Positions 1-64,000 of a stretch of DNA of 64,000 bases are shown piece after piece (within the stretch, counting starts at the first letter, position 1; each line of letters starts with the position of its first letter). The stretch covers positions 1 to 64,000 of the forward strand of contig DASVDQ010000024.1 in assembly GCA_036381035.1 (NCBI GenBank), in the 5' to 3' direction. This stretch comes from Trueperaceae bacterium. Its GTDB lineage: Bacteria > Deinococcota > Deinococci > Deinococcales > Trueperaceae. The notes beneath the pieces are model-generated. The model was not told the DNA's origin. It worked only from the letters and a program-made list of their open reading frames with translations, and did not search any database. Position numbers and translations under genes: made by a program.

Positions 1-174
1 GGGCAGGCCGCCCACGCCCAACGCCAGGTCCACCGACAGGCTGCCGGTGCTGATCACCCCCGCGCCCAGCACCTGCGCGGGCTCCGCCCCCAGACGCATG
101 ATCGCGCCCTTACCGAACTGCCTCTCGATCTGAGAGACGGCTGTCTCGAGAGCCTTCCTCCGGTCCTGGTTCAT
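1..174 (-). CDS. recA: Recombinase RecA, N-terminal fragment (runs off the window)
   Basis: RecA is the ATP-dependent strand-exchange protein of homologous recombination and the SOS co-protease. Only the first 58 residues are inside the window. They begin [10 protein letters not shown] and include the family signatures [11 protein letters not shown] and [13 protein letters not shown]; the Walker A loop lies beyond the edge. The ATG at 174 is preceded by a good Shine-Dalgarno (GGAGGG, 10 nt away on the minus strand). The gene follows cinA on the same strand after 92 nt, the cinA-recA order known from Deinococcus and Gram-positives, although the ligT gene found between them in Deinococcus radiodurans is absent. 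A GC-rich stem ends right at the Shine-Dalgarno (190-225). Confidence 0.96.
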
Positions 175-189
175 GGCGGCACAGCCCTC

Positions 190-225
190 CGTCCGGCCGG
201 GGCCGCCGTGATGGCGGTCCGGACG
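190..225 (-). promoter_or_regulatory. Hairpin in the recA 5' leader, abutting its ribosome binding site
   Basis: CGTCCGG (190-196) pairs with CCGGACG (219-225), and inside it CCGCC (203-207) pairs with GGCGG (213-217). On the minus strand the outer stem ends exactly where the recA Shine-Dalgarno (184-189) begins. It may be an intercistronic RNA structure that separates cinA and recA expression. That role is inferred; only the base pairing is seen. Confidence 0.45.
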
Positions 226-266
226 CGCCTTCCTGGGCCCGCCGCGCCGCGGGGCGCGGGCCTAGG

Positions 267-1724
267 TCAGCGCAGCACCGACCGCAGGAGGAGGTTCAGA
301 CCGGTGAAGGCCGACCGCTCCCGAGCCCAGCCGCGTCCCAAGGGCGGCAGGCTCAAGGTCTGGGAGGTCGTTCTGTCGCCGTCGGAAAGTGCGATCTCTA
401 GGCGCAACTGGGGTCGGCGCCTCCCGCCGACCGTGCCCGGTTCGATCTCGTCCTCGCTGGGTGGTGCATGGACGTCGGCAGCGCCGGCCGACGCGCCGCC
501 CTGGCCAGCCGTGGCGTGCGCCAGGTAGGGGTAGCCGATGGCGATCCCGACGTCCGCGGCGAACAGCGCCCTCACCGCCGCGGCCACGGCAGCGACGACC
601 TCGGCGGCACCGGCGTGGAGGCCGGCCGGGAGGCGCTGCAGCGCCGTGAGGTGGGGGAGCAGCGTTCGCATGGTTTCCGGTCGCCATGCTACCACGGAGC
701 CCGCCAGCGCCCCATGTCCGGGGCCCGCGCGCTCCTCGTCCCCGGCGGCCACGGCCTCGCCTCCGCCCGGGGCGCCGGACTCGAGGCGGCCGCCGCGGTG
801 CTGGGCGTCGAGGGCCTCCTCGAGGAGCTCGGTGAGCAGGCCGCCGCTGGCGCCCTCGGCGACCGCCAGCGTGAGACCCCGCTCGGCGAGGCGGCGCAGC
901 ACCACCGACGCCATCTCGTCGCCGTCGACGCCCCAGACGCTGCCCTGAAGCGCGCGCTCGACCGCCGCCATCGCGGGCCGCGCGAGCTCCTCCGCCGCGT
1001 CGGCGCTGGCCGCCTTCGCCGCGACGCGCACGTGCACGCCGTCGCGCTTGGCGTAGGTCGCGACGCTGGGGTTCGCGCCCTGCGTCAGGTCGCCGAGGCG
1101 CTCGGCCACCAGCGACTCCCCGAGGCCGTTCGTCTTGTAGGTGCGGGTGAAGATGCTGGCCGCGGGGAAGGGCAGCCGCGGCACCGCCTGCTCCTCCCAC
1201 ATGCGCGTGAGCTCGCGCGGCGGGCCGGGCAGCGTCACGACGTAGCGGGTCCTGCCGCCCCCGTGCGTGCGCACGAGCCAGCCCGGGGCCGTGCCGATCG
1301 CGTTCGGCAGCACCTCGGCCGACGGGATCACGCGCGCCTGCTGCAGGTTCCGCTCCGGCATCGTCCGGCCGGTGGCGGCGAAGTGCTCGCGCAGCCAGGC
1401 GACGAGGCCGTCGTCCAGGTACTGCTCCTCGCCCACCACGGCGGCGACGGCGTCCCGGGTGAGGTCGTCGTCGGTGGGCCCGAGGCCGCCGCAGAGGACG
1501 ACGAGGTCGCTGCGGGAGAGGCCCTGCGCGACGAGGTGCTCGATCCGCCCCCTGTTGTCGCCGACGCGGGCCGACCAGAGGACGTCGACGCCGCGGCGCG
1601 CGAGGTCGCTGGCCAGGTAGGCGCTGTTCGTGTCGACGATCTCGCCGAGCAGGAGCTCGGTCCCGACGCTGATCAGCTCCGCGCGCTCGACGGGGGTCTC
1701 GCCCTCGGCTCCGTGGGTAGCCAC
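267..1724 (-). CDS. cinA: CinA-family protein (competence/damage-inducible)
   Basis: A 485-residue CinA. The N-terminal MoCF-type domain (about residues 10-180) is intact, with GTELLLGEIVDTNSAYLA and GGLGPTDDDLTRDA; in characterised CinA proteins this domain has ADP-ribose pyrophosphatase activity. The C-terminal domain corresponds to nicotinamide-nucleotide amidase PncC but looks dead. The family AESCTGG becomes AEGASGG, the NEAK lysine becomes Met (RPETMR), and the SGIAGP-type motif becomes AIGYPYLA; a low-complexity Gly/Ala/Glu-rich insert of about 40 residues follows the first motif. The start is GTG 1724, because the frame above it has no homology and a -10 box (TACCAT, 1733-1738) lies 8 nt upstream, implying a leaderless mRNA. 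It is probably cotranscribed with recA. Confidence 0.88.
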   Translation of the reverse strand: MATHGAEGETPVERAELISVGTELLLGEIVDTNSAYLASDLARRGVDVLWSARVGDNRGRIEHLVAQGLSRSDLVVLCGGLGPTDDDLTRDAVAAVVGEEQYLDDGLVAWLREHFAATGRTMPERNLQQARVIPSAEVLPNAIGTAPGWLVRTHGGGRTRYVVTLPGPPRELTRMWEEQAVPRLPFPAASIFTRTYKTNGLGESLVAERLGDLTQGANPSVATYAKRDGVHVRVAAKAASADAAEELARPAMAAVERALQGSVWGVDGDEMASVVLRRLAERGLTLAVAEGASGGLLTELLEEALDAQHRGGRLESGAPGGGEAVAAGDEERAGPGHGALAGSVVAWRPETMRTLLPHLTALQRLPAGLHAGAAEVVAAVAAAVRALFAADVGIAIGYPYLAHATAGQGGASAGAADVHAPPSEDEIEPGTVGGRRRPQLRLEIALSDGDRTTSQTLSLPPLGRGWARERSAFTGLNLLLRSVLR

Positions 1725-1732
1725 GAGAGACG

Positions 1733-1738
1733 ATGGTA
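1733..1738 (-). promoter_or_regulatory. -10 element of cinA(-recA), leaderless type
   Basis: The minus strand reads TACCAT, ending 8 nt before the GTG start of cinA. There is no Shine-Dalgarno in between, so transcription would begin at or next to the start codon. It diverges from the promoter of the structured RNA at 1754-1759. Confidence 0.5.
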
Positions 1739-1753
1739 CCCCCGCGGGTGTAG

Positions 1754-1759
1754 TAGAAT
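1754..1759 (+). promoter_or_regulatory. Putative -10 box of the structured RNA
   Basis: TAGAAT lies 6 nt before the first stem of the structured RNA (1765), which would put initiation near 1765-1767. No good -35 hexamer is visible 16-18 nt upstream, so the assignment rests on the -10 and on the position of the RNA fold. Confidence 0.45.
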
Positions 1760-1764
1760 CCGTT

Positions 1765-1876
1765 CGGTCCCCACCCCCGGGACCGAGATGGGCGCTCACC
1801 CCAGCGCCTACGGAGGGATGAACCCTCCACCATCTCCTCTTTGACCCTGCGCCCCCCACGCAGGGTCCTTTTCTTC
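1765..1876 (+). ncRNA. Unidentified structured RNA (hairpin, three-way junction, terminator)
   Basis: About 110 nt with nested pairing. Stem 1 is CGGTCCC (1765-1771) with GGGACCG (1779-1785). P1 is GAGATGG (1785-1791) with CCATCTC (1830-1836), closing a three-way junction. Within it P2 is GCGCT (1792-1796) with AGCGC (1803-1807), and P3 is GGAGGG (1812-1817) with CCCTCC (1823-1828) capped by ATGAA. A 9-bp terminator hairpin and CTTTTCTT follow. GGGCGC (1790-1795) could instead pair with GCGCCC (1849-1854), which would break the terminator and give a switch-like expression platform. I could not match it to a known riboswitch, T-box or sRNA family. It lies upstream of moxR, which also has its own promoter, so it may be a cis attenuator or a free-standing sRNA. 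Confidence 0.6.
1843..1876 (+). terminator. Rho-independent terminator of the structured RNA
   Basis: GACCCTGCG (1843-1851) pairs perfectly with CGCAGGGTC (1859-1867) around the loop CCCCCCA, followed by CTTTTCTT. The T-rich tail is on the plus-strand 3' side only, so it acts on plus-strand transcripts. It is the clearest intrinsic terminator in the window. Confidence 0.8.
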
Positions 1877-2013
1877 GGCCGCCTCGCCCGCGCGCTCGGG
1901 GCGCCGACGGGCGGCGTCGCATCGCCCCGCGCGCCGACCCTGGCTCCTGGGGAGCGGCCGAGGACCGCTCGGCCCGCGTCCATGCCTCTAACTGCGGTGC
2001 CAGAAGCCGGTGC

Positions 2014-2019
2014 TAGCAT
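2014..2019 (+). promoter_or_regulatory. Extended -10 (TGC-TAGCAT) of the moxR gene, leaderless type
   Basis: TGC TAGCAT ends 6 nt before the ATG at 2026. There is no Shine-Dalgarno between them, so a leaderless mRNA is likely. Confidence 0.55.
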
Positions 2020-2025
2020 CCGGCA

Positions 2026-3510
2026 ATGGAAGACTTCGCCGCCCACACGAAGCGCCCGGAGAGCGGGCGTCCCACGGTGCTCGCCGAGCTGCGCGGCACG
2101 CGTTGGGAGCGGCTGGCCGGCCGCAGCGTCAAGGACGAGCTCAGGGCCAACCTGATCCGCAAGCTGCGCGCCGGCGAGGACCTGTTCCCCGGCGTGCTCG
2201 GCTACGACGAGACGGTCACGCCCGCGGTCGTCAACGCGATCCTCTCGCGCCACAACTTCATCCTCCTCGGCCTGCGCGGGCAGGCCAAGACCCGCATCCT
2301 GAGGCAGCTCGTCGAGCTGCTCGACGAGGAGATCCCCTACGTCGCCGGCACGGAGCTGCACGACGACCCGTTCGCCCCCATCAGCGCGCAGGGGCGCGCC
2401 ATCGTCGAGGAGTGCGGCGAGGCCACGCCCGTCGCCTGGCTGCCGCGCGACCACCGCTACCTCGAGAAGCTCGCCACGCCCGACGCCACGGTCGCCGACA
2501 TCATCGGCGACATCGACCCCATCAAGGCCGCCCGGCTCGGCACCTCCCTCGGCGACGAGCGCGCCGTGCACTACGGCCTGCTGCCGCGCGCCAACCGCGG
2601 GATCTTCGCGATGAACGAGCTGCCCGACCTCGCCGGCAAGGTGCAGGTCGCGCTGTTCAACGTCATGCAGGAGGGCGACGTCCAGATCAAGGGCTACCCC
2701 GTGCGCCTGCCGCTCGACGTCCTGCTCGTCTTCAGCGCCAACCCCGAGGACTACACGGCCAGGGGCAAGATCATCACGCCGCTCAAGGACCGCATCGGCA
2801 GCGAGATCAGGACCCACTACCCGCGCACGCTCGAGGAGGGCATGGCGATCACCCGGCAGGAGGCCTGGCTCGCGCGCGACGGCGAGAGCCCCGTGCACGT
2901 GCCCGCCTTCGTGGCCCAGGCCGTCGAGGAGGTGGCGTTCCAGGCGCGCGACGACTCCCGCGTCGACAAGCACTCAGGCGTCTCCCAGCGCCTGCCCATC
3001 AGCCTGCTCGAGAACGTCGTCTCGAACGCGGAGCGGCGTGCGCTCACGCTGGGCGAGGACCGCCCCATCGCGCGCGTCAGCGACCTCTACGCCGCCTTGC
3101 CGGCCGTCACGGGCAAGCTCGAGCTCGAGTACGAGGGCGAGCTCAAGGGCGCCGAGGCCGTGGCCCGCGACATCGTGCGCCGCGCCATCGGGCAGGCGTT
3201 CGGCCGTCACGCCACGTCGCTCGACACCGACGACGTCGTCGCCCACTTCGAGGCCGACAACCAGCTCCGCGTGCCCGACCAGGTGAGGACCGCGGACCTC
3301 CTCGAGGTGTTCGCGGCGGTGCCCGGCCTGCTCGACGCCGCCAGGGCGCTCGCCCCCGGCGGCGCGGCCGACGAGGTGGCTGTCGCCGCCGAGTTCGTGC
3401 TCGAGGGGCTCTACGCCAGGAAGCTGATCTCCCGCAGCGAGGAGCGCGGCTACACCGCGGCCGACCTCGACACCGCCGCGTCGGCCGCGCCGCGGGCCCG
3501 CTGGAACTGA
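2026..3510 (+). CDS. MoxR/magnesium-chelatase-type AAA+ ATPase
   Basis: 494 residues. The AAA+ module lies at about residues 60-330, with a MoxR-type Walker A (GLRGQAKTR, near residue 84), a Walker B-like [10 protein letters not shown], and a sensor-1 stretch ([15 protein letters not shown]). The C-terminal 160 residues are helical. The family consists of ATP-driven chaperone-like motors that usually insert cofactors or remodel partners together with a von Willebrand A protein. Exactly such a partner begins 8 nt downstream, so the two probably form one complex. The ATG at 2026 is chosen because the -10 box lies 6 nt upstream. The substrate is not known. The structured, terminated RNA upstream may influence read-through into it. 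Confidence 0.85.
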
Positions 3511-3518
3511 GGCCAGGC

Positions 3519-4754
3519 GTGCCCACCGTCAGGTACTCGAAGTACGAGGCGACGCTCGAGGACCTCGAGCCCTCCGACCTCATGCGGATGCTCGCGGACA
3601 GGCTGCTGCAGTCGGGCTTCGACCGCGACCCGTTCGACCCCGACCCGGACTGGCGCCCCACCATGGAGGACCTCTACGAGGCCATCGCCGAGGCGCTGAT
3701 CCAGGAAGACCTCGTCTCGGAGGAGATGATCCGCCAGGCCATGGAGGCCGAGGACTGGCTCGACTCGGAGATGGGCCGCGTGGTCAAGCAGCTCGCCAAG
3801 CGGCTGGCCGACGAGGGCTTCATCCGCCCCGAGGGCACCGAGCCCGGCGAGCGCGAGGCGCCGGGACCGGGCCACGGCGGCGAGGTGCCGGGGCGGTCCC
3901 AGTTCCAGCTCACCGACAAGGCCATCGACTTCCTCGGCTACCGCACCCTGCGCGACCTGCTCGGCGCGGCCGGGAGGTCGTCCGTCGGCAGCCACGACAC
4001 CCGCTTCACGGCCGCCGGCGTCGAGGCCGTGGGCGAGTCGAAGCGGTACGAGTTCGGCGACAGCCTCAACCTCGACGTCTCCGAGACCCTCAAGCACGCG
4101 GCCAGGCACGGGCTGGGCCGCCTGAGGCTCGAGGAGGAAGACCTCTTCGTCATGCAGGCCGAGTACCGCTCGTCGGCGGCGACGGTCGTGATGCTCGACT
4201 GCAGCCACTCGATGATCCTCTACGGCGAGGACCGCTTCACGCCGGCCAAGCGCGTCGCGCTGGCCCTCGCCCACCTGATCCGCACGCAGTACAGCGGCGA
4301 CTCGATCCACTACGTCCTGTTCCACAACTCGGCCGAGGAGATCCCCCTCTCCGAGCTCGCGGCCGCGCAGGTGGGGCCGTACCACACGAACACGGCCGAG
4401 GGCCTGAGGCTCGCGCAGAAGATCCTCAAGCGCGAGAGCAAGGACATGAAGCAGATCATCATGATCACAGACGGCAAGCCCTCGGCGATCACGCTCCCCG
4501 ACGGACGCGTCTACCGGAACGCCTACGGGCTCGACCCCCTGGTGCTGGGGGAGACGCTGCGGGAGGTGGGCAACTGCCGACGTCACGGCATCCAGGTCAA
4601 CACGTTCATGCTCGCGCGCGACCCGGAGCTCATCGCCTTCGTGAGGCGCGTCAGCGCCATGACCCGCGGCAAGGCCTACTTCACGACGCCGCACACGATC
4701 GGCCGCTACGTCCTGCAGGACTTCCAGTCGCGGCGCACCAAGATGGTCAACTGA
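3519..4754 (+). CDS. von Willebrand factor A domain protein, MoxR partner
   Basis: 411 residues starting at GTG 3519, 8 nt after the MoxR stop; a weak GAGG precedes it. The N-terminal half is acidic and helical with no recognised fold. The C-terminal half (about 215-400) is a VWA domain with an intact MIDAS motif DCSHS followed by the threonine and aspartate regions (YHTNTAEG and MITDGKPS). VWA proteins paired with MoxR ATPases bind a metal and recruit the substrate for the motor. Strong operonic linkage supports a joint function; the actual target cannot be read from sequence. Confidence 0.85.
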
Positions 4755-4830
4755 GACGCTCCCGGCGCCCGCGCCGTGAGGCTCGGGCGTCCGCGCGGAG
4801 CGAGCAGGGACCTGCTAGTCCGGCGCCGGC

Positions 4831-5448
4831 TCAGCCCTCGGCGACCGGCGCCGTCAGGTCGAGGCCGTTGGTGCGGTTCATCGCCGCCTCGAGCCCGTCG
4901 CGGTAGAGCGCCTCGACGGCGTCGGCCGCCGCGTCCACCACGCGCTCGAGGACCGCGCGCTCGCCCTCCTGGAACCGCGACAGGACCCAGGACTCCGTCG
5001 CCCAGCCGGTCGGCGGACGGGAGACGCCCACCTTCAGCCGCAGGAAGGCGGGGCCCAGCTTGGCGATCACGTCGGCGACGCCCTTCTGGCCGCCCGCGCC
5101 GCCCCCGCGCTTGAAGCGCAGCCGGCCGAGCGGCAGGTCGACATCGTCGTGCACGACGAGCAGGTGCTCGGGCGAGGTGCGGGCGCGCGCCAGCACGGCC
5201 TGCACCGGCGTCCCGGAGAGGTTCATGTAGCTCTGCGGCTTGACGAGGAGGACCTGCGTGGAGCGAGCGGGCTCGCCGGGCAGGGCCACGCGGGCCTCGT
5301 CGCGCGCCGCTTCGCCGCGGCCCTCCCGGCGGAACCTCCCGCCCCAGCGGCGCGCGAGCTCGTCAACGACGAGGAACCCGGCGTTGTGCCGGGTTCCCTC
5401 GTACCGGGGCCCGGGGTTCCCGAGCCCGACGACCACCTCCACCGTCAC
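4831..5448 (-). CDS. pth: Peptidyl-tRNA hydrolase
   Basis: 205 residues. The enzyme cleaves the ester bond of peptidyl-tRNAs released prematurely from ribosomes, recycling tRNA in the cytosol. Family motifs are complete: GLGNPGPRYEGTRHNAGF with the catalytic Asn and His, HDDVDLPLGRLRFK with the catalytic Asp, and GGGAGGQKG. The GTG start overlaps the stop of rplY by 4 nt (GTGA), so translation is coupled. The rplY-pth pair is a widely conserved arrangement. Confidence 0.97.
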   Translation of the reverse strand: MTVEVVVGLGNPGPRYEGTRHNAGFLVVDELARRWGGRFRREGRGEAARDEARVALPGEPARSTQVLLVKPQSYMNLSGTPVQAVLARARTSPEHLLVVHDDVDLPLGRLRFKRGGGAGGQKGVADVIAKLGPAFLRLKVGVSRPPTGWATESWVLSRFQEGERAVLERVVDAAADAVEALYRDGLEAAMNRTNGLDLTAPVAEG

Positions 5449-6080
5449 TCCTCGTCGCCGGAGGGCTCCTCGCCTTCTTCTTCCTCGCGGCCCACGACCT
5501 CGGGCTCGGCGGCCTCGGCCTCGGCCTCGACCTCCTCGGCCGTCACGCGCGGCGGCACCACCGCGACGATCGCGAGCTCGAGGTCGTCGAGGACGTGCGC
5601 CTCGGAAGGCAGGTTCGCGACCAGGTCGCCGACGTGGAGCGAGTCGCCGACCTCGAGGGCGCTCACGTCGACCTCGACGTGGTTCGGGATGTACCGCGGC
5701 AGCACCGAGATCGTGACCTCGCGTCGCTGCACGTCGAGCTGCCCGCCCGCGCGGACGCCGACCGCGCTGCCGACGAACTCGATGGGCACGTGCACCACGA
5801 CGGGCTCGTCGGCGCTGACGGCGTAGAAGTCGACGTGCATCGGCTTCCGGCGCCGCTTGTCCATCTGCACCTGCTTGACGAGGACGCTGTGCACCTCGCC
5901 GTCGACCTCGAGGTCGATGAGGCTGGAGCTGCCGACGGCGCGGAACGCCTTGTCGAACGAGCGCTCGTCGACGCTCACCGGCACGTTGAGGTCCTTGTTG
6001 TAGACGACGGCGGGCAGTCGGCCGCTGCGCCTGAGCTCGCCCAGGCCGCCCTCGCCGCGCTTCTCGGCTGCAAGCTTCAT
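5445..6080 (-). CDS. rplY: Ribosomal protein bL25, CTC/TL5 form
   Basis: 211 residues. The N-terminal bL25 domain (about 1-90) binds 5S rRNA, with KRGEGGLGELRRSGRLPAVVY and the MHVDFYAV segment. A second all-beta domain (about 95-190) is the extension found in CTC general-stress proteins and in Thermus TL5. The tail is a run of Glu, Asp and Ala. The start is ATG 6080 because GGAGG sits 4 nt upstream and the residues above it are not conserved. It is followed by pth with a 4-nt overlap. A possible -10 (TAAGCT) and a short inverted repeat GCTGAC/GTCAGC at about 6115-6132 lie upstream. Confidence 0.95.
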   Translation of the reverse strand: MKLAAEKRGEGGLGELRRSGRLPAVVYNKDLNVPVSVDERSFDKAFRAVGSSSLIDLEVDGEVHSVLVKQVQMDKRRRKPMHVDFYAVSADEPVVVHVPIEFVGSAVGVRAGGQLDVQRREVTISVLPRYIPNHVEVDVSALEVGDSLHVGDLVANLPSEAHVLDDLELAIVAVVPPRVTAEEVEAEAEAAEPEVVGREEEEGEEPSGDEE

Positions 6081-6193
6081 CTGTCCTCCGAGGCGCGGCG
6101 CGTCGGGCCGCGCGCTGACCAAGCAGTCAGCTTACCCGCAAGGCGGCGCCCATGTCCACCGCGGCGCCGACGCGACGCGCCGCTCGAAGCCCG

Positions 6194-6916
6194 TCACGCG
6201 CCGCCGTGCACCTCGAGCTCGCGCACCCCCGGGTTCGCCGCGAGGTAGAGGGCGGCGTCCACCAGGCGCTGCACGGGGATCCAGCGCGAGGTGTCGGCGC
6301 CGGGCATCGCCGCGCGGTTCGCCGGCGTGTCGATGGTGCCCATGGGGTGGAGGACGGCGGCGTGGACGCCGGTGCCGACGAGCTCGGCGGCCAGCGACCT
6401 GAAGTAGCCCGCGAGCGCCGACTTGGCGGCCGCGTACGCGGTCCGCCCGGGGGCCGGCTGGAGCGCGGACCCCGCGCCGAAGGCGAGCACGAAGCCCTCG
6501 CCCCGCGCGATCATGCCGGGGAGGACGGCGCGGGTGGCGTTCACCACGGTCGTGAGGTTCTCGTCGAGCAGCGCCCTCACGGCCGCCAGGTCGGCCTCGT
6601 GGGCCGGGGCGGCCGCGAAGCCGCCGACGGCGTTGAGCAGCACCGCGCACGAGCCCACGGCGCGGTCGAAGGCCTCGAACTGGCGCCGCGTGGCCGCCTC
6701 GTCGCGCAGGTCGACGCCCGCGTAGCCGAGCCTGGCCGCGGGCTCGAGGGCGAGCACGGCCTCCCTGGCGGCCTCGGCGCTGTCCTGACCGGCCACGAGG
6801 GCGACGGGCCAGCCGCGGCGGGCCAGCGCCGCGGCGAGGTGCGGGCCGACGGCGCCGGCGGCGCCGGTGACGGCGGCGTAGGTGCCTTCACGGGGTGAGG
6901 AGACGTCGACTGGCAT
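6194..6916 (-). CDS. Short-chain dehydrogenase/reductase family protein
   Basis: 240 residues with a Rossmann fold. The dinucleotide loop is TGAAGAVG near residue 17, a variant of TGxxxGxG. The NAG position reads LLNAVGG, and the catalytic Tyr-Lys pair is YAAAK with a Ser at GAGSA about 13 residues earlier. Substrate and cofactor preference are not readable. It is probably a monocistronic unit: TAGACT on the minus strand (6923-6928) ends 6 nt before the ATG, so the mRNA would be leaderless. It is divergent from proA. Confidence 0.8.
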   Translation of the reverse strand: MPVDVSSPREGTYAAVTGAAGAVGPHLAAALARRGWPVALVAGQDSAEAAREAVLALEPAARLGYAGVDLRDEAATRRQFEAFDRAVGSCAVLLNAVGGFAAAPAHEADLAAVRALLDENLTTVVNATRAVLPGMIARGEGFVLAFGAGSALQPAPGRTAYAAAKSALAGYFRSLAAELVGTGVHAAVLHPMGTIDTPANRAAMPGADTSRWIPVQRLVDAALYLAANPGVRELEVHGGA

Positions 6917-6964
6917 GAGGGCAGTCTAAGTGCGGCGCCGCCCGCGTGCCGCGCGGACCGCCCG

Positions 6965-6970
6965 TATACT
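6965..6970 (+). promoter_or_regulatory. -10 element of proA, leaderless type
   Basis: TATACT ends 6 nt before the ATG of proA. There is no Shine-Dalgarno in the 6-nt gap. Confidence 0.55.
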
Positions 6971-6976
6971 CCACCG

Positions 6977-8224
6977 ATGAGCCTCACGCTGGCGCTCCGA
7001 CCCCAGCTCCTGGCCGCACGCGCCGCGTCGCGCGCGCTGCCCGCCGCCGACCGCGACGCCGGGCTCCGCGCCATGGCGGAGGGCCTCTCCCGCGACGCCG
7101 CGTCGATCCTGGCGGCGAACGAGGAGGACGTGCGCGCCGCCCGCGCGTCCGGCATGCCGGAGCCCCAGGTCGACAGGCTGGCCCTGACGCCCGCCCGCCT
7201 GGCGGCGATGGCGCGGGCCTGCGAACAGGTCGCCGACCTGCCCGACCCGCTCGGGCGCGTCCTGGACGGCTGGAGCCTGGCGGCCGGACCGCGCGTCACG
7301 AAGGTGACGGTGCCGTTCGGGGTGATCGCCATGGTCTACGAGTCGCGGCCCAACGTCACCGTCGACGCCGCGGCCCTGGCCCTCAAGGCCGGGAGCGCCG
7401 CCGTGCTGCGCGGCTCGTCGAGCGCCCTCAGGAGCAACAGGGCGCTGGCGGCGAGCCTGCGGCGGTCGCTCGCCGGCGCCGGGCTGCCCGAGGACGCCGT
7501 GCAGCTCGTCGACTCCCCGGACAGGGAGCTGGTGACCGAGCTCTTGCGCGCGAACGGCCTCGTCGACCTCGTGATCCCCCGCGGCGGAGCGGGCCTGATC
7601 AGGCACGTCGTCGAGAACGCCACGGTGCCGGTCATCGAGACGGGCGTGGGCAACTGCCACGTCTACGTCGACGCGGGCGCCGACCTCGCGATGGCCAGCC
7701 GCATCGTGCTGAACGCGAAGACGCAGCGGCCGGGCGTGTGCAACGCCGCCGAGACGCTGCTCGTGCACGAGGCCGAGGCCGCCGCTCTGCTGCCCGGCCT
7801 GGCCGCCGCGCTCGCGGAAGCCGGCGTCGAGCTGCGCGGCTGCGAGCGCACGCGCGCGCTGGTGCCCTACGCCGCGCCGGCCACGGAGGCCGACTGGGAG
7901 ACCGAGTACCTGGACCTCGTGCTCGCCGTGAGGGTCGTGCGCTCGCTCGACGAGGCGCTGGAGCACATCGCGACCTACGGCACCAGGCACAGCGAGGCCA
8001 TCGTGACGCGCTCGCTGGCGAGCGCCGAGCGCTTCAGGCGGGAGGTCGACGCCGCCGCCGTGTTCGTGAACGCCTCGACGCGCTTCAACGACGGCTTCGA
8101 GTTCGGCTTCGGCGCCGAGATCGGCATCAGCACGCAGAAGCTCCACGCCAGGGGGCCGATGGGCCTGGCCGAGCTGGTCACCTACAAGTACGTGGTGGAC
8201 GGCAGCGGCGAGGTCAGGGCCTGA
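6977..8224 (+). CDS. proA: Glutamate-5-semialdehyde dehydrogenase (gamma-glutamyl phosphate reductase)
   Basis: 415 residues, normal family length. It reduces gamma-glutamyl phosphate with NADPH to glutamate-5-semialdehyde, the second step of proline synthesis. Characteristic stretches are PFGVIAMVYESRPNVTVDA, VIPRGGAGLIRHVVE, and the catalytic Cys region NAKTQRPGVCNAAETLL. The C-terminal GAEIGISTQKLHARGPMGL is the family signature. The ATG at 6977 fits the -10 box 6 nt upstream. No proB lies beside it, so proline genes are dispersed here. Confidence 0.96.
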   Translation: MSLTLALRPQLLAARAASRALPAADRDAGLRAMAEGLSRDAASILAANEEDVRAARASGMPEPQVDRLALTPARLAAMARACEQVADLPDPLGRVLDGWSLAAGPRVTKVTVPFGVIAMVYESRPNVTVDAAALALKAGSAAVLRGSSSALRSNRALAASLRRSLAGAGLPEDAVQLVDSPDRELVTELLRANGLVDLVIPRGGAGLIRHVVENATVPVIETGVGNCHVYVDAGADLAMASRIVLNAKTQRPGVCNAAETLLVHEAEAAALLPGLAAALAEAGVELRGCERTRALVPYAAPATEADWETEYLDLVLAVRVVRSLDEALEHIATYGTRHSEAIVTRSLASAERFRREVDAAAVFVNASTRFNDGFEFGFGAEIGISTQKLHARGPMGLAELVTYKYVVDGSGEVRA

Positions 8225-8261
8225 GCGTCCCGGCGGACCCGTGGGCGGGGGCCCAGCGCCG

Positions 8262-8294
8262 GGCGCAAGGCCCTTCGTTCCGGGCTTTTGCGCC
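8262..8294 (+). terminator. Probable hairpin terminator after proA
   Basis: GGCGCAA (8262-8268) pairs with TTGCGCC (8288-8294), and GCCC with GGGC inside it. The T-run is inside the 3' arm rather than after it, so termination is likely but not canonical. Confidence 0.45.
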
Positions 8295-8315
8295 GTCCAG
8301 GACGGAGAAAACCGT

Positions 8316-10344
<2,029 letters not shown>

Positions 10345-10421
10345 GCCGCCGGCAGGCGGCGCCGGAGGTCCGGCCCGCAGGGGGTCCTCGGCTCAGGCCG
10401 GGGACGGCGCCGGCGTCGCCC

Positions 10422-11387
10422 TCACGGGCGCACGAGGTTCGGCGGCGTACGTCCGGCCAGGACGTCGACCACGGCCCGCGCGCAGAGCAGCGCCATCTCC
10501 GTGCGGGCCGCCACGGTGGCGGACCCGATGTGCGGCGCGAGGACGACGTTCGGCAGCTCCAGCAGGGCTGGTTCGACGGCCGGCTCGCGCTCGAACACGT
10601 CGAGGCCGGCGGCGAACGGCCGTCCCGCTCTCAGCGCCTCGGCCAGGGCGGCCTCGTCGACGACGGGTCCGCGCGAGGTGTTCACCAGGACCGCGGTCTC
10701 CTTCATCAGCGCCAGCTCGCGGGCGCCGATCAGGTGCCTCGTCTCCGCCGTGAGGGGCACGTGCAGGCTGACGAGGTCGCTCTCCCGCAGCAGGTCGTCG
10801 AGCGCGGCGTAGGTGACCCCCAGCTCGTCCTCGGCGGCCGCGTCGCGCCGGCGGTTGTGGTAGAGGACCCGCATGCCGAAGCCGCGGGCGCGCCGGGCGA
10901 CCGCCGAGCCGATGCGCCCCATGCCCACGAGGCCCAGCGTCGCGCCGGCCACGGGCACGCCGAGGAGCTGGCCAGGCTGCCAGCCCGTCCACCGGCCCCC
11001 GCGCACCAGCGCGTCGCCCTCGACGAGGCGGCGCGCGGCGGCGAGGAGCAGGGCGAAGGCGAGGTCGGCGGTGGCCTCGGTCAGGACGTCTGGCGTGTTC
11101 GCGACCGCCACGCCGCGACGGGCGCAGGCCGCCACGTCCACGTTGTCGTACCCCACGGCGTAGTTGGCGACGACGCGCAGGGCAGGCCCGGCGGCGTCGA
11201 GCAGCTCGTCGTCGACCCGCTCCGACACCAGCGTGATCAGAGCCGAGGCGCCCGCGGCGCGGCGCAGCAGCTCCTCGCGCGGGATCGCCTCGTCGGAGTC
11301 GTGCACCTCGACGACGAGACCGGCCTCGCGCAGGGGCGCGAGGCCGGCGGCGGGGAGCCTCCTCGTGACGAAGACCCGGGCCGTCAC
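10422..11387 (-). CDS. D-isomer-specific 2-hydroxyacid dehydrogenase (glyoxylate/hydroxypyruvate reductase-like)
   Basis: 321 residues. It is an NAD(P)-dependent oxidoreductase that reduces 2-keto acids to D-2-hydroxy acids. The nucleotide loop is GLVGMGRIGSAV near residue 150. Catalytic residues lie in NTSRGPVVDE (Arg), DVFEREP (Glu) and LAPHIGSAT (His). The profile is closest to the glyoxylate/hydroxypyruvate reductase branch; exact substrate is inferred. The GTG start overlaps the stop of the preceding cytochrome c gene by 4 nt (GTGA), so it is translationally coupled to the end of the alternative complex III operon, an unexpected neighbour. Confidence 0.88.
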   Translation of the reverse strand: MTARVFVTRRLPAAGLAPLREAGLVVEVHDSDEAIPREELLRRAAGASALITLVSERVDDELLDAAGPALRVVANYAVGYDNVDVAACARRGVAVANTPDVLTEATADLAFALLLAAARRLVEGDALVRGGRWTGWQPGQLLGVPVAGATLGLVGMGRIGSAVARRARGFGMRVLYHNRRRDAAAEDELGVTYAALDDLLRESDLVSLHVPLTAETRHLIGARELALMKETAVLVNTSRGPVVDEAALAEALRAGRPFAAGLDVFEREPAVEPALLELPNVVLAPHIGSATVAARTEMALLCARAVVDVLAGRTPPNLVRP

Positions 11388-12160
11388 TCCAGCCCGAGCT
11401 CCTGGCGCTCCGCGTAGACGTCGGCCGAGCTCAGTGCCAGGCCGCGCTGCTCCGCGACCTCCTCGGCCGTGTAGGGCTCGAACGACTCCACGACGTCCTC
11501 GTTCCCGAACGAGGTCATCACGTGGTTGAGGATCGCCGCGATCTCGGCGTCGGGCAGGTGGGTGTGCGACGGCATGACGCCGTTGTAGGCGGTGCCGTCC
11601 ACCTCGATCTGGCCCATGAGGCCGAACAGCACCACGTGGACGGGGTAGTCGCGGCTGGCCTGGTAGAGCTCGCCGGCGTGGCCCGCCAGCGGCGGGAACA
11701 GGCCGGGGAGGCCCTGCGCGTTCGCCTGGTGGCAGCCGGCGCAGGTCGCGAACGCGGCCGCGCCGTCGACCTGCTCGGCGGCGCCCGCCGCGCCGGCCTC
11801 GCCGCCGGCCTGGCCGCCCTGCGCGCCCGCCGGCGCCTGGCCGGGCGGGACGATGCCAGGGTCCTGCACGCCGCGCTGGGCGACGAGCTCGATCGCGCGG
11901 TCGATGTCGAGCCTGGCGCGTCCGTCATCGTAGACCTCGTAGCCCTCGAGGCGTGAGGTCGCCGCCTGCAGGCCGGCGCGGAACTCCTGGCCGTCGAGCG
12001 CCTGGGGGCGGGCACGCGGGCGCGCCGTGGCCAGGACGAGCAGGAGCAGGAGGAGACCCACCATCCCGACGAACGAGAGGACGAAGGCGGCGCGCACCTG
12101 GCCCTCCGAGACCAGGTACTGCCTCACGGGCTGGAACTCGGGGACGTTGTCGTCAGCCAT
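11384..12160 (-). CDS. Membrane-anchored monoheme cytochrome c downstream of actF
   Basis: 258 residues. One N-terminal transmembrane helix (about 24-44, Leu/Val-rich) is followed by a spacer rich in Gly, Ala and Gln, then a c-type domain with CAGCH near residue 140 and a likely axial Met in GVMPSHTHL. It overlaps actF by 8 nt and so belongs to the operon. It is the natural candidate for the electron acceptor that carries electrons from the complex to a terminal oxidase. That role is inferred from position; no oxidase gene lies within the window. Confidence 0.85.
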   Translation of the reverse strand: MADDNVPEFQPVRQYLVSEGQVRAAFVLSFVGMVGLLLLLLVLATARPRARPQALDGQEFRAGLQAATSRLEGYEVYDDGRARLDIDRAIELVAQRGVQDPGIVPPGQAPAGAQGGQAGGEAGAAGAAEQVDGAAAFATCAGCHQANAQGLPGLFPPLAGHAGELYQASRDYPVHVVLFGLMGQIEVDGTAYNGVMPSHTHLPDAEIAAILNHVMTSFGNEDVVESFEPYTAEEVAEQRGLALSSADVYAERQELGLE

Positions 12161-13370
12161 GATGCTCCGAGACGGCGGCGACCAGGCGCGGGTCGTTCGC
12201 CGGCAGGACCTGGCGGCTCGCGAGCTGGCGCGCGAAGGCCGCCAGCCAGATGCCGCCGATCCCGATGAAGACGAGGACGTCGGAGAGCGTCAGGGCGAAG
12301 CCCTCGCGGCCGAACGCGGGGGCGATGAACCAGAAGTAGTTCAGCGCCTGCGACAGGATCGCCCACACGGCCACGACCGAGAGCGCTCGCCGCTTGCGCT
12401 TCACCCAGCGCGAGAACAGCACGAAGAACGGCGCGAAGAAGCCGAAGAAGAGCAGCCACGCGGCCAGGCCGATCCAGCCGGGGCCGAAGCGCACCACGTA
12501 CCAGCTCGCGGTCTCGACGACGTTGTTCGACCACTGGATGATGAGCTGCGAGACCTGCGTGTAGGCCCAGAACATCGTGAACGCCAGCAGGAAGTTCCCG
12601 AGGTCCTGCAGCCGCCGGGGCGTGAGCAGGGCGTCGACGGTCGGGTTGCGGTCGGCGAGCCACGAGACGACGAGGATCACGAACGAGATCGCGGTGATCG
12701 CCTGGCTGGCCATGAGGATCACCGGGTAGATGCCGGAGAACCAGGTGGGCGTCAGCGACATCGCCCAGTCGACGCCGGCGAACGTCATCGTCAGCACGTA
12801 GAAGACGAACCACATGCCAGACACGCTGCGCAGCCGGTAGCCGAGGGTGCCGCCGCGCTCGGGGTCCTCGTCCTGACGCAGCGAGGCGCGCCGGTAGAGC
12901 AGCGCCGCGCCCGTCCACACGGCGAAGTAGACGACCGCCCTGACGACGAACCACGGCACGTTGAGGTACTCGGTCTTCGCCGCGACCGTGGGCTGCTCGG
13001 CGAGGTACTCGGCGTGGGTCCAGGGGAAGAGCTCGTTCATGCCGAGGAGCACCGGCACGAACAGCAGCGCCATGAGCGGCACCAGCGTGGCGGCCGACTC
13101 CAGCGGCCTGGCGACGAGCGAGCCCCAGGGCCCGCCGGCCAGGTGCTGGGTGAAGAGCAGGACGAGGCAGCCGAGCGACAGGCCGAGCCAGAACAGGTAC
13201 GACATCAGGTACGACTGGAAGAACTGCGCGTCGCCGAAGAGCGCGAGCACCGCCGCGCCGACGATCGCTATGACGCCGACGCCCAGCGCCGTCACCTGCA
13301 GCCTGTCGGTGGCCGGCGGCGCGAGGTGGAGCGTGGGACGTACCTGGCCTTCGTGTGCGCTCAAGCTCAT
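12153..13370 (-). CDS. actF: Alternative complex III quinol-binding membrane subunit ActF
   Basis: 405 residues with about ten transmembrane helices, a paralogue of the NrfD-like ActC. With ActC it forms the membrane core that oxidises menaquinol. Conserved features include the GMNELFPWTHAEYL loop, WFVFYVLTMTFAGVDWAMSL and FAPFFVLFSRWVKRKRR. The ATG at 13370 overlaps the actE stop by 4 nt (ATGA). The downstream cytochrome c gene starts inside its end. Confidence 0.92.
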   Translation of the reverse strand: MSLSAHEGQVRPTLHLAPPATDRLQVTALGVGVIAIVGAAVLALFGDAQFFQSYLMSYLFWLGLSLGCLVLLFTQHLAGGPWGSLVARPLESAATLVPLMALLFVPVLLGMNELFPWTHAEYLAEQPTVAAKTEYLNVPWFVVRAVVYFAVWTGAALLYRRASLRQDEDPERGGTLGYRLRSVSGMWFVFYVLTMTFAGVDWAMSLTPTWFSGIYPVILMASQAITAISFVILVVSWLADRNPTVDALLTPRRLQDLGNFLLAFTMFWAYTQVSQLIIQWSNNVVETASWYVVRFGPGWIGLAAWLLFFGFFAPFFVLFSRWVKRKRRALSVVAVWAILSQALNYFWFIAPAFGREGFALTLSDVLVFIGIGGIWLAAFARQLASRQVLPANDPRLVAAVSEHHG

Positions 13371-13972
13371 CTGGCTGCCTCCGCTGTCGGCAGGAGGACC
13401 TCGGCGCCCTCGGGGATGTCGGCGGGGTCGGCGTTCTGCGATAGCTGCAGCGCCTTCACGTAGGCGGCGATCGCCCAGCGGTCCTCGACCGACACGCGCG
13501 AGGCGTAGGGGAACATCCGTCCGAAGCCGTTGGTGATGGCGTTGTAGAAGTAGCCGACCGGGGCGGCGAGGAGCCGCGGCTCGTCGACGAACGAGGGCGG
13601 CTGCGGGAACCCGCGCCGGACGACAGCGCCGGTGCCGCGTCCGTCGTAGTCGTGGCACGGCGAGCAGTAGACGTCGTAGCGCACGTGCCCGCGCTCCAGG
13701 AGCTCGACGGTCAGGGGGACGGGCAGCTCGGTGAGGAGGCCGTCCGCGCCCTGGCCCGTGAGGTACGAGGGGTCGAGGGCGCCGAACTGGCGCGAGACGG
13801 TGTTCGGCACGGGCTCGCGCATGCCGGAGCCGTCCGCGAAGAACCGCGAGGCCTCGAACGGCTCGACCTTGGGCTGGTCGTACATGTTGCGCCCGCAGGC
13901 GGAGAGGAGGAGGGCCGCGGCGAGGAGCGCCGCGGCGTGGCGCAGGGCGCGCCGGCTCGCCGTCCGGCTCAC
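13367..13972 (-). CDS. actE: Alternative complex III monoheme cytochrome c lipoprotein ActE
   Basis: 201 residues. The N-terminus has a basic region, a short hydrophobic stretch and the lipobox LLSAC, so the protein should be lipid-anchored outside the membrane. The heme motif CSPCH sits near residue 100, with a distal Met in FGRMFPYASR. The domain is a cytochrome c carrying electrons from the pentaheme subunit. The GTG at 13972 overlaps the actD stop (GTGA), and its end overlaps the actF start. Confidence 0.92.
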   Translation of the reverse strand: MSRTASRRALRHAAALLAAALLLSACGRNMYDQPKVEPFEASRFFADGSGMREPVPNTVSRQFGALDPSYLTGQGADGLLTELPVPLTVELLERGHVRYDVYCSPCHDYDGRGTGAVVRRGFPQPPSFVDEPRLLAAPVGYFYNAITNGFGRMFPYASRVSVEDRWAIAAYVKALQLSQNADPADIPEGAEVLLPTAEAAR

Positions 13973-14544
13973 GCCTCCACCTCCACGACGCGCTCGGGAC
14001 CGAGGCTCTCGAGGAACGCCGTCGTGCGGCGCAGGTCGAAGCGCGGGTCGGAGCTCTCGATGCAGATGAAGAACTTGTCGCGGCTGGCCTTCTCGAAGCC
14101 GGGCGCGTTGAACATCGGGTGGTAGGCACGCGGTAGCCCGTTGCGGAAGATCATGAACAGCCCCGCGGTGAACGCCGAGGTCAGGATCGTGAGCTCGTAC
14201 ATGATGACGATCCAGTTCGGCCAGCTGTTGAACGGCTTCCCGCCGATCACCAGCGGGTAGTACTCGACGTTGGCCCACCACTGCATGAAGAAGCCGCCCA
14301 GGCCGCCGAGGACGCCGACGGCCAGCACGATCCAGCCGAGGCGCGTCTGCTTCATGCCCAGCGCCTCGTCGAGGCCCTCTATGGGGAAGGGCGTGTAGGC
14401 GTCGGCCTTGGTGTAGCCGGCCGCCCGCACGCGCTCGGCGGCGCGCATGACGTCGTCGACGGTGCCGAACTGCGCGGCGACACCGTGCAGGCCGCCGGCG
14501 ACGGTGCCGGCGCGGCGCGCCTCCTCCACGGGGTGCGTGCTCAC
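13969..14544 (-). CDS. actD: Alternative complex III subunit ActD (DUF3341)
   Basis: 191 residues with two transmembrane helices at about 68-90 and 108-130, a short ferredoxin-like N-terminal region and a conserved C-terminal segment (FFICIESSDPRFD). ActD is a structural subunit holding ActF and ActC together in the solved complexes and carries no cofactor. The start is GTG 14544, 4-nt overlap with actC. Confidence 0.92.
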   Translation of the reverse strand: MSTHPVEEARRAGTVAGGLHGVAAQFGTVDDVMRAAERVRAAGYTKADAYTPFPIEGLDEALGMKQTRLGWIVLAVGVLGGLGGFFMQWWANVEYYPLVIGGKPFNSWPNWIVIMYELTILTSAFTAGLFMIFRNGLPRAYHPMFNAPGFEKASRDKFFICIESSDPRFDLRRTTAFLESLGPERVVEVEA

Positions 14545-15971
14545 GCGTTCACCTCCGCGTAGTACCGCTCCCTGACGTCCTCGAAGGGGTCGACCTTCTC
14601 ATGCTCGTAGTGGTGAGCGGTCTCCTTGGTCTCGGCCGTGGCGATCGAGGGCAGCAGCCTGATGAACAGGAAGAACAGCGTGGAGAAGAGGCCCAGGCTG
14701 CCCAGGTAGAGCGACCAGTCCCAGAAGGTGCTGATGTAGTCGGCCCACGAGGACGGCAGGAAGTCCTTGGTCAGGGACACGACGATGATCACGAAGCGCT
14801 CGAGCCACATGCCGACCGAGACGATGATCGAGATCACGAACAGCGCCAGGGGACTCTGCCTCACGCGCCGGAACCACAGCGGCTGGATCGCCACGAAGTT
14901 GCACAGGATCAGCGCCCAGAAGAACTGGGCGTGGTCGCCGAAGAGGCGGTTGAAGATCATGTAGCGCTCGAACTCGACTCCCGAGTACCAGGCCGTGAAG
15001 ATCTCGATCAGGTACCCGTACACGACGATCATGCCCGTGGCGAGCATCAGCTTCGCCGAGTTGTCGAGGTGGCGCAGCGTGATGAGGTTCTCGAGTCCGA
15101 ACGCGCGCCTCAGCGGCACGGCGAGGATCAGCACCATCGCGAAGCCGGCGAACACGGCGCCTGCGACGAAGTAGGGCGGCATGATCGTGTTGTTCCACCC
15201 GGGGAGCTGCGCCACGGCGAAGTCCATGGCGATCGTGCTGTGCACGGACAGCACCAGGGGGAACGAGAGCGCCGCGATCAGGAGGTAGGCGCGCTGGTAG
15301 CGCTGCCACTCCTTCGCCGAGCCGGTCCAGCCGAGGCAGAGGACCGAGTAGAGGACGCGCTGGAACGGCGTGGGGGCGCGGTCGCGCAGGCTGGCCAGGT
15401 CGGGGATCAGTCCGATGTACCAGAACAGCACCGAGACGCTGGCGTAGGTGCCGATCGCGAAGAGGTCCCAGTCGAGCGGGCTGCGGAACTGCGGGAACAG
15501 CCCGAAGGTGTTCGGGTAGGGCAGCAGCCAGTAGAAGACCCACGGACGGCCGAGGTGGAGGATCGGGTAGAGGCCGGCGCAGACGACCGCGAAGATCGTC
15601 ATGGCCTCGGCGAACCTGTTGATGGTCGTCCGCCACGGCTGCCTGAACAGCAGCAGGGCCGCCGAGATCAGCGTCCCGGCGTGACCGATGCCGATCCACC
15701 ACACGAAGTTGATGATCGGCATCGCCCAGGCGACGGGGATGTTGTTCCCGAAGATGCCCACGCCGGTCGTGATGAGCACGACCACCGACACCAGGTACAT
15801 CGCCAGGAACGCGGCCGAGATGCCGAAGCCGATCCACCACCAGCGCGGCGTCCGCTGGACGTCCAAGAGCACCGGTGTGAGGACGGTGTCGTCGATCGTC
15901 CCGAAGCTCTGGCCGGGGCCGATGACGCGGTTCGTCTCGACGAACGGCCGCTTGCCCGTAGCTACGGCCAT
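14541..15971 (-). CDS. actC: Alternative complex III NrfD-like subunit ActC
   Basis: 476 residues, about ten transmembrane helices, polysulfide-reductase NrfD family. ActC contains the quinol site next to ActB. Recognisable elements are FVWWIGIGHAGTLISA, GLYPILHLGRPW, and the loop SVHSTIAMDFAVAQLPGWN. The C-terminus is charged and cytoplasmic. The ATG at 15971 shares one base with the actB stop (TGATG) and has an AGGGAG Shine-Dalgarno. Confidence 0.94.
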   Translation of the reverse strand: MAVATGKRPFVETNRVIGPGQSFGTIDDTVLTPVLLDVQRTPRWWWIGFGISAAFLAMYLVSVVVLITTGVGIFGNNIPVAWAMPIINFVWWIGIGHAGTLISAALLLFRQPWRTTINRFAEAMTIFAVVCAGLYPILHLGRPWVFYWLLPYPNTFGLFPQFRSPLDWDLFAIGTYASVSVLFWYIGLIPDLASLRDRAPTPFQRVLYSVLCLGWTGSAKEWQRYQRAYLLIAALSFPLVLSVHSTIAMDFAVAQLPGWNNTIMPPYFVAGAVFAGFAMVLILAVPLRRAFGLENLITLRHLDNSAKLMLATGMIVVYGYLIEIFTAWYSGVEFERYMIFNRLFGDHAQFFWALILCNFVAIQPLWFRRVRQSPLALFVISIIVSVGMWLERFVIIVVSLTKDFLPSSWADYISTFWDWSLYLGSLGLFSTLFFLFIRLLPSIATAETKETAHHYEHEKVDPFEDVRERYYAEVNA

Positions 15972-18958
15972 CACGCGCTCCCTTCGAGGGCGGGGTTCGG
16001 GTTCGTGAGCTTGGCGAGGTAGCTGGTGCGCGGGTGCGTCTGCAGCTCCTCGAGCAGCGTGTAGTTCAGCGGCGAGGCCTTCAGCTCGTTGACGGCACTG
16101 CCCGCGAGGTTGAGGTCGCCGAAGACGATCGCCTGCGTCGGGCACGCCGCCTGGCAGGCCGTGACGACCTCGAGGTCGGCGATGCGCCTGTCCTCGTTGG
16201 CGGCCTCGATCCGGGCCTTGGCGATGCGCTGGACGCAGTAGGTGCACTTCTCCATAACGCCGCGGCTGCGCACCGTCACGTCGGGGTTGTTGGCCAGCGA
16301 CAGCGGCGTCGCCGTCGCGTCGAGCTCGGCGTACTGCAGGAAGTTGAAGCGCCTGACCTTGTAGGGGCAGTTGTTCGAGCAGTAGCGCGTGCCCACGCAG
16401 CGGTTGTAGACCATCACGTTGAGGCCCTCGGAGTCGTGGACCGTGGCGCCCACGGGGCAGACCGGCTCGCACGGGGCCTTCTCGCACTGCTGGCACGGCA
16501 TCGGCTGGGCGAAGAACCGGGGGTCGTCGAGCGAGCCGGCGTAGTAGGAGTCCACGCGCAGCCAGTGCATCTCGCGCCCCACGGCCACCTGGTCCTTGCC
16601 GACGATAGGCACGTTGTTCTCGGCCTGGCAGGCCACGACGCAGGCGTTGCAGCCGGTGCACACCGTCTGGTCGATGACCATCCCCCACTTGTAGCCCTCG
16701 TAGGCGTAGTCGGGGTAGAGGTCGGCCTCGTGATGCTCGACGGGGTGCGCGAACGACGGGTGCTCGGGCTCCTCGCGGAACTGCGCCAGCGTGCCGGCGC
16801 GCACGATGTGGCGCCGCTCGCCAGTGCCCTCGAGGGCCTGGTGGTCCTGCGTCGTGACGAGGCGGTGGCGCCCGCCGGTGGGCGAGACCTCCACCGGCGC
16901 CGCGTAAGGGGCCGACGTCGTGCGCAGGACGTAGGCGTTCACGCCCACGCCGGCGGCGACGCTGCCGGCCGCCGTGCGCCCGTAGCCGAGGGCGAGGGTC
17001 ACCGCGCCGTCGGCCTGGCCCGGCTGCACCAGCACGGGCGCGTCGAGCGTGCGCCCGTCGACGGTGAGCCTCACGACGTGCCCGGTGTCGACGCCCAGGC
17101 GCTCGGCCGTGCGCGGGGCCATGAGCGCGGCGTTGTCCCAGGTGAGCTTCGAGATCGGCCGCGGCAGCTCCTGCAGCCAGCCGTTGTTCGCCAGGCGCCC
17201 GTCGAGGACGCCGCTGTCGTGGCACAGGGCCAGCTCCAGCTCGCCGCCCGCCGGCAGCGGCTCGGTCACGTCGGCCGGCGTGACCTGCACCGGCGGCGCC
17301 GCCGTGCCGGCCACGACGCCGCGGAAGACGCTCTCGCGCCAGAAGGTCTCGAAGTCGCCGCTCACGCGGCCCTCCCAGTACCCGCGCACGACGTCGTAGG
17401 CCGTGGCGCCGGGCTGGCCGAGCAGCGCGGCGAGCACCTCGTGGTGGCTCTTGCCGCCGTAGAAGGGCAGGATCAGCGGCTGCTGGATCGTGACGGTGCC
17501 GTCGTAGGCGCGGGCGTCGCCCCACGTCTCGAGGAAGTGGGCCTGCGGCACGTGCCAGGTGCAGGCGCGGCCGGTCTCGTCGTGGTAGAGGCCCACGTGG
17601 GCGCTGAACGGCACCGACCCGAGCGCCTCGGCGAAGCCCAGGTCGGCCGGCGCCGTGTAGACGGGGTTGGCGCCGAGCACCAGCAGCGCGCCGACCTCGC
17701 CGGCGCGCATCGACTCGGTGAGGGACGCGATCTCCTCGGCGTGCACGGCGGGCCGCGCCGAGGGGCTCTCCACGTACGTGACCGTCGTGCCCACGGCGCC
17801 CAGCGCCGCGTTGATGGCGGCGGCCAGCGCGTGCACGACGGGGGGCTGCTCGGCTCCGGCGATGACGACGGACGCCCCCTGCGCCGCCTGCAGGTCGGAG
17901 ACCATCGCGTCGAGGACCGCCGCCGGCAGCGCCGCGGGGGCCTCGGCCGCGGGGGACGCGACGCCGAGCCGGGAGGCCAGCACGGCGGCCGCCGCGGCGA
18001 TCTCCGAGGGCTTGAGGGCCACGCGGTGGTCGGCGACGACGCCGGTCGGCGACGGGGAGCTCTCGAGCTGGTAGAGGCGGTTCATCGCCGCGTCGGCGGC
18101 GAGCGCGCGCCGGCGCTGGGCGAAGTCACGGGCGTAGGCGAGGCGGCCCGGCCCGCGGTCGAGGAAGTCGGCGCCGAGCGAGACGATGACGTCCGCCCTG
18201 GTCAGGTCGTAGACGGGCCTGACGTCGGCGCCGAACGCCAGCCGCGCGCCGGCGACCTCGTTGTCGGGGTGCAGCGGGTCCCACTGGTGCCAGGTCGCGC
18301 CGGGGAACGCGGCCAGCACCTGCTCGAGCTGCGCCGCGAGCGTGGGCGACGTGACGTGCTCGGTGAGCACCGCCAGCCGCTGGCCGCCGGAGAGGCCCCG
18401 CGTGGCCGCGCCGAGCGCGGCCACGAAGTCGTCCCAGGTGCGCTCCTCGCCGCGCTCGCGCACGACGGCCGAGCGGTCGGGGTCGTAGAGCGAGAGCACC
18501 TCGGCCTGCGTCGTGGCGCCGGTGGCGCCGCGGCTGGCCGGGTGGTCGGGGTTGCCCTCGAGCTTCGTCGGCCGGCCCTGGTGGCTCTCGGCCAGCACCC
18601 CCTCGGCGTAGCCGCCGTAGGTGACGGCCGTGGCGTAGAAGAGCGGCTTGCCCGGCGTGACCTCGGCCGGTCCCCTGACGTAGGGGACGATCTTCTCCTC
18701 GGGCAGCGGCGGCCTGGCGCAGGCGGAGAGGCCCGCCAGCGCCATGCTGGCGCCCAGCAGCTTGAGGAAGTCGCGGCGGTCGAGCCCCTGCTCCAGCGGC
18801 GCCGCCTGGCGCGGGAACTCCTTGTTCAGGAACTCCCTGAACTCGTCGGTCTCGGCCAGCTCGCCCAAGGAGCGCCAGTAGGCGGGGCCTTGCTGCGAGG
18901 CGAGGCGCTCCCTCAGCTGGGCGAAGTCGCGGCGGTCGCCCTCGCCGCCGGCGTTCAT
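15971..18958 (-). CDS. actB: Alternative complex III iron-sulfur subunit ActB (molybdopterin-oxidoreductase-like fusion)
   Basis: 995 residues. A Tat-type signal RRDFLKLLGAS lies at 61-71 followed by a cysteine (LSAC), so the protein is exported folded. The domain up to about 700 resembles molybdopterin oxidoreductases, which in ActB is known to lack the cofactor. The C-terminal ferredoxin domain (about 740-960) has CTGCNACVVAC, CQQCEKAPCEPVCP, CVGTRYCSNNCP and CTYC...CQAACP, enough for four Fe-S clusters. It passes electrons from quinol towards ActA. The ATG at 18958 overlaps actA by 4 nt. Confidence 0.94.
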   Translation of the reverse strand: MNAGGEGDRRDFAQLRERLASQQGPAYWRSLGELAETDEFREFLNKEFPRQAAPLEQGLDRRDFLKLLGASMALAGLSACARPPLPEEKIVPYVRGPAEVTPGKPLFYATAVTYGGYAEGVLAESHQGRPTKLEGNPDHPASRGATGATTQAEVLSLYDPDRSAVVRERGEERTWDDFVAALGAATRGLSGGQRLAVLTEHVTSPTLAAQLEQVLAAFPGATWHQWDPLHPDNEVAGARLAFGADVRPVYDLTRADVIVSLGADFLDRGPGRLAYARDFAQRRRALAADAAMNRLYQLESSPSPTGVVADHRVALKPSEIAAAAAVLASRLGVASPAAEAPAALPAAVLDAMVSDLQAAQGASVVIAGAEQPPVVHALAAAINAALGAVGTTVTYVESPSARPAVHAEEIASLTESMRAGEVGALLVLGANPVYTAPADLGFAEALGSVPFSAHVGLYHDETGRACTWHVPQAHFLETWGDARAYDGTVTIQQPLILPFYGGKSHHEVLAALLGQPGATAYDVVRGYWEGRVSGDFETFWRESVFRGVVAGTAAPPVQVTPADVTEPLPAGGELELALCHDSGVLDGRLANNGWLQELPRPISKLTWDNAALMAPRTAERLGVDTGHVVRLTVDGRTLDAPVLVQPGQADGAVTLALGYGRTAAGSVAAGVGVNAYVLRTTSAPYAAPVEVSPTGGRHRLVTTQDHQALEGTGERRHIVRAGTLAQFREEPEHPSFAHPVEHHEADLYPDYAYEGYKWGMVIDQTVCTGCNACVVACQAENNVPIVGKDQVAVGREMHWLRVDSYYAGSLDDPRFFAQPMPCQQCEKAPCEPVCPVGATVHDSEGLNVMVYNRCVGTRYCSNNCPYKVRRFNFLQYAELDATATPLSLANNPDVTVRSRGVMEKCTYCVQRIAKARIEAANEDRRIADLEVVTACQAACPTQAIVFGDLNLAGSAVNELKASPLNYTLLEELQTHPRTSYLAKLTNPNPALEGSA

Positions 18959-19617
18959 CGGTGGCACGTCGAGCATTGGATGAGCCTGTCGGTGTCGATG
19001 TGGTAGGCCTCGATGAGCTCGTTGCCTATGGCCCTCTGCACCTCGGGCTCTGACGGGAACCTGTAGTCCATGTTGAAGACCTCGCTGCGCGGCCTGAGCT
19101 GCGTCGCCGGGTCGCGGTGGCACTCGAGGCACCAGCCCATGGTCATGGCCTCGGCCTTGACGGCGGTCCGCATCTGGTCGACCCGTCCGTGGCAGCTGGA
19201 GCAGCCGACGCCGTTGTTCACGTGCACGCTGTGGTCGAAGTAGACGAAGTCGGCCAGGTCGTGCACCCTGTTCCACTCGATCGGCTGGCCGGACTCCCAG
19301 CTCTCGAACACGGCCCGGAGCTGCGGGGTGTTGGTGCGGATCTGCGAGTGGCAGGTCATGCACGTCTCCGTCGAGGGGATCGAGGCCGTGTTGGAGGTCT
19401 CGACCGTCGAGTGGCAGTAGCGGCAGTCGAGGCCGACCGTCACGACGTGCGTGTTGTGCGGGAAGTCGACGGGCTGCGCTACGGGCACGCCGACGCGGTT
19501 GTTGGTCGTCCGCGCGAAGAACACCAGCGCCGACACCAGCAGGACGACGAAGACGCCGCCGCCGATGACCGACCAACGCACCAGCGCGTTGGCCGAAGGC
19601 GGGTAGAGCTGCGGCAT
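18955..19617 (-). CDS. actA: Alternative complex III pentaheme cytochrome c ActA
   Basis: 220 residues. One N-terminal transmembrane anchor (about 14-35) precedes five c-type heme motifs: CRYCH, CMTCH, CSSCH, CLECH and CSTCH, the last at the very C-terminus. The count matches ActA. It is the first gene of the operon that runs actA-B-C-D-E-F-cytochrome c. GGGGGG lies 7 nt before the ATG. A small open frame with its own weak Shine-Dalgarno ends 3 nt before this start. Confidence 0.94.
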   Translation of the reverse strand: MPQLYPPSANALVRWSVIGGGVFVVLLVSALVFFARTTNNRVGVPVAQPVDFPHNTHVVTVGLDCRYCHSTVETSNTASIPSTETCMTCHSQIRTNTPQLRAVFESWESGQPIEWNRVHDLADFVYFDHSVHVNNGVGCSSCHGRVDQMRTAVKAEAMTMGWCLECHRDPATQLRPRSEVFNMDYRFPSEPEVQRAIGNELIEAYHIDTDRLIQCSTCHR

Positions 19618-19620
19618 GGC

Positions 19621-19719
19621 TCAGCCCCCCGGCGTGCACGCGCCTGGCCGGGCCAGGCTCGCGCGTCGGTGAGAGGCGTCGCCGGCGTACACGTGCGGGC
19701 ACGGCGTGGTCGACATCAT
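19621..19719 (-). CDS. Possible 32-codon leader peptide upstream of actA
   Basis: ATG ATG at 19719/19716 opens a 32-residue frame (MMSTTPCPHVYAGDAS and on) that ends TGA GCC ATG, 3 nt before actA, within the act leader RNA. GAGGAGG is present but 13 nt from the ATG, which is long. It could couple translation into actA. It may equally be a chance open frame in GC-rich DNA; it shows no homology that I recognise. Confidence 0.25.
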   Translation of the reverse strand: MMSTTPCPHVYAGDASHRRASLARPGACTPGG

Positions 19720-19825
19720 GCTCGGGGGACTACCTCCTCGGATCGGTCGCAGACAGCGGTTGGCGCTGAGATGTCGTCGCGTCCGGAGCGGCCGAAGTGG
19801 CGCGCCCGTCGACAAAGCGATGCCC

Positions 19826-19834
19826 AATCTAGCA
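19826..19834 (-). promoter_or_regulatory. Extended -10 promoter of the act operon
   Basis: The minus strand reads TGC TAGATT (-10 at 19826-19831). Initiation near 19819 leaves a leader of about 200 nt before actA. No -35 is visible; that position lies inside the inverted repeat 19838-19891. Confidence 0.5.
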
Positions 19835-19837
19835 TGG

Positions 19838-19891
19838 GGCGCGACCGCCGCCGCTCAGGACTTTCGCCCCTGAGCGGACAACGGTCGCGCC
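19838..19891. repeat. Two-tier inverted repeat between tRNA-Ala and the act promoter
   Basis: The outer arms GGCGCGACCG (19838-19847) and CGGTCGCGCC (19882-19891) are perfect, 10 bp. The inner arms CCGCTCAGG (19851-19859) and CCTGAGCGG (19869-19877) are perfect, 9 bp, with a 9-nt loop and a small 3/4-nt internal bulge. No T-run follows on either strand. It starts 11 nt after the tRNA 3' end and reaches the act extended -10, so it could be a tRNA trailer structure, an operator, or both. Confidence 0.7.
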
Positions 19892-19902
19892 ACTGGCCCT
19901 GG

Positions 19903-19978
19903 TGGTGGAGCCTGCCGGACTCGAACCGGCGACTTTTCGCTTGCAAAGCGAACGCTCTCCCAACTGAGCTAAGGCCCC
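19903..19978 (-). tRNA. tRNA-Ala (anticodon TGC)
   Basis: A 76-nt cloverleaf read on the minus strand. The acceptor GGGGCCT pairs with AGGCTCC and contains the G3:U70 wobble that identifies alanine tRNAs. The D-arm is TTAGCTCAGTTGGGAGAGC, the anticodon loop TTTGCAA, and the T-arm CGCCGGTTCGAGTCCGGC. CCA is encoded. Confidence 0.98.
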
Positions 19979-20027
19979 GAACGTCGGCGCGCGGCGGCGA
20001 CCTCGCGCCGCCGCAGCCGCAGAGCCG

Positions 20028-20056
20028 AGCTTAGTGCCGGCGCCAGGGGCTGTCAA
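20028..20056 (-). promoter_or_regulatory. Consensus promoter of tRNA-Ala
   Basis: On the minus strand TTGACA (20051-20056), a 17-nt spacer and TAAGCT (20028-20033). Initiation near 20021 gives a 5' precursor leader of about 43 nt. This is the best -35 match in the window. Confidence 0.75.
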
Positions 20057-20148
20057 CGCGCTGCCGAGGGCCTCAGCATACCCGCGGGACCACCCCGGGG
20101 GGGTCGCCGGGCCCGGCCCCGACCGGGCGGACGGCGGGCGCCACCGCG

Positions 20149-21282
20149 CTACTCGTCCGCGGCGAGGCGGGCGAAGATCATCCGCCCCATGTTCGTCTGC
20201 AGGCTCGAGGTCACGACGGCGTCGACGCTGCGGCCGACGAGCTCGGCGGCGTCCTCGACGACGACCATCGTGCCGTCCTCGAGGTAGGCGAGCCCCTGAC
20301 CCGCCTCGCGCCCCTGCTTGACGACGTTCAGCGACAGGCGCTCGCCCGGCATGTAGGTGACCTTGACGCCGTTCGCGAGCTGGTTGACGTTGAGGACCCT
20401 GACGCCCTGCAGCGCCGCGACGCGGCTCAGGTTGTGGTCGGTGGTGACGAGGTCCTTGCCCTCCTGCAGGCAGAACCGCACGAGGCGGGCGTCGACGGGG
20501 TCCTTCGGGTCGTCGCCCTCCACGGTCACGACCTCCGCCGACACGCGTCCGTGGCCCACGAGCCTGTCGACGACCTCGAGCCCCCGCCGACCGCGCTGGC
20601 GCCTGAGCGGGTCGTCGGCGTCGGCGAGGCGCTGCAGCTCGGCCAGCACGAACTGCGGCACGAGCAGGCGCCCGTCGAGGAAGTTCGCCTCGGCCACCTC
20701 CACCACGCGCCCGTCGATGAGGGCCGAGGAGTCGAGCACCTTGTCGTGCCAGGGCAGCTCCGACCGCCCGGCGGCGGCCGCGGCGGTGCGCAGGCCGGGC
20801 AGGACGCGGCGGTTGGCGACGAAGAAGCCGCCGCAGCTCGTCACCGCCAGCAGCGCGATCAGGATCGACCAGTACCAGGTGAAGCCGGGCACCTCGGCCA
20901 GGACGCTGTTCACGAGGATCGTCAGCACCAGGCCCACCGTGGCGCCCACCAGGCCCGCGACCACGGCGTCGGGGCCGACGGAGGAGACCCTATGCATCGC
21001 GCGCGACCACAGCCTGCCGGCGCGCTTGGCCAGCCCGCGGGTCAGGAGGTAGGCGCTGAGGGCGCCGACGACGGTCACGTAGAAGAGGTTGTTGGGACCG
21101 GCCAGGAGGCCGCGCGGCTCGAGGAGCCAGACGCTGAGGAGGTAGCCGGCGACGCCGCCGGCGAGCGTGAAGAGGCCGCTGGCGAGGCCGGCGCCGAAGC
21201 GCTCCTCGGGCGCCGGACGCTCGGCGCGCCCATCGGCGGCCTCGGGGGCCGTCCCCTCGCCGCCCATCGCGGTGCGGTTCAC
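20149..21282 (-). CDS. PIN/TRAM domain membrane protein (YacL-like)
   Basis: 377 residues. Four transmembrane helices occupy about residues 27-170, followed by a PIN nuclease-like domain (about 185-300) with acidic residues in LDSSALIDGRV, LAELQRLAD and TTDHNLSRVA, then a TRAM RNA-binding domain (about 305-365). Biochemical role of the family is unsettled; PIN domains generally are metal-dependent RNases. It follows radA by 20 nt on the same strand, as yacL follows radA/disA in Firmicutes. GTG 21282 is given; ATG 21267 (M6) is an alternative with GAGGGG upstream. Confidence 0.88.
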   Translation of the reverse strand: MNRTAMGGEGTAPEAADGRAERPAPEERFGAGLASGLFTLAGGVAGYLLSVWLLEPRGLLAGPNNLFYVTVVGALSAYLLTRGLAKRAGRLWSRAMHRVSSVGPDAVVAGLVGATVGLVLTILVNSVLAEVPGFTWYWSILIALLAVTSCGGFFVANRRVLPGLRTAAAAAGRSELPWHDKVLDSSALIDGRVVEVAEANFLDGRLLVPQFVLAELQRLADADDPLRRQRGRRGLEVVDRLVGHGRVSAEVVTVEGDDPKDPVDARLVRFCLQEGKDLVTTDHNLSRVAALQGVRVLNVNQLANGVKVTYMPGERLSLNVVKQGREAGQGLAYLEDGTMVVVEDAAELVGRSVDAVVTSSLQTNMGRMIFARLAADE

Positions 21283-21302
21283 CCCTCACCCCGCACGGAG
21301 CC

Positions 21303-22622
21303 TCACCCCTCGCCCCACACGGCCGTCAGCGCCTCCCGCAGCGTGCCGACGCCGACGACGGCCTCGGACGAGCGCGGGCCGATCACGCGGCCGAAGCCGG
21401 AGCGCGACGCCTCCTGCACGCGCCGGCCGAGCTGGGAGACGCTGCGCAGCTCGCCGGCGAGCCCGACCTCGCCCACCAGGGCGGTGCCCTCGTCGACCGG
21501 CCTGTTCGTCACGGCGGAGTAAGTGGCGACGGCCACGGCGAGGTCCGTGCCGGGGTCGGTCACGCGCAGGCCGCCGGCGACGTTCACGTAGACGTCGAGC
21601 CCCTCGAGCGGCAGGCCGAGCCGGCGCTCCAGCACGGCCAGCACGACGTCGACGCGGCGCTGGTCGAGGCCCTGCACCACGCGGCGCGGCGCCGGGTAGG
21701 GGCTCTTCGAGGCCAGGGCCTGGACCTCCAGGAGCAGGGGACGCTGGCCCTCCAGCACCGCCGCGACGACGGAGCCGGGCGCGCCCACGGGCCGCTCGGC
21801 GAGGAACGCGGCAGAGGGGTTCGGCACCGCCACCAGGCCGCCCTGCGTCATCTCGAACACGCCGACCTCGCCCGTGGCGCCGAAGCGGTTCTTGGAGGAG
21901 CGCAGCACGCGCATGTCGCCCGCCGACTCGAGCGTGAGGGTCGCGTCGACCATGTGCTCGACGACCTTCGGCCCGGCGACGGTGCCCTGCTTGGTGACGT
22001 GGCCGATGAGGACCAACGCCGTGCCGGCCTCCTTGGCCGCCGAGACGAGCAGCGCCGTGGCGTCCCGGACCTGCGACACGCTGCCCGGCACCGCGCCCTC
22101 CTCGTGGGTGAGGGTCTGGATCGAGTCGACGATGGCCAGGCGGGGGCGCCTCTCCGCCAGGTACGCGGCGACGGCGGGCGCGAACGTCTGCCGCGTGAGC
22201 CTGAGGCCCGCCCCGACGCCGATGCGGTCGGCGCGCAGGCGCACCTGCAGCGGCGACTCCTCGCCGGCCACGTAGAGCACGTCGTCGCCCCGCGCCGCCG
22301 CGGAGGCGGCGAGCTGCAGGAGCAGCGTCGACTTGCCTATGCCCGGCTCGCCCGTGAGGAGCACCGCGGACCCTGACACGATCCCGCCCCCCAGCACCCT
22401 GTCGACCTCGTCGTCGCCGGAGGGGAAGCGCGTGGGCGCGGCGCCGTCGACGCCCAGGAGGTCGACGCTCTCGGCCGCGCGTGCGCGCGCGCTGTTCCGG
22501 ACGGCGGGCGGGGACTCCTCGACGACGCTGCCCCAGGTGCCGCAGCGCGGGCACCTGCCGAGGGGCATGGGGCTCTTCGCCCCGCACTCGGTGCAGACGT
22601 ACGCGGTGGTTACGCGGGGCAC
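21303..22622 (-). CDS. radA: DNA repair protein RadA (Sms)
   Basis: 439 residues. RadA is a RecA-paralogue helicase that promotes branch migration in recombination and repair. The N-terminal four-Cys zinc finger is CTECG...CPRCGTWG. The Walker A loop is [15 protein letters not shown] (about residue 90), and the RadA-specific KNRFG motif is in [12 protein letters not shown]. The C-terminal third is the Lon-protease-like domain without a catalytic dyad requirement. GTG 22622 has GGAGAG 4 nt upstream; a -10 (TACGCT, minus strand of 22662-22667) lies about 40 nt above. Confidence 0.97.
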
Positions 22623-22754
22623 GGCTCTCCGGCCCGCGGGCGCAGGGGCAGCATCGCCCCCAGCGTACCGTGAGCGGCCGCCCGGACGCGTGGCGGGGCC
22701 GGCATGCGCCCAGAGGGGGTCCCGCCGCGGCGGGGCGGGCGGTCTGCCGCGGCC

Positions 22755-24962
22755 TCAGACCAGCGGCACCGGGCGCGCGAAGACGGGCCTGCCGTCCTCG
22801 ATGGTGACGAGCAGCGGCTCCTGCGAGCCGTGCGCGAGGATCTCGAGCGACAGCGGGTCCTCGATGTACTCGCGGATCACGCCCCTGAGCGGGCGCACGC
22901 TCTCGCCGGGCGGGAGCTTGTCGACGAGGAACTCCGCCACCTCCTGCGCGAACGTGACGTCGATGCCCCGGCTGGCGAGCTCGCGCCTGATCTCCTCGAG
23001 CGCCTGCCTGGCGATGACGACGATGTCGTCGCGCCCGAAGGTCTCGAAGACGATGACCTCGTCGAGGCGGTCGAGGAACTCGGGCGAGAACAGGTTCCTC
23101 AGCGGCACGTCGTGCCCCTGGCCGGCGTCGTCCTGGAAGCCCACGCCGCCGCCCCTGTTGAAGCCGGTGTTGCTCGTCATGATGAGGATCACGCGGCGGA
23201 AGTCGACGGTGCGTCCCAGGCCGTCGGTGAGGCGCCCGTCGTCGAGCACCTGCAGGAACGTGTTGTAGATGTCGGGGTGCGCCTTCTCGATCTCATCGAG
23301 CAGCACGACGCTGAAGGGCTGGCGGCGGACGGCCTCGGTGAGCCTGCCGCCCTGCTCGTGGCCCACGTACCCCGGCGGGGCGCCGATGAGCTTGCTTATC
23401 GAGTGGGCCTCCTGGAACTCGCTCATGTCGAGCCTTATGAGCGCCCGCTCGCTGCCGAACAGCTCGGTGGCGAGCTGCTTGGCGAGGAACGTCTTGCCGA
23501 TGCCGGAGGGCCCGACGAAGAGGAACGACGCCGCCACGCGCGTGCGCCCGCCGAGGCCGACGCGGGCGCGCCTCAGCGCCGCGGCCAGCGACCTGATGGC
23601 GCGGTCCTGGCCGACGACCGTGCGCTTGAGGTTCTCCTCGATCGTGGCGAGCTTGGCGTCGTCCTGGTCGTCGACGTAGATGCCGCCCCACGAGTCGACG
23701 ACGGCCTCGATGTCGGCGCGGCCGACGATGGGCGTGCCGTCCTCCTCCTCGAGCACGGGGAAGCCGAGCGACTTGTTCAGGCGCGTGCGCGAGGCGGCCT
23801 CGTCGATGAGGTCGATGGCCTTGTCGGGGAAGTTGCGGCCCGGCAGGCTGCGCTCGCCGTAGCGGACCGCCATCTGCAGCATCTCGTGGGGGATGACGAC
23901 GCCGTGATGGGCCTCGTACTTCTCGCGCAGGCCCACGAGGATCTGCAGCGACTCCTCCGGCGTGGGCTCGAGGACGATCACGGGCTGGAAGCGGCGCTCG
24001 AGGGCCGCGTCCTTCTCGATGTAGCGGTGGTACTCGCCCGTAGTCGTGGCGCCGATGACCTGGATCTCGCCCCTCGAGAGGGGCGGCTTGAGGATGTTCG
24101 CGGCGTCGAGGGTGCCCTCGGCCCCGCCGGCCCCGACGAGCGTGTGCAGCTCGTCGATGAAGGCCACCACGCGGGCGCTCCTGAGCTCCTCGATGATCTG
24201 CTTGAGGCGCTCCTCGAACTCGCCCCGGTACTTCGTGCCGGCGACGATGTTCGAGAGGTCGATCGAGAGCACGCGCACGCCGTTCAGGTTGGGCGGCACG
24301 CGGCCCTCGACGATCGCCTGCGCCAGGCCCTCGACGATGGCCGTCTTGCCGACGCCGGGCTCGCCGATGAGCACGGGGTTGTTCTTCGTGCGCCGGCTGA
24401 GGATCTGGATGACCCGCCTGATCTCCTCGGTGCGGCCGATGACGGGGTCAAGCTTGCCCTCGGAGGCGGCCTTCGTGAGGTCGCGGGCGTACTCGTCGAG
24501 GAACGGCGTGTTGACGGTCTCGGCGTGGTTCTTCGGGTCGGCGGCGGCGAGGATGCGCCAGCGCACGGTGTCGACGTCGCGCGTGAGCTCCTGCAGGATG
24601 CGGTAGGCGACGCCGTCGCCCTCGCGGATGATCCCCAGGAGGATGTGCTCCGTGGCGATGACGTTCGAGCCGAGGCTGCGGGCCTCGCTGCCCGCCAGCT
24701 CCATGACGCGCCGCGCCCGCGGGGTTATCGACGCGGCCTCGTTGCGGGGCAGCCCGTCGCCGCGGCCGACCATGCTCTCGACCTGCGCCCTGAAGCCCTC
24801 CAGCGTGGCCCCGAACTCGGCCAGGACCTTGCTGGCGGTGCCGCCCTCGCGCATGAGGCCCAGGAGCAGGTGCTCCGGTCCGATCATCGCGTGCCCGAGC
24901 TTGCTTCCCTCCTCGCGCGCGAAATGGAAGACGAGCCGGGCTCTGTCGTCGTAGCGGTTCAC
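22755..24962 (-). CDS. clpC: ClpC-type AAA+ protease ATPase
   Basis: 735 residues. It unfolds proteins and feeds them to ClpP. The double Clp-N repeat spans about 1-140, nucleotide domain 1 has [15 protein letters not shown] and the Walker [13 protein letters not shown], and nucleotide domain 2 has [15 protein letters not shown] and [13 protein letters not shown]. The linker between them is short, consistent with a reduced middle domain compared with Firmicute ClpC. The start is GTG 24962 with GGAGG 5 nt upstream. The clpC-radA-PIN/TRAM order matches Firmicutes, but ctsR, mcsAB and disA are missing. Confidence 0.93.
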
Positions 24963-25011
24963 GGTCTCCTCCGCGCGCCACCCGCGCTGGTCGAAAGAGG
25001 ACGATGCTGAC

Positions 25012-25026
25012 GGCGCATGATGCGCC
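25012..25026. promoter_or_regulatory. 15-bp perfect palindrome in the clpC/glyQ intergenic region
   Basis: GGCGCAT-G-ATGCGCC, perfect 7-1-7 symmetry. It sits 15 bp before the glyQ -10 box, across its -35 region, and about 10 nt after the predicted clpC start site. It is a good candidate operator; it does not match CIRCE (HrcA) or CtsR sites. Confidence 0.45.
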
Positions 25027-25041
25027 TACCGGGCATGGTGC

Positions 25042-25048
25042 TATAGTA
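25042..25048. promoter_or_regulatory. Overlapping divergent -10 elements (glyQ plus, clpC minus)
   Basis: The plus strand has TGC TATAGT (-10 at 25042-25047) for glyQS; the minus strand of 25043-25048 reads TACTAT for clpC. The two hexamers share five bases, so the two polymerases compete. Leaders would be about 95 nt (glyQ) and 75 nt (clpC). Confidence 0.55.
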
Positions 25049-25090
25049 CCCGCCTGCCCGCGAGCCGGGCACGACATTCATTACGATTCC

Positions 25091-25133
25091 GCGCGCCCGG
25101 CTTCAGCGAGGGCTCATCGTCGAGCGGGCGCGC
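25091..25133 (+). promoter_or_regulatory. Stem-loop in the glyQ leader just before the ribosome binding site
   Basis: GCGCGCCCG (25091-25099) pairs with CGGGCGCGC (25125-25133), loop 25 nt. The Shine-Dalgarno GAGGG begins 3 nt after the stem. No T-box signature (AGGGTGGNACCGCG type) is seen. Possible translational control. Confidence 0.4.
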
Positions 25134-25146
25134 CCGAGGGAACCAG

Positions 25147-26007
<861 letters not shown>

Positions 26008-26125
26008 GGCGCGAGCCGCCGAAGACGGAGCGCTCCGCGGGAGCCGGCGCGGGCCAGGCGGTCCCTTCGAGCCGTGACCTGCCGTTCGGGGCCGGGGGCG
26101 AGGAGAGCCGCGCCGGCGAGGCGGT

Positions 26126-28285
26126 GTGGCCGTGAGCCGCGACCTGCTGTTCGAGATCGGCACTGAGGAGCTGCCGGCCTGGTACGTCACCGAGGGCTCG
26201 CGCGCCCTGGGGCCGCTCCTGGAGGAGCGCCTGCGCGCCGCCGGCCTGGCGCCGGTCCGCGTCACCGTCTACGGCACGCCCCGGCGCCTGGCCGCGCTGG
26301 CCACGGGCCTGCCGGAGCGCAGCGAGGAGCGGGTCGAGGAGCGCCGCGGGCCGAGCGCGGCGGTGGCGTTCGACGACGCCGGCGCCCCGACGCGGGCGGC
26401 GGAGGCGTTCGCCCGCTCCGCCGGCGTGCCCGTCGCGTCGCTGGAGCGGCGGCAGACCGAGAGGGGCGAGTACGTCTACGCCCGCGTCGTGCGCGGCGGC
26501 GAGCCCGCCGCCGCGGTCCTGCCCGCGCTGCTCGCCGGCGTGGTCGCGGACCTGCCGGCGCCGCGCAAGATGCGCTGGGGCGAGGTCGACACCCCGTTCG
26601 TGCGCCCCGTGGCCTGGCTCACGGCTCGCCTCGGCGACGAGGTCGTGCCCGTCGCCGCCGCCGGACACACGGCCGGGGGCGCGAGCCGCGGGCACAGGTT
26701 CCTCGCGCCGGGAGCGGTGGAGCTGGCGGCGCCCGGCGACTACGCCGCGTCGCTCAGGGGGGCCTGGGTGATCGCCGCCGAGGATGAGAGGCGCGAGGAG
26801 ACGCTGCGCGCCGTCGGGGAGGCGGCCGCCGCGGAGGGCCTCGGGCCCGTCGTCGACGCGTCGCTGCTGGCCGAGGTGGCGAACCTCGTCGAGTGGCCGT
26901 TCCCCATCGTCGGGCGCTTCGACGACGAGTACCTGGAGCTCCCCGACGAGGTGCTGACGACCGTGATGGTCAAGCACCAGCGGTTCTTCCCGCTGCGGGC
27001 GCCGGACGGGAGGCTGGCGGCGCGGTTCGTCGGCGTCGCGAACAACCGCGTGCCCGACGAGGGCGTGGTCAGGCGCGGCTACGAGGACGTCCTCGCCGGA
27101 CGCCTCTACGACGCGCGCTTCTTCTGGCGGGCCGACAGGGAGCGCTCGCTCTCCCAGCTCGCCTGGGCGCTCTCCGGCATCGCGTTCCAGCGCGACCTCG
27201 GCTCGATGGCCGACAAGACGGCGCGGGTCTCCAGCGGGGCGGAGGCCGTCGCCGACGCCGTCGCCCTGGGCGAGGAGGACCGCCGCGCGCTGGCCGGCGC
27301 GCTGCCGCTGTTCCGCGCCGACCTGGCCAGCCAGATGGTCTACGAGTTCCCCGAGCTCGAGGGCGACATGGCGCGGGCCTACGCGCTGGCCGAGGGCCAG
27401 CCGCCGGCCGTCGCCGACGTGCTGCGAGACGGCGTCAGGCCCAAGGGACCCGAGGCGCCGCTGCCGCTCACCGAGCCCGGCGCGGTCCTGGCCGTCGCCG
27501 ACCGCCTCGACAAGCTCGTCGGCTTCTTCGCGCTGGGCAAGAGGCCCTCGGGCTCGGCGGACCCGTTCGGCCTGCGCCGCGACGCCCACGGGGTCGTGCG
27601 CGTGCTGGCCGACCGCGGCTGGCGCGCGTCCGTCGAGACGCTCGTCGAGGCCGCCGCCGGGGCCTACCGGGACGGACCGGTCACCGTCGACATGGGCACG
27701 ATCGAGGCGGTGGCGGGCTTCGTCTGGGACCGCGTCGCGGCCCTGCTGGAGGAGCAGGGGTACCCCACGACCGTCGTGAGGGCGGCGACGCTGGGCAGCG
27801 CGACCGTGCTGGGGGCGCTGCGCCGGGCGCGGCTCCTCGCCCACCTGATGACCCGGCCGGAGTTCGCCGACCTGATGGCGCTCTACAAGCGCGCCGCGAA
27901 CCTGGCCGAGCGCTACGAGCCCGAGGACCCCGAGGCCGAGCCGCGCGCGTCCGTCGACCCCGGCATGTTCGTCACCGACGAGGAGGGGCCGCTCTACGAG
28001 GCCCTCGACGAGGGCGCGTCCGGCGCGGCCGAGCTGCTGGCCGCCGCCGCCACGGCGGTGCCGCCGCACGACCCGGCCCGCGACGCCGGCTCCGGCGCGC
28101 CGTTCCCCGCCGACGTCGAGGCGCCGCTGGCGCGCCTGCTCGGACTGAAGGCGCCGCTCGACGCCTACCTCGACAACGTGCTGGTGATGGCCGAGGACGA
28201 GCGCGTGAGGCGCAACCGCCTGGCGCTCTTGGCCGCGGTCGTGGCGCCGCTGAGGCGCCTGGGGGCGCTGGAGCACCTGGCGTAG
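26126..28285 (+). CDS. glyS: Glycyl-tRNA synthetase beta subunit
   Basis: 719 residues, normal length. It carries the tRNA-binding parts. The N-terminus has the family signature LLFEIGTEELPAWYV. The central HD-like portion includes RNPFALG-type helices and GDMARAYALAEG, and the C-terminal anticodon-binding region has FVMAED-type NVLVMAEDERVRRNRLALL. The GTG at 26126 follows GAGG; GTG 26132 is an equally possible start. The 118-nt gap from glyQ is unusual for this pair but has no gene in it. Confidence 0.95.
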   Translation: MAVSRDLLFEIGTEELPAWYVTEGSRALGPLLEERLRAAGLAPVRVTVYGTPRRLAALATGLPERSEERVEERRGPSAAVAFDDAGAPTRAAEAFARSAGVPVASLERRQTERGEYVYARVVRGGEPAAAVLPALLAGVVADLPAPRKMRWGEVDTPFVRPVAWLTARLGDEVVPVAAAGHTAGGASRGHRFLAPGAVELAAPGDYAASLRGAWVIAAEDERREETLRAVGEAAAAEGLGPVVDASLLAEVANLVEWPFPIVGRFDDEYLELPDEVLTTVMVKHQRFFPLRAPDGRLAARFVGVANNRVPDEGVVRRGYEDVLAGRLYDARFFWRADRERSLSQLAWALSGIAFQRDLGSMADKTARVSSGAEAVADAVALGEEDRRALAGALPLFRADLASQMVYEFPELEGDMARAYALAEGQPPAVADVLRDGVRPKGPEAPLPLTEPGAVLAVADRLDKLVGFFALGKRPSGSADPFGLRRDAHGVVRVLADRGWRASVETLVEAAAGAYRDGPVTVDMGTIEAVAGFVWDRVAALLEEQGYPTTVVRAATLGSATVLGALRRARLLAHLMTRPEFADLMALYKRAANLAERYEPEDPEAEPRASVDPGMFVTDEEGPLYEALDEGASGAAELLAAAATAVPPHDPARDAGSGAPFPADVEAPLARLLGLKAPLDAYLDNVLVMAEDERVRRNRLALLAAVVAPLRRLGALEHLA

Positions 28286-28311
28286 GGCGCCCAGCGCGGC
28301 CCTAGTACGGC

Positions 28312-28338
28312 GGCGCCCCGAGCCACGCTCGGGGCGCC
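28312..28338. terminator. Perfect hairpin between glyS and tRNA-Leu
   Basis: GGCGCCCCGAG (28312-28322) pairs with CTCGGGGCGCC (28328-28338), 11 bp with the loop CCACG. It lies between converging glyS and tRNA-Leu transcripts and could stop both, but there is no T-run on either side. Confidence 0.5.
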
Positions 28339-28344
28339 TGTGCC

Positions 28345-28431
28345 TGGTGCCGAAGGTGGGACTTGAACCCACACGTCCTCGCGGACATACGACCCTGAAT
28401 CGTACGCGTCTACCAGTTCCGCCACTTCGGC
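28345..28431 (-). tRNA. tRNA-Leu (anticodon CAG)
   Basis: An 87-nt class II tRNA read on the minus strand. The acceptor is GCCGAAG with CTTCGGC, the D-arm GGCGGAACTGGTAGACGC, the anticodon loop TTCAGGG, a long variable arm TGTCCGCGAGGACG typical of Leu, and the T-arm GTGGGTTCAAGTCCCAC. CCA is encoded. Confidence 0.98.
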
Positions 28432-28440
28432 GCGGGCGGT

Positions 28441-28459
28441 CCCCGGCTCGCTGCCGGGG
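28441..28459 (-). other. Hairpin in the tRNA-Leu 5' leader
   Basis: CCCCGGC (28441-28447) pairs with GCCGGGG (28453-28459), 10 nt from the mature 5' end on the minus strand. It is presumably part of the precursor removed by RNase P. Confidence 0.4.
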
Positions 28460-28486
28460 GCCGGCTCCACTCGCCGGCAAGTACGC

Positions 28487-28492
28487 AGTCTA
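28487..28492 (-). promoter_or_regulatory. Extended -10 of tRNA-Leu
   Basis: The minus strand reads TGA TAGACT; TTGAAG lies about 19 nt further upstream. The start would be about 50 nt before the mature tRNA. Confidence 0.5.
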
Positions 28493-28557
28493 TCACGGCC
28501 CCGCGAGCGGGCTTCAAGCCGCCGCGACCCGGTTATCCTCCGCCCGGAGGGACCGGC

Positions 28558-29340
28558 TTGAGCACCGGGAGAGAAGGGGAGGCCAGGGCGCCCGTCGCCC
28601 TGGTGACCGGCGGCGCCAGCGGCATCGGCCTGGCGATCGTCAGGCGTCTGGCGGCGGACGGCTACGCCGTCGTCGCCACGGACCTGCCGGGCGCGGCGGG
28701 CCGTGGCGAGGTGGAGCGCGCCGGGGCCGCCTTCGTGGGCGCCGACCTCACCGAGGCGGGGGCGTGCGCCCGCGTCGTCGCGCAGGCCGTGCGCCTCCGC
28801 GGAGCCCTCGACGTGCTCGTCTGCTGCGCCGGCTACCAGCACATCGACCCCCTCGAGGCGTTCCCCGAGGAGCGCTGGCGGCACATGCTCGAGCTGATGC
28901 TCACGGCCCCGTTCCTGCTCACGAAGCACGCCTGGCCCCACCTCACCGCGAGCGGTCGCGGGAGGATCGTCCACGTCGGCAGCGCCCACAGCCTCGTCGC
29001 CAGCCCGTTCAAGGCCGCGTACGTCAGCGCCAAGCACGGGCTCGTCGGACTGGCGCGCACCACGGCGCTCGAGGGCGGGCCGCACGGCGTGACGTGCAAC
29101 GTCGTCGCCCCGGCCTACACCCGCACGCCGCTGGTGGCGGCGCAGGTCGCCGACCAGGCGCGCACGCGCGGGATCGCCGAGCACGAGGTGGAGGAGCAGG
29201 TGTTCCTCAAGGACGTGGCGGTCAAACGGCTGCTCGAGCCGGAGGACGTCGCGTCCCTGGTGGCGTGGCTGGCCAGCGAGGAGGCGTGGGGAGCCACGGG
29301 GTCCGTCTACCCGCTCGACCTCGGCTGGACGGCCAGGTGA
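28558..29340 (+). CDS. 3-hydroxybutyrate dehydrogenase-like SDR
   Basis: 260 residues. The Rossmann loop is TGGASGIG near residue 18, and the catalytic triad is Ser (GSAHS) and YVSAK. The C-terminal half (APAYTRTPLVAAQVADQA, IAEHEVEEQVFL, YPLDLGWTAR) matches the D-beta-hydroxybutyrate dehydrogenase branch, which interconverts 3-hydroxybutyrate and acetoacetate with NAD. This specific activity is inferred. The start is TTG 28558, with GGAGGG 6 nt upstream and TATCCT at 28534-28539. Confidence 0.85.
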   Translation: MSTGREGEARAPVALVTGGASGIGLAIVRRLAADGYAVVATDLPGAAGRGEVERAGAAFVGADLTEAGACARVVAQAVRLRGALDVLVCCAGYQHIDPLEAFPEERWRHMLELMLTAPFLLTKHAWPHLTASGRGRIVHVGSAHSLVASPFKAAYVSAKHGLVGLARTTALEGGPHGVTCNVVAPAYTRTPLVAAQVADQARTRGIAEHEVEEQVFLKDVAVKRLLEPEDVASLVAWLASEEAWGATGSVYPLDLGWTAR

Positions 29341-29411
29341 GCTGTCGGCGGACCGGGCGTCCCGGTCGGGGGCGTCCGCCGGCGCCCGCCGCCGGCGCCC
29401 GCCTGAGGCGC

Positions 29412-30527
29412 CTACTCCAGCCACAGCAGGCGGCCGTCCTCGAGGAACGGCTCGCCGTCCACGGTGACGCGGCCGCCCTCCCGCAGGTCGCACACGAGGT
29501 CCCAGTGGATCGCGCTGTCGTTGCGTCCGCCCGAGGACTCGTAGGAGCGCCCGAGGGCCAGGTGGACCGTGCCGAGGATCTTCTCGTCGAACAGGGTCTT
29601 CAGCGTCGGCACGCGGATGTGCGGGTTCGTGCCTATGCCGATCTCCCCCAGGTAGCGGGCGCCCTCGTCGGTGGCGAGCATGCCGTCGAGGAGGTCCTGT
29701 CCGCGGCGCGCCGTCGCCTCCACGACGCGCCCGTCCTCGAAGCGCAGGCTCACGTCCTCCACCACTGACCCGCGCACGGCGCTGGGCACCGTGAAGCGCA
29801 CCACGCCCTCGGCGCTGTCCTCGAGCGGGCTCGTGAACACCTCGCCGGACGGCATGTTGCGCCGGCCGTCGGAGTTCGCCCAGGTGCGCCCCCTCACCCG
29901 CAGGCGCAGGTCCGTCCCCGGACCCTCGAGCCTGACCGCGTCGGCCGACGCTAGCCTCTCGACGAGCCGCTGCTGGCGCTCGCCCAGCTCCCGCCAACGC
30001 GCCGCGGGGTCCTCGTCGTAGAGGAACATCGCGTCGAAGACGAAGCGGCGGTAGGCGTCGGTGGACATGCCGGCCTCCTGCGCCGCCGCCGGGGTGGGGT
30101 AGAGGGTCGTGACCCAGCGGGTACGCTCGACGCGGTGCCTGTTGGCGGCGGCCAGGCGCTTGTCGAGGCGGGCGAGGCGCGACTGGTCCGCGCCGGCGGC
30201 CACGCGCGAGTTCTCGGGCGCCGCGACGCGGACGTAGGCCTGCATCAGCTCGATCTCGCGCTGCTGCACCGCGGCCTCCGAGGCGAGCAGCGCGTCGCTG
30301 GCCAGCTCGACGACGTCGGCCACGGCCTCGGGGTACTGCAGCCTGAGGAAGGGCTCGCCCCCGGCGGCGAGGACCGAGCGGCACAGCGCGCGCGCCAGGC
30401 CGGCCGCCGCCAGGTCGACGTTCAAGAGGACCCTGTCGCCCGGCTGGACGCGGACGCAGTAGCCGGTGAGGAGCGCCGCGTAGCGCTCGGTCAGCATGTC
30501 GATCGCAGGTCTCGGTGCCTCGCTCAC
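29412..30527 (-). CDS. M29-family metallo-aminopeptidase
   Basis: 371 residues. Thermophilic aminopeptidases (AmpS/AmpT type) remove N-terminal residues from peptides using two metal ions. Expected ligand regions are present: MPSGEVFTSP, GEIGIGTNP (Glu), GTVHLALGRSY (His, Tyr) and HWDLVCDLR (His, Asp). It is cytosolic with no signal peptide. The GTG at 30527 is 8 nt after a -10 box (TACCAT on the minus strand, 30536-30541). Divergent from the pseudouridine synthase. Confidence 0.92.
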   Translation of the reverse strand: MSEAPRPAIDMLTERYAALLTGYCVRVQPGDRVLLNVDLAAAGLARALCRSVLAAGGEPFLRLQYPEAVADVVELASDALLASEAAVQQREIELMQAYVRVAAPENSRVAAGADQSRLARLDKRLAAANRHRVERTRWVTTLYPTPAAAQEAGMSTDAYRRFVFDAMFLYDEDPAARWRELGERQQRLVERLASADAVRLEGPGTDLRLRVRGRTWANSDGRRNMPSGEVFTSPLEDSAEGVVRFTVPSAVRGSVVEDVSLRFEDGRVVEATARRGQDLLDGMLATDEGARYLGEIGIGTNPHIRVPTLKTLFDEKILGTVHLALGRSYESSGGRNDSAIHWDLVCDLREGGRVTVDGEPFLEDGRLLWLE

Positions 30528-30535
30528 GGTCCCCG

Positions 30536-30553
30536 ATGGTACCGGCCTAACAT
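30536..30553. promoter_or_regulatory. Divergent leaderless promoters (aminopeptidase / rluB-type gene)
   Basis: Minus strand TACCAT (30536-30541) ends 8 nt before GTG 30527. Plus strand TAACAT (30548-30553) ends 6 nt before GTG 30560. Only 32 bp separate the two coding regions. Confidence 0.55.
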
Positions 30554-30559
30554 GCTCGC

Positions 30560-31270
30560 GTGGGAGGGCCGCAGAGGCTGCAGAGGCTCATGGCCCGCGC
30601 CGGCGTGGCCAGCCGCCGCAAGGCGGAGGAGCTCATCGCCGCCGGGCGCGTGACCGTCAACGGCCGCGTGGCGTCGCTCGGGGACGTGGCGACGGAGGGC
30701 GACGACGTCAGGGTCGACGGCCGTCCGCTGCCGCCGCCGGCGCGCGCGGTGACCTACCTGCTCAACAAGCCGCGGGGCTACGTCACGACCGCGAGCGACG
30801 AGCACGGGCGCCCCACGGTCATGGAGCTGGTGCCGGCCGTGCCGGGCCTGCACCCCGTCGGCCGGCTCGACCTCGACTCCGAGGGGCTGCTGCTGCTCAC
30901 CACGGTGGGCGAGCTGACCCTGCGCCTGACGCACCCGCGGTTCCGGCACGAGAAGGAGTACCGGGTGTGGACCGACCCGCCGCACGTCTCCGAGGACGCG
31001 CTGGCGCGGCTGCGCGCCGGCGTCGCGCTGGAGGACGGCCCGGCCGTGGCCGTGCGGGCCGAGCGCGCTCCCGCGGGCGCGGTCGTCGTGCTCCGCGAGG
31101 GCCGCAAGCGCCAGGTGAGGCGGATGTTCGCGTCCGTGGGCCACGAGGTCGTCAGGCTGGTGCGCACGCGCGTCGCCCACCTCGAGCTCGGCGACGTCCC
31201 GCCCGGCGGCTACAGGGAGCTGACCCCGGAGGAGGCCGCGGCCCTGGTGGCCGGCGAGCCGCTGGTATGA
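30560..31270 (+). CDS. RsuA/RluB-family rRNA pseudouridine synthase
   Basis: 236 residues. An S4 RNA-binding domain (about 1-60, LMARAGVASRRKAEELI) is followed by the synthase domain with the catalytic Asp in GRLDLDSEGLLLLT and the KRQVRRMFASVGH motif. It converts uridine to pseudouridine in rRNA; an RluB (23S) rather than RsuA role is likely from the S4 region but not certain. The GTG start is leaderless by the -10 position. The 4-bp overlap ATGA with an in-frame ATG at 31267 is noted under hpt. Confidence 0.92.
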   Translation: MGGPQRLQRLMARAGVASRRKAEELIAAGRVTVNGRVASLGDVATEGDDVRVDGRPLPPPARAVTYLLNKPRGYVTTASDEHGRPTVMELVPAVPGLHPVGRLDLDSEGLLLLTTVGELTLRLTHPRFRHEKEYRVWTDPPHVSEDALARLRAGVALEDGPAVAVRAERAPAGAVVVLREGRKRQVRRMFASVGHEVVRLVRTRVAHLELGDVPPGGYRELTPEEAAALVAGEPLV

Positions 31271-31320
31271 TCGGCGCGGCCCGGCCGCGGCCGGGCCCGT
31301 CAGGAGCCGCGGTCTCGAAC

Positions 31321-31863
31321 ATGTCAGAGGAAAGCCACTTCAAGCCCGGCCCCGGCGTCGTCCAGATCTCGCAGGCGGACATCGCCAGGCGCGTCGCGGA
31401 GCTCGGCGCCGAGATCAGGCGCGACTACCAGGGCAAGCCCCTCCACCTCATCGCCGTGCTCAACGGCGCGTTCATCTTCATGGCCGACCTGGTCAGGGCC
31501 ATAGACATGCCGCTGTCGGTCGACTTCCTCTCCGTGTCGAGCTACGGCTCCGGCACGAAGACGTCGGGCCGCGTGAAGCTCATCAAGGACCTCGACCTGC
31601 CCATCAAGGACAAGCACGTGATCCTCGTCGAGGACATCGTCGACACGGGCGTGACGATGGACTACCTGCTGCGGTACCTGCAGAACCATCGGCCGGCCAG
31701 CGTGAGGGTCGCCGCGCTGCTGTCGAAGCCGGCGCGCCGCCGGGTGGAGGTGCCCGTCCACTACCTCGGCTTCACGATCGACGACGCCTTCGTCTACGGC
31801 TACGGGCTCGACGTCGACCACAAGTACAGGAACCTCCCGTTCGTGACGAGCCAGGATGGCTGA
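31321..31863 (+). CDS. hpt: Hypoxanthine phosphoribosyltransferase
   Basis: 180 residues. It salvages hypoxanthine and guanine using PRPP. The PRPP loop VILVEDIVDTGVTMDY is intact, as are LIAVLNGAFIFMADLVRAI and FVYGYGLDVDHKYRNLPF. ATG 31321 matches the usual N-terminus. An upstream ATG at 31267, overlapping the pseudouridine synthase stop (ATGA), would add 18 unconserved residues but would couple translation. Confidence 0.95.
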   Translation: MSEESHFKPGPGVVQISQADIARRVAELGAEIRRDYQGKPLHLIAVLNGAFIFMADLVRAIDMPLSVDFLSVSSYGSGTKTSGRVKLIKDLDLPIKDKHVILVEDIVDTGVTMDYLLRYLQNHRPASVRVAALLSKPARRRVEVPVHYLGFTIDDAFVYGYGLDVDHKYRNLPFVTSQDG

Positions 31864-31882
31864 GGCCGGCGAGGGGGCCGGC

Positions 31883-33028
31883 ATGAGGTCCCGCCTGCGC
31901 CGGCTGGCCCTCAACGCCCTGGCCCTCCTGGCCCTCGCCCTGGCCACGCTGTCGGTCTCGGCGGCGCTGCGCGACGTCGACCCGCCGCGGCTCTACTACG
32001 AGGCCCCGGGCCGCGTGCCGGAGGGCGCCAGCGTCGAGCTCTTCGTCAGCGCCGACGAGCCCGTCACCTACGTCGTCGACTACGCCGGCGAGGAGCTGCG
32101 CGAGGTCGCGCAGGACCACGTCTTCGTGCTCACCGCCGCGCCCGGCGTGAACGAGGTGTGGGTGAGCGCCACCGACGCCGCCGGCAACGAGACGGTCGTG
32201 AGGCTGAGCGTCGAGGGGGTGGAGCCCGTCGACGTGAAGGTGACGGCGGCCGGCGAGCTGCGCGCCGGCGACCCTCTGGGCGTGACCGTGGCCATCGACG
32301 AACACGGCGCCCGCGTGACCGACGTGTTCGCCGCCTTCGCGGGCGTGGCGTTGCCGCTCTGGCCCGACGGCGCAGTGCTGCGCGCCGTCGCCGCCACCCC
32401 GTTCGGGGTCGAGCCGGCCGAGAGCGAGCTGGAGGTCTCCGTCACCGACGAGTTCGGCCGCGTCGTCACCGCCACCGTGCCCGTGACGCTCGAGCCGCTG
32501 GCCGTGACGGTCGAGCAGCTCCGGATCGCGCCGAGCGTCCTGGCGGCCGTGACGCCGGAGGCCCAAGCCATGGAGCGGGAGCTGATGGAGGCGGGCGTGG
32601 CCGCCGGCGCACCGCGGCCCCTGTGGAGCGAGCCGTTCCTGATGCCGATCACGGGTCGGGAGACGAGCGGCTTCGCCGACGCGCGCCGCTACGTCGCCGG
32701 CGGACGCGTCTCCTACCACAACGGGCTCGACATCGCCGCCCCGCAGGGCACGCCCGTGGCGGTCGCGAACGACGGCGTCGTCGTCGTCGCCGGCCAGTAC
32801 CCGGTGAAGGGGGGCTGGGTGATGGTCGACCACGGCTTCGGGGTGTTCAGCCACTACTTCCACATGAGCCGCATAGACGTGCAGGTCGGGCAGGAGGTGT
32901 CGCGCGGCGAGGTGATCGGCGCGGTCGGCAGCACCGGGCTCGCCACCGGCCCCCACCTGCACTGGGAGGTGCGCGTGGGCCTCGCGCCCACGAACCCGCT
33001 CGAGTGGGTCGACAGGGCCTGGCCGTGA
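31883..33028 (+). CDS. Exported M23 (LytM-type) metallopeptidase
   Basis: 381 residues. The N-terminus (about 1-30) is a basic stretch followed by a hydrophobic signal helix. A beta-rich region with Ig-like repeats spans about 40-215, then a LytM domain (about 255-370) with zinc ligands in HNGLDIA and TGPHLHWE and the His of FSHYFHM. It should cut peptidoglycan cross-bridges or act as a LytM factor outside the membrane. ATG 31883 is chosen because GAGGGGG lies 5 nt upstream and it begins directly at the signal peptide; ATG 31856, overlapping hpt, is the alternative. Confidence 0.88.
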   Translation: MRSRLRRLALNALALLALALATLSVSAALRDVDPPRLYYEAPGRVPEGASVELFVSADEPVTYVVDYAGEELREVAQDHVFVLTAAPGVNEVWVSATDAAGNETVVRLSVEGVEPVDVKVTAAGELRAGDPLGVTVAIDEHGARVTDVFAAFAGVALPLWPDGAVLRAVAATPFGVEPAESELEVSVTDEFGRVVTATVPVTLEPLAVTVEQLRIAPSVLAAVTPEAQAMERELMEAGVAAGAPRPLWSEPFLMPITGRETSGFADARRYVAGGRVSYHNGLDIAAPQGTPVAVANDGVVVVAGQYPVKGGWVMVDHGFGVFSHYFHMSRIDVQVGQEVSRGEVIGAVGSTGLATGPHLHWEVRVGLAPTNPLEWVDRAWP

Positions 33029-33068
33029 GCGTCGTCTAGGCGGCCGCGGACGCTGCGCCGGCCCTGCG

Positions 33069-33074
33069 TATACT
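33069..33074 (+). promoter_or_regulatory. -10 element of trpS, leaderless type
   Basis: TATACT ends 8 nt before ATG 33083, with no Shine-Dalgarno in the gap. Confidence 0.55.
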
Positions 33075-33082
33075 TGCCCCTC

Positions 33083-34090
33083 ATGGAAGCTCCTCCCCGT
33101 CGCCCGCGCGTCTTCTCCGGCGTCCAGCCCACCGGGGTCCTCCACCTGGGCAGCTACGTCGGGGCGCTGCGCCAGTGGGTCGCTCGCCAGGACGAGCGCG
33201 ACAACGTCTTCTGCGTCGTCGACCTCCACGCGCTGACGATCCCCGAGGCCGTCGACCCGCGCCAGCTCAGGGAGCGGGTGCGCTCCACGGCCGCGCAGTT
33301 CCTGGCGGCCGGCATCGACCCCGAGAAGAGCGTGATCTTCGTGCAGTCGCACGTCCGCGAGCACTCCGAGCTGTCGTGGCTGCTCTCGTGCGTCACGCCC
33401 CTCGGCTGGCTCTACCGCATGACCCAGTTCAAGGCCAAGTCGGAGGGACGCGAGAGCGTGGGGACGGGGCTGCTCGTCTACCCGGTCCTGCAGGCGGCCG
33501 ACATCCTGCTCTACGACACCGACGTCGTGCCCGTAGGCGAGGACCAGGTGCAGCACATCGAGCTGACGCGCGACGTCGCCACGCGCTTCAACCGCCTCTT
33601 CGGCGACACCTTCGTCCTGCCGAGGGCCGAGGTGCCGCAGGTCGGCGCGCGGATCATGGGCTTCGACGACCCCACCGTGAAGATGTCGAAGAGCATCGCG
33701 GTGGAGCGGCCGGGCCACGCCATAAGCCTGCTCGACGACCCCGACACCGTCAGGCGCGTGGTCATGTCAGCCGTCACCGACTCGGGGCGCGAGCTCAGGT
33801 ACGAGCACGCCTCGCCTGGCGTGAGGAACCTGCTCACGATCGCCCACGTCGCGAGCGGCAGGCCGATCGCCGACATCGAGGCGGAGCTCGAGGGCGGCGG
33901 CTACGGGACCCTCAAGAAGCTCGTCGTGCAGGCCGTGAACGACATGCTCGCGCCGCTGCAGCGCCGCTACCGCGAGTACATGGACGACCCCGCCAGCCTC
34001 GACGCCGTGCTGCGGCGGGGCGCCGACCGCGCGCGGGAGGTCGCGGCCCGCACCCTGCGCCGCGCCCAGGACGCCCTGGGGGTCGGCTGA
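33083..34090 (+). CDS. trpS: Tryptophanyl-tRNA synthetase
   Basis: 335 residues, class Ic synthetase charging tRNA-Trp. The HIGH-like motif is HLGSY near residue 22 and the KMSKS loop is VKMSKS near residue 201. Further signatures are GVQPTGVLHLG, VGEDQVQHIELTRDVATRFN and YPVLQAADILLY. The start is ATG 33083. Its stop codon lies inside the CTGA where the next gene seems to start. Confidence 0.96.
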   Translation: MEAPPRRPRVFSGVQPTGVLHLGSYVGALRQWVARQDERDNVFCVVDLHALTIPEAVDPRQLRERVRSTAAQFLAAGIDPEKSVIFVQSHVREHSELSWLLSCVTPLGWLYRMTQFKAKSEGRESVGTGLLVYPVLQAADILLYDTDVVPVGEDQVQHIELTRDVATRFNRLFGDTFVLPRAEVPQVGARIMGFDDPTVKMSKSIAVERPGHAISLLDDPDTVRRVVMSAVTDSGRELRYEHASPGVRNLLTIAHVASGRPIADIEAELEGGGYGTLKKLVVQAVNDMLAPLQRRYREYMDDPASLDAVLRRGADRAREVAARTLRRAQDALGVG

Positions 34091-34965
34091 CGGGCCGAGT
34101 CCTCTTCCTCTTCCTCGACGGGGTGGGCGTGCCGCCTCCCGGCGCGGCCGGGAGCCCGGTGCTCGAGGCCGCCACGCCGACCCTCGCCGCCATGCGCGCC
34201 GGGGCGGTGGACGCGCCCGCCGTGTACCGGGAGCTCGACGCGACCCTCGGCCACCCTGGCCTGCCCCAGTCGGCGACGGGGCAGTCGACGCTGCTCACCG
34301 GCGTCAACGCCGCCGACGCGATGAGCGGCCACTACGGACCCTGGCCGGGACCGACGCTGCGGCGGCTCCTCGACGCCGGCAGCGTCTTCGCCGACGCCGC
34401 CCGCGCGGGCGGGGCGAGCCTGGCCAACGCCTACCCGCCCGGCTACTTCGCCGCCCGCGAGGCCGGGAGGGTCAGGCCGAACGCCGTCGCCTACGCCGCG
34501 CTGGCCGCGGGGCTCAGGCAGCGCGGCGAGGCCGAGTACGCCGCCGGCGAGGCGGTCCCCTCCGACCTGCATGGCGCCCACCTGGGGCGCGAGGGGGGCC
34601 CGCTGGGCCCCGAGGGCTCGGCGCGCGTGCTCAGCGAGCTCGCGGCGCGTCACGCGCTCACCCTGCTCGACGTCTGGCTCACGGACGCTTACGGCCACGC
34701 CCGGGACTACGCCGGCGCCAAGGGCCTCCTGGAGCGCCTGGACACCGCCCTGCGCTTCCTGGTCGCCGACCCGCTCGGGGCCGTGGCGCGCGGCGTCACG
34801 CTGCTGATCACCTCCGACCACGGCAACGTCGAGGACCTGAGCGTGCCGACCCACACGCGCAACCCCGTGCCGCTCTACGCCGTCGGCCCGGGGGCGGAGG
34901 CGTTCGCCGGCGCGAGCAGCCTGCTCGACGTCGCGCCGGCGCTCAGGGAGCTGCTGGCGGGCTAG
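34087..34965 (+). CDS. Phosphoglycerate-mutase/alkaline-phosphatase-superfamily metalloenzyme with an apparent CTG start
   Basis: 292 residues. The first metal-binding Asp is in LFLFLDGVG at residue 11, the nucleophile region is SATGQSTLLTG, and the C-terminal metal ligands are in DAYGHARDY and TSDHGNVEDL. It belongs to the alkaline phosphatase superfamily near iPGM/phosphopentomutase-type enzymes; substrate unknown. No ATG, GTG or TTG precedes the Asp motif in this frame for a long way. The only plausible initiation is CTG 34087, overlapping the trpS stop as CTGA with GGGGG 4 nt upstream. A later GTG would delete the metal ligand. Confidence 0.75.
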   Translation: MTGRVLFLFLDGVGVPPPGAAGSPVLEAATPTLAAMRAGAVDAPAVYRELDATLGHPGLPQSATGQSTLLTGVNAADAMSGHYGPWPGPTLRRLLDAGSVFADAARAGGASLANAYPPGYFAAREAGRVRPNAVAYAALAAGLRQRGEAEYAAGEAVPSDLHGAHLGREGGPLGPEGSARVLSELAARHALTLLDVWLTDAYGHARDYAGAKGLLERLDTALRFLVADPLGAVARGVTLLITSDHGNVEDLSVPTHTRNPVPLYAVGPGAEAFAGASSLLDVAPALRELLAG

Positions 34966-35044
34966 CGGGCCCTGACCGCGGTGCCGCCCGGGCGCGGACC
35001 CGTCCCGCTGCCCGCCGCGGACCGCCCGGCGGCCGGGGGACGGC

Positions 35045-36283
35045 TCAGAACCCGAGGATCAGCGCCGCGGCCTCGAACCAGGCGGCGGCGACCAGCAGGA
35101 CGAGCGCCGCGGGCAGCGTCGAGAGGAGCTTGCGGAAGCCCGCCGCGAGGCCGCCGAAGCCGCCCCGCCACACGGTGGCGAGCAGCATGCCGCCGCCCGC
35201 GACGACGAGGAAGTAGGAGGTCAGCTCGAGCACGAGCACGACCAGCAGGACGAGGAGCTGCGCCCCGGCGCCGCCGCCGATCATCCCGAACGGCACGCCC
35301 TGGACGAAGAACGAGAACGCGGCGTAGAGGTACGCCGGCACGCCCAGCACGGCGGCGAGCGTGAACGTCACCGACAGCGTGACGACGACGAAGTTCTGGT
35401 AGAAGGTCACGACCGCGGCGCGGGGCACGTCGCCGCTGCCGTAGGCGGCCGTGGCGCCCAGCGAGGTGATCGCGCCCTCGACGATCTCCACGATGGCGAC
35501 GTCGCAGGAGTCCGGCAGCGTCGTGCCCGCCAGCACGCCCAGCCCGAACACGGCGTAGAGGGCGAGGACCGTGATCACGACGAGGCGACGGTGCTCGCTG
35601 ACGGCCGCGCGCGTGGACGCGAGCCAGCGGCGCAGCGGCGAGCCCGGCTGCGCCAGCATGAACGCGACGATCACGCTGAGGGCGATGAACCCGAAGGCCG
35701 CCGATGGCGTCTGCAGCCACGCCCTCACGCCTCCGGGCTCGGTGCTCGAGAGGAAGCCCACGCGCACGGCCTCCCAGCCGCCGTCGGCCGGCGCCAGCCG
35801 CACCTCGACGAGGTCGAGCTGGCCGTCCGGCCGCGACGCCGGGTACGTGAACACCCTGACGTCCCCGTCCTCTGGCGTCGTGCGCTCCACCCGGTCGTCC
35901 AGGTTCACCTCGGTGCCGGGAGGGGGCGGCGGCTCGGAGACGATGCCGGGCAGCTCGCGGCAGAGCTGCTCGGCGTCGAGCCCGGCGAGCCTCTCGAGGT
36001 TGATGGGCTGCCGCGCCAGCCACTCGCGCACGGCCTCGTCGGCGGCCGCCTCGGCCGAGGACGCCGGGGTAGGGGAGGCCGCCTCGCCGGCCGGGTCCGC
36101 GGGCGCGTCCGGCACCGCGGGCGCCGACCGCGCGGGGGGCGCCGCGGCGACAGCGGGGCCCTCGCCGGCCGCCTGTCCGTCGGCCACGCCCGGCGCGGCC
36201 TGCGCCGCCGTCCACGACAGCGCGGCGGCCAGCAGCAGCGCGGCGAGGTGCGTGACGAGCGAGCGTGACGTGCTTCGGGACAT
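35045..36283 (-). CDS. SpoIIM-like (DUF95) integral membrane protein
   Basis: 412 residues. A signal peptide (about 1-30) is followed by an Ala/Pro-rich linker (to about 80), an extracytoplasmic domain (to about 190) and then six or so transmembrane helices. The segment FYQNFVVVTLSVTFTLAAVLG resembles the conserved core of stage II sporulation protein M. Organisms of this type do not sporulate, so the name only describes the fold. Function unknown. It is monocistronic and divergent from the HD gene. Confidence 0.6.
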   Translation of the reverse strand: MSRSTSRSLVTHLAALLLAAALSWTAAQAAPGVADGQAAGEGPAVAAAPPARSAPAVPDAPADPAGEAASPTPASSAEAAADEAVREWLARQPINLERLAGLDAEQLCRELPGIVSEPPPPPGTEVNLDDRVERTTPEDGDVRVFTYPASRPDGQLDLVEVRLAPADGGWEAVRVGFLSSTEPGGVRAWLQTPSAAFGFIALSVIVAFMLAQPGSPLRRWLASTRAAVSEHRRLVVITVLALYAVFGLGVLAGTTLPDSCDVAIVEIVEGAITSLGATAAYGSGDVPRAAVVTFYQNFVVVTLSVTFTLAAVLGVPAYLYAAFSFFVQGVPFGMIGGGAGAQLLVLLVVLVLELTSYFLVVAGGGMLLATVWRGGFGGLAAGFRKLLSTLPAALVLLVAAAWFEAAALILGF

Positions 36284-36378
36284 GCTCCGGTGCGCCTTCC
36301 TGCGACGGGGAGCCGCTGGGCGCCAGCATACAGGGGCGGCGTGGGTCCTCCGGCGGGCCCGCGCTAGACTCGGCGTCC

Positions 36379-36879
36379 GTGAGGTGGAGCGCCAGGTGGG
36401 CCCTCAACGCCGCCCTCAGGACCCTGCAGGCGGCGTTCCCCGCGCTCGCCGACCCCGACGACGAGTGGGCGCTCGCGGTCCTCGAGCCCGCCGAGCGGCG
36501 CCTCTACGCCGCGATGCCGCCGGCGGAGCGGGCGCACGCGGTGAAGGTCGCGCGCTGCCTGGCCTCGCGACGCCCCGACGCGCCGCGAGAGGCGCTGCGG
36601 GCGGCGCTGCTCCACGACGTGGGCAAGGCGGGCAGCAGCGGCCACGTCGCGCACCGCGTCCTCGCCCACCTGCTCCCCGAGCCCGACGTGCCGCCGGAGC
36701 CGCGCCTGAGCGGGCTGGCCGGCGCCAGGCAGGCGCGTCGCCACCACGCCGCCTACGGCGCGCTGATGGTCCTCGACGCCTCCGCCGACGCCAGGGTCGC
36801 GTGGCTCGTCAGGCACCACCACGACCCGCGCGGCGACGCCGAGGCGGAGCTGATCAAGGCCTGCGACGAGGACACGTGA
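36379..36879 (+). CDS. HD-domain phosphohydrolase
   Basis: 166 residues. The HD signature is ALLHDVGKAG near residue 78, followed by a His pair in ARRHHAAYGAL and WLVRHHHD, consistent with a metal-dependent phosphohydrolase. Substrate unknown. GTG 36379 is 8 nt after TAGACT (36365-36370), a leaderless start. It overlaps folC by 4 nt (GTGA), so it is coupled to folate or nucleotide metabolism by position. Confidence 0.8.
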   Translation: MRWSARWALNAALRTLQAAFPALADPDDEWALAVLEPAERRLYAAMPPAERAHAVKVARCLASRRPDAPREALRAALLHDVGKAGSSGHVAHRVLAHLLPEPDVPPEPRLSGLAGARQARRHHAAYGALMVLDASADARVAWLVRHHHDPRGDAEAELIKACDEDT

Positions 36880-38168
36880 AGAGCACGCCGGCGCTCGACT
36901 GGCTCTTCGGCCTCCAGCGCTTCGGCATGCGCCCGGGCCTGGAGAGGGTCGGGGCGCTGCTGGCCGCGGAGGGCCTGCCGGCGCCGGGCACGCGCGTCGT
37001 GCTGGTCGCGGGCACGAACGGCAAGGGCTCGGTCGCGCGGCTCGTCGCCGCGGCTCTCACGGCGTCGGGGAGGCGCACCGGCTCGTTCTTCAGCCCGCAC
37101 CTCGAGCGCGTAGGCGAGCGGGTGCGCGTCGACGGCGAGGAGTCGACGACCGCGTCGCTGGAGGACGCCGTCGCCGCCGTGAGGCCGGCGGCAGAGCGCC
37201 TGGGCTGCACGTTCTTCGAGGTCGTGACCGCCGCGGCCCTGCACCGTTTCCGCGAGGAGGGCGTGGGCTGGGCGGTCATGGAGGCTGGCATGGGCGGCCG
37301 CTACGACGCCACGAACGCGCTCGACCCGGTGCTCGCGGTGATCACCGGCGTCGCGCTCGACCACCAGGCCGTCCTGGGCGACACGGTCGAGGCCATCGCC
37401 CGCGACAAGGCCGGCGTGCTGCGGCCCGGCGTGCCGGCGGTCACGGGCGCGCGGGGTGAGGCCCTGGCGGCCATCGCGTCGGAGGCCGCGGCGCTGGGCG
37501 CGCCGCTCCTCGCGCTGGGCCGCGACTTCCGCGTGGCCGTGGGGCGTGCCGGCTGGGACGGCGTCGAGGCGACCGTCGCCGGGAGCGTGGCCGGGCTCCC
37601 CCTCGCGCTGCGCTCGCCCCTCGTCGGCGCGCACCAGGCGCGCAACCTCGCGGTCGCGTCCGTGGCGTCGCTGGTCCTCGGGGTCGAGGGCGAGGCGGTG
37701 CGCGACGCCTTCGCGCACACCGCCTGGCCGGGTCGGCTCGAGAGGATCGACGCGGACCGAGCCTGGGTGCTCGACGGCGCCCACAACCCTGAGGCCGCCG
37801 CGGCCCTCGCCGCGGCGCTCGACGAGCTCTGCGCCGAGCCGGCCGCCCTCGTCGTGGGCGTCTCGCGCGACAAGGACCTCGCGGGCGTGCTGGGGCCGCT
37901 CGTGAGGCGCGCGCGGCTCGTGGTGGCGACGCGGGCGTCCTCGTCGCCGCGCGCCGCGCTGCCCTCCGAGCTGGCCGCGTCCGCGAGGCGGGCCGGCGCC
38001 GCGGGCGCGGTGCGCGAGGCGCCGGACGCGGCGGCCGCCCTGGGCCTCGCCAGGGACCTCACGCGCGAGGGCGACCTCGTGCTCGTCGCGGGGTCGCTGT
38101 TCCTGGTGGGGGAGGTCAGGTCGCTGCTGCGGGGCGAGGCGCCGGAGGGCAGGGAGCGCTGGCAGTGA
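36876..38168 (+). CDS. folC: Folylpolyglutamate/dihydrofolate synthase
   Basis: 430 residues, Mur-ligase family. It adds glutamate to dihydropteroate or folates. The ATP loop is VAGTNGKGSVARLVAAAL near residue 45, with SPHLERVGERVRV, GMGGRYDATNAL, ITGVALDHQAVLGDT and LDGAHNPEAAAAL. The GTG at 36876 overlaps the HD gene stop. It has no neighbouring folate genes. Confidence 0.94.
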   Translation: MKSTPALDWLFGLQRFGMRPGLERVGALLAAEGLPAPGTRVVLVAGTNGKGSVARLVAAALTASGRRTGSFFSPHLERVGERVRVDGEESTTASLEDAVAAVRPAAERLGCTFFEVVTAAALHRFREEGVGWAVMEAGMGGRYDATNALDPVLAVITGVALDHQAVLGDTVEAIARDKAGVLRPGVPAVTGARGEALAAIASEAAALGAPLLALGRDFRVAVGRAGWDGVEATVAGSVAGLPLALRSPLVGAHQARNLAVASVASLVLGVEGEAVRDAFAHTAWPGRLERIDADRAWVLDGAHNPEAAAALAAALDELCAEPAALVVGVSRDKDLAGVLGPLVRRARLVVATRASSSPRAALPSELAASARRAGAAGAVREAPDAAAALGLARDLTREGDLVLVAGSLFLVGEVRSLLRGEAPEGRERWQ

Positions 38169-38279
38169 GGGCGGGCGATGCCGCACGCGTCCGCCGGGGT
38201 CGTCCCCGCGGGTCCGCGGGCGGCGCCGCGCGGCCGCGCACCGTCGCCGGCCGGCCGGCGCGCGCGGGCGGCGCGGGGT

Positions 38280-38903
38280 CTAGCCCGGTTCCTGCCGGTA
38301 GCCGCGCCGCGCCCGCCACCGGCCGACCGCCAGCCTGACGAGGCCGACGACGGACATCGCCGCCACCACCGTCGTCGCGGTGAACGTGGCCTCGCGGGGC
38401 CAGCCCTGCCTGTCGAGCGCGAGCAGCACCACGACGGGGAAGAGGACGATCGTGACGAGCATGGCCGCGTCGCCGTCGCGCACGAGCAGCAGCAGGGCGA
38501 CGAGGAGGACCAGGCCGTAGAGCGGCGGCGCCGGGTGCACGACGAGCAGGGCGCCGAACGCCGTCGCCAGGCCCTTGCCGCCGCGGAAGCCCACGTAGGG
38601 GGAGAAGCAGTGCCCCGCCACGGACCCGAGCGCGCCGAGGAGCGAGGCGAGGAGCGGGTCCTGGCCGGGCTCGAGGCCGGCGAGGAGGCCCCCGAGGAAC
38701 GCCGCCAGCGCCCCCTTGCCGGCGTCGACGAGCAGGACGGCCACGCCCAGGGCCGGCGCCACGTTGCGCGCGGTGTTCATCGCCCCCATCGAGCCGGAGC
38801 CGACCGCGAAGACGTCCTTGCCGCGCGCCCTGGCCAGCAGGTAGGCGGTGGGGAAGCCGCCCAGCAGGTAGCCGAGCGCCAGCGCCACGAGCGGCGCGCT
38901 CAC
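38280..38903 (-). CDS. plsY: Glycerol-3-phosphate acyltransferase PlsY
   Basis: 207 residues, five membrane helices. It acylates glycerol-3-phosphate with acyl-phosphate, the first step of phospholipid synthesis. Motif 1 reads GSGSMGAMNTARN (a variant of GSGNxGxTN), motif 2 DAGKGALA, and motif 3 GHCFSPYVGFRGGKGLAT. The GTG at 38903 overlaps the recO stop by 4 nt. Confidence 0.93.
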   Translation of the reverse strand: MSAPLVALALGYLLGGFPTAYLLARARGKDVFAVGSGSMGAMNTARNVAPALGVAVLLVDAGKGALAAFLGGLLAGLEPGQDPLLASLLGALGSVAGHCFSPYVGFRGGKGLATAFGALLVVHPAPPLYGLVLLVALLLLVRDGDAAMLVTIVLFPVVVLLALDRQGWPREATFTATTVVAAMSVVGLVRLAVGRWRARRGYRQEPG

Positions 38904-39673
38904 GTGACCGGCGCCGCGGACCCGGCCGGAGGCAGGTTCGCGAGGCTGTTCAGCTCGCGCACGTGGTAGCCGACGTGGCGGGAGAGCACGCGCCAGTGCA
39001 GCTCGCGCGCGCGCGGGGGGCGCGACAGCGCCTCGCGCATCGGCGCCTCGACGAGGTCGGCGAGCTCGGCGGACCCCTCCTCGCCGACGTAGCTGGCGCT
39101 CGCGCCGGGGGGCAGGCCGCCGCTCGGCCCGTCCCGCATCGCGCAGCCGTCGCACTCGAGGCCGCCGGCCTCGGGGTCGTAGGCGACGAGCGGGCCGGCG
39201 GACCCGCAGCGCGCGCAGCGGCTCACGGTGGGCGCCAGGCCGGCGAGGCCGAGGAGGCGCCACGAGTAGATCAGGGCCACGTGCTCGGGGTCGTGGTGCT
39301 TGACGAGCCCGCGCAGGCCGCTCGCCAGGTACTCGTGCACCCGCTCGCCGAGGTGGACGTCGACCGTGAGGGCGTCGACGAGCTCGGCGAGGAGGTTCGC
39401 GTACGGGTAGACGTCCGGTCGGCTCAGCCCGGTCAGCGCGCCGCCGAGCTGCACCTGCGTGATGAGGGCCAGGTCCTCGTCGCGCTTGCGGTAGTACTGC
39501 AGCGTGACGTCGTGGAAGAGGCTGAGCTTCCCGAGGTTGCCGCCGGGCAGCTTGCCCTTGCGCGCCACGCCGCGCCACTTGCCCTCGTGCGACAGCAGCG
39601 TGACCACGAGGTCGCCGCTGGGCAGCGGCTTCCGCCTTATGACGATGCCGTCGGTGACGGTGTAGCGCCGCAC
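38900..39673 (-). CDS. recO: DNA repair protein RecO
   Basis: 257 residues. With RecF and RecR it loads RecA at gaps. The N-terminal OB fold starts TDGIVIRRKPLPSGDLVVTLL, and the zinc-binding Cys pairs are CARCG and CDGC around residues 155-180. The start is GTG 39673, just after TACACT (39679-39684, 5-nt gap). The open frame extends further upstream, but those residues are before the promoter. Confidence 0.9.
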   Translation of the reverse strand: MRRYTVTDGIVIRRKPLPSGDLVVTLLSHEGKWRGVARKGKLPGGNLGKLSLFHDVTLQYYRKRDEDLALITQVQLGGALTGLSRPDVYPYANLLAELVDALTVDVHLGERVHEYLASGLRGLVKHHDPEHVALIYSWRLLGLAGLAPTVSRCARCGSAGPLVAYDPEAGGLECDGCAMRDGPSGGLPPGASASYVGEEGSAELADLVEAPMREALSRPPRARELHWRVLSRHVGYHVRELNSLANLPPAGSAAPVT

Positions 39674-39794
39674 GACACAGTGTACGGCGGGAGGACGGGG
39701 AGCCTGGTGCCGCCCGCGGCGCGCCATGCTCCGCGCCGGCGGCCGTCCGCCGCGGACGTCCCCGCGCTGCCGGCCGCCCGCGTCGCGCCGGCCC

Positions 39795-42548
39795 TCAGGC
39801 GGTCTTCGTCTTGCGGGCGCCGCTCCTCGTCGTCCGGCCCTTGACGGTCCGCGTGCGCGCGGGCTTCTGCGCCGTCGACGACTTCGCCTTCCGCGCCGTC
39901 CTCGACCCCTTGGCGGCGGCCTTCCGCCCCCGCTTGGCGCCGCCCTTGGCCGCGGCGGCCTGGGCGCGCGCGTCGAGCAGGGCCAGCGCCTGCTCCAGCG
40001 TCACCTCCTCCGGCGACACGTCCTTGGGCAGGGAGGCGTTGAGCTTGCCGCGCTTCACGTAGGGCCCGTAGCGTCCCTCGCGCACGTCGACGACCTCGCC
40101 CGTGCGCTCGTCCACCCCGAGCTCGCGCAGGGCCGCCCCGCCGCGCTGCGCCTTCCTGCGCAGCAGCTCGAGCGCCTCGTCGAGCGTCACGTCGAGGACG
40201 AACCTGTCCTTCGGCAGCGAGGCGTAGGTGCGCCCGTGACGCACGTAGGGCCCGTAGCGGCCGATGCCGACGTCGACGGCGCCGCCCTCGGGGTGCTCGC
40301 CCAGGGTCTTCGGCAGGGCGATGAGCGCCAGGGCCATCTCCGGGGTCACGTCGTGCGGGGCCACGCCGGGCGGGAGGGAGACGCGCTTGGGCTTCTCCGC
40401 GCCCTCGCCGGTGCCGAGCTGCAGGTAGGGGCCGAACGGTCCGCGCTTGAGGAGCACGGGCTCGCCCGTCTCCGGCTCTGTGGCGAGGGTCACGTCGCCG
40501 AGGTTGCCCTCGCGCAGGTAGCGCTCCAGGTCCTCGCGCGTGAGGTCGGCGGGGGCCACGTCGCCGGGCAGCGACGCGGTCTTCACCTCCCCGTCCAGCT
40601 CGCCCTCCACGTACGGGCCGTAGCGCCCCACGCGCACGACGTACGGGTCCCACTTGGCGGCCGTGACCGTGGAGATCGCGCGGGCGTCGATGCCCTCCAT
40701 CGCCTGCTCGACGCGCCTGACGATGCCGTCCTCGCCCAGGTAGAAGTCGTGCAGGTAGGTGTCGCTCGGTCGCTCGCCGGCGGCGATGGCGTCGAGGATC
40801 GCCTCCATGCCGGCGGTGAACTCGGTGTCGACGAGGCGCCTGAACTGCCGCTCGAGGAGCGCCGTGGTCGCGAACGCGGTGAACGTGGGCACGAGCTGCT
40901 GCCCGACCTTGCGGGCGTAGCCGCGCGTGAGGATCGTGTCGATGATCGAGGCGTAGGTGCTCGGCCTGCCGATGCCCTCGGCCTCGAGGACCTTCACGAG
41001 GCTGGCGTCGGTGTAGCGCGCGGGCGGCTTGGTCTCGTGCCCGAGCGCCTGCACGCCCTCGCACGCCAGCTCCGCGCCGCGCGCCAGGGGCGGCAGCGGC
41101 TGGTCGCGGTCGTCGAGGGCGGCCTCGGGGTCGTCGGAGCCCTCGACGTAGGCCCTGAAGTAGCCGGGGAAGACGACGGTGCGGCCCGAGGCGCGGAAGC
41201 CGAGCACGGGCTCGGCGCCGGCGGACGCGTCCCCCAGCGCGTCGGCGAGGGCCGACGCGTCGGACAGGCGCGCCGCGATGCGCGCCGTGACGGTCTTCAG
41301 GCGCGCCTCCTTCATCTGCGTGGCCACCGTGCGCTTCCAGATCAGGTCGTAGAGGCGTGCCTCGACGCCGCGCAGGCCGTGCTCCTCGGCCGTGCGCATC
41401 TGCGTGCCGGCGGGACGTATCGCCTCGTGCGCCTCCTGCGCGGCCTTGGCGCGCTGGCGGTAGCGTCGCGGGCTCGCGGTGAGGTACGCCTCGCCGTAGC
41501 GCCGCCTGATGGCGTCGCGCGCCGCCGTGAGGGCCTCGTTCGAGAGGTGCACCGAGTCGGTGCGCATGTAGGTGATGTAGCCGTTCTCGTACAGCGACTG
41601 CGCGATGCGCATCGTCTCGCGGGCCGCGAGGCCGAGCTTCCTGCTGGCCTCCTGCTGCAGCGTCGACGTCGTGAACGGCGGGGCGGGGGAGCGCGACTGC
41701 TCCTTCTCCTCGACGTCCAGCACGCGCCAGGACGCGTCCGCGGCGGCGTCGGCCAGGCGCCTCGCGGACGCCTCGCCCAGCAGGACGACGCCCTCGAGGC
41801 CGCGCTTCAGGCCGCCCGTGTCGGGGTCGAAGTCGCGCCCCTGGGCGACGCGCCGCTCGGCCACGCTCGTGAGCTCGGCGGTGAAGGCGCCGCCCGCGGC
41901 GGCGAGCCGGGCGGTCAGGTCCCAGTAGCTGCCGGCGACGAAGTCGAGGCGCTCGCGCTCGCGCATGACGAGCAGGCGCACGGCCACGCTCTGCACGCGC
42001 CCCGCCGAGAGACGGGGCGCGATCTTGCGCCACAGCAGGGGGCTCAGCTCGTAGCCGACGAGCCTGTCGAGCACGCGCCTGGTCTCCTGGGCGTCGACGA
42101 GGTCGAGGTCGATCTGCCTGGTGTTCTCCAGGGCGTCGCGGATGGCCTGCTCGGTGATCTCGTGGAACACCATCCGCTTCACGGGCACCCGGGGCTCGAG
42201 CACCTCGACGAGGTGCCAGCCTATCGACTCGCCCTCGCGGTCCTCGTCCGTCGCGATGTAGACCTCGTCGGCCTGCTTGAGGGCGGCCTTGAGGCGGCGC
42301 ACGACCTCGCGCTTGCCCGGCGCCACGACGTAGACGGGCTTGAAGCCGGCCTCGACGTTCACGCCGAGCCGCGACCAGCTCTCCTTGCGGATCTCCTCGG
42401 GGATCTCGGCCGCGGAGGAGGGCAGGTCGCGCACGTGGCCCATGCTGGCCTCTACCTGGTAGCCCGGCGGCAGGAAGCGGCTGATGGTCCTCGCCTTGGT
42501 GGGCGACTCGACGATGACCAGGCGGTTGCGGGGTCGTGGCTCTGACAA
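39795..42548 (-). CDS. topA: DNA topoisomerase I
   Basis: 917 residues. A type IA topoisomerase relaxing negative supercoils. TOPRIM has VIVESPTKA and ATDEDREGE; the active-site Tyr lies in [12 protein letters not shown] near residue 290. The C-terminal third has at least four topoisomerase-C repeats built around RYGPYV, and then a Lys/Arg/Ala-rich tail. The start is TTG 42548, 11 nt after GGGGG; the GTG at 42581 adjoins the -10 box and would precede the transcript. Confidence 0.94.
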
Positions 42549-42581
42549 GCTCAGGAGTTCCCCCTCCCGGGAAGCCGGCAC

Positions 42582-42609
42582 ATTATACGGGCGCCTTCCG
42601 AGCGGTCAA
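42582..42609 (-). promoter_or_regulatory. Sigma-70 promoter of topA
   Basis: Minus strand TTGACC (42604-42609), a 16-nt spacer and a perfect TATAAT (42582-42587). Upstream an inverted repeat GTCCCGA/TCGGGAC (42616-42646, 17-nt loop) is present. Confidence 0.8.
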
Positions 42610-42811
42610 GATGCGGTCCCGAACGTGAGATAACGCCCATCGGGACGCTCCTAAACGGCGAGGGGGCCCGCCCGGCGGGAGGGCGTCCGGACGGCACGTC
42701 CGCGGCGGCGGGGCAGCGCGGCGGCGCCCGCCACGGCGGACGGTCGGCCCAGCGGCGCGGCGGACCGGTGGCCGGGCGCTCGGGCGGCGCGCCGGTTCCC
42801 CGGTCGAGCGG

Positions 42812-43408
42812 TCAGACGGCGCGCCGGTTGCTGATGGCCCTGCCGAGCGTGACCTCGTCGGCGTACTCGAGGTCGCCGCCCACCGGCAGGCCGTAGGCGA
42901 TGCGGCTCACGGTGATGGGCAGGTCCTGCAGCTGCCTGGCGAGGTAGAGCGCCGTGGCCTCGCCCTCGACCGTCGTGGACGTGGCCAGCACGACCTCGGA
43001 GACGCCGGCGAGGCGGTCCAGGAGGGCCGCGACCGTGAGCTCCTCGGGGCCCACGCCGTTCATGGGGCTGAGGGCGCCGTGCAGCACGTGGTAGAGGCCG
43101 CGGAACTCGCCGCTCCTCTCGATCGCCAGCACGTCGGCGGGCTGCTCGACGACGCAGATCGTCGCGCGGTCGCGCGTCTCGTCGGTGCAGACGGCGCAGG
43201 CCTCCTCGCCGGCGCTCATGACGTTGAAGCAGACGGGGCAGCGCGCCAGGCCGCTCTTGGCGCCCAACAGCGCCTCGGCCAGCGCCCTGACGTCCTCCTC
43301 CGGCCTGTTGAAGAGGTGGAAGGCGAGGCGCTGGGCGCTCTTCGGCCCGATGCCGGGCAGCCGCCCCAGCTCGCGTATCAGCGTGGTGAGGGGGGTGGGG
43401 TACCTCAC
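42812..43408 (-). CDS. recR: Recombination mediator RecR
   Basis: 198 residues. The helix-hairpin-helix LGRLPGIGPKSAQRLAFHL is followed by a four-Cys zinc finger (CPVC...CAVC) and a TOPRIM domain (VVEQPADVLAIERSGEFRGLYHVLHG). It works with RecO. GTG 43408, 22 nt after ybaB. Confidence 0.97.
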   Translation of the reverse strand: MRYPTPLTTLIRELGRLPGIGPKSAQRLAFHLFNRPEEDVRALAEALLGAKSGLARCPVCFNVMSAGEEACAVCTDETRDRATICVVEQPADVLAIERSGEFRGLYHVLHGALSPMNGVGPEELTVAALLDRLAGVSEVVLATSTTVEGEATALYLARQLQDLPITVSRIAYGLPVGGDLEYADEVTLGRAISNRRAV

Positions 43409-43430
43409 TCCGGCCCGCTTCTCGTCGCGG

Positions 43431-43742
43431 TCAGAAGAGCCCTCCCAGGCCGGCCATGCCGCCCATGACCGAGCCGAGCTCCCGCTCCTGCAGCTCCTTC
43501 GCCCGCCGCTGCGCCTCCGACACCGCGGCCGTCACGAGGTCCTCGAGCATCTCCACGTCCTCGGGGTCGACGACGCTCCTGTCGATGCGCACCGACGCGA
43601 TCGTGCCGTCGCCCTTGGCCACGGCCGTGACCATGCCGGCGCCGGCCGACCCCTCCACCGTCATCTCCGCCAGGCGCTCCTGGGCCTCGGCCATCTTCTG
43701 CTGGGCCCTCTGCGCCTCCTTCATCAGCTTCTGGATGTTCAT
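43431..43742 (-). CDS. ybaB: Nucleoid-associated protein YbaB/EbfC
   Basis: 103 residues, the family's length. A long N-terminal helix (KEAQRAQQKMAEAQERLAEM) is followed by a three-strand sheet and a C-terminal helix. It binds DNA as a dimer. Its position in dnaX-ybaB-recR is highly conserved in bacteria. Confidence 0.95.
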   Translation of the reverse strand: MNIQKLMKEAQRAQQKMAEAQERLAEMTVEGSAGAGMVTAVAKGDGTIASVRIDRSVVDPEDVEMLEDLVTAAVSEAQRRAKELQERELGSVMGGMAGLGGLF

Positions 43743-43774
43743 GCGTCTCCTCGGGCCCGCTGGGGGCCGCTGCC

Positions 43775-45739
43775 TCAGCGGTCGTCCGGCGCGGCGCCGA
43801 ACTCGAGGCGGTCCTGTCCTTCGTCATCGTATCCCTGGGGTTCGTCCTCGGACGCATCCGGCGCTGCGTCGCCCAGGGCGCTCTCGCCCCGCGGCGCGCG
43901 CGGCCTGAACTCGATCACGCGTCCGGGGAAGAGCTGCTGGAGCTGGGCCAGCGAGGAGCCGGGCGCGGACCCGGCGGGCGTCTCCTCGGCCGCTTCGCCC
44001 AGCGGCTCGGCGGGCGACTCGTCCCAGAAGCCGGCCGGCAGCTCCTCGTACGCCTCGTCCACCGCCGACGGCGCCTCGGCCTCGGCTGGCGCCGCGTCGT
44101 CGGTGCCCGCCTCGTCGTCTGGCTCCTCGCCTGGCGCCGCGTCGGGGAGGTCCGGGGTCGGCGCTGCGGCCTCCCGGCCCGACGCGGCGTCGCCGCCGCG
44201 CGCTGCCGGGCCGGGCGCTCCTCCCGTCCTCGCCCCTCCGGCGCTCCGCGGACCGGTGGCGGGCGCGTCGTCGGCGCCCGCGGCGAGCCTGCGCCGCCCG
44301 CCCGAGCCGCTGCCGCGCGGGCCCTTGAGCTCGACGGTGAGGCCCGGCCCGGCGACCCGCGCGATCAGCTCCTCGAGCTCCGCGCGGCGGGCGAGCACCT
44401 GCTCGTAGTGGAAGCGCCAGTTCTCGCCGAAGGTGACCGTGACGCGGCCGCCCTCCTCGGCGGCCTGCGCGGGCTGCAGGAGGGCCTTGAGCTGCGGCGC
44501 GGCGGCCGAGCGCACGGCGTGCCAGGAGAACTGTCGCCGGCCCGCGCCGCCGGCGCCCTCCGCGCCCGCGGGGGCCCGGTCGGGCGCGGCCTCCGCGTCA
44601 GGGGCCCCCGGAGCGTCCCCGGCGGGGCCCGGCGGCGGCGCTTCCGCGGCGCTCGGGCGCGAGGGCGGGGCGTCCGCGACCACGGGCTCCTCCGACGCGG
44701 CCCCGCGCGCGCCCTGGGCGGACGCGCCGGCGCCGGCGGCCTTGATCAACGCGACCTCCAGGCCGTAGAGGTCGTCGCGGCGGGTGAACCTGTCCTGCTC
44801 CTCGTCGAGCGCGTGGATCAGCGCCACGAGCCGCGACGCGTCGTCTCCGCGCCCCAGGGCCTCGTGGAGGAGGTCGCGCAGGGTGCGGCCGAGCTGCTCG
44901 GCGACCGTGCGCGGCGCGAAGCCAGCGCGGTAGAGGTCGCCCGCCTGCGGGAGTAGCGCGGCCAGGTCGCCGCCGATGAGGGCCTCGGCGAGGGCGACGA
45001 GCCGCTCGCGGGGCGGCAGGCCCAGCGCGTCCTCCGCCGCGGACGCCGTGATGGGACCGCCGCCGACGAGCAGCCGCTCGAGCAGCGACTCCGCGTCGCG
45101 CATCGCGCCGTCGGCCGCCCTGGCGACGAGGGCCAGCGCCGCCTCCTCGGCCTCCACGCCGGCCTCGGAGCAGAGGCGCGCGAGCTTGCCGAGGATCTCG
45201 GCGTCGGTGAGGCGCCTGAACCTGAAGTGCTGGCAGCGGGAGAGGATCGTGGGCGGCAGCTTCTCCGGCTCGGTGGTGGCGAGCACGAACATCAGCCCGG
45301 GCGGCGGCTCCTCGAGCGTCTTCAGCAGCGCGTTCGCGGCCGGCCGGCTGAGCATGTGGGCCTCGTCGAGGATCCACACGCGCGTGCCGCCGCGCAGGCT
45401 GGCCAGCCCCACGCGCTCGCGCAGGGCCCGCACGTCGTCGACCGAGTTGTTCGAGGCGGCGTCGAGCTCGATCACGTCGGGATGGGCGCCGTCGCGCACC
45501 AGGCGGCACGACTCGCACTCGCCGCAGGGTCTGTCGGCGGGGTCCTCCCGCTCGCAGTTCACGGCCATCGCCATGAGGCGCGCCGTCGTCGTCTTGCCGA
45601 CGCCGCGAGGCCCCGAGAACAGGTAGGCGTGACCGGTGAGGCCCCGCGCCACGGCCGAGGCCAGCACGTCCTTGACGTGCTCCTGCCCCACGACCTGGTC
45701 GAAGGTGTAGGGCCTGGCGCGCTGGTAGAGGGCCGTCAT
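43775..45739 (-). CDS. dnaX: DNA polymerase III subunits gamma/tau
   Basis: 654 residues. The clamp-loader ATPase has Walker A GPRGVGKTTTARL near residue 45, the zinc Cys set CGECESC, Walker B WILDEAHML and a sensor ATTEPEKLPPTI. A long Ala/Pro/Gly-rich region follows (about residues 370-430), then a tau-like C-terminal part with an acidic end. ATG 45739. There is no A-run that would support Thermus-style slippage to make gamma. A -10 TGC TACACT lies 10 nt upstream. Confidence 0.95.
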   Translation of the reverse strand: MTALYQRARPYTFDQVVGQEHVKDVLASAVARGLTGHAYLFSGPRGVGKTTTARLMAMAVNCEREDPADRPCGECESCRLVRDGAHPDVIELDAASNNSVDDVRALRERVGLASLRGGTRVWILDEAHMLSRPAANALLKTLEEPPPGLMFVLATTEPEKLPPTILSRCQHFRFRRLTDAEILGKLARLCSEAGVEAEEAALALVARAADGAMRDAESLLERLLVGGGPITASAAEDALGLPPRERLVALAEALIGGDLAALLPQAGDLYRAGFAPRTVAEQLGRTLRDLLHEALGRGDDASRLVALIHALDEEQDRFTRRDDLYGLEVALIKAAGAGASAQGARGAASEEPVVADAPPSRPSAAEAPPPGPAGDAPGAPDAEAAPDRAPAGAEGAGGAGRRQFSWHAVRSAAAPQLKALLQPAQAAEEGGRVTVTFGENWRFHYEQVLARRAELEELIARVAGPGLTVELKGPRGSGSGGRRRLAAGADDAPATGPRSAGGARTGGAPGPAARGGDAASGREAAAPTPDLPDAAPGEEPDDEAGTDDAAPAEAEAPSAVDEAYEELPAGFWDESPAEPLGEAAEETPAGSAPGSSLAQLQQLFPGRVIEFRPRAPRGESALGDAAPDASEDEPQGYDDEGQDRLEFGAAPDDR

Positions 45740-45856
45740 CCCCGCCGGCAGTGTAGCACCGCCCGTCGCCGCTTCCCGGTGCGGGGCGGCGCGAGGATCC
45801 GCGTCCTGGTCGGGGCTCGTCCGCGTCGACTCCCGGGCGGGGCGCGCCCCGGGTGC

Positions 45857-45862
45857 TACCAT
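45857..45862 (+). promoter_or_regulatory. Extended -10 (TGC-TACCAT) of the patatin gene
   Basis: TACCAT ends 7 nt before ATG 45870. The ATG at 45861 overlaps this box and cannot be the translated start of that transcript. Confidence 0.5.
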
Positions 45863-45869
45863 GTCCCGC

Positions 45870-46784
45870 ATGTCCGAGGCGGGCAGCGGCGCGGCCGTCG
45901 GGGTCGCCCTCGGCGGCGGCGCGGCCCGCGGGGTGGCGCACGTGGGGGCCCTCAAGGCGCTCGACGCCGCCGGGGTGCGAGTCGCCGGCGTGGCCGGCAC
46001 GAGCTACGGAGCCGTGATAGCGGCGCTCTACGCGCTGGGCAGCCCCGCGCTCGAGATCGAGCGCACGGTGCGCGCCCAGGACGTCGCCGAGCTGTGGCGG
46101 CAGGCCCTCGACTTCGGCCTGCACGAGGGCGGCCTGGTGCGCGGACGGCGCCTGTCGAGCTGGCTCGACCGGAAGTTCTTCATGGGCGCCACGTTCGCCG
46201 ACGTCCGCGTGCCCCTGGCCATCGCCTGCACCGACCTCGCCACCGGCCGCCTGCGCGTCCTGCGGTCCGGCGCGATCGCCGACGCCGTGCGGGCCTCGTG
46301 CGCCCTGCCCGGCGTCTTCGCCCCGGTGCGCCTGGGCGACGAGGTGCTCATCGACGGCGGCCTGGTCGAGACGGTCCCGTTCCGGGCGTTGGAGACCCTG
46401 GGGGTCCCGCTGATGATCGGCGTCCACGCCGGCGTCGACGTCAGCCGCTCGCGCTTCGTCAGGGCGGTCAGGCGCCTCGCCGCCTCGCGGCGCGGACGCG
46501 CCTACTACCGCCGCACGGGGGCGCTCGGCGCGCGCGGCGCCGCGAGGCAGCTCGCGCGCGGCCTGGCGATCTCCGCGCGCTCCTACAGCCGGCCCGTGCG
46601 CGCGCCGCGCGGCGCCTACGTGGTGTCGGTCGACCCTGGCGTCGCCTGGTGGGACTTCCACCGCTCGCCGCAGTCGATCGCGGCGGGCGAGGCGGCGATG
46701 GCGGCGCTCCTGCGCCGCCTGCGCGAGGAGGGTCGGTTGGCCGCGCGGAGCGGCGACGAGCGCGCCGCGCTGCGGGCCGTGTGA
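45870..46784 (+). CDS. Patatin-like phospholipase, RssA type
   Basis: 304 residues. The oxyanion motif GGGAARGVAHVG, the nucleophile elbow GTSYG (Ser) near residue 48 and the catalytic Asp in IDGGLVE form the Ser-Asp dyad of patatins. The C-terminal 100 residues are basic and less conserved. There is no signal peptide. Lipid acyl hydrolase activity is expected; substrate unknown. Confidence 0.9.
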   Translation: MSEAGSGAAVGVALGGGAARGVAHVGALKALDAAGVRVAGVAGTSYGAVIAALYALGSPALEIERTVRAQDVAELWRQALDFGLHEGGLVRGRRLSSWLDRKFFMGATFADVRVPLAIACTDLATGRLRVLRSGAIADAVRASCALPGVFAPVRLGDEVLIDGGLVETVPFRALETLGVPLMIGVHAGVDVSRSRFVRAVRRLAASRRGRAYYRRTGALGARGAARQLARGLAISARSYSRPVRAPRGAYVVSVDPGVAWWDFHRSPQSIAAGEAAMAALLRRLREEGRLAARSGDERAALRAV

Positions 46785-46851
46785 GGCGGCACGCGACCGG
46801 CGGACCGCGCCCGGCCGGCGCGGCGGGACGAGGCGCCTGCCGGTCCGCCCC

Positions 46852-48711
46852 TCAACGCGGCGGCGCCTCCGCCAGTGGCGTGACCCGCGCCAGGGCGGCG
46901 GCCAGCGCGTAGGCCTGGCCGCGGTCGAGGGGGCCCGGCGGCGGGTCGGCGCGCCAGGCGAGGCCGCTGCCGTGGAGCGCCTCCCAGCCGTCGTCCGGCG
47001 GGCAGAACTCGAGCAGGCAGGCCGCCGCCTTGGTGACCGCGGCGGCGACCTCGGGCGTGAGCGGCGCGTCGGGCGCCGCCCGCGCCAGCGCGGCGTCGAC
47101 GATCGCCTGGCCGAGGTCGGGGCGCAGGTGGAAGCGGGTGGCCACGTTCGCGAGCAGGTAGGCGAACGAGAGCGTCGTGACGGGCGTGGCGAGGCCCGGG
47201 TCGTTGGCGTAGCCGCCCGTCGCCAGGCCCCGCGCGACGAGCGTGCGGAACGCCTCGTAGTGGGGGTGGTCGACGGGTCCGGCGGCGCGCCGCGGGCGCA
47301 CGTCGGGCAGGTAGGCTCCGCGCGCGGCGAGCCTCTCGCGCACCGCCGCCACGGTGGCGGGGTCGCGGGACGCGGTCTGCGGGCTCAGCCCCTCGCGCGC
47401 GGCCAGCGCCGCCGCCACGCCGGCGGCCTCGGCCATCGCCATCCCGAACGGGACGACGCGGGCGCTGGCGAACGCCACGGGGTCGTAGCCGGCGCTGCGC
47501 CCCACCACCCACAGGCCCGAAGGTCCTCCCGAGGGCACCATCATGCACAGGCGCCCGCCGTACATCTCGGGCACGCCCCACACGAACCCGGTGTCGTGCG
47601 GGGTCATCGACTGCGCGTCGAGCGGGTATCCCCCGGCGGCGACGTCCTGCGCGGTCACGCGGTTGTCGAGGACGTCGTCGGCCGTGAGGGTGCAGCGCGC
47701 CCTCAGGTGCCGGCTCTCGCGCACGTAGAGCCGCTCGGCGCCGCCGGCGAACACGGCACCCTCGAAGCCGGGCACGTGGTCCGCCAGGTACGCGACGATG
47801 CGGGGGCCCTCGTCCAGCCCGCGCCTCCTGCCCTCCTCGCGCGACGCCGGGTCGAGGGGGTCGATGCCGTAGAGCAGCAGGGCGTTGATGAGGACCGTGC
47901 CGTCCTCCTGGAGGCCGACGTTCAGCCCGCGCAGGCGCAGGTCGGCCCGGCTCGGCTGGTAGGCCGCCGGCACGCCGCCGAAGGGCCCCCACACGACGCG
48001 GTCCTTGGCGACGGCGTAGTCGCGCCCGCGGGCGCGCACGCCGGCGACCAGCTCCCGCCAGTCGACGCCGGCGACGCGCAGGACGAGGGTGTCGGCCATG
48101 CGCTGTCCGACCCCGTACGCCGACCAGCCCACGTCGAAGGGCGCGCCGGCGGCGGCCGCCAGGTCGGCGTCGCCGCTGCCGTCGATCACCTGGCCGGCGC
48201 CGACCTCGAACGCGCGCTCGTCGCCCGCCACGAACGCGAGGCCCGTGACGACGCCCGGCGCCGCGACGACGGGCTCGACCGCGCGCGCCGACCTCACGAC
48301 CCGCACGCCGGCGCCCTCCAGCAGGCGCTCGAACGCCTTCTCGGCGTCGGGCACGTCGAACGACTCGCCGCGCCCCACCAGGCGCCACCAGCGGTCGAAG
48401 AGGCCCAGCTGGTAGTCGTGGGGCTGGGTCTTGAGGTCGAGGACGTTGAGCTCGCCCAGTACGAACAGGCCGCCGACCCTGTCGTCGGGCGTGACGAGCA
48501 TCGTCTCTGCGCCCTCCTCCGCGGCCGCCACGGCGGCGGCGATCGCCTCCGGCTCGCTGCCGTAGACGACGACGTCGACGGCGATGCGGGTCGCCTCCCG
48601 CGCGCCGGCCGCCGCCGGACCGTCGTGGACTGGGGGCGCCGCGAGCGACCAGGCGGCGAGCGCGGCTAGGCACGCGCAGGCGAAGCGCGCGACCCATGCC
48701 CGGGGCCTCAA
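46852..48711 (-). CDS. Exported FAD-dependent oxidoreductase
   Basis: 619 residues. The N-terminus is a signal peptide (arginine-rich start, then FACACLAALAAWSLA). The FAD domain begins DVVVYGSEPEAIAAAVAA, a degenerate GxGxxG, with VIDGSGDADLAAAAGAP further on, matching the FAD_oxidored (PF12831-like) family. The start is TTG 48711, overlapping the glycosyltransferase stop (TTGA), with GGAGG 6 nt upstream. Substrate unknown. Confidence 0.78.
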   Translation of the reverse strand: MRPRAWVARFACACLAALAAWSLAAPPVHDGPAAAGAREATRIAVDVVVYGSEPEAIAAAVAAAEEGAETMLVTPDDRVGGLFVLGELNVLDLKTQPHDYQLGLFDRWWRLVGRGESFDVPDAEKAFERLLEGAGVRVVRSARAVEPVVAAPGVVTGLAFVAGDERAFEVGAGQVIDGSGDADLAAAAGAPFDVGWSAYGVGQRMADTLVLRVAGVDWRELVAGVRARGRDYAVAKDRVVWGPFGGVPAAYQPSRADLRLRGLNVGLQEDGTVLINALLLYGIDPLDPASREEGRRRGLDEGPRIVAYLADHVPGFEGAVFAGGAERLYVRESRHLRARCTLTADDVLDNRVTAQDVAAGGYPLDAQSMTPHDTGFVWGVPEMYGGRLCMMVPSGGPSGLWVVGRSAGYDPVAFASARVVPFGMAMAEAAGVAAALAAREGLSPQTASRDPATVAAVRERLAARGAYLPDVRPRRAAGPVDHPHYEAFRTLVARGLATGGYANDPGLATPVTTLSFAYLLANVATRFHLRPDLGQAIVDAALARAAPDAPLTPEVAAAVTKAAACLLEFCPPDDGWEALHGSGLAWRADPPPGPLDRGQAYALAAALARVTPLAEAPPR

Positions 48712-49871
48712 GCCCTGCCTCCCGCGGGCTCCTTGCGCACCAGCTCGGCCAGCACCGTGTCGGCGACGCGGTAGGCGGCGTCGGCGCGCCCGAGTCGGCG
48801 CGCCGCGGCGCGCATCGCCTCGAGCCGCTCGCGCTCGGCCAGTAGGCGCCCGAGCTTGAACGTGAGCGTCGACAGCGGCTCCGCGCTGAGGGCCGCGCCG
48901 TTCTCGAGCAGGACGGCGGCGTTCGCCTCCTCCTGCAGCGGGTAGGGGCTGACGAGGATCAGGGGCAGCCCGGCGGCGAGCGCCTCGCTGGAGGTCAGCC
49001 CGCCCGGCTTCGTCAGGACCAGGTCGGCGGCCGCCATGCGCGCGGGCACGTCGTCGACGTGGCCGTGCACGCGCACGCGCACGGGCCCGTCGGGCTCGAC
49101 GTAGCGCCGGCCCAGCCGCGCGAGCCGCTGGCTGCGGCCGGTGACGACCTCCACGTCGAGGGGCCAGCGCAGGCGCCTGAGCCGCTCCAGCACGCCGGAC
49201 AGGTCCTCCTCCTCGAGGCCGCCGGCCATGACGAGGAGGACGTCGCGGTCCTCGTGCAGCCCGAGCCGCGCCCGGGCCTCCGCCTTGCCGGGCAGGCGGG
49301 AGAAGGACGGGTCGACGGGGATGCCGGTGACGCGCACGCGATGCTCGTCGACGCCGGCGGAGACCAGGTGCACCTTCACCTCCTCGATCGCGACGAAGTA
49401 CCTGGCGATGCCCGGCTGCAGCCAGAGGCTGTGGGCGAAGAAGTCGGTGATGACCTCGGCCTGCGGCAGGGGCGCGCGGCGGCGCATGCGTCCCGCCATC
49501 ACCTCGGGGCCGAGGAAGTGCGTGTGCACGAGCGCGCGGGGGGCGAAGCGGTCGATGATGCGCGGCAGCTCGTAGGACAGCATGCGGACCACCCGCGCCC
49601 GCAGACGCCGCTGCTGCGAGAGGGCCTCTGTCGGGCGCCGGTCCATGCGGCGGCCGAGCCACTCGACGAGGTCGGGGACGCTGCGGACGAGCTCGAAGTA
49701 GGCCTGCCGGTAGAGGCGCCTGAACGGCGCCGCCGTGTGCTCGAGGAGGTCGACGTGGCGCGCCTGCGCCCCCCGCTCCAGCAGCGCCGACTCGAGGGCC
49801 CTGGCGCAGGCGACGTGCCCTCCGCCGATCGAAGCAGACAGCACCAGCACGCGCTCGCCCGACGCAGGCAC
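48708..49871 (-). CDS. GT28/MGDG-synthase-type glycosyltransferase
   Basis: 387 residues. The N-terminal motif VLSASIGGGHVACARAL is typical of MGDG synthase/UgtP enzymes acting on diacylglycerol. The donor-binding C-domain has VMAGGLEEEDL, LTKPGGLTSSEALAAGLPLILV and PYPLQEEANAA. It likely attaches a sugar to a membrane lipid; donor unknown. GTG 49871 follows TATGCT by 6 nt (minus strand of 49878-49883), leaderless. It overlaps the FAD oxidoreductase gene. Confidence 0.82.
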   Translation of the reverse strand: MPASGERVLVLSASIGGGHVACARALESALLERGAQARHVDLLEHTAAPFRRLYRQAYFELVRSVPDLVEWLGRRMDRRPTEALSQQRRLRARVVRMLSYELPRIIDRFAPRALVHTHFLGPEVMAGRMRRRAPLPQAEVITDFFAHSLWLQPGIARYFVAIEEVKVHLVSAGVDEHRVRVTGIPVDPSFSRLPGKAEARARLGLHEDRDVLLVMAGGLEEEDLSGVLERLRRLRWPLDVEVVTGRSQRLARLGRRYVEPDGPVRVRVHGHVDDVPARMAAADLVLTKPGGLTSSEALAAGLPLILVSPYPLQEEANAAVLLENGAALSAEPLSTLTFKLGRLLAERERLEAMRAAARRLGRADAAYRVADTVLAELVRKEPAGGRA

Positions 49872-49877
49872 CAGGCC

Positions 49878-49918
49878 AGCATAGCCGCAAGAGGCTCTCA
49901 GACGGCCGGTGTTAGCAT
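49878..49918. promoter_or_regulatory. Divergent promoters of the glycosyltransferase and lipoprotein genes
   Basis: Minus strand TATGCT (49878-49883) serves the glycosyltransferase. Plus strand TAGCAT (49913-49918) serves the lipoprotein, leaving a short leader with GGAGG. Confidence 0.5.
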
Positions 49919-49934
49919 GCTGCGCGGAGGTCAC

Positions 49935-51014
49935 ATGCGCTCTAGGACACTGCTCTGCCTCTCGATACTGGCCACGGTGCTGGTCGCGTGCGAGCCGGAG
50001 GCGGAGCGCAGCGCCTCCGACGTGTTCCTCTACGGCGACGAGCCCCGTCGCCTGACGTTCTTCTACGGCGGGCCCGGCGAGCTGGGGTACGAGGGCGGCA
50101 CGCTGGAGCTCGAGGACGCCCCGGCCGACGACGAGCGCCGCGCCGCCGACGTCAGCGTGCGGAGCGCCCTGCTCGTCGACGGCGAGCCCTACCTCAGCGC
50201 CCCGCTCGAGCCGCTCGACGAGCCGCCTGCCGCCGCCGTGCGCATCCCGCTCACGACCGACATGCAGCTCACCGTGAACCATGACGTGGGCGAGGTCGTC
50301 TACTACGACGGCAGCAGCTACCTGACGCTGGTGGAGGACGGCTCGCCCGGCGTGACGCAGCGCGTGGTGCCGCGACCGCGCCTCAACGAGCTGCGCGGGC
50401 TGGGCCAGCTCACGAACGAGGAGGCCGACGCGCTGGCCGCCGCGCTCGAGGAGCGCGGGCCGTTCGTGCTCGTCGAGCTCGACGAGTCCACGCTGCCCCC
50501 CCACCCGATCGACGGCCTGGCCGAGCAGCGCCGCACCGGGCTCTACGTGCAGTCGAGCATCGCCACCGACGAGGAGGCGTTCCGCCCCTCGCCCCGGCAG
50601 CTCGCGTGGGAGGTCGTCGCCAGCGGCACGCAGGCGACCGGCGTGGAGGCGCCGCGCTTCGAGCTGATCGCGACGCGGCAGCAGCTCGTCTCGTTCTGGT
50701 CGCGCGTGCACGCCAGCCAGCTGCAGCCGCCGCCCCTCCCCGACGCCGACCTCTCGCGCGAGACCCTCGTGGCGATCTTCCAGGGCCGGCAGCCCACCGG
50801 CGGCTACTCCGTGCAGGCGCGCCGCGTCTCCGAGGAGCAGGGGGAGCTCTACGTCGACGTCGAGTTCGTCGAGCCGGCCCCCGGGGCCGCCACCACGCAG
50901 GCCGTGACGAGCCCGTGGACGCTGGTGCGCGTGCTGCGCAGCGGCTACCCGGTGGCGTGGATCAGGGACGTCTCCGACGGCACGCTCGTGGGGGTGGCGC
51001 GGCGTACGGAGTGA
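49935..51014 (+). CDS. Lipoprotein with a PrcB-like C-terminal domain
   Basis: 359 residues. A short signal with lipobox LVAC at about residues 14-17 anchors it outside the membrane. The middle (about 30-240) is beta-rich with no recognised family. The C-terminal 110 residues resemble the PrcB protease-complex domain, with IFQGRQPTGGYSVQARRV and the closing TSPWTLVRVLRSG. ATG 49935 is 4 nt after GGAGG. It is divergent from the glycosyltransferase. Confidence 0.65.
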   Translation: MRSRTLLCLSILATVLVACEPEAERSASDVFLYGDEPRRLTFFYGGPGELGYEGGTLELEDAPADDERRAADVSVRSALLVDGEPYLSAPLEPLDEPPAAAVRIPLTTDMQLTVNHDVGEVVYYDGSSYLTLVEDGSPGVTQRVVPRPRLNELRGLGQLTNEEADALAAALEERGPFVLVELDESTLPPHPIDGLAEQRRTGLYVQSSIATDEEAFRPSPRQLAWEVVASGTQATGVEAPRFELIATRQQLVSFWSRVHASQLQPPPLPDADLSRETLVAIFQGRQPTGGYSVQARRVSEEQGELYVDVEFVEPAPGAATTQAVTSPWTLVRVLRSGYPVAWIRDVSDGTLVGVARRTE

Positions 51015-51095
51015 GCGCCCTGGGCCCACGGCCGGAGCGCGGCGCCGCCGAAGGGCGGCCCGCCGCTCGCCCGACCTGCGCCGCTCGCGGCCCCC

Positions 51096-52244
51096 TCAGG
51101 TCAGCTCGGCCGGCATGAACAGCCGGCGGTACTCGTCGTTCGCGTAGCGGTCCGTCATGCCAGAGAGGTAGTCGGCCAGGGCGCGGTCGATGCCGTGCTG
51201 CTCGGCCTGGCGCTGCACCTCCGGCGGCAGCATCGCCGACGTCTCGCGGTAGGCGCCGAAGAGGCGCTCGAGGATCAGGCGCGCCTTGCGCGACATGCGT
51301 ATCAGCCGGTAGTGGAAGTAGAAGTTCTGGTAGAGGAAGCCCTTGAGCTCCCTGAGCCTGGCGGCCATGCCCTCGGAGGGCCCGAGCAGCTTCTCGGGGT
51401 GGGAGCGGACGTCCTGCAGCGTCCTCACCCCCGCGTCCTCCAGGCGCGCGTGCGTGGCGGTGACGACGTCCGTTATCACGTCGCCGAGCAGCTCCCGCTG
51501 CAGCGTGTACCTGTCGTACTTGGTGAAGCCCGCCGGGTCCATGCCCAGGCGCGCCATGAGCTCGCCCACCAGGGGCACCTCGTAGATCTGCTGCGGCGTG
51601 AGGTGGCCGGAGCGCAGGCCGTCGTCGAGGTCGTGGGCGTTGTAGGCGACCTCGTCGGCGACGTTGACGACCTGCGCCTCGAGCGACGGCTGGGCGTCCG
51701 GCTCCCAGTCGGGGTCGGGCACGTCGTACTCGGTCTCGTGCTTCATGATCCCCTCGAGCGTCTCCCAGGTCAGGTTCAGGCCGGGGAAGCCGGGGTAGCG
51801 CCGCTCGAGCTGCGTGACGATGCGCAGGCTCTGGCGGTTGTGGTCGAAGCCGCCGCTGTCCCTCATCAGGTCGTCCAGGGCCTTCTCGCCCGAGTGGCCG
51901 AACGGCGGGTGCCCCAGGTCGTGCGCCAGCGCGATCGTCTCGGCGAGGTCCTCGTTGAGACCCAGGGCGCGGGCGATGCTCGTCGCGACCTGCGCGACCT
52001 CGAGCGTGTGCGTCAGGCGCGTGCGGTAGTAGTCGCCCTCGTAGTTGACGAAGACCTGGGTCTTGTACTCGAGGCGCCGGAACGCGCTGGTGTGCAGCAC
52101 CCGGTCCCTGTCCTTCTGGAACGCCGTGCGGTACGCGCTCTCCGCCTCGGGGTGGATGCGACCGCGGGACTCGGCGGCGAGGGTGGCGTAGGGCGCCAGC
52201 GTCGCCCTCTCGTTCCGCTCGAGCTGCTCCCTGGTCACGAGCAT
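51096..52244 (-). CDS. dgt: Deoxyguanosinetriphosphate triphosphohydrolase-like protein
   Basis: 382 residues. HD-domain enzyme hydrolysing dGTP to deoxyguanosine and triphosphate. The N-terminal box is [11 protein letters not shown], the HD core is [17 protein letters not shown] and [16 protein letters not shown], and further metal-site residues are in [15 protein letters not shown]. The ATG at 52244 has no Shine-Dalgarno; a -10 (TACCAT on the minus strand) ends 10 nt upstream. It shares that promoter with the phosphatase. Confidence 0.93.
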
Positions 52245-52253
52245 GGCGGCTGG

Positions 52254-52260
52254 TATGGTA
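52254..52260. promoter_or_regulatory. Overlapping divergent -10 elements (dgt / HisN-like)
   Basis: The plus strand TATGGT (52254-52259) is 8 nt before ATG 52268; the minus strand of 52255-52260 reads TACCAT, 10 nt before ATG 52244. They sit in the near-palindrome TGGTATGGTACCA. Confidence 0.5.
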
Positions 52261-52267
52261 CCACCGC

Positions 52268-53056
52268 ATGGACCTCTCCCGGGCCCTCGGCGTGTGCCTC
52301 GAGGCCGTCCACGACGCGGGTCGTCTGACCTTGGGGTACTTCGGCCGGGCTCTCGAGGCGCGCCTCAAGGACGACCGCTCGCCGGTGACCGAGGCCGACG
52401 TCAGGGCCGAGGAGCTGATCCGCGCGCGGCTCGAGGCGGCCTTCCCCGACCACGGGATCGTGGGCGAGGAGCACGGCGTCACGAACGAGGGCGCCGCGGC
52501 GCGCTGGTACGTGGACCCCATCGACGGCACCAAGGCCTTCGTGCGCGGCGTGCCGCTCTACGGCGTGCTGCTCGCCCTGGAGGTCGAGGGCGAGGTCGTC
52601 GTCGGCGCGGCGGGCTTCCCCGCGCTGGGGGAGACCGTCTACGCCGTCAAGGGCGGCGGCGCCTACCTCGACGGGCGCCCGGTGCGGGTGAGGGAGACGG
52701 CGAGCCTGGCGGAGGCGCTCGTGTCGTTCACCGACGCCTACGCGTTCGAGCGCGCCGGCCTGGGCGACGCCTGGCGCCGGCTGATGGCCGCCGCCTACCA
52801 CCGGCCCGGCTGGGGCGACGCCTACGGGCACGCCTGCGTGGCCACCGGCCGCGCCGAGGTGATGATCGACCCGGTGCTGGCGCCGCACGACGCTGGTCCC
52901 TTCGGCGTGATCCTGCGCGAGGCCGGAGGCTACTTCGGGGACCTGCGGGGCAACGAGGGCATCCACGGCGGCGCCGGCCTGTCGTGCACGCTCGGCCTGC
53001 TGCCGCAGGTCCTCGCGCTGCTGGACGTCGGCGGGGGGAGCCCGGCGGTATCCTGA
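52268..53056 (+). CDS. Inositol-monophosphatase-family phosphatase, HisN-like
   Basis: 262 residues. Metal-binding motifs are complete: [24 protein letters not shown] and [21 protein letters not shown]. The [12 protein letters not shown] form is that of histidinol-phosphate phosphatases of the IMPase fold (HisN), so a histidine biosynthesis role is plausible but unproven. It is followed closely by ispG, which has its own -10 at the very end of this gene. Confidence 0.82.
53049..53054 (+). promoter_or_regulatory. -10 element of ispG, overlapping the upstream stop codon
   Basis: TATCCT ends 7 nt before the GTG of ispG; the last T is the first base of the preceding TGA stop. No Shine-Dalgarno follows. 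Confidence 0.4.
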
Positions 53057-53061
53057 GCCGC

Positions 53062-54327
53062 GTGGAGCTGACCCTCAGGCGCAGCACGCCGACGACCTGG
53101 GTGGGCCGCGTGCCCATCGGCAGCGGTCACCCCGTCGTGGTGCAGAGCATGACGAACACCGACACGGCCGACGCTGAGGCGACGGCGCTCCAGGTCTTCG
53201 ACCTGTGGCGCGCCGGCAGCGAGCTCGTGCGCGTCACGGTGAACAACGACGCCGCGGCGCGGGCCGTGCCGGAGATCAGGCGGCGGCTCGACGACATGGG
53301 CGCCGACGTGCCCCTGGTGGGCGACTTCCACTTCAACGGCCACAGGCTGCTCGTCGACCACCCCGACATGGCCGCGGCGCTCGACAAGTACCGCGTCAAC
53401 CCCGGCAACGTCGGCCCCAAGCGCCGCCACGACGAGAACTTCGCGACGATCGTCGACGTCGCCATGCAGCACGGCAAGCCGCTGCGCATCGGCGTGAACT
53501 GGGGCTCGCTCGACCAGGAGCTCCTCACGGCGATGATGGACGAGAACGCGCGCCGGGAGGAGCCCTGGGAGGCCCGCGAGGTCCTCATCGAGGCGATGAT
53601 CAGGAGCGCGCTCACGAGCGCCGAGCTGGCCGAGGCGCGGGGCCTGCCGCACGACCGCATCGTGCTCTCCGCCAAGGTCTCGGGGGTCCGCGACCTGTGG
53701 GACGTCTACCGCCGGCTGGCAGCCCGCTGCGACTACCCGCTGCACCTGGGCCTCACCGAGGCCGGCATGGGCGTGCGCGGCGCGGTGGCCAGCGCCGCGG
53801 CCCTCACGCCGCTCCTCGCCGACGGCATCGGCGACACGATCCGCGTGTCGCTCACGCCCGACCCGGGCGCGCCGCGCGAGCGCGAGGTCGAGGTGGCGCG
53901 CGAGGTGCTGCAGGCCCTCGACCTGAGGCGTTACGCGCCCAGCGTCACGGCCTGCCCCGGCTGCGGCCGCACCACCAGCACGCTGTTCCAGGAGCTGGCG
54001 CGCGACGTCCAGGCGTACATCAAGGAGCAGATGCCCGTGTGGCGCGAGCGCTACCCGGGCGTCGAGGACCTGCGCGTCGCGGTGATGGGCTGCGTCGTGA
54101 ACGGCCCGGGCGAGTCGAAGCACGCCGACATCGGCATCAGCCTGCCGGGCACGGGCGAGTCGCCGCGCGCGCCGGTCTACCAGGACGGCAGGCTCGTGGC
54201 CACGCTCCAGGGCGAGGAGATCGTGCCGCGCTTCACGGCGATGCTCGAGGAGTACGTCAGGCGCCGCTTCGGGCCGCGCGGACAGGGGGTCGAGCCGGCG
54301 ACCCGGCCCGCCGAGGCGCCGCGGTGA
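53062..54327 (+). CDS. ispG: 4-hydroxy-3-methylbut-2-enyl diphosphate synthase
   Basis: 421 residues. The penultimate MEP-pathway enzyme making isoprenoid precursors. N-terminal TIM barrel with [18 protein letters not shown] and [16 protein letters not shown]-terminal 4Fe-4S domain with [13 protein letters not shown] and the second Cys in [16 protein letters not shown]. Cluster ligands are all present. GTG 53062. It overlaps the adenosyltransferase gene by 4 nt (GTGA). Confidence 0.96.
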
Positions 54328-54896
54328 AGGTCTACACGCGCACCGGCGACGACGGCACGACGGCCCTGTTCGGCGGGGGGCGCGTGCCGAAGGACGACCT
54401 CCGGGTCGCGGCCTACGGGTCCGTCGACGAGGCGAACTCGGCTCTCGGGCTGGCGCGCGCGTCGCTCGCCTCCGAGCCGGAGGGCTCCCCGCTGCGCGCC
54501 CTCGACGACGACCTGCAGGCCCTGCAGGCGCTCCTCTTCGACCTCGGCGCCGACCTGGCCACGCCCTTGGGCACCAAGGCGCGCTCCCACGTCACGCCGG
54601 TCGACGCGGCGGACGTCGAGCGCCTCGAGGGGCTCATCGACACCTACAGCGAGGAGCTGCCGCCGCTGAGGAGCTTCGTGCTGCCGGCCGGCACGCCCGC
54701 CGCCGCCGCGCTGCACCTGGCGCGGTCGGTGGTGAGGCGGGCCGAGCGCGACACGCTGGCGCTGTCCCGCCGCGACGAGGTGAACCCGCGGGCCCTCGTG
54801 GTGCTGAACCGCCTCTCCGACCTGCTCTTCACGCTGGCCAGGGTCGCGAACGTGCGCGCCGGCGTGGAGGAGGTCAGGTGGACGCCGCGTCGGTGA
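54324..54896 (+). CDS. Cob(I)alamin adenosyltransferase (PduO/MMAB type)
   Basis: 190 residues. It transfers adenosyl from ATP to cob(I)alamin. Characteristic N-terminal [31 protein letters not shown], the C-terminal [15 protein letters not shown] and [15 protein letters not shown]. Coupled to ispG by overlap GTGA. No cobalamin synthesis genes are near. Confidence 0.93.
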
Positions 54897-54978
54897 GCGA
54901 CCGGGCCAGGGGGCGACCCGGGGACGGTGGGGCCGGCTCCGGCGGGTTCGCCGGGGACCGTGCCGGTCCGTCGACGCC

Positions 54979-56019
54979 CTAGGCCCCGCGCCGCGCGGCG
55001 AGGCCGCGGCACAGGCGCCCCGGGAGCGCGGGGCCCTCGTAGACGAACGCCGTGTAGACCTGCACCAGCGTCGCGCCGGCCGCCAGGCGCTCCGCCACGT
55101 CGGACGCGTCCCACACCCCGCCCACCGACACGAGCGGCAGACGCGTCGCCGAGGCCAGCGTCCGCAGCGCCGCCAGGGCCCGCGGCGCCAGCGGCCGGCC
55201 GGAGAGGCCGCCCTGCTCGGGGGCGTGAGGCGAGCGCAGCGGCGGACGCGACGTCGTCGTGTTCGTCGCCACGATGCCGGCGGCGCCCTCCTCCTCGGCG
55301 GCGCGAGCGGCGGCGGCCAGCCCCTCGTCCGGGAGGTCGGGCGCCAGCTTCACCAGTACCGGCTTCTCGCCGCGCTGGCTCGCGACCGCGCGCGCCGCGC
55401 GCAGCACGGACCGGAGTGGCCCAGCGGCCTGCAGGTCCCGCAGGCCCGGCGTGTTCGGCGACGAGACGTTGAGCACCAGGTAGTCCGCGGCGTCCCACAC
55501 GGCGCGTAGCGCCCTGGCGTAGTCCTCCGGCGCCTCCTCGTCAGGCACCGCACGCGACCTCCCGACGTTCACGCCCACGGGCGGCAGCCGGTCGCCGTGG
55601 GCCTCCTTCGCGCGCAGGACGTGCCGGGCCAGCGCGGCGGCGCCGCCGTTGTTGAAGCCCATGCGGTTGATGAGCGCCTCGTCCTCGACGAGCCGGAACA
55701 GGCGCGGGCGCGGGTTGCCCGGCTGGGGGAGGGCCGTGACCGTGCCGACCTCGACGGAGCCGAAGCCCAGCGCCGCCAGCGCCGGCACCGCGACGCCGTC
55801 CTTGTCGAGGCCGGCGGCCAGGCCCACGGGGTTGGGGAAGGTGAGGCCGAAGGCGCGGGTCTGCAGGGCCGGGTCGTCCGCGCCGCGGGCGAACGAGCCC
55901 AGCGCGCGCAGGGCCAGGCGCGAGCGCGAGGCCAGGGCCAGTCCCCGCATCGTCAGCTCGTGGGCGCGCTCCGCTCCCAGGCGGAACAGCGCGGGACGCG
56001 CCAGGCGGTAGAGGTCCAC
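54979..56019 (-). CDS. pyrD: Dihydroorotate dehydrogenase (quinone), class 2
   Basis: 346 residues. Membrane-associated flavoprotein oxidising dihydroorotate and reducing quinone. The N-terminal helix pair (about 1-50) inserts in the membrane, typical of class 2. FMN/substrate site: GFGSVEVGTVTALPQPGNPRPR, RMGFNNGG, and the catalytic Ser in NVSSPNTPGLRDLQ. GTG 56019 lies 4 nt after the upstream SDR stop, same operon. Confidence 0.95.
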   Translation of the reverse strand: MDLYRLARPALFRLGAERAHELTMRGLALASRSRLALRALGSFARGADDPALQTRAFGLTFPNPVGLAAGLDKDGVAVPALAALGFGSVEVGTVTALPQPGNPRPRLFRLVEDEALINRMGFNNGGAAALARHVLRAKEAHGDRLPPVGVNVGRSRAVPDEEAPEDYARALRAVWDAADYLVLNVSSPNTPGLRDLQAAGPLRSVLRAARAVASQRGEKPVLVKLAPDLPDEGLAAAARAAEEEGAAGIVATNTTTSRPPLRSPHAPEQGGLSGRPLAPRALAALRTLASATRLPLVSVGGVWDASDVAERLAAGATLVQVYTAFVYEGPALPGRLCRGLAARRGA

Positions 56020-56023
56020 GCCC

Positions 56024-56758
56024 TCAGCCGCGGCGCGGCTGCGTGGGCCTGATCTCGACCTTGCTGGGCAGCGTCCTGTGCGGCATGTGGTAGAGGTAGA
56101 GCACGGTGGCGGCGATGTCCTCCGGCTGGATCTTCCAGGCGTCGGCCTCGGTGACCCGGCGGTCGTTGAAGCCCGTGGCCACCGACCCGGGCAGGACCGT
56201 GCTGACGCGCACGCCGCGCTCGCGCAGGTCGAGCATCGCCGCCTGCGTGAAGCCCACGAGGCCGAACTTGCTGGCGTTGTAGGCGGCGCCGCCGGCGAAG
56301 AAGTTGATGCCGGCGAGGCTGGCGATCGTGACGATCATGCCGCGCGTGCGCAGCAGCGCGGGCACGGCGGCCTTGAACCCGTAGAAGACGCCCGTGAGGT
56401 TCGTGTCGATGACCCGCGACCACTGCTCGGGCTCGAGCTCGTCGACCGGCGCGAACACGCCGATGCCGGCGTTGGCCACGAACAGGTCGAGCCGCCCGAG
56501 CTCGCGCTCGACCCGCGCCACCGCCGCCTGCTGGGCGGGGAGGTCCCTGACGTCGAACGGCACGGCCAGCACGCGTCCGGGGTGCTCGCGGCCCAGGCGC
56601 TCCGCGACGCCCTCTAGGCGGCCGGCGTCGCGCCCGTTGACGGCCACGGCCATGCCCTCGGCCAGCAGCGCCTCGGCGATCGCGAGCCCGATGCCGCGGC
56701 TCGCGCCGGTGACGAGGGCGACCTCCTGGACGTCGTTCCCCTGGCTCGAGCGGGCCAT
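56024..56758 (-). CDS. SDR-family oxidoreductase
   Basis: 244 residues. The dinucleotide loop is TGASRGIG at residue 17, NAGIG, catalytic Ser in IASLAG and YNASK. The C-terminal segment (LYHMPHRTLPSKVEIRPT) is typical of SDRs annotated as 3-oxoacyl-ACP reductase-like; substrate unknown. ATG 56758 lies 5 nt after TAGCCT (minus strand 56764-56769). Followed by pyrD. Confidence 0.83.
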   Translation of the reverse strand: MARSSQGNDVQEVALVTGASRGIGLAIAEALLAEGMAVAVNGRDAGRLEGVAERLGREHPGRVLAVPFDVRDLPAQQAAVARVERELGRLDLFVANAGIGVFAPVDELEPEQWSRVIDTNLTGVFYGFKAAVPALLRTRGMIVTIASLAGINFFAGGAAYNASKFGLVGFTQAAMLDLRERGVRVSTVLPGSVATGFNDRRVTEADAWKIQPEDIAATVLYLYHMPHRTLPSKVEIRPTQPRRG

Positions 56759-56763
56759 GCCGA

Positions 56764-56787
56764 AGGCTAACACGGCCCTGTTACACT
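56764..56787. promoter_or_regulatory. Divergent leaderless promoters (SDR / histidine phosphatase)
   Basis: Minus strand TAGCCT (56764-56769), 5 nt before ATG 56758; plus strand TACACT (56782-56787), 7 nt before GTG 56795. Confidence 0.5.
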
Positions 56788-56794
56788 CGCTCAC

Positions 56795-57421
56795 GTGCTG
56801 CTGCGCCTGACGCTGATCCGGCACGCTCTCACGGACTGGAACGCGTCAGGGCGCTTCCAGGGCGTCGCCGACGTGGAGCTGAACCGCGAGGGCAGGGAGC
56901 AGGCGAGGCGCCTGGCCGCCTACGTCGCCCGCCTCGAGCCCGACGCCGTGGTGTACGCGAGCCCACTGAGGCGCGCGGTGGAGACCGCGACGATCGCCTT
57001 CCCGGGACGCGAGCTGCGCCTGGATGAGCGGCTCAAGGAGATCGACTTCGGCGAGTTCGAGGGCAAGACGCAGGCCGAGAACGAGCGCCACCCCGGCTGG
57101 GCGGAGTGGAGCCTCGACCCCTACTCCCGCAGGGCGCCGGGCGGCGAGTCGTACGCGCTCTTGAGGGAGCGCGCCGTCGCCTGGATGGACGAGGTCGTGG
57201 CCTCGAGCGCGCCCCACGTCGTGGCCGTGACGCACTCAGGCACGATCCAGATGCTCCTGGCGCACGTCCTCGGCGTCGAGCGGGTGCGCTGGCGCAAGCG
57301 CATCTACCTCAGGCACGCCAGCGTGAGCCGGGTCCTCTTCCGCGGCGACGAGGTCCTGGTCGAGCGGGTGAACGACACGCGGCACCTGTCGCGCGAGGGC
57401 GGCGACCCCTTCCTCGACTGA
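56795..57421 (+). CDS. Histidine phosphatase family protein
   Basis: 208 residues. The catalytic RHA motif is LIRHALTDWN near residue 9, with the second His in VTHSGTIQML and ASPLRRAVETA. It is a cofactor-independent phosphatase/phosphoglycerate-mutase-like protein (GpmB/CobC branch). Substrate unknown. The GTG start has no Shine-Dalgarno. Confidence 0.88.
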   Translation: MLLRLTLIRHALTDWNASGRFQGVADVELNREGREQARRLAAYVARLEPDAVVYASPLRRAVETATIAFPGRELRLDERLKEIDFGEFEGKTQAENERHPGWAEWSLDPYSRRAPGGESYALLRERAVAWMDEVVASSAPHVVAVTHSGTIQMLLAHVLGVERVRWRKRIYLRHASVSRVLFRGDEVLVERVNDTRHLSREGGDPFLD

Positions 57422-57562
57422 CCCCTGGCGCGACCCAGCCCCTCGTAGACGCGGGTCGCGCGGCGCCCCGGCCACCGACGGACCGCCTCTCCTGCGACGC
57501 GGCGGACCCGGCCCGCGCGGCGGAGCGACCGGCGCGCGAGCGGGACCCCGGCCCCGAGCGGG

Positions 57563-59389
57563 CTACTCGCGCCGCGCGGTGGCCTCGCCGCGGGCCGCGC
57601 GCGCGGCCGCCGGCCCGGTCCGCGGCGCGCGCCCGGCCGCCAGAGCGCCGAGCAGCGCCAGGACGCCGCTGGCGCCGACCAGGGCGCCCACCGTCAGCTC
57701 CAGCCAGTTCGCCAGCAGCAGCTCCCAGGCCCGCTCCAGGAGCGGCCCGCCGCCGACGTTCACCCTCAGCACGGCGAACAGCTCGGCGCGGGCGGCCTCG
57801 GCCTGGTCCGGCGTGAGGCCGAGGTCCGGCATCTGGCGTCCCGGGTCGTCGAAACGGGGCTCGAGCAGCATGTTCTTCAGCCACACGTAGGTCCGCTGGC
57901 GTCCGTGCGCCGCCAGGACCTGCGCCCGCGCCTCGTTCGTGCGGGCGTAGGGGTCGCGCGGGTCCGCCATCAGGGCCCGCAGGCGCTCCTCGTACGGACG
58001 CGAGTTCAGGTACTCGGTGATGCGGTAGTTGAAGCCGAACTGGTCGAGGGTCGGCCCCACGCCGCCGCCCACGCCGGCGATCTCGTGGCAGCCCGTGCAG
58101 CCCAGGTCGTCGAGGACGGTGAGCCTGGCGCGGACGGTCAGGCCCCACGTGGGCTTCGCGGGCACGGGGTGCGCGCGCTCCTCGTCGTAGTAGAGGCGCA
58201 GCACGACGCCGCCCAGGTCGCCCAGCCGGAGCATCGGCGTGAGGTAGAGGCCGTCCGGACCGACCGCCACGCCCGCGAAGTGCTGCGTGTTGGCCGCGCC
58301 GAGGTGCTGCACGAGGTAACGGGGCGGCGTCGCCGCCAGGCCCGCCTCGGTGGCGCCGCCGAAGTACGCGACGCCCGCGGGCACGTCCGCGGAGCCGAAG
58401 CCCGCGGCGACGTAGTGTCCGCCCCAGTCGGGCTGCATGAAGGGCGCCCGCGGCGGCACCCAGGCGAGCTGCACGGGCGAGAACGGCTCGGAGAACACGA
58501 CCTCGGCGTGGGCCGCCAGACCGTCGTCGGTCCCGGACCACAGGTGGTCGAGGCCGCGCGTGACGGGCACGAACCTGTCGAGGTCGACGCCGCTCTCGGC
58601 CACCACTAGCCGCCCGCCGTCGTGGCCCAGCGCGAAGGGGTTGCGGAAGCCCTTGGCGAAGACGTACGCCTCAGGTCCGGAAGAGCCGAACGGCGGCTCG
58701 GGGCAGGGCCCGCCATCCAGGTCCATGCACAGGACCTTGCCCAGCAGCACGTCCGGCCGCGAGGCCGTGTCGGGGTCCCCGCCGTCGCCGACGCCGACGT
58801 AGAGGCGTCCGTCGACGACGACGCAGTCGCCGACCTGGTGCGCCGGCGCCGACTGGAACTCGGCCAGCAGCGGCAGGAGCTCGGCGGAGCCGGTGGCCTC
58901 GAGCCCGTGGCCGCGGCGCTCGAACGTGAACCTGACGACGCGGTTGCGGACGATGCCGCCCTCGTCCGGGTCGGTGAAGGTCGCGAACAGGTAGCCGCGC
59001 TCGGGGGCGAGGCAGAGGCCCGCCAGGCCCTGCTGGCTGGCGCCGTCGAGCCTCTCGTCCTGGGCGCCGTAGGTGGGCACGGTGGCGAAGAGCTGCGTCG
59101 CGCCGGAGCGCGTGACGACCCTGATGTCGCCCCTCAGCTCGGCCACGAAGTAGAAGGGCGCGTCGGGGTCGTCCTCGGCGTCGGGGATGAACTCGATCGC
59201 GGTGGGCAGCGTCAGGCCGCTGGCGTGCACCTCCAGCGCGTAGCCGCGCGCGACGCCGAGCTGGGCCAGCGGGTCGCTCCCTGCCGCCGCGCGAGCGGCG
59301 CTCGGGGACGTCGCGGCGGCCAGGGCCAACGCCGCGAACCAGATGGCGGCTGCCGGCGCGGGACGCCGGGAGCGTCGGCTTGCTGCCAC
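57563..59389 (-). CDS. PQQ-sugar-dehydrogenase-like beta-propeller fused to cytochrome c, membrane-anchored
   Basis: 608 residues. A signal peptide (about 6-32, Ala-rich) precedes a six-bladed propeller of the sorbosone/glucose dehydrogenase type (about 40-430, VARGYALEVHASGLTLPTA, VGDGGDPDTASRPDVLLGKVL). A c-type domain follows with CTGCH near residue 430 and MPDLGLT as probable axial Met. A C-terminal helix (about 555-580) would anchor it. Oxidation of a sugar or alcohol with electrons to the respiratory chain is inferred; cofactor not readable. GTG 59389 is 6 nt after a -10 (TACGGT on the minus strand, 59396-59401). Confidence 0.78.
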   Translation of the reverse strand: MAASRRSRRPAPAAAIWFAALALAAATSPSAARAAAGSDPLAQLGVARGYALEVHASGLTLPTAIEFIPDAEDDPDAPFYFVAELRGDIRVVTRSGATQLFATVPTYGAQDERLDGASQQGLAGLCLAPERGYLFATFTDPDEGGIVRNRVVRFTFERRGHGLEATGSAELLPLLAEFQSAPAHQVGDCVVVDGRLYVGVGDGGDPDTASRPDVLLGKVLCMDLDGGPCPEPPFGSSGPEAYVFAKGFRNPFALGHDGGRLVVAESGVDLDRFVPVTRGLDHLWSGTDDGLAAHAEVVFSEPFSPVQLAWVPPRAPFMQPDWGGHYVAAGFGSADVPAGVAYFGGATEAGLAATPPRYLVQHLGAANTQHFAGVAVGPDGLYLTPMLRLGDLGGVVLRLYYDEERAHPVPAKPTWGLTVRARLTVLDDLGCTGCHEIAGVGGGVGPTLDQFGFNYRITEYLNSRPYEERLRALMADPRDPYARTNEARAQVLAAHGRQRTYVWLKNMLLEPRFDDPGRQMPDLGLTPDQAEAARAELFAVLRVNVGGGPLLERAWELLLANWLELTVGALVGASGVLALLGALAAGRAPRTGPAAARAARGEATARRE

Positions 59390-59395
59390 GCCCGG

Positions 59396-59401
59396 ACCGT
59401 A
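59396..59401 (-). promoter_or_regulatory. Extended -10 (TGC-TACGGT) of the propeller-cytochrome gene
   Basis: It ends 6 nt before the GTG start at 59389 on the minus strand, with no Shine-Dalgarno between. Confidence 0.5.
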
Positions 59402-59462
59402 GCACGGCCCCGCGGCCGGTCGCGGGGCGCGCCTCTCGACGCTGGCGCTCGGGGGCCGGTGG

Positions 59463-59468
59463 TACGCT
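59463..59468 (+). promoter_or_regulatory. -10 element of scpA, leaderless type
   Basis: TACGCT ends 6 nt before GTG 59475. Confidence 0.5.
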
Positions 59469-59474
59469 CGCGCC

Positions 59475-60251
59475 GTGGTCGTCGCGGCCAGGGGGGAGGA
59501 GCTGGCGCCCGGAGCGCTGGAGGGGCCGTTCGTGGTGGTCCTGCCGGGCTTCACGGGCACCGTGGGCGAGCTGGCGCACGCGCTGCGCTCGCGGGCCCTC
59601 GCCCCGGGCGACGTCGACCTCTACCGTCTCGTGCGCGGCTACCTCGACTTCTTCGAGCGGGCGGCGGCGCGCGACCTCGAGCTGGCGACCGAGGCGCTGC
59701 CCCGCGTGGCGCAGGTCGTGGAGCTGAAGCTGCGACTACTGCTGCCGCGACAGGCCGGGACCGGCGCGGAGGAGGGGGAGGAGCTGGCGCTCGAGGAGGC
59801 GCTCGAGGCCGTCGCGCTCCTCGAGGAGCTGGAGCACGCGATCGACTTCCTCAGGCGGCGCCGCGAGGAGCGGCGCCTCGTGCTGCCGGCGCGCGCGCCG
59901 CGTCCGCCCTACGCCCGCCCGCCGCGTCCCCTGCGGGCCTCGAAGGACGACCTGGCCCGGCTGGCCGGACGCTACCGCCTCGGCGGCTACTTCGAGATCG
60001 CGCTGCCGGGCGCCACCGTAGCCAGCGTCGCCGCCGAGCTGGCCAGGCGGCTGAAGCGCGCGGCGCGTGGCCTGCTCTTCGCCCTGCTGGGCGCCGAGGA
60101 CTGGCGGTCGCGCACGCTGGCCTTCGCGGCGATGCTCGAGCTCGTCAGGCAGGGCAGGGTGAGGGCCACGCAGGCCGAGCCGTACGGACCCATCGAGGTC
60201 GCCTACGCCGGGGACGGGGACGGCGAGGCGGCCGACGAGACCGTGGCGTAG
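59475..60251 (+). CDS. scpA: Segregation and condensation protein A
   Basis: 258 residues. Kleisin that bridges SMC heads with ScpB in chromosome condensation. The N-terminal region (EGPFVVVLPGFTGTVGEL, DVDLYRLVRGYLDFF) and the C-terminal winged helix (RTLAFAAMLELVRQGRVRATQAEPYGPI) are clear. The GTG start is leaderless. scpB is not adjacent. The 3' end overlaps the GNAT gene on the other strand by 49 bp. Confidence 0.86.
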   Translation: MVVAARGEELAPGALEGPFVVVLPGFTGTVGELAHALRSRALAPGDVDLYRLVRGYLDFFERAAARDLELATEALPRVAQVVELKLRLLLPRQAGTGAEEGEELALEEALEAVALLEELEHAIDFLRRRREERRLVLPARAPRPPYARPPRPLRASKDDLARLAGRYRLGGYFEIALPGATVASVAAELARRLKRAARGLLFALLGAEDWRSRTLAFAAMLELVRQGRVRATQAEPYGPIEVAYAGDGDGEAADETVA

Positions 60252-61108
60252 GAGTAGGCGTAGGCGCGCCGGAAGCCGAGGCGCTCGTAGAGGGCCACGG
60301 CGGAGGCGTTCGCCGCGGCCACCTGCAGGTAGGCGAGGTCGGCCCCCGCCACTCGCCCCCACGCGAGCAGCGCCCGCACGACGGCCGTGGCGACGCCGCG
60401 CCGGCGGCGCTGCGGCACGGTGAGCACGTCGAAGACCCCCAGGGTCCCGTCGGCGACGACCCCGAGGCCCAGCCCCGCTACCGCTCCGTCCAGCGCGGCG
60501 ACGGCGAAGCGCCGCGGGAGCGGGGCCGCCGCCGCCAGGGCGAGGCGCGGCGGTCCCTCGGCGGAGGTGTGGTGCTCGAGGAACGCGGCCCGCCAGGCGT
60601 CGGGGACGTCCTCGGACAGCGCCACCGCGGCGCCCCCCTCGAGCTGGGACGCGCTCCCCGACGGCTCCGCGTCAGCGGCGCCGGAGCCCGCGACCGTGGC
60701 GCTCTCCGCCACGGACGCCCCGAGACCGTCCGCCCGACGCTGCGGCCCGTCGCCGTGCGGCCCCTCCAGGCCGCGGGCCATGACGAGCACGGGGCTCCGC
60801 GTCTCCCGCAGCCCCGGCTCGCCGAGCAGGTCCGGCGGCGTCAGGGGCGTGACGCGCAGCAGCGGCGGCAGGCCGCGGGCGCCGTAGGAGGCGGCGACCT
60901 CCGACGCGGGCGCCAGGTCCGCGGGGTCGGCGTACGGCGACACGGCGGCCGACGCCACGCGGCCCACCAGCCCGCCCGCGCCCCAGCGGCAGAGCCAGCC
61001 GCGCACCTCCCACTCGCTCTCGGCCGGGACGGCGCGGAGCGCGGCGCGCTCGAGCCGGCGCACGAGGGCGTCGTCCGCCGGCGCGGGTCGTGACCACGCG
61101 GTGGTCAC
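60203..61108 (-). CDS. GNAT-family N-acetyltransferase with an extra N-terminal region
   Basis: 301 residues. The C-terminal 130 residues are a GNAT fold with acetyl-CoA loop RRRRGVATAVV and the AYLQVAAANASAVALYERLGF segment. The first 170 residues are unassigned and contain a Gly/Ala/Ser-rich low-complexity stretch, perhaps a degenerate second GNAT domain. The GTG start overlaps the typA stop by 4 nt. The substrate is unknown. Confidence 0.8.
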   Translation of the reverse strand: MTTAWSRPAPADDALVRRLERAALRAVPAESEWEVRGWLCRWGAGGLVGRVASAAVSPYADPADLAPASEVAASYGARGLPPLLRVTPLTPPDLLGEPGLRETRSPVLVMARGLEGPHGDGPQRRADGLGASVAESATVAGSGAADAEPSGSASQLEGGAAVALSEDVPDAWRAAFLEHHTSAEGPPRLALAAAAPLPRRFAVAALDGAVAGLGLGVVADGTLGVFDVLTVPQRRRRGVATAVVRALLAWGRVAGADLAYLQVAAANASAVALYERLGFRRAYAYSYATVSSAASPSPSPA

Positions 61109-62907
61109 GCCGCGGCCTTGGCCTCCTTCTTGCGCATCGTCGGGTCCAGGACGCGCTTGCGCAGGCGCAGCGACCGGGGCGTGACCTCGAGGAGCTCGTC
61201 GTCGGCGAGGTACTCGAGCGCCTCCTCCAGCGTGAGCCGGCGCGCCGGGGTGAGGATCAGGTTCTCGTCGGAGCCGGCGGCGCGCACGTTCGTGAGCTTC
61301 TTGTTCTTCGTGACGTTCACGTTCAGGTCGCCCTGCCGCGAGTGGGCGCCCACGATCATGCCCACGTACACCTCCGTGCCCGGCGTGATGAAGAAGGTGC
61401 CGCGGTCCTCGAGCTTGTAGAGCGAGTAGGCGAAGGCCTCGCCTGGCTCCATGGCCACGAGCGAGCCGTGGCTGCGCGTGCGCAGCTCGCCGGCGTAGGG
61501 CTCGTAGCCGTCGAAGACGTGCGAGAGCAGGCCCTCGCCCTGCGTCAGCGAGAGGAAGAGCGTGCGGAAGCCGAACAGGCCGCGGCTGGGCACGCGGAAC
61601 TCCAGGCGGGCACGGGTCTCGCCCGGGTCCATGACCGTGAGGGCGCCCTTGCGCTCCGACAGCGCCTGGACCACCGACCCCATGGCCGACACGGGCACGT
61701 CGGCCACGACGCGCTCGTAGGGCTCGAGGCGGCGGCCGCCCTCCTCCCGCATGATCACCTCGGGCCGGCTGACGCTGAACTCGTAGCCCTCGCGCCTCAT
61801 GGTCTCGATGAGGATCGAGAGGTGCAGCTCCCCGCGGCCCGAGACGCGGTAGCGCTCCCCGCCCAGCGGCTCGACGCGCAGGGCCACGTTGGTCAGCAGC
61901 TCGCGCTCGAGGCGGTCGGCGAGGTGGCGGCTCGTGACGTAGGCGCCCTCGCGGCCGGCGAAGGGGCTGGTGTTGGGGCTGAACGTCACGGCCACCGTGG
62001 GCTCGTCGACGGTCGGCGTGGGCAGGGTCTCGACGGCGTCGGGAGACGACACGGTGTCGCCGATGTTCACGGCCTCGAGGCCGGAGATCACGACGATGTC
62101 GCCGGGCTCCGCGCGCTCGGTCTCGACGCGGTCGAGCCCCAGGTGCGTGTAGACCTTGGTGACGCGGGCGCGCGTGAGCTCCTTGCCGCGGCCGGTCAGC
62201 GCCACGGGGTCGCCGGCGCTCACGCCGCCGCGCAGCACGCGGCCGAGCGCCAGGCGCCCCAGGTAGTCGGAGTAGTCGAGGTTCGCCACCTGCAGGAGGA
62301 ACGGCGCGTTCCCGTCCCCCGAGGCGGGCGGCACGCGCTCGACGATCGTCTCGAAGAGCGCCACGAGGTCGCCGGCGGGCTCCTCGCCGTCGCGCCACGC
62401 CCGGCCCTCGCGCGCGACGGCGTGGAGGATGGGGAAGTCGAGCTGGTCGTCGTCGGCGCCGAGCTCGACCATGAGGTCGAAGGTCATGTTCACGACCGCG
62501 TCCGGTCTGGCGTCCTGACGGTCGACCTTGTTCACGACCACGATGGGCCTCAGGCCGCGCGCCAGCGCCTTCTTGAGCACGAAGCGGGTCTGCGGCATGG
62601 GCCCCTCGGCGGCGTCGACGAGCAGCAGCGCGCCGTCCACCATCGTCAGGGCCCGCTCGACCTCGCCGCCGAAGTCGGCGTGGCCGGGCGTGTCGACGAT
62701 GTTGATCTTCGAGCCGTGCCATAGCACGGCGGTGTTCTTGGCGAGGATCGTGATGCCGCGCTCGCGCTCGATGTCGACGTTGTCCATCACGCGCTCGGGC
62801 ACCTGCTGGTTGGCGCGGAAGACGTTCGACTGGCGCAGCATGCCGTCGACGAGCGTGGTCTTGCCGTGGTCGACGTGCGCGATGATGGCGACGTTGCGAT
62901 GTTCCAT
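61105..62907 (-). CDS. typA: Translational GTPase TypA/BipA
   Basis: 600 residues. Ribosome-associated GTPase. G motifs are [40 protein letters not shown] and [11 protein letters not shown]. Domain II, III and V follow, and the TypA-specific C-terminus includes SYGSL-like [23 protein letters not shown] 62907 has GGGAG 3 nt upstream; a TATACT -10 lies about 55 nt above. Coupled to the GNAT gene. Confidence 0.96.
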
Positions 62908-62980
62908 GGGCTCCCAGTGGCCGGCGCTGAGGCCGCCGGCGCGACGGAGGAGTATAGCGGCAAGGCCGCCATGCCCGTGG

Positions 62981-62986
62981 TAACGT
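62981..62986 (+). promoter_or_regulatory. -10 element of menG, leaderless type
   Basis: TAACGT ends 7 nt before ATG 62994, with no Shine-Dalgarno. Confidence 0.5.
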
Positions 62987-62993
62987 CGGCGCG

Positions 62994-63746
62994 ATGCCGC
63001 GCGCGGCCGCCGGTCCGGTCGAAGGCGACGGGGCCGAGAGCGTGCGGGACATGTTCGCCCGCATCGCTCCCACCTACGACCTCCTCAACTCGCTGCTCAG
63101 CCTGGGGCTCGACGAGCGCTGGCGGCGCGAGGCCGCCGCGGCGGCCGTGGCCGGCGGCGCGAGGAGGGTCCTGGACGTCGCGACGGGCACGGGCAAGCTG
63201 GCGTTCGCGGTCAAGAGGGCCTGCCCGGCGTGCGCGGTGACGGGGGTCGACTTGGCCGCGCCGATGCTGCGGCTGGCGCGCGAGGCGGCCGCGCGGCGCG
63301 GCCTCGAGGTGAGCTTCCGGGAGGCCGACGGGACGGCGCTGCCGTTCCCGAGCGGGTCGTTCGACGCCGTCACGATCGGCTACGGGCTGCGGAACTTCGC
63401 CGACGTCGACGCGGGGCTGCGCGAGTTCAGGCGCGTGCTCGGGCCGGGCGGACGGCTCGTCGTCCTCGAGTTCCCGCCGCCGCCCGCTGGTGCCCTGGGC
63501 CGCGCGTTCAGGGTCTACTTCGAGCGCGTGCTGCCTCTCGTGGGCGGCGTCGTCTCGGGCAGCAGGTCGGCCTACGCCTACCTGCCGCGGACCGTGAAGG
63601 CGTTCCTCGACCCCGAGGGACTGAAAGATCGCATGGCGGCCGCGGGCTTCACCGGAGTGTCATACAGGCTGCAGACCTTCGGGGTGTCGGCCGTGCACGT
63701 CGGCGAGGTACCCTCAGGCCCGCACGGAGGCGTGGGACGAGCATGA
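62994..63746 (+). CDS. ubiE: Demethylmenaquinone methyltransferase (UbiE/MenG)
   Basis: 250 residues. SAM-dependent C-methylation completing menaquinone. Signatures are FARIAPTYDLLNSLLSLGLDERW, LDVATGTGKLAF, DVDAGLREFRRVLGPGG and VVSGSRSAYAYLPRTV. The quinone would be the substrate of the alternative complex III encoded in this window. The stop overlaps the next gene's ATG (ATGA). Confidence 0.93.
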   Translation: MPRAAAGPVEGDGAESVRDMFARIAPTYDLLNSLLSLGLDERWRREAAAAAVAGGARRVLDVATGTGKLAFAVKRACPACAVTGVDLAAPMLRLAREAAARRGLEVSFREADGTALPFPSGSFDAVTIGYGLRNFADVDAGLREFRRVLGPGGRLVVLEFPPPPAGALGRAFRVYFERVLPLVGGVVSGSRSAYAYLPRTVKAFLDPEGLKDRMAAAGFTGVSYRLQTFGVSAVHVGEVPSGPHGGVGRA

Positions 63747-64000
63747 CAGAGAGGCACGACATCTTCATGGGGGCAGGCGGCATCGAGATCAACACCGACG
63801 GCGAGCTGCTGGGCCTCGGCGGCGGGGGCGACCTCTTCGACGCGCACGACAAGCGCTTCGGGCTGGCGATAAGCCACTTCAAGAACGCGGTGCGCGGGCG
63901 CGCCTACGACAACGAGTCGGTCGCGCTGCGCGTCGGCCGCTCCGGCTACTACGCCCAGTCGAAGCGCTTCCCGCTGGCGTTCTTCGGCGACTCGGCCCGC
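63743..64000 (+). CDS. Unidentified protein, partial (cut by the window end)
   Basis: 86 codons are present, beginning MTERHDIFMGAGG. The segment is rich in Gly and has GELLGLGGGGDLFDAHD and SHFKNAVRGRAYDNES. No family recognised. It overlaps ubiE by 4 nt (ATGA), so it is cotranslated with the menaquinone methyltransferase. No signal peptide at the start. Confidence 0.6.
   Translation, partial: MTERHDIFMGAGGIEINTDGELLGLGGGGDLFDAHDKRFGLAISHFKNAVRGRAYDNESVALRVGRSGYYAQSKRFPLAFFGDSAR

Follow-up and report, generated by a model that had tools for sequence, protein, structure and literature searches.

A predicted Trueperaceae-specific small-RNA family with a conserved stretch complementary to the Shine-Dalgarno sequence

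A structured RNA between cinA and moxR

The window, the whole 64,000-nucleotide stretch of Trueperaceae DNA analyzed here, carries cinA on the reverse strand and, divergent from it, genes for a MoxR-like ATPase and a VWA-domain protein. The features found at this locus, with the source of each assignment in brackets where one applies, are as follows.

267..1724, minus strand: cinA, divergent neighbour (NCBIfam TIGR00200)
1738-1733, minus strand: -10-like TACCAT of cinA (sequence)
1754..1759, plus strand: -10 box TAGAAT of the sRNA promoter (sequence)
~1765-1766, plus strand: predicted sRNA start (sequence)
1765..1785, plus strand: hairpin 1, with the C-rich loop CACCCCC (fold)
1785..1791, plus strand: GAGATGG, whose possible pairing with 1830-1836 would mask the conserved stretch (fold)
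1791..1808, plus strand: extra hairpin GGCGCT-CACCCC-AGCGCC (insertion, window copy only)
1812..1828, plus strand: hairpin 2, GGAGGG-ATGAA-CCCTCC (model R1)
1829..1839, plus strand: unpaired stretch ACCATCTCCTC, complementary to Shine-Dalgarno, predicted seed (conservation)
1843..1867, plus strand: intrinsic terminator of 9 bp with the loop CCCCCCA (sequence and alignment)
1868..1875, plus strand: T-tail CTTTTCTT (sequence)
~1872, plus strand: predicted RNA 3' end (sequence)
2011..2019, plus strand: extended -10 box TGCTAGCAT of moxR, 6 nt 5' of the ATG at 2026
2026..3510, plus strand: moxR-like AAA ATPase gene (Pfam)
3519..4754, plus strand: gene for a VWA-domain protein (Pfam VWA_2)

The product of cinA has a good N-terminal domain, while its C-terminal PncC amidohydrolase domain is matched only in fragments. 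An earlier sequence-only reading of this DNA had described a -10 box, hairpins, an intrinsic terminator with a T-tail and a separate -10 for moxR. The TAGAAT box, the hairpins at 1765-1785 and 1812-1828, the 9-bp terminator with its T-tail and the extended -10 of moxR were all recovered in the sequence or the fold. A TANNNT box also lies just 5' of hairpin 1 in most relatives; no convincing -35 box was found for the sRNA promoter, and a sigma-70 scan of it was negative. As judged from these elements, positions 1765-1872 (+) are a stand-alone small-RNA gene with a predicted RNA of ~107 nt.

Folding of the RNA from 1760 to 1877 gave an energy of -56.2 kcal/mol versus -34.6 ± 3.3 kcal/mol for 200 shuffled sequences (z = -6.7), none of which reached the native energy. 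The three-way junction proposed from the sequence, closed by GAGATGG (1785-1791) and CCATCTC (1830-1836), is co-minimal with the open form, both at -56.2 kcal/mol; it therefore stands as an equal-energy alternative, and in the window copy only, because the hairpin at 1791-1808 is an insertion that aligned relatives lack. The conserved stretch has a mean unpaired probability of 0.73 over 13 predicted transcripts but of 0.40 in the window copy, whose seed is half masked because of this private extra hairpin.

Conserved structure and distribution of the family

Searches against Rfam 15 returned no match at the gathering level for the window RNA. The best sub-threshold scores were 19.5 of 47 bits for 6C RNA (RF01066), which likewise has hairpins with C-rich loops but differs in architecture, and 17.9 of 50 bits for Betaproteobacteria_toxic_sRNA. 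The core was found by blastn in many genomes of Trueperaceae. A covariance model, R1, comprising hairpin 2, the linker and the terminator, gave matches at E <= 4e-6 in 16 of the 39 Trueperaceae genomes, spread over 10 of 17 genera; matches to the related family B described below are left out of this count. Among the tested genomes of the phylum outside Trueperaceae, there was no R1 match better than E 0.0037. When 84,980 species were scanned with a sequence pattern, 13 Trueperaceae/Deinococcota loci were found besides three chance-like others, two with R1 scores of only 15-16 bits and one without a match.

In the A5 alignment of 28 copies, which was fitted to model R1, standard pairs occupy 93.5% of pair cells and two-sided changes occur in 13 of 15 pairs (matched by 0 of 500 shuffles), including six of six in hairpin 2. 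A MAFFT alignment that was not structure-fitted showed the terminator stem to be paired in 100% of cells, with two-sided changes at 5 of its 9 pairs. There, hairpin 2 is misaligned owing to variation in the length of its loop, but the tested relatives form it when folded one by one. Most relatives also have a hairpin at the place of hairpin 1, with a different sequence. The conserved core, not singled out in the sequence-only reading, spans 1812-1868. It includes ACCATCTCCTC (1829-1839), an unpaired stretch that separates hairpin 2 from the terminator and is invariant in 16 of 16 sequences (alignment A3); ATCTCCTC is retained in 27 of the 28 copies of A5. The CU-rich stretch reads ACCAUCUCCUC in the window copy and AUCUCCUCUCU in most copies. 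Stems vary freely around a fixed stretch complementary to the Shine-Dalgarno sequence. Two checks proposed with the sequence-only reading, on covariation in relatives and on membership in Rfam, thus gave covarying relatives and no known family. From these comparisons, the window RNA is a putative member of a new, Trueperaceae-specific, multi-copy sRNA family whose kind of function is already known from elsewhere.

Independence from moxR and dispersed copies

The position between cinA and moxR is conserved: the sRNA is followed by moxR in 13 genomes, and in 12 cinA is divergent from it. This conserved place 5' of moxR, and the existence on paper of a 6-nt pairing between 1790-1795 and 1849-1854 that would undo the terminator, are what speaks for a cis-acting leader, that is, a riboswitch or attenuator that would control moxR-vwa through the formation and disruption of the terminator. 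The fold that contains this anti-terminator, however, reaches only -32.0 versus -56.2 kcal/mol, a deficit of 24 kcal/mol relative to the best fold, and the pairing is unique to the window copy rather than conserved. Judging by its sequence, moxR also has a promoter of its own and is leaderless; boxes like its extended -10 occur in L003, L004, L009 and L078 as well. Of the 133 genes called on the window contig, 26 have TANNNT shortly 5' of their start, versus 0 at a control position. Many genes of this contig look leaderless, for example at 2011-2026 and 1724-1738, and cinA is probably leaderless too.

Copies elsewhere, in genomes G001, G017 and G007, lie between unrelated genes, and at five dispersed copies (L068, L071, L072, L073 and L077) the next gene is convergent with the sRNA, so that these cannot be 5' leaders. 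As moxR has its own promoter and the family includes dispersed and convergent copies, the RNA is a gene of its own and not a leader. The terminator switch put forward earlier, with an anti-terminator both weak and confined to the window copy and dispersed copies that lack a suitably oriented downstream gene, was abandoned, and we regard a cis-acting leader as very improbable. The other option raised at the time, a stand-alone sRNA of no known class, is borne out by the absence of an Rfam hit, the covarying relatives, the convergent dispersed copies and the separate moxR promoter.

Copy number varies between genomes. Three copies lie within 1.2 kb in G009, and G001 and G017 hold many copies, some of them near contig ends with shared flanks, as might be expected of a short repeat or a mobile terminator module that regulates nothing. 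Against such a module stand an orthologous position that is fixed across genera, stems that covary around a fixed unpaired stretch and -10 boxes upstream, which together make it the least probable of the explanations considered. In G001, the short copies at L075, L079 and L081 lie near contig ends, beside one TPR-like gene family, and share downstream sequence; a recent duplication of these copies is possible.

Proposed function, a related family and a shared promoter box

We consider it likely that the window RNA, as the product of a stand-alone gene of a Trueperaceae-specific multi-copy family, is a trans-acting anti-Shine-Dalgarno sRNA that works independently of Hfq. Transcription from the promoter at 1754-1759 would yield an RNA of ~107 nt ending at the terminator, whose helices would present the unpaired CU-rich stretch. 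This stretch, possibly aided by the C-rich loops, would pair with the Shine-Dalgarno regions of several mRNAs and so, without Hfq, block their translation; in the window copy, the extra hairpin would let GAGAUGG partly mask it. The gene, its structure, its conservation and its independence from moxR come out of the computation itself, whereas we infer expression, base-pairing, repression and targets. A search of eight Trueperaceae genomes detected no Hfq.

Target searches yielded no conserved target for the predicted seed. A single long complementary target was rejected, near-matches to AGAGAGGAGATGGTG in ten genomes falling mostly inside coding sequence, as was nuoA as a conserved target, since it pairs well in G011 only. 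Over the 133 genes of the window's contig, many of which look leaderless, the preference of the seed for start regions was not significant, 20 of 100 shuffled seeds doing as well. The 3' end of 16S rRNA was considered as a partner, but two genomes searched for SSU rRNA yielded none. The CU- and C-rich stretch of a stand-alone RNA may instead bind a protein, much as CsrB is a sponge for CsrA. The several C-rich loops with one fixed unpaired motif fit a sponge, as do the lack of a conserved mRNA target and of detectable Hfq in the eight genomes; the motif, however, resembles the anti-Shine-Dalgarno motifs of proven base-pairing sRNAs, and the partner protein is hypothetical. We therefore hold a sponge to be unlikely, if less so than a leader or a repeat.

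The predicted base-pairing sRNA has counterparts in other lineages. The csRNAs of streptococci, members of the CiaRH regulon, have been proposed to bind ribosome-binding sites, and their response regulator acts via TTTAAG-N5-TTTAAG (PMC3091779). Like them, the Trueperaceae family has several related copies per genome, a terminator hairpin (PMC3091779) and an unpaired anti-Shine-Dalgarno stretch between two stem-loops, although that of the csRNAs also matches the start codon and that of the window copy is half masked. The csRNAs belong to another phylum, and common origin is not evidenced. LhrC of Listeria monocytogenes, which has been shown to bind ribosome-binding sites, is under response-regulator control and acts on lapB without Hfq (PMC4132741). 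It too is multi-copy with a CU-rich anti-Shine-Dalgarno motif in an unpaired region, but this motif is UCCC, versus AUCUCCUC here, and no sequence is shared. NfeR1 has likewise been shown to bind ribosome-binding sites (PMC10746234), and in the NfeR1/alpha-r14 and cuckoo RNAs, as here, an ultraconserved anti-Shine-Dalgarno motif is unpaired while the stems vary (PMC10746234). The NfeR1 type, which is rhizobial, carries CCUCCUCCC in three hairpins, whereas the present family has one main linker motif.

Weak R1 matches revealed a related RNA, family B (the window RNA being family A). It begins with GTGGA and has a CUCCC loop, a linker rich in C and U, and CUCCCA as the loop of its terminator. 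An example lies at L080:2067-2152 (G000:C7:5166-5251), and others at L082, L085-L093 and L141. Family B has three CU-rich motifs and occurs in most Trueperaceae genera; it sometimes lies 5' of rpsA (S1), and in G000 it is convergent with a pstB-like gene. Its model, R2, detects family B in the majority of genera; copies of family A score with it too, the window copy reaching 34.5 bits. This agrees with a common descent of the two families, and the shared C-rich terminator may partly explain the R2 score.

Upstream of family B copies, and of the family A copies of G008, G009 (as a variant) and G011, lies the direct repeat TGTAAG-N5-TGTAAG, which is similar to the TTTAAG-N5-TTTAAG of the csRNAs; the window copy has neither form upstream. 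Allowing up to two mismatches, the box was matched 36 times in five genomes versus once for the reversed pattern. Among the other genes behind it are those for type IV pilins, a PilT-like ATPase, a PilJ-domain histidine kinase and a response regulator, and it also precedes genes located after c-di-GMP-II riboswitches. Box-bearing loci, with the box at locus position ~1501, include L126, L127, L132, L133, L136, L144 and L148, and c-di-GMP-II riboswitches lie at L137:754-989 and 1577-1660, L127:374-613 and L132:1589-1672. Two of these riboswitch loci carry two riboswitches in tandem. Phosphate regulation through a Pho box was rejected, since the genes that lie behind the box are pilin genes, a PilT-like ATPase gene, c-di-GMP-II riboswitch genes and others, not pst. 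As a tentative proposal that we think rather doubtful, an OmpR/PhoB-type regulator acting on TGTAAG-N5-TGTAAG might co-control type IV pili, c-di-GMP-riboswitch genes and both families of Hfq-independent anti-Shine-Dalgarno sRNAs, the window RNA belonging to one of them. If true, that network would parallel, by convergence, the CiaR-csRNA system of streptococci.

The literature searched held no described sRNAs for this lineage, to which the present analysis adds a predicted sRNA family with strong comparative support, in the face of no detectable Hfq. Its fixed anti-Shine-Dalgarno stretch, free-running stems and several copies would make it a case of convergent evolution, and its association with the box found at pilus and c-di-GMP promoters points to a post-transcriptional side of surface behaviour.
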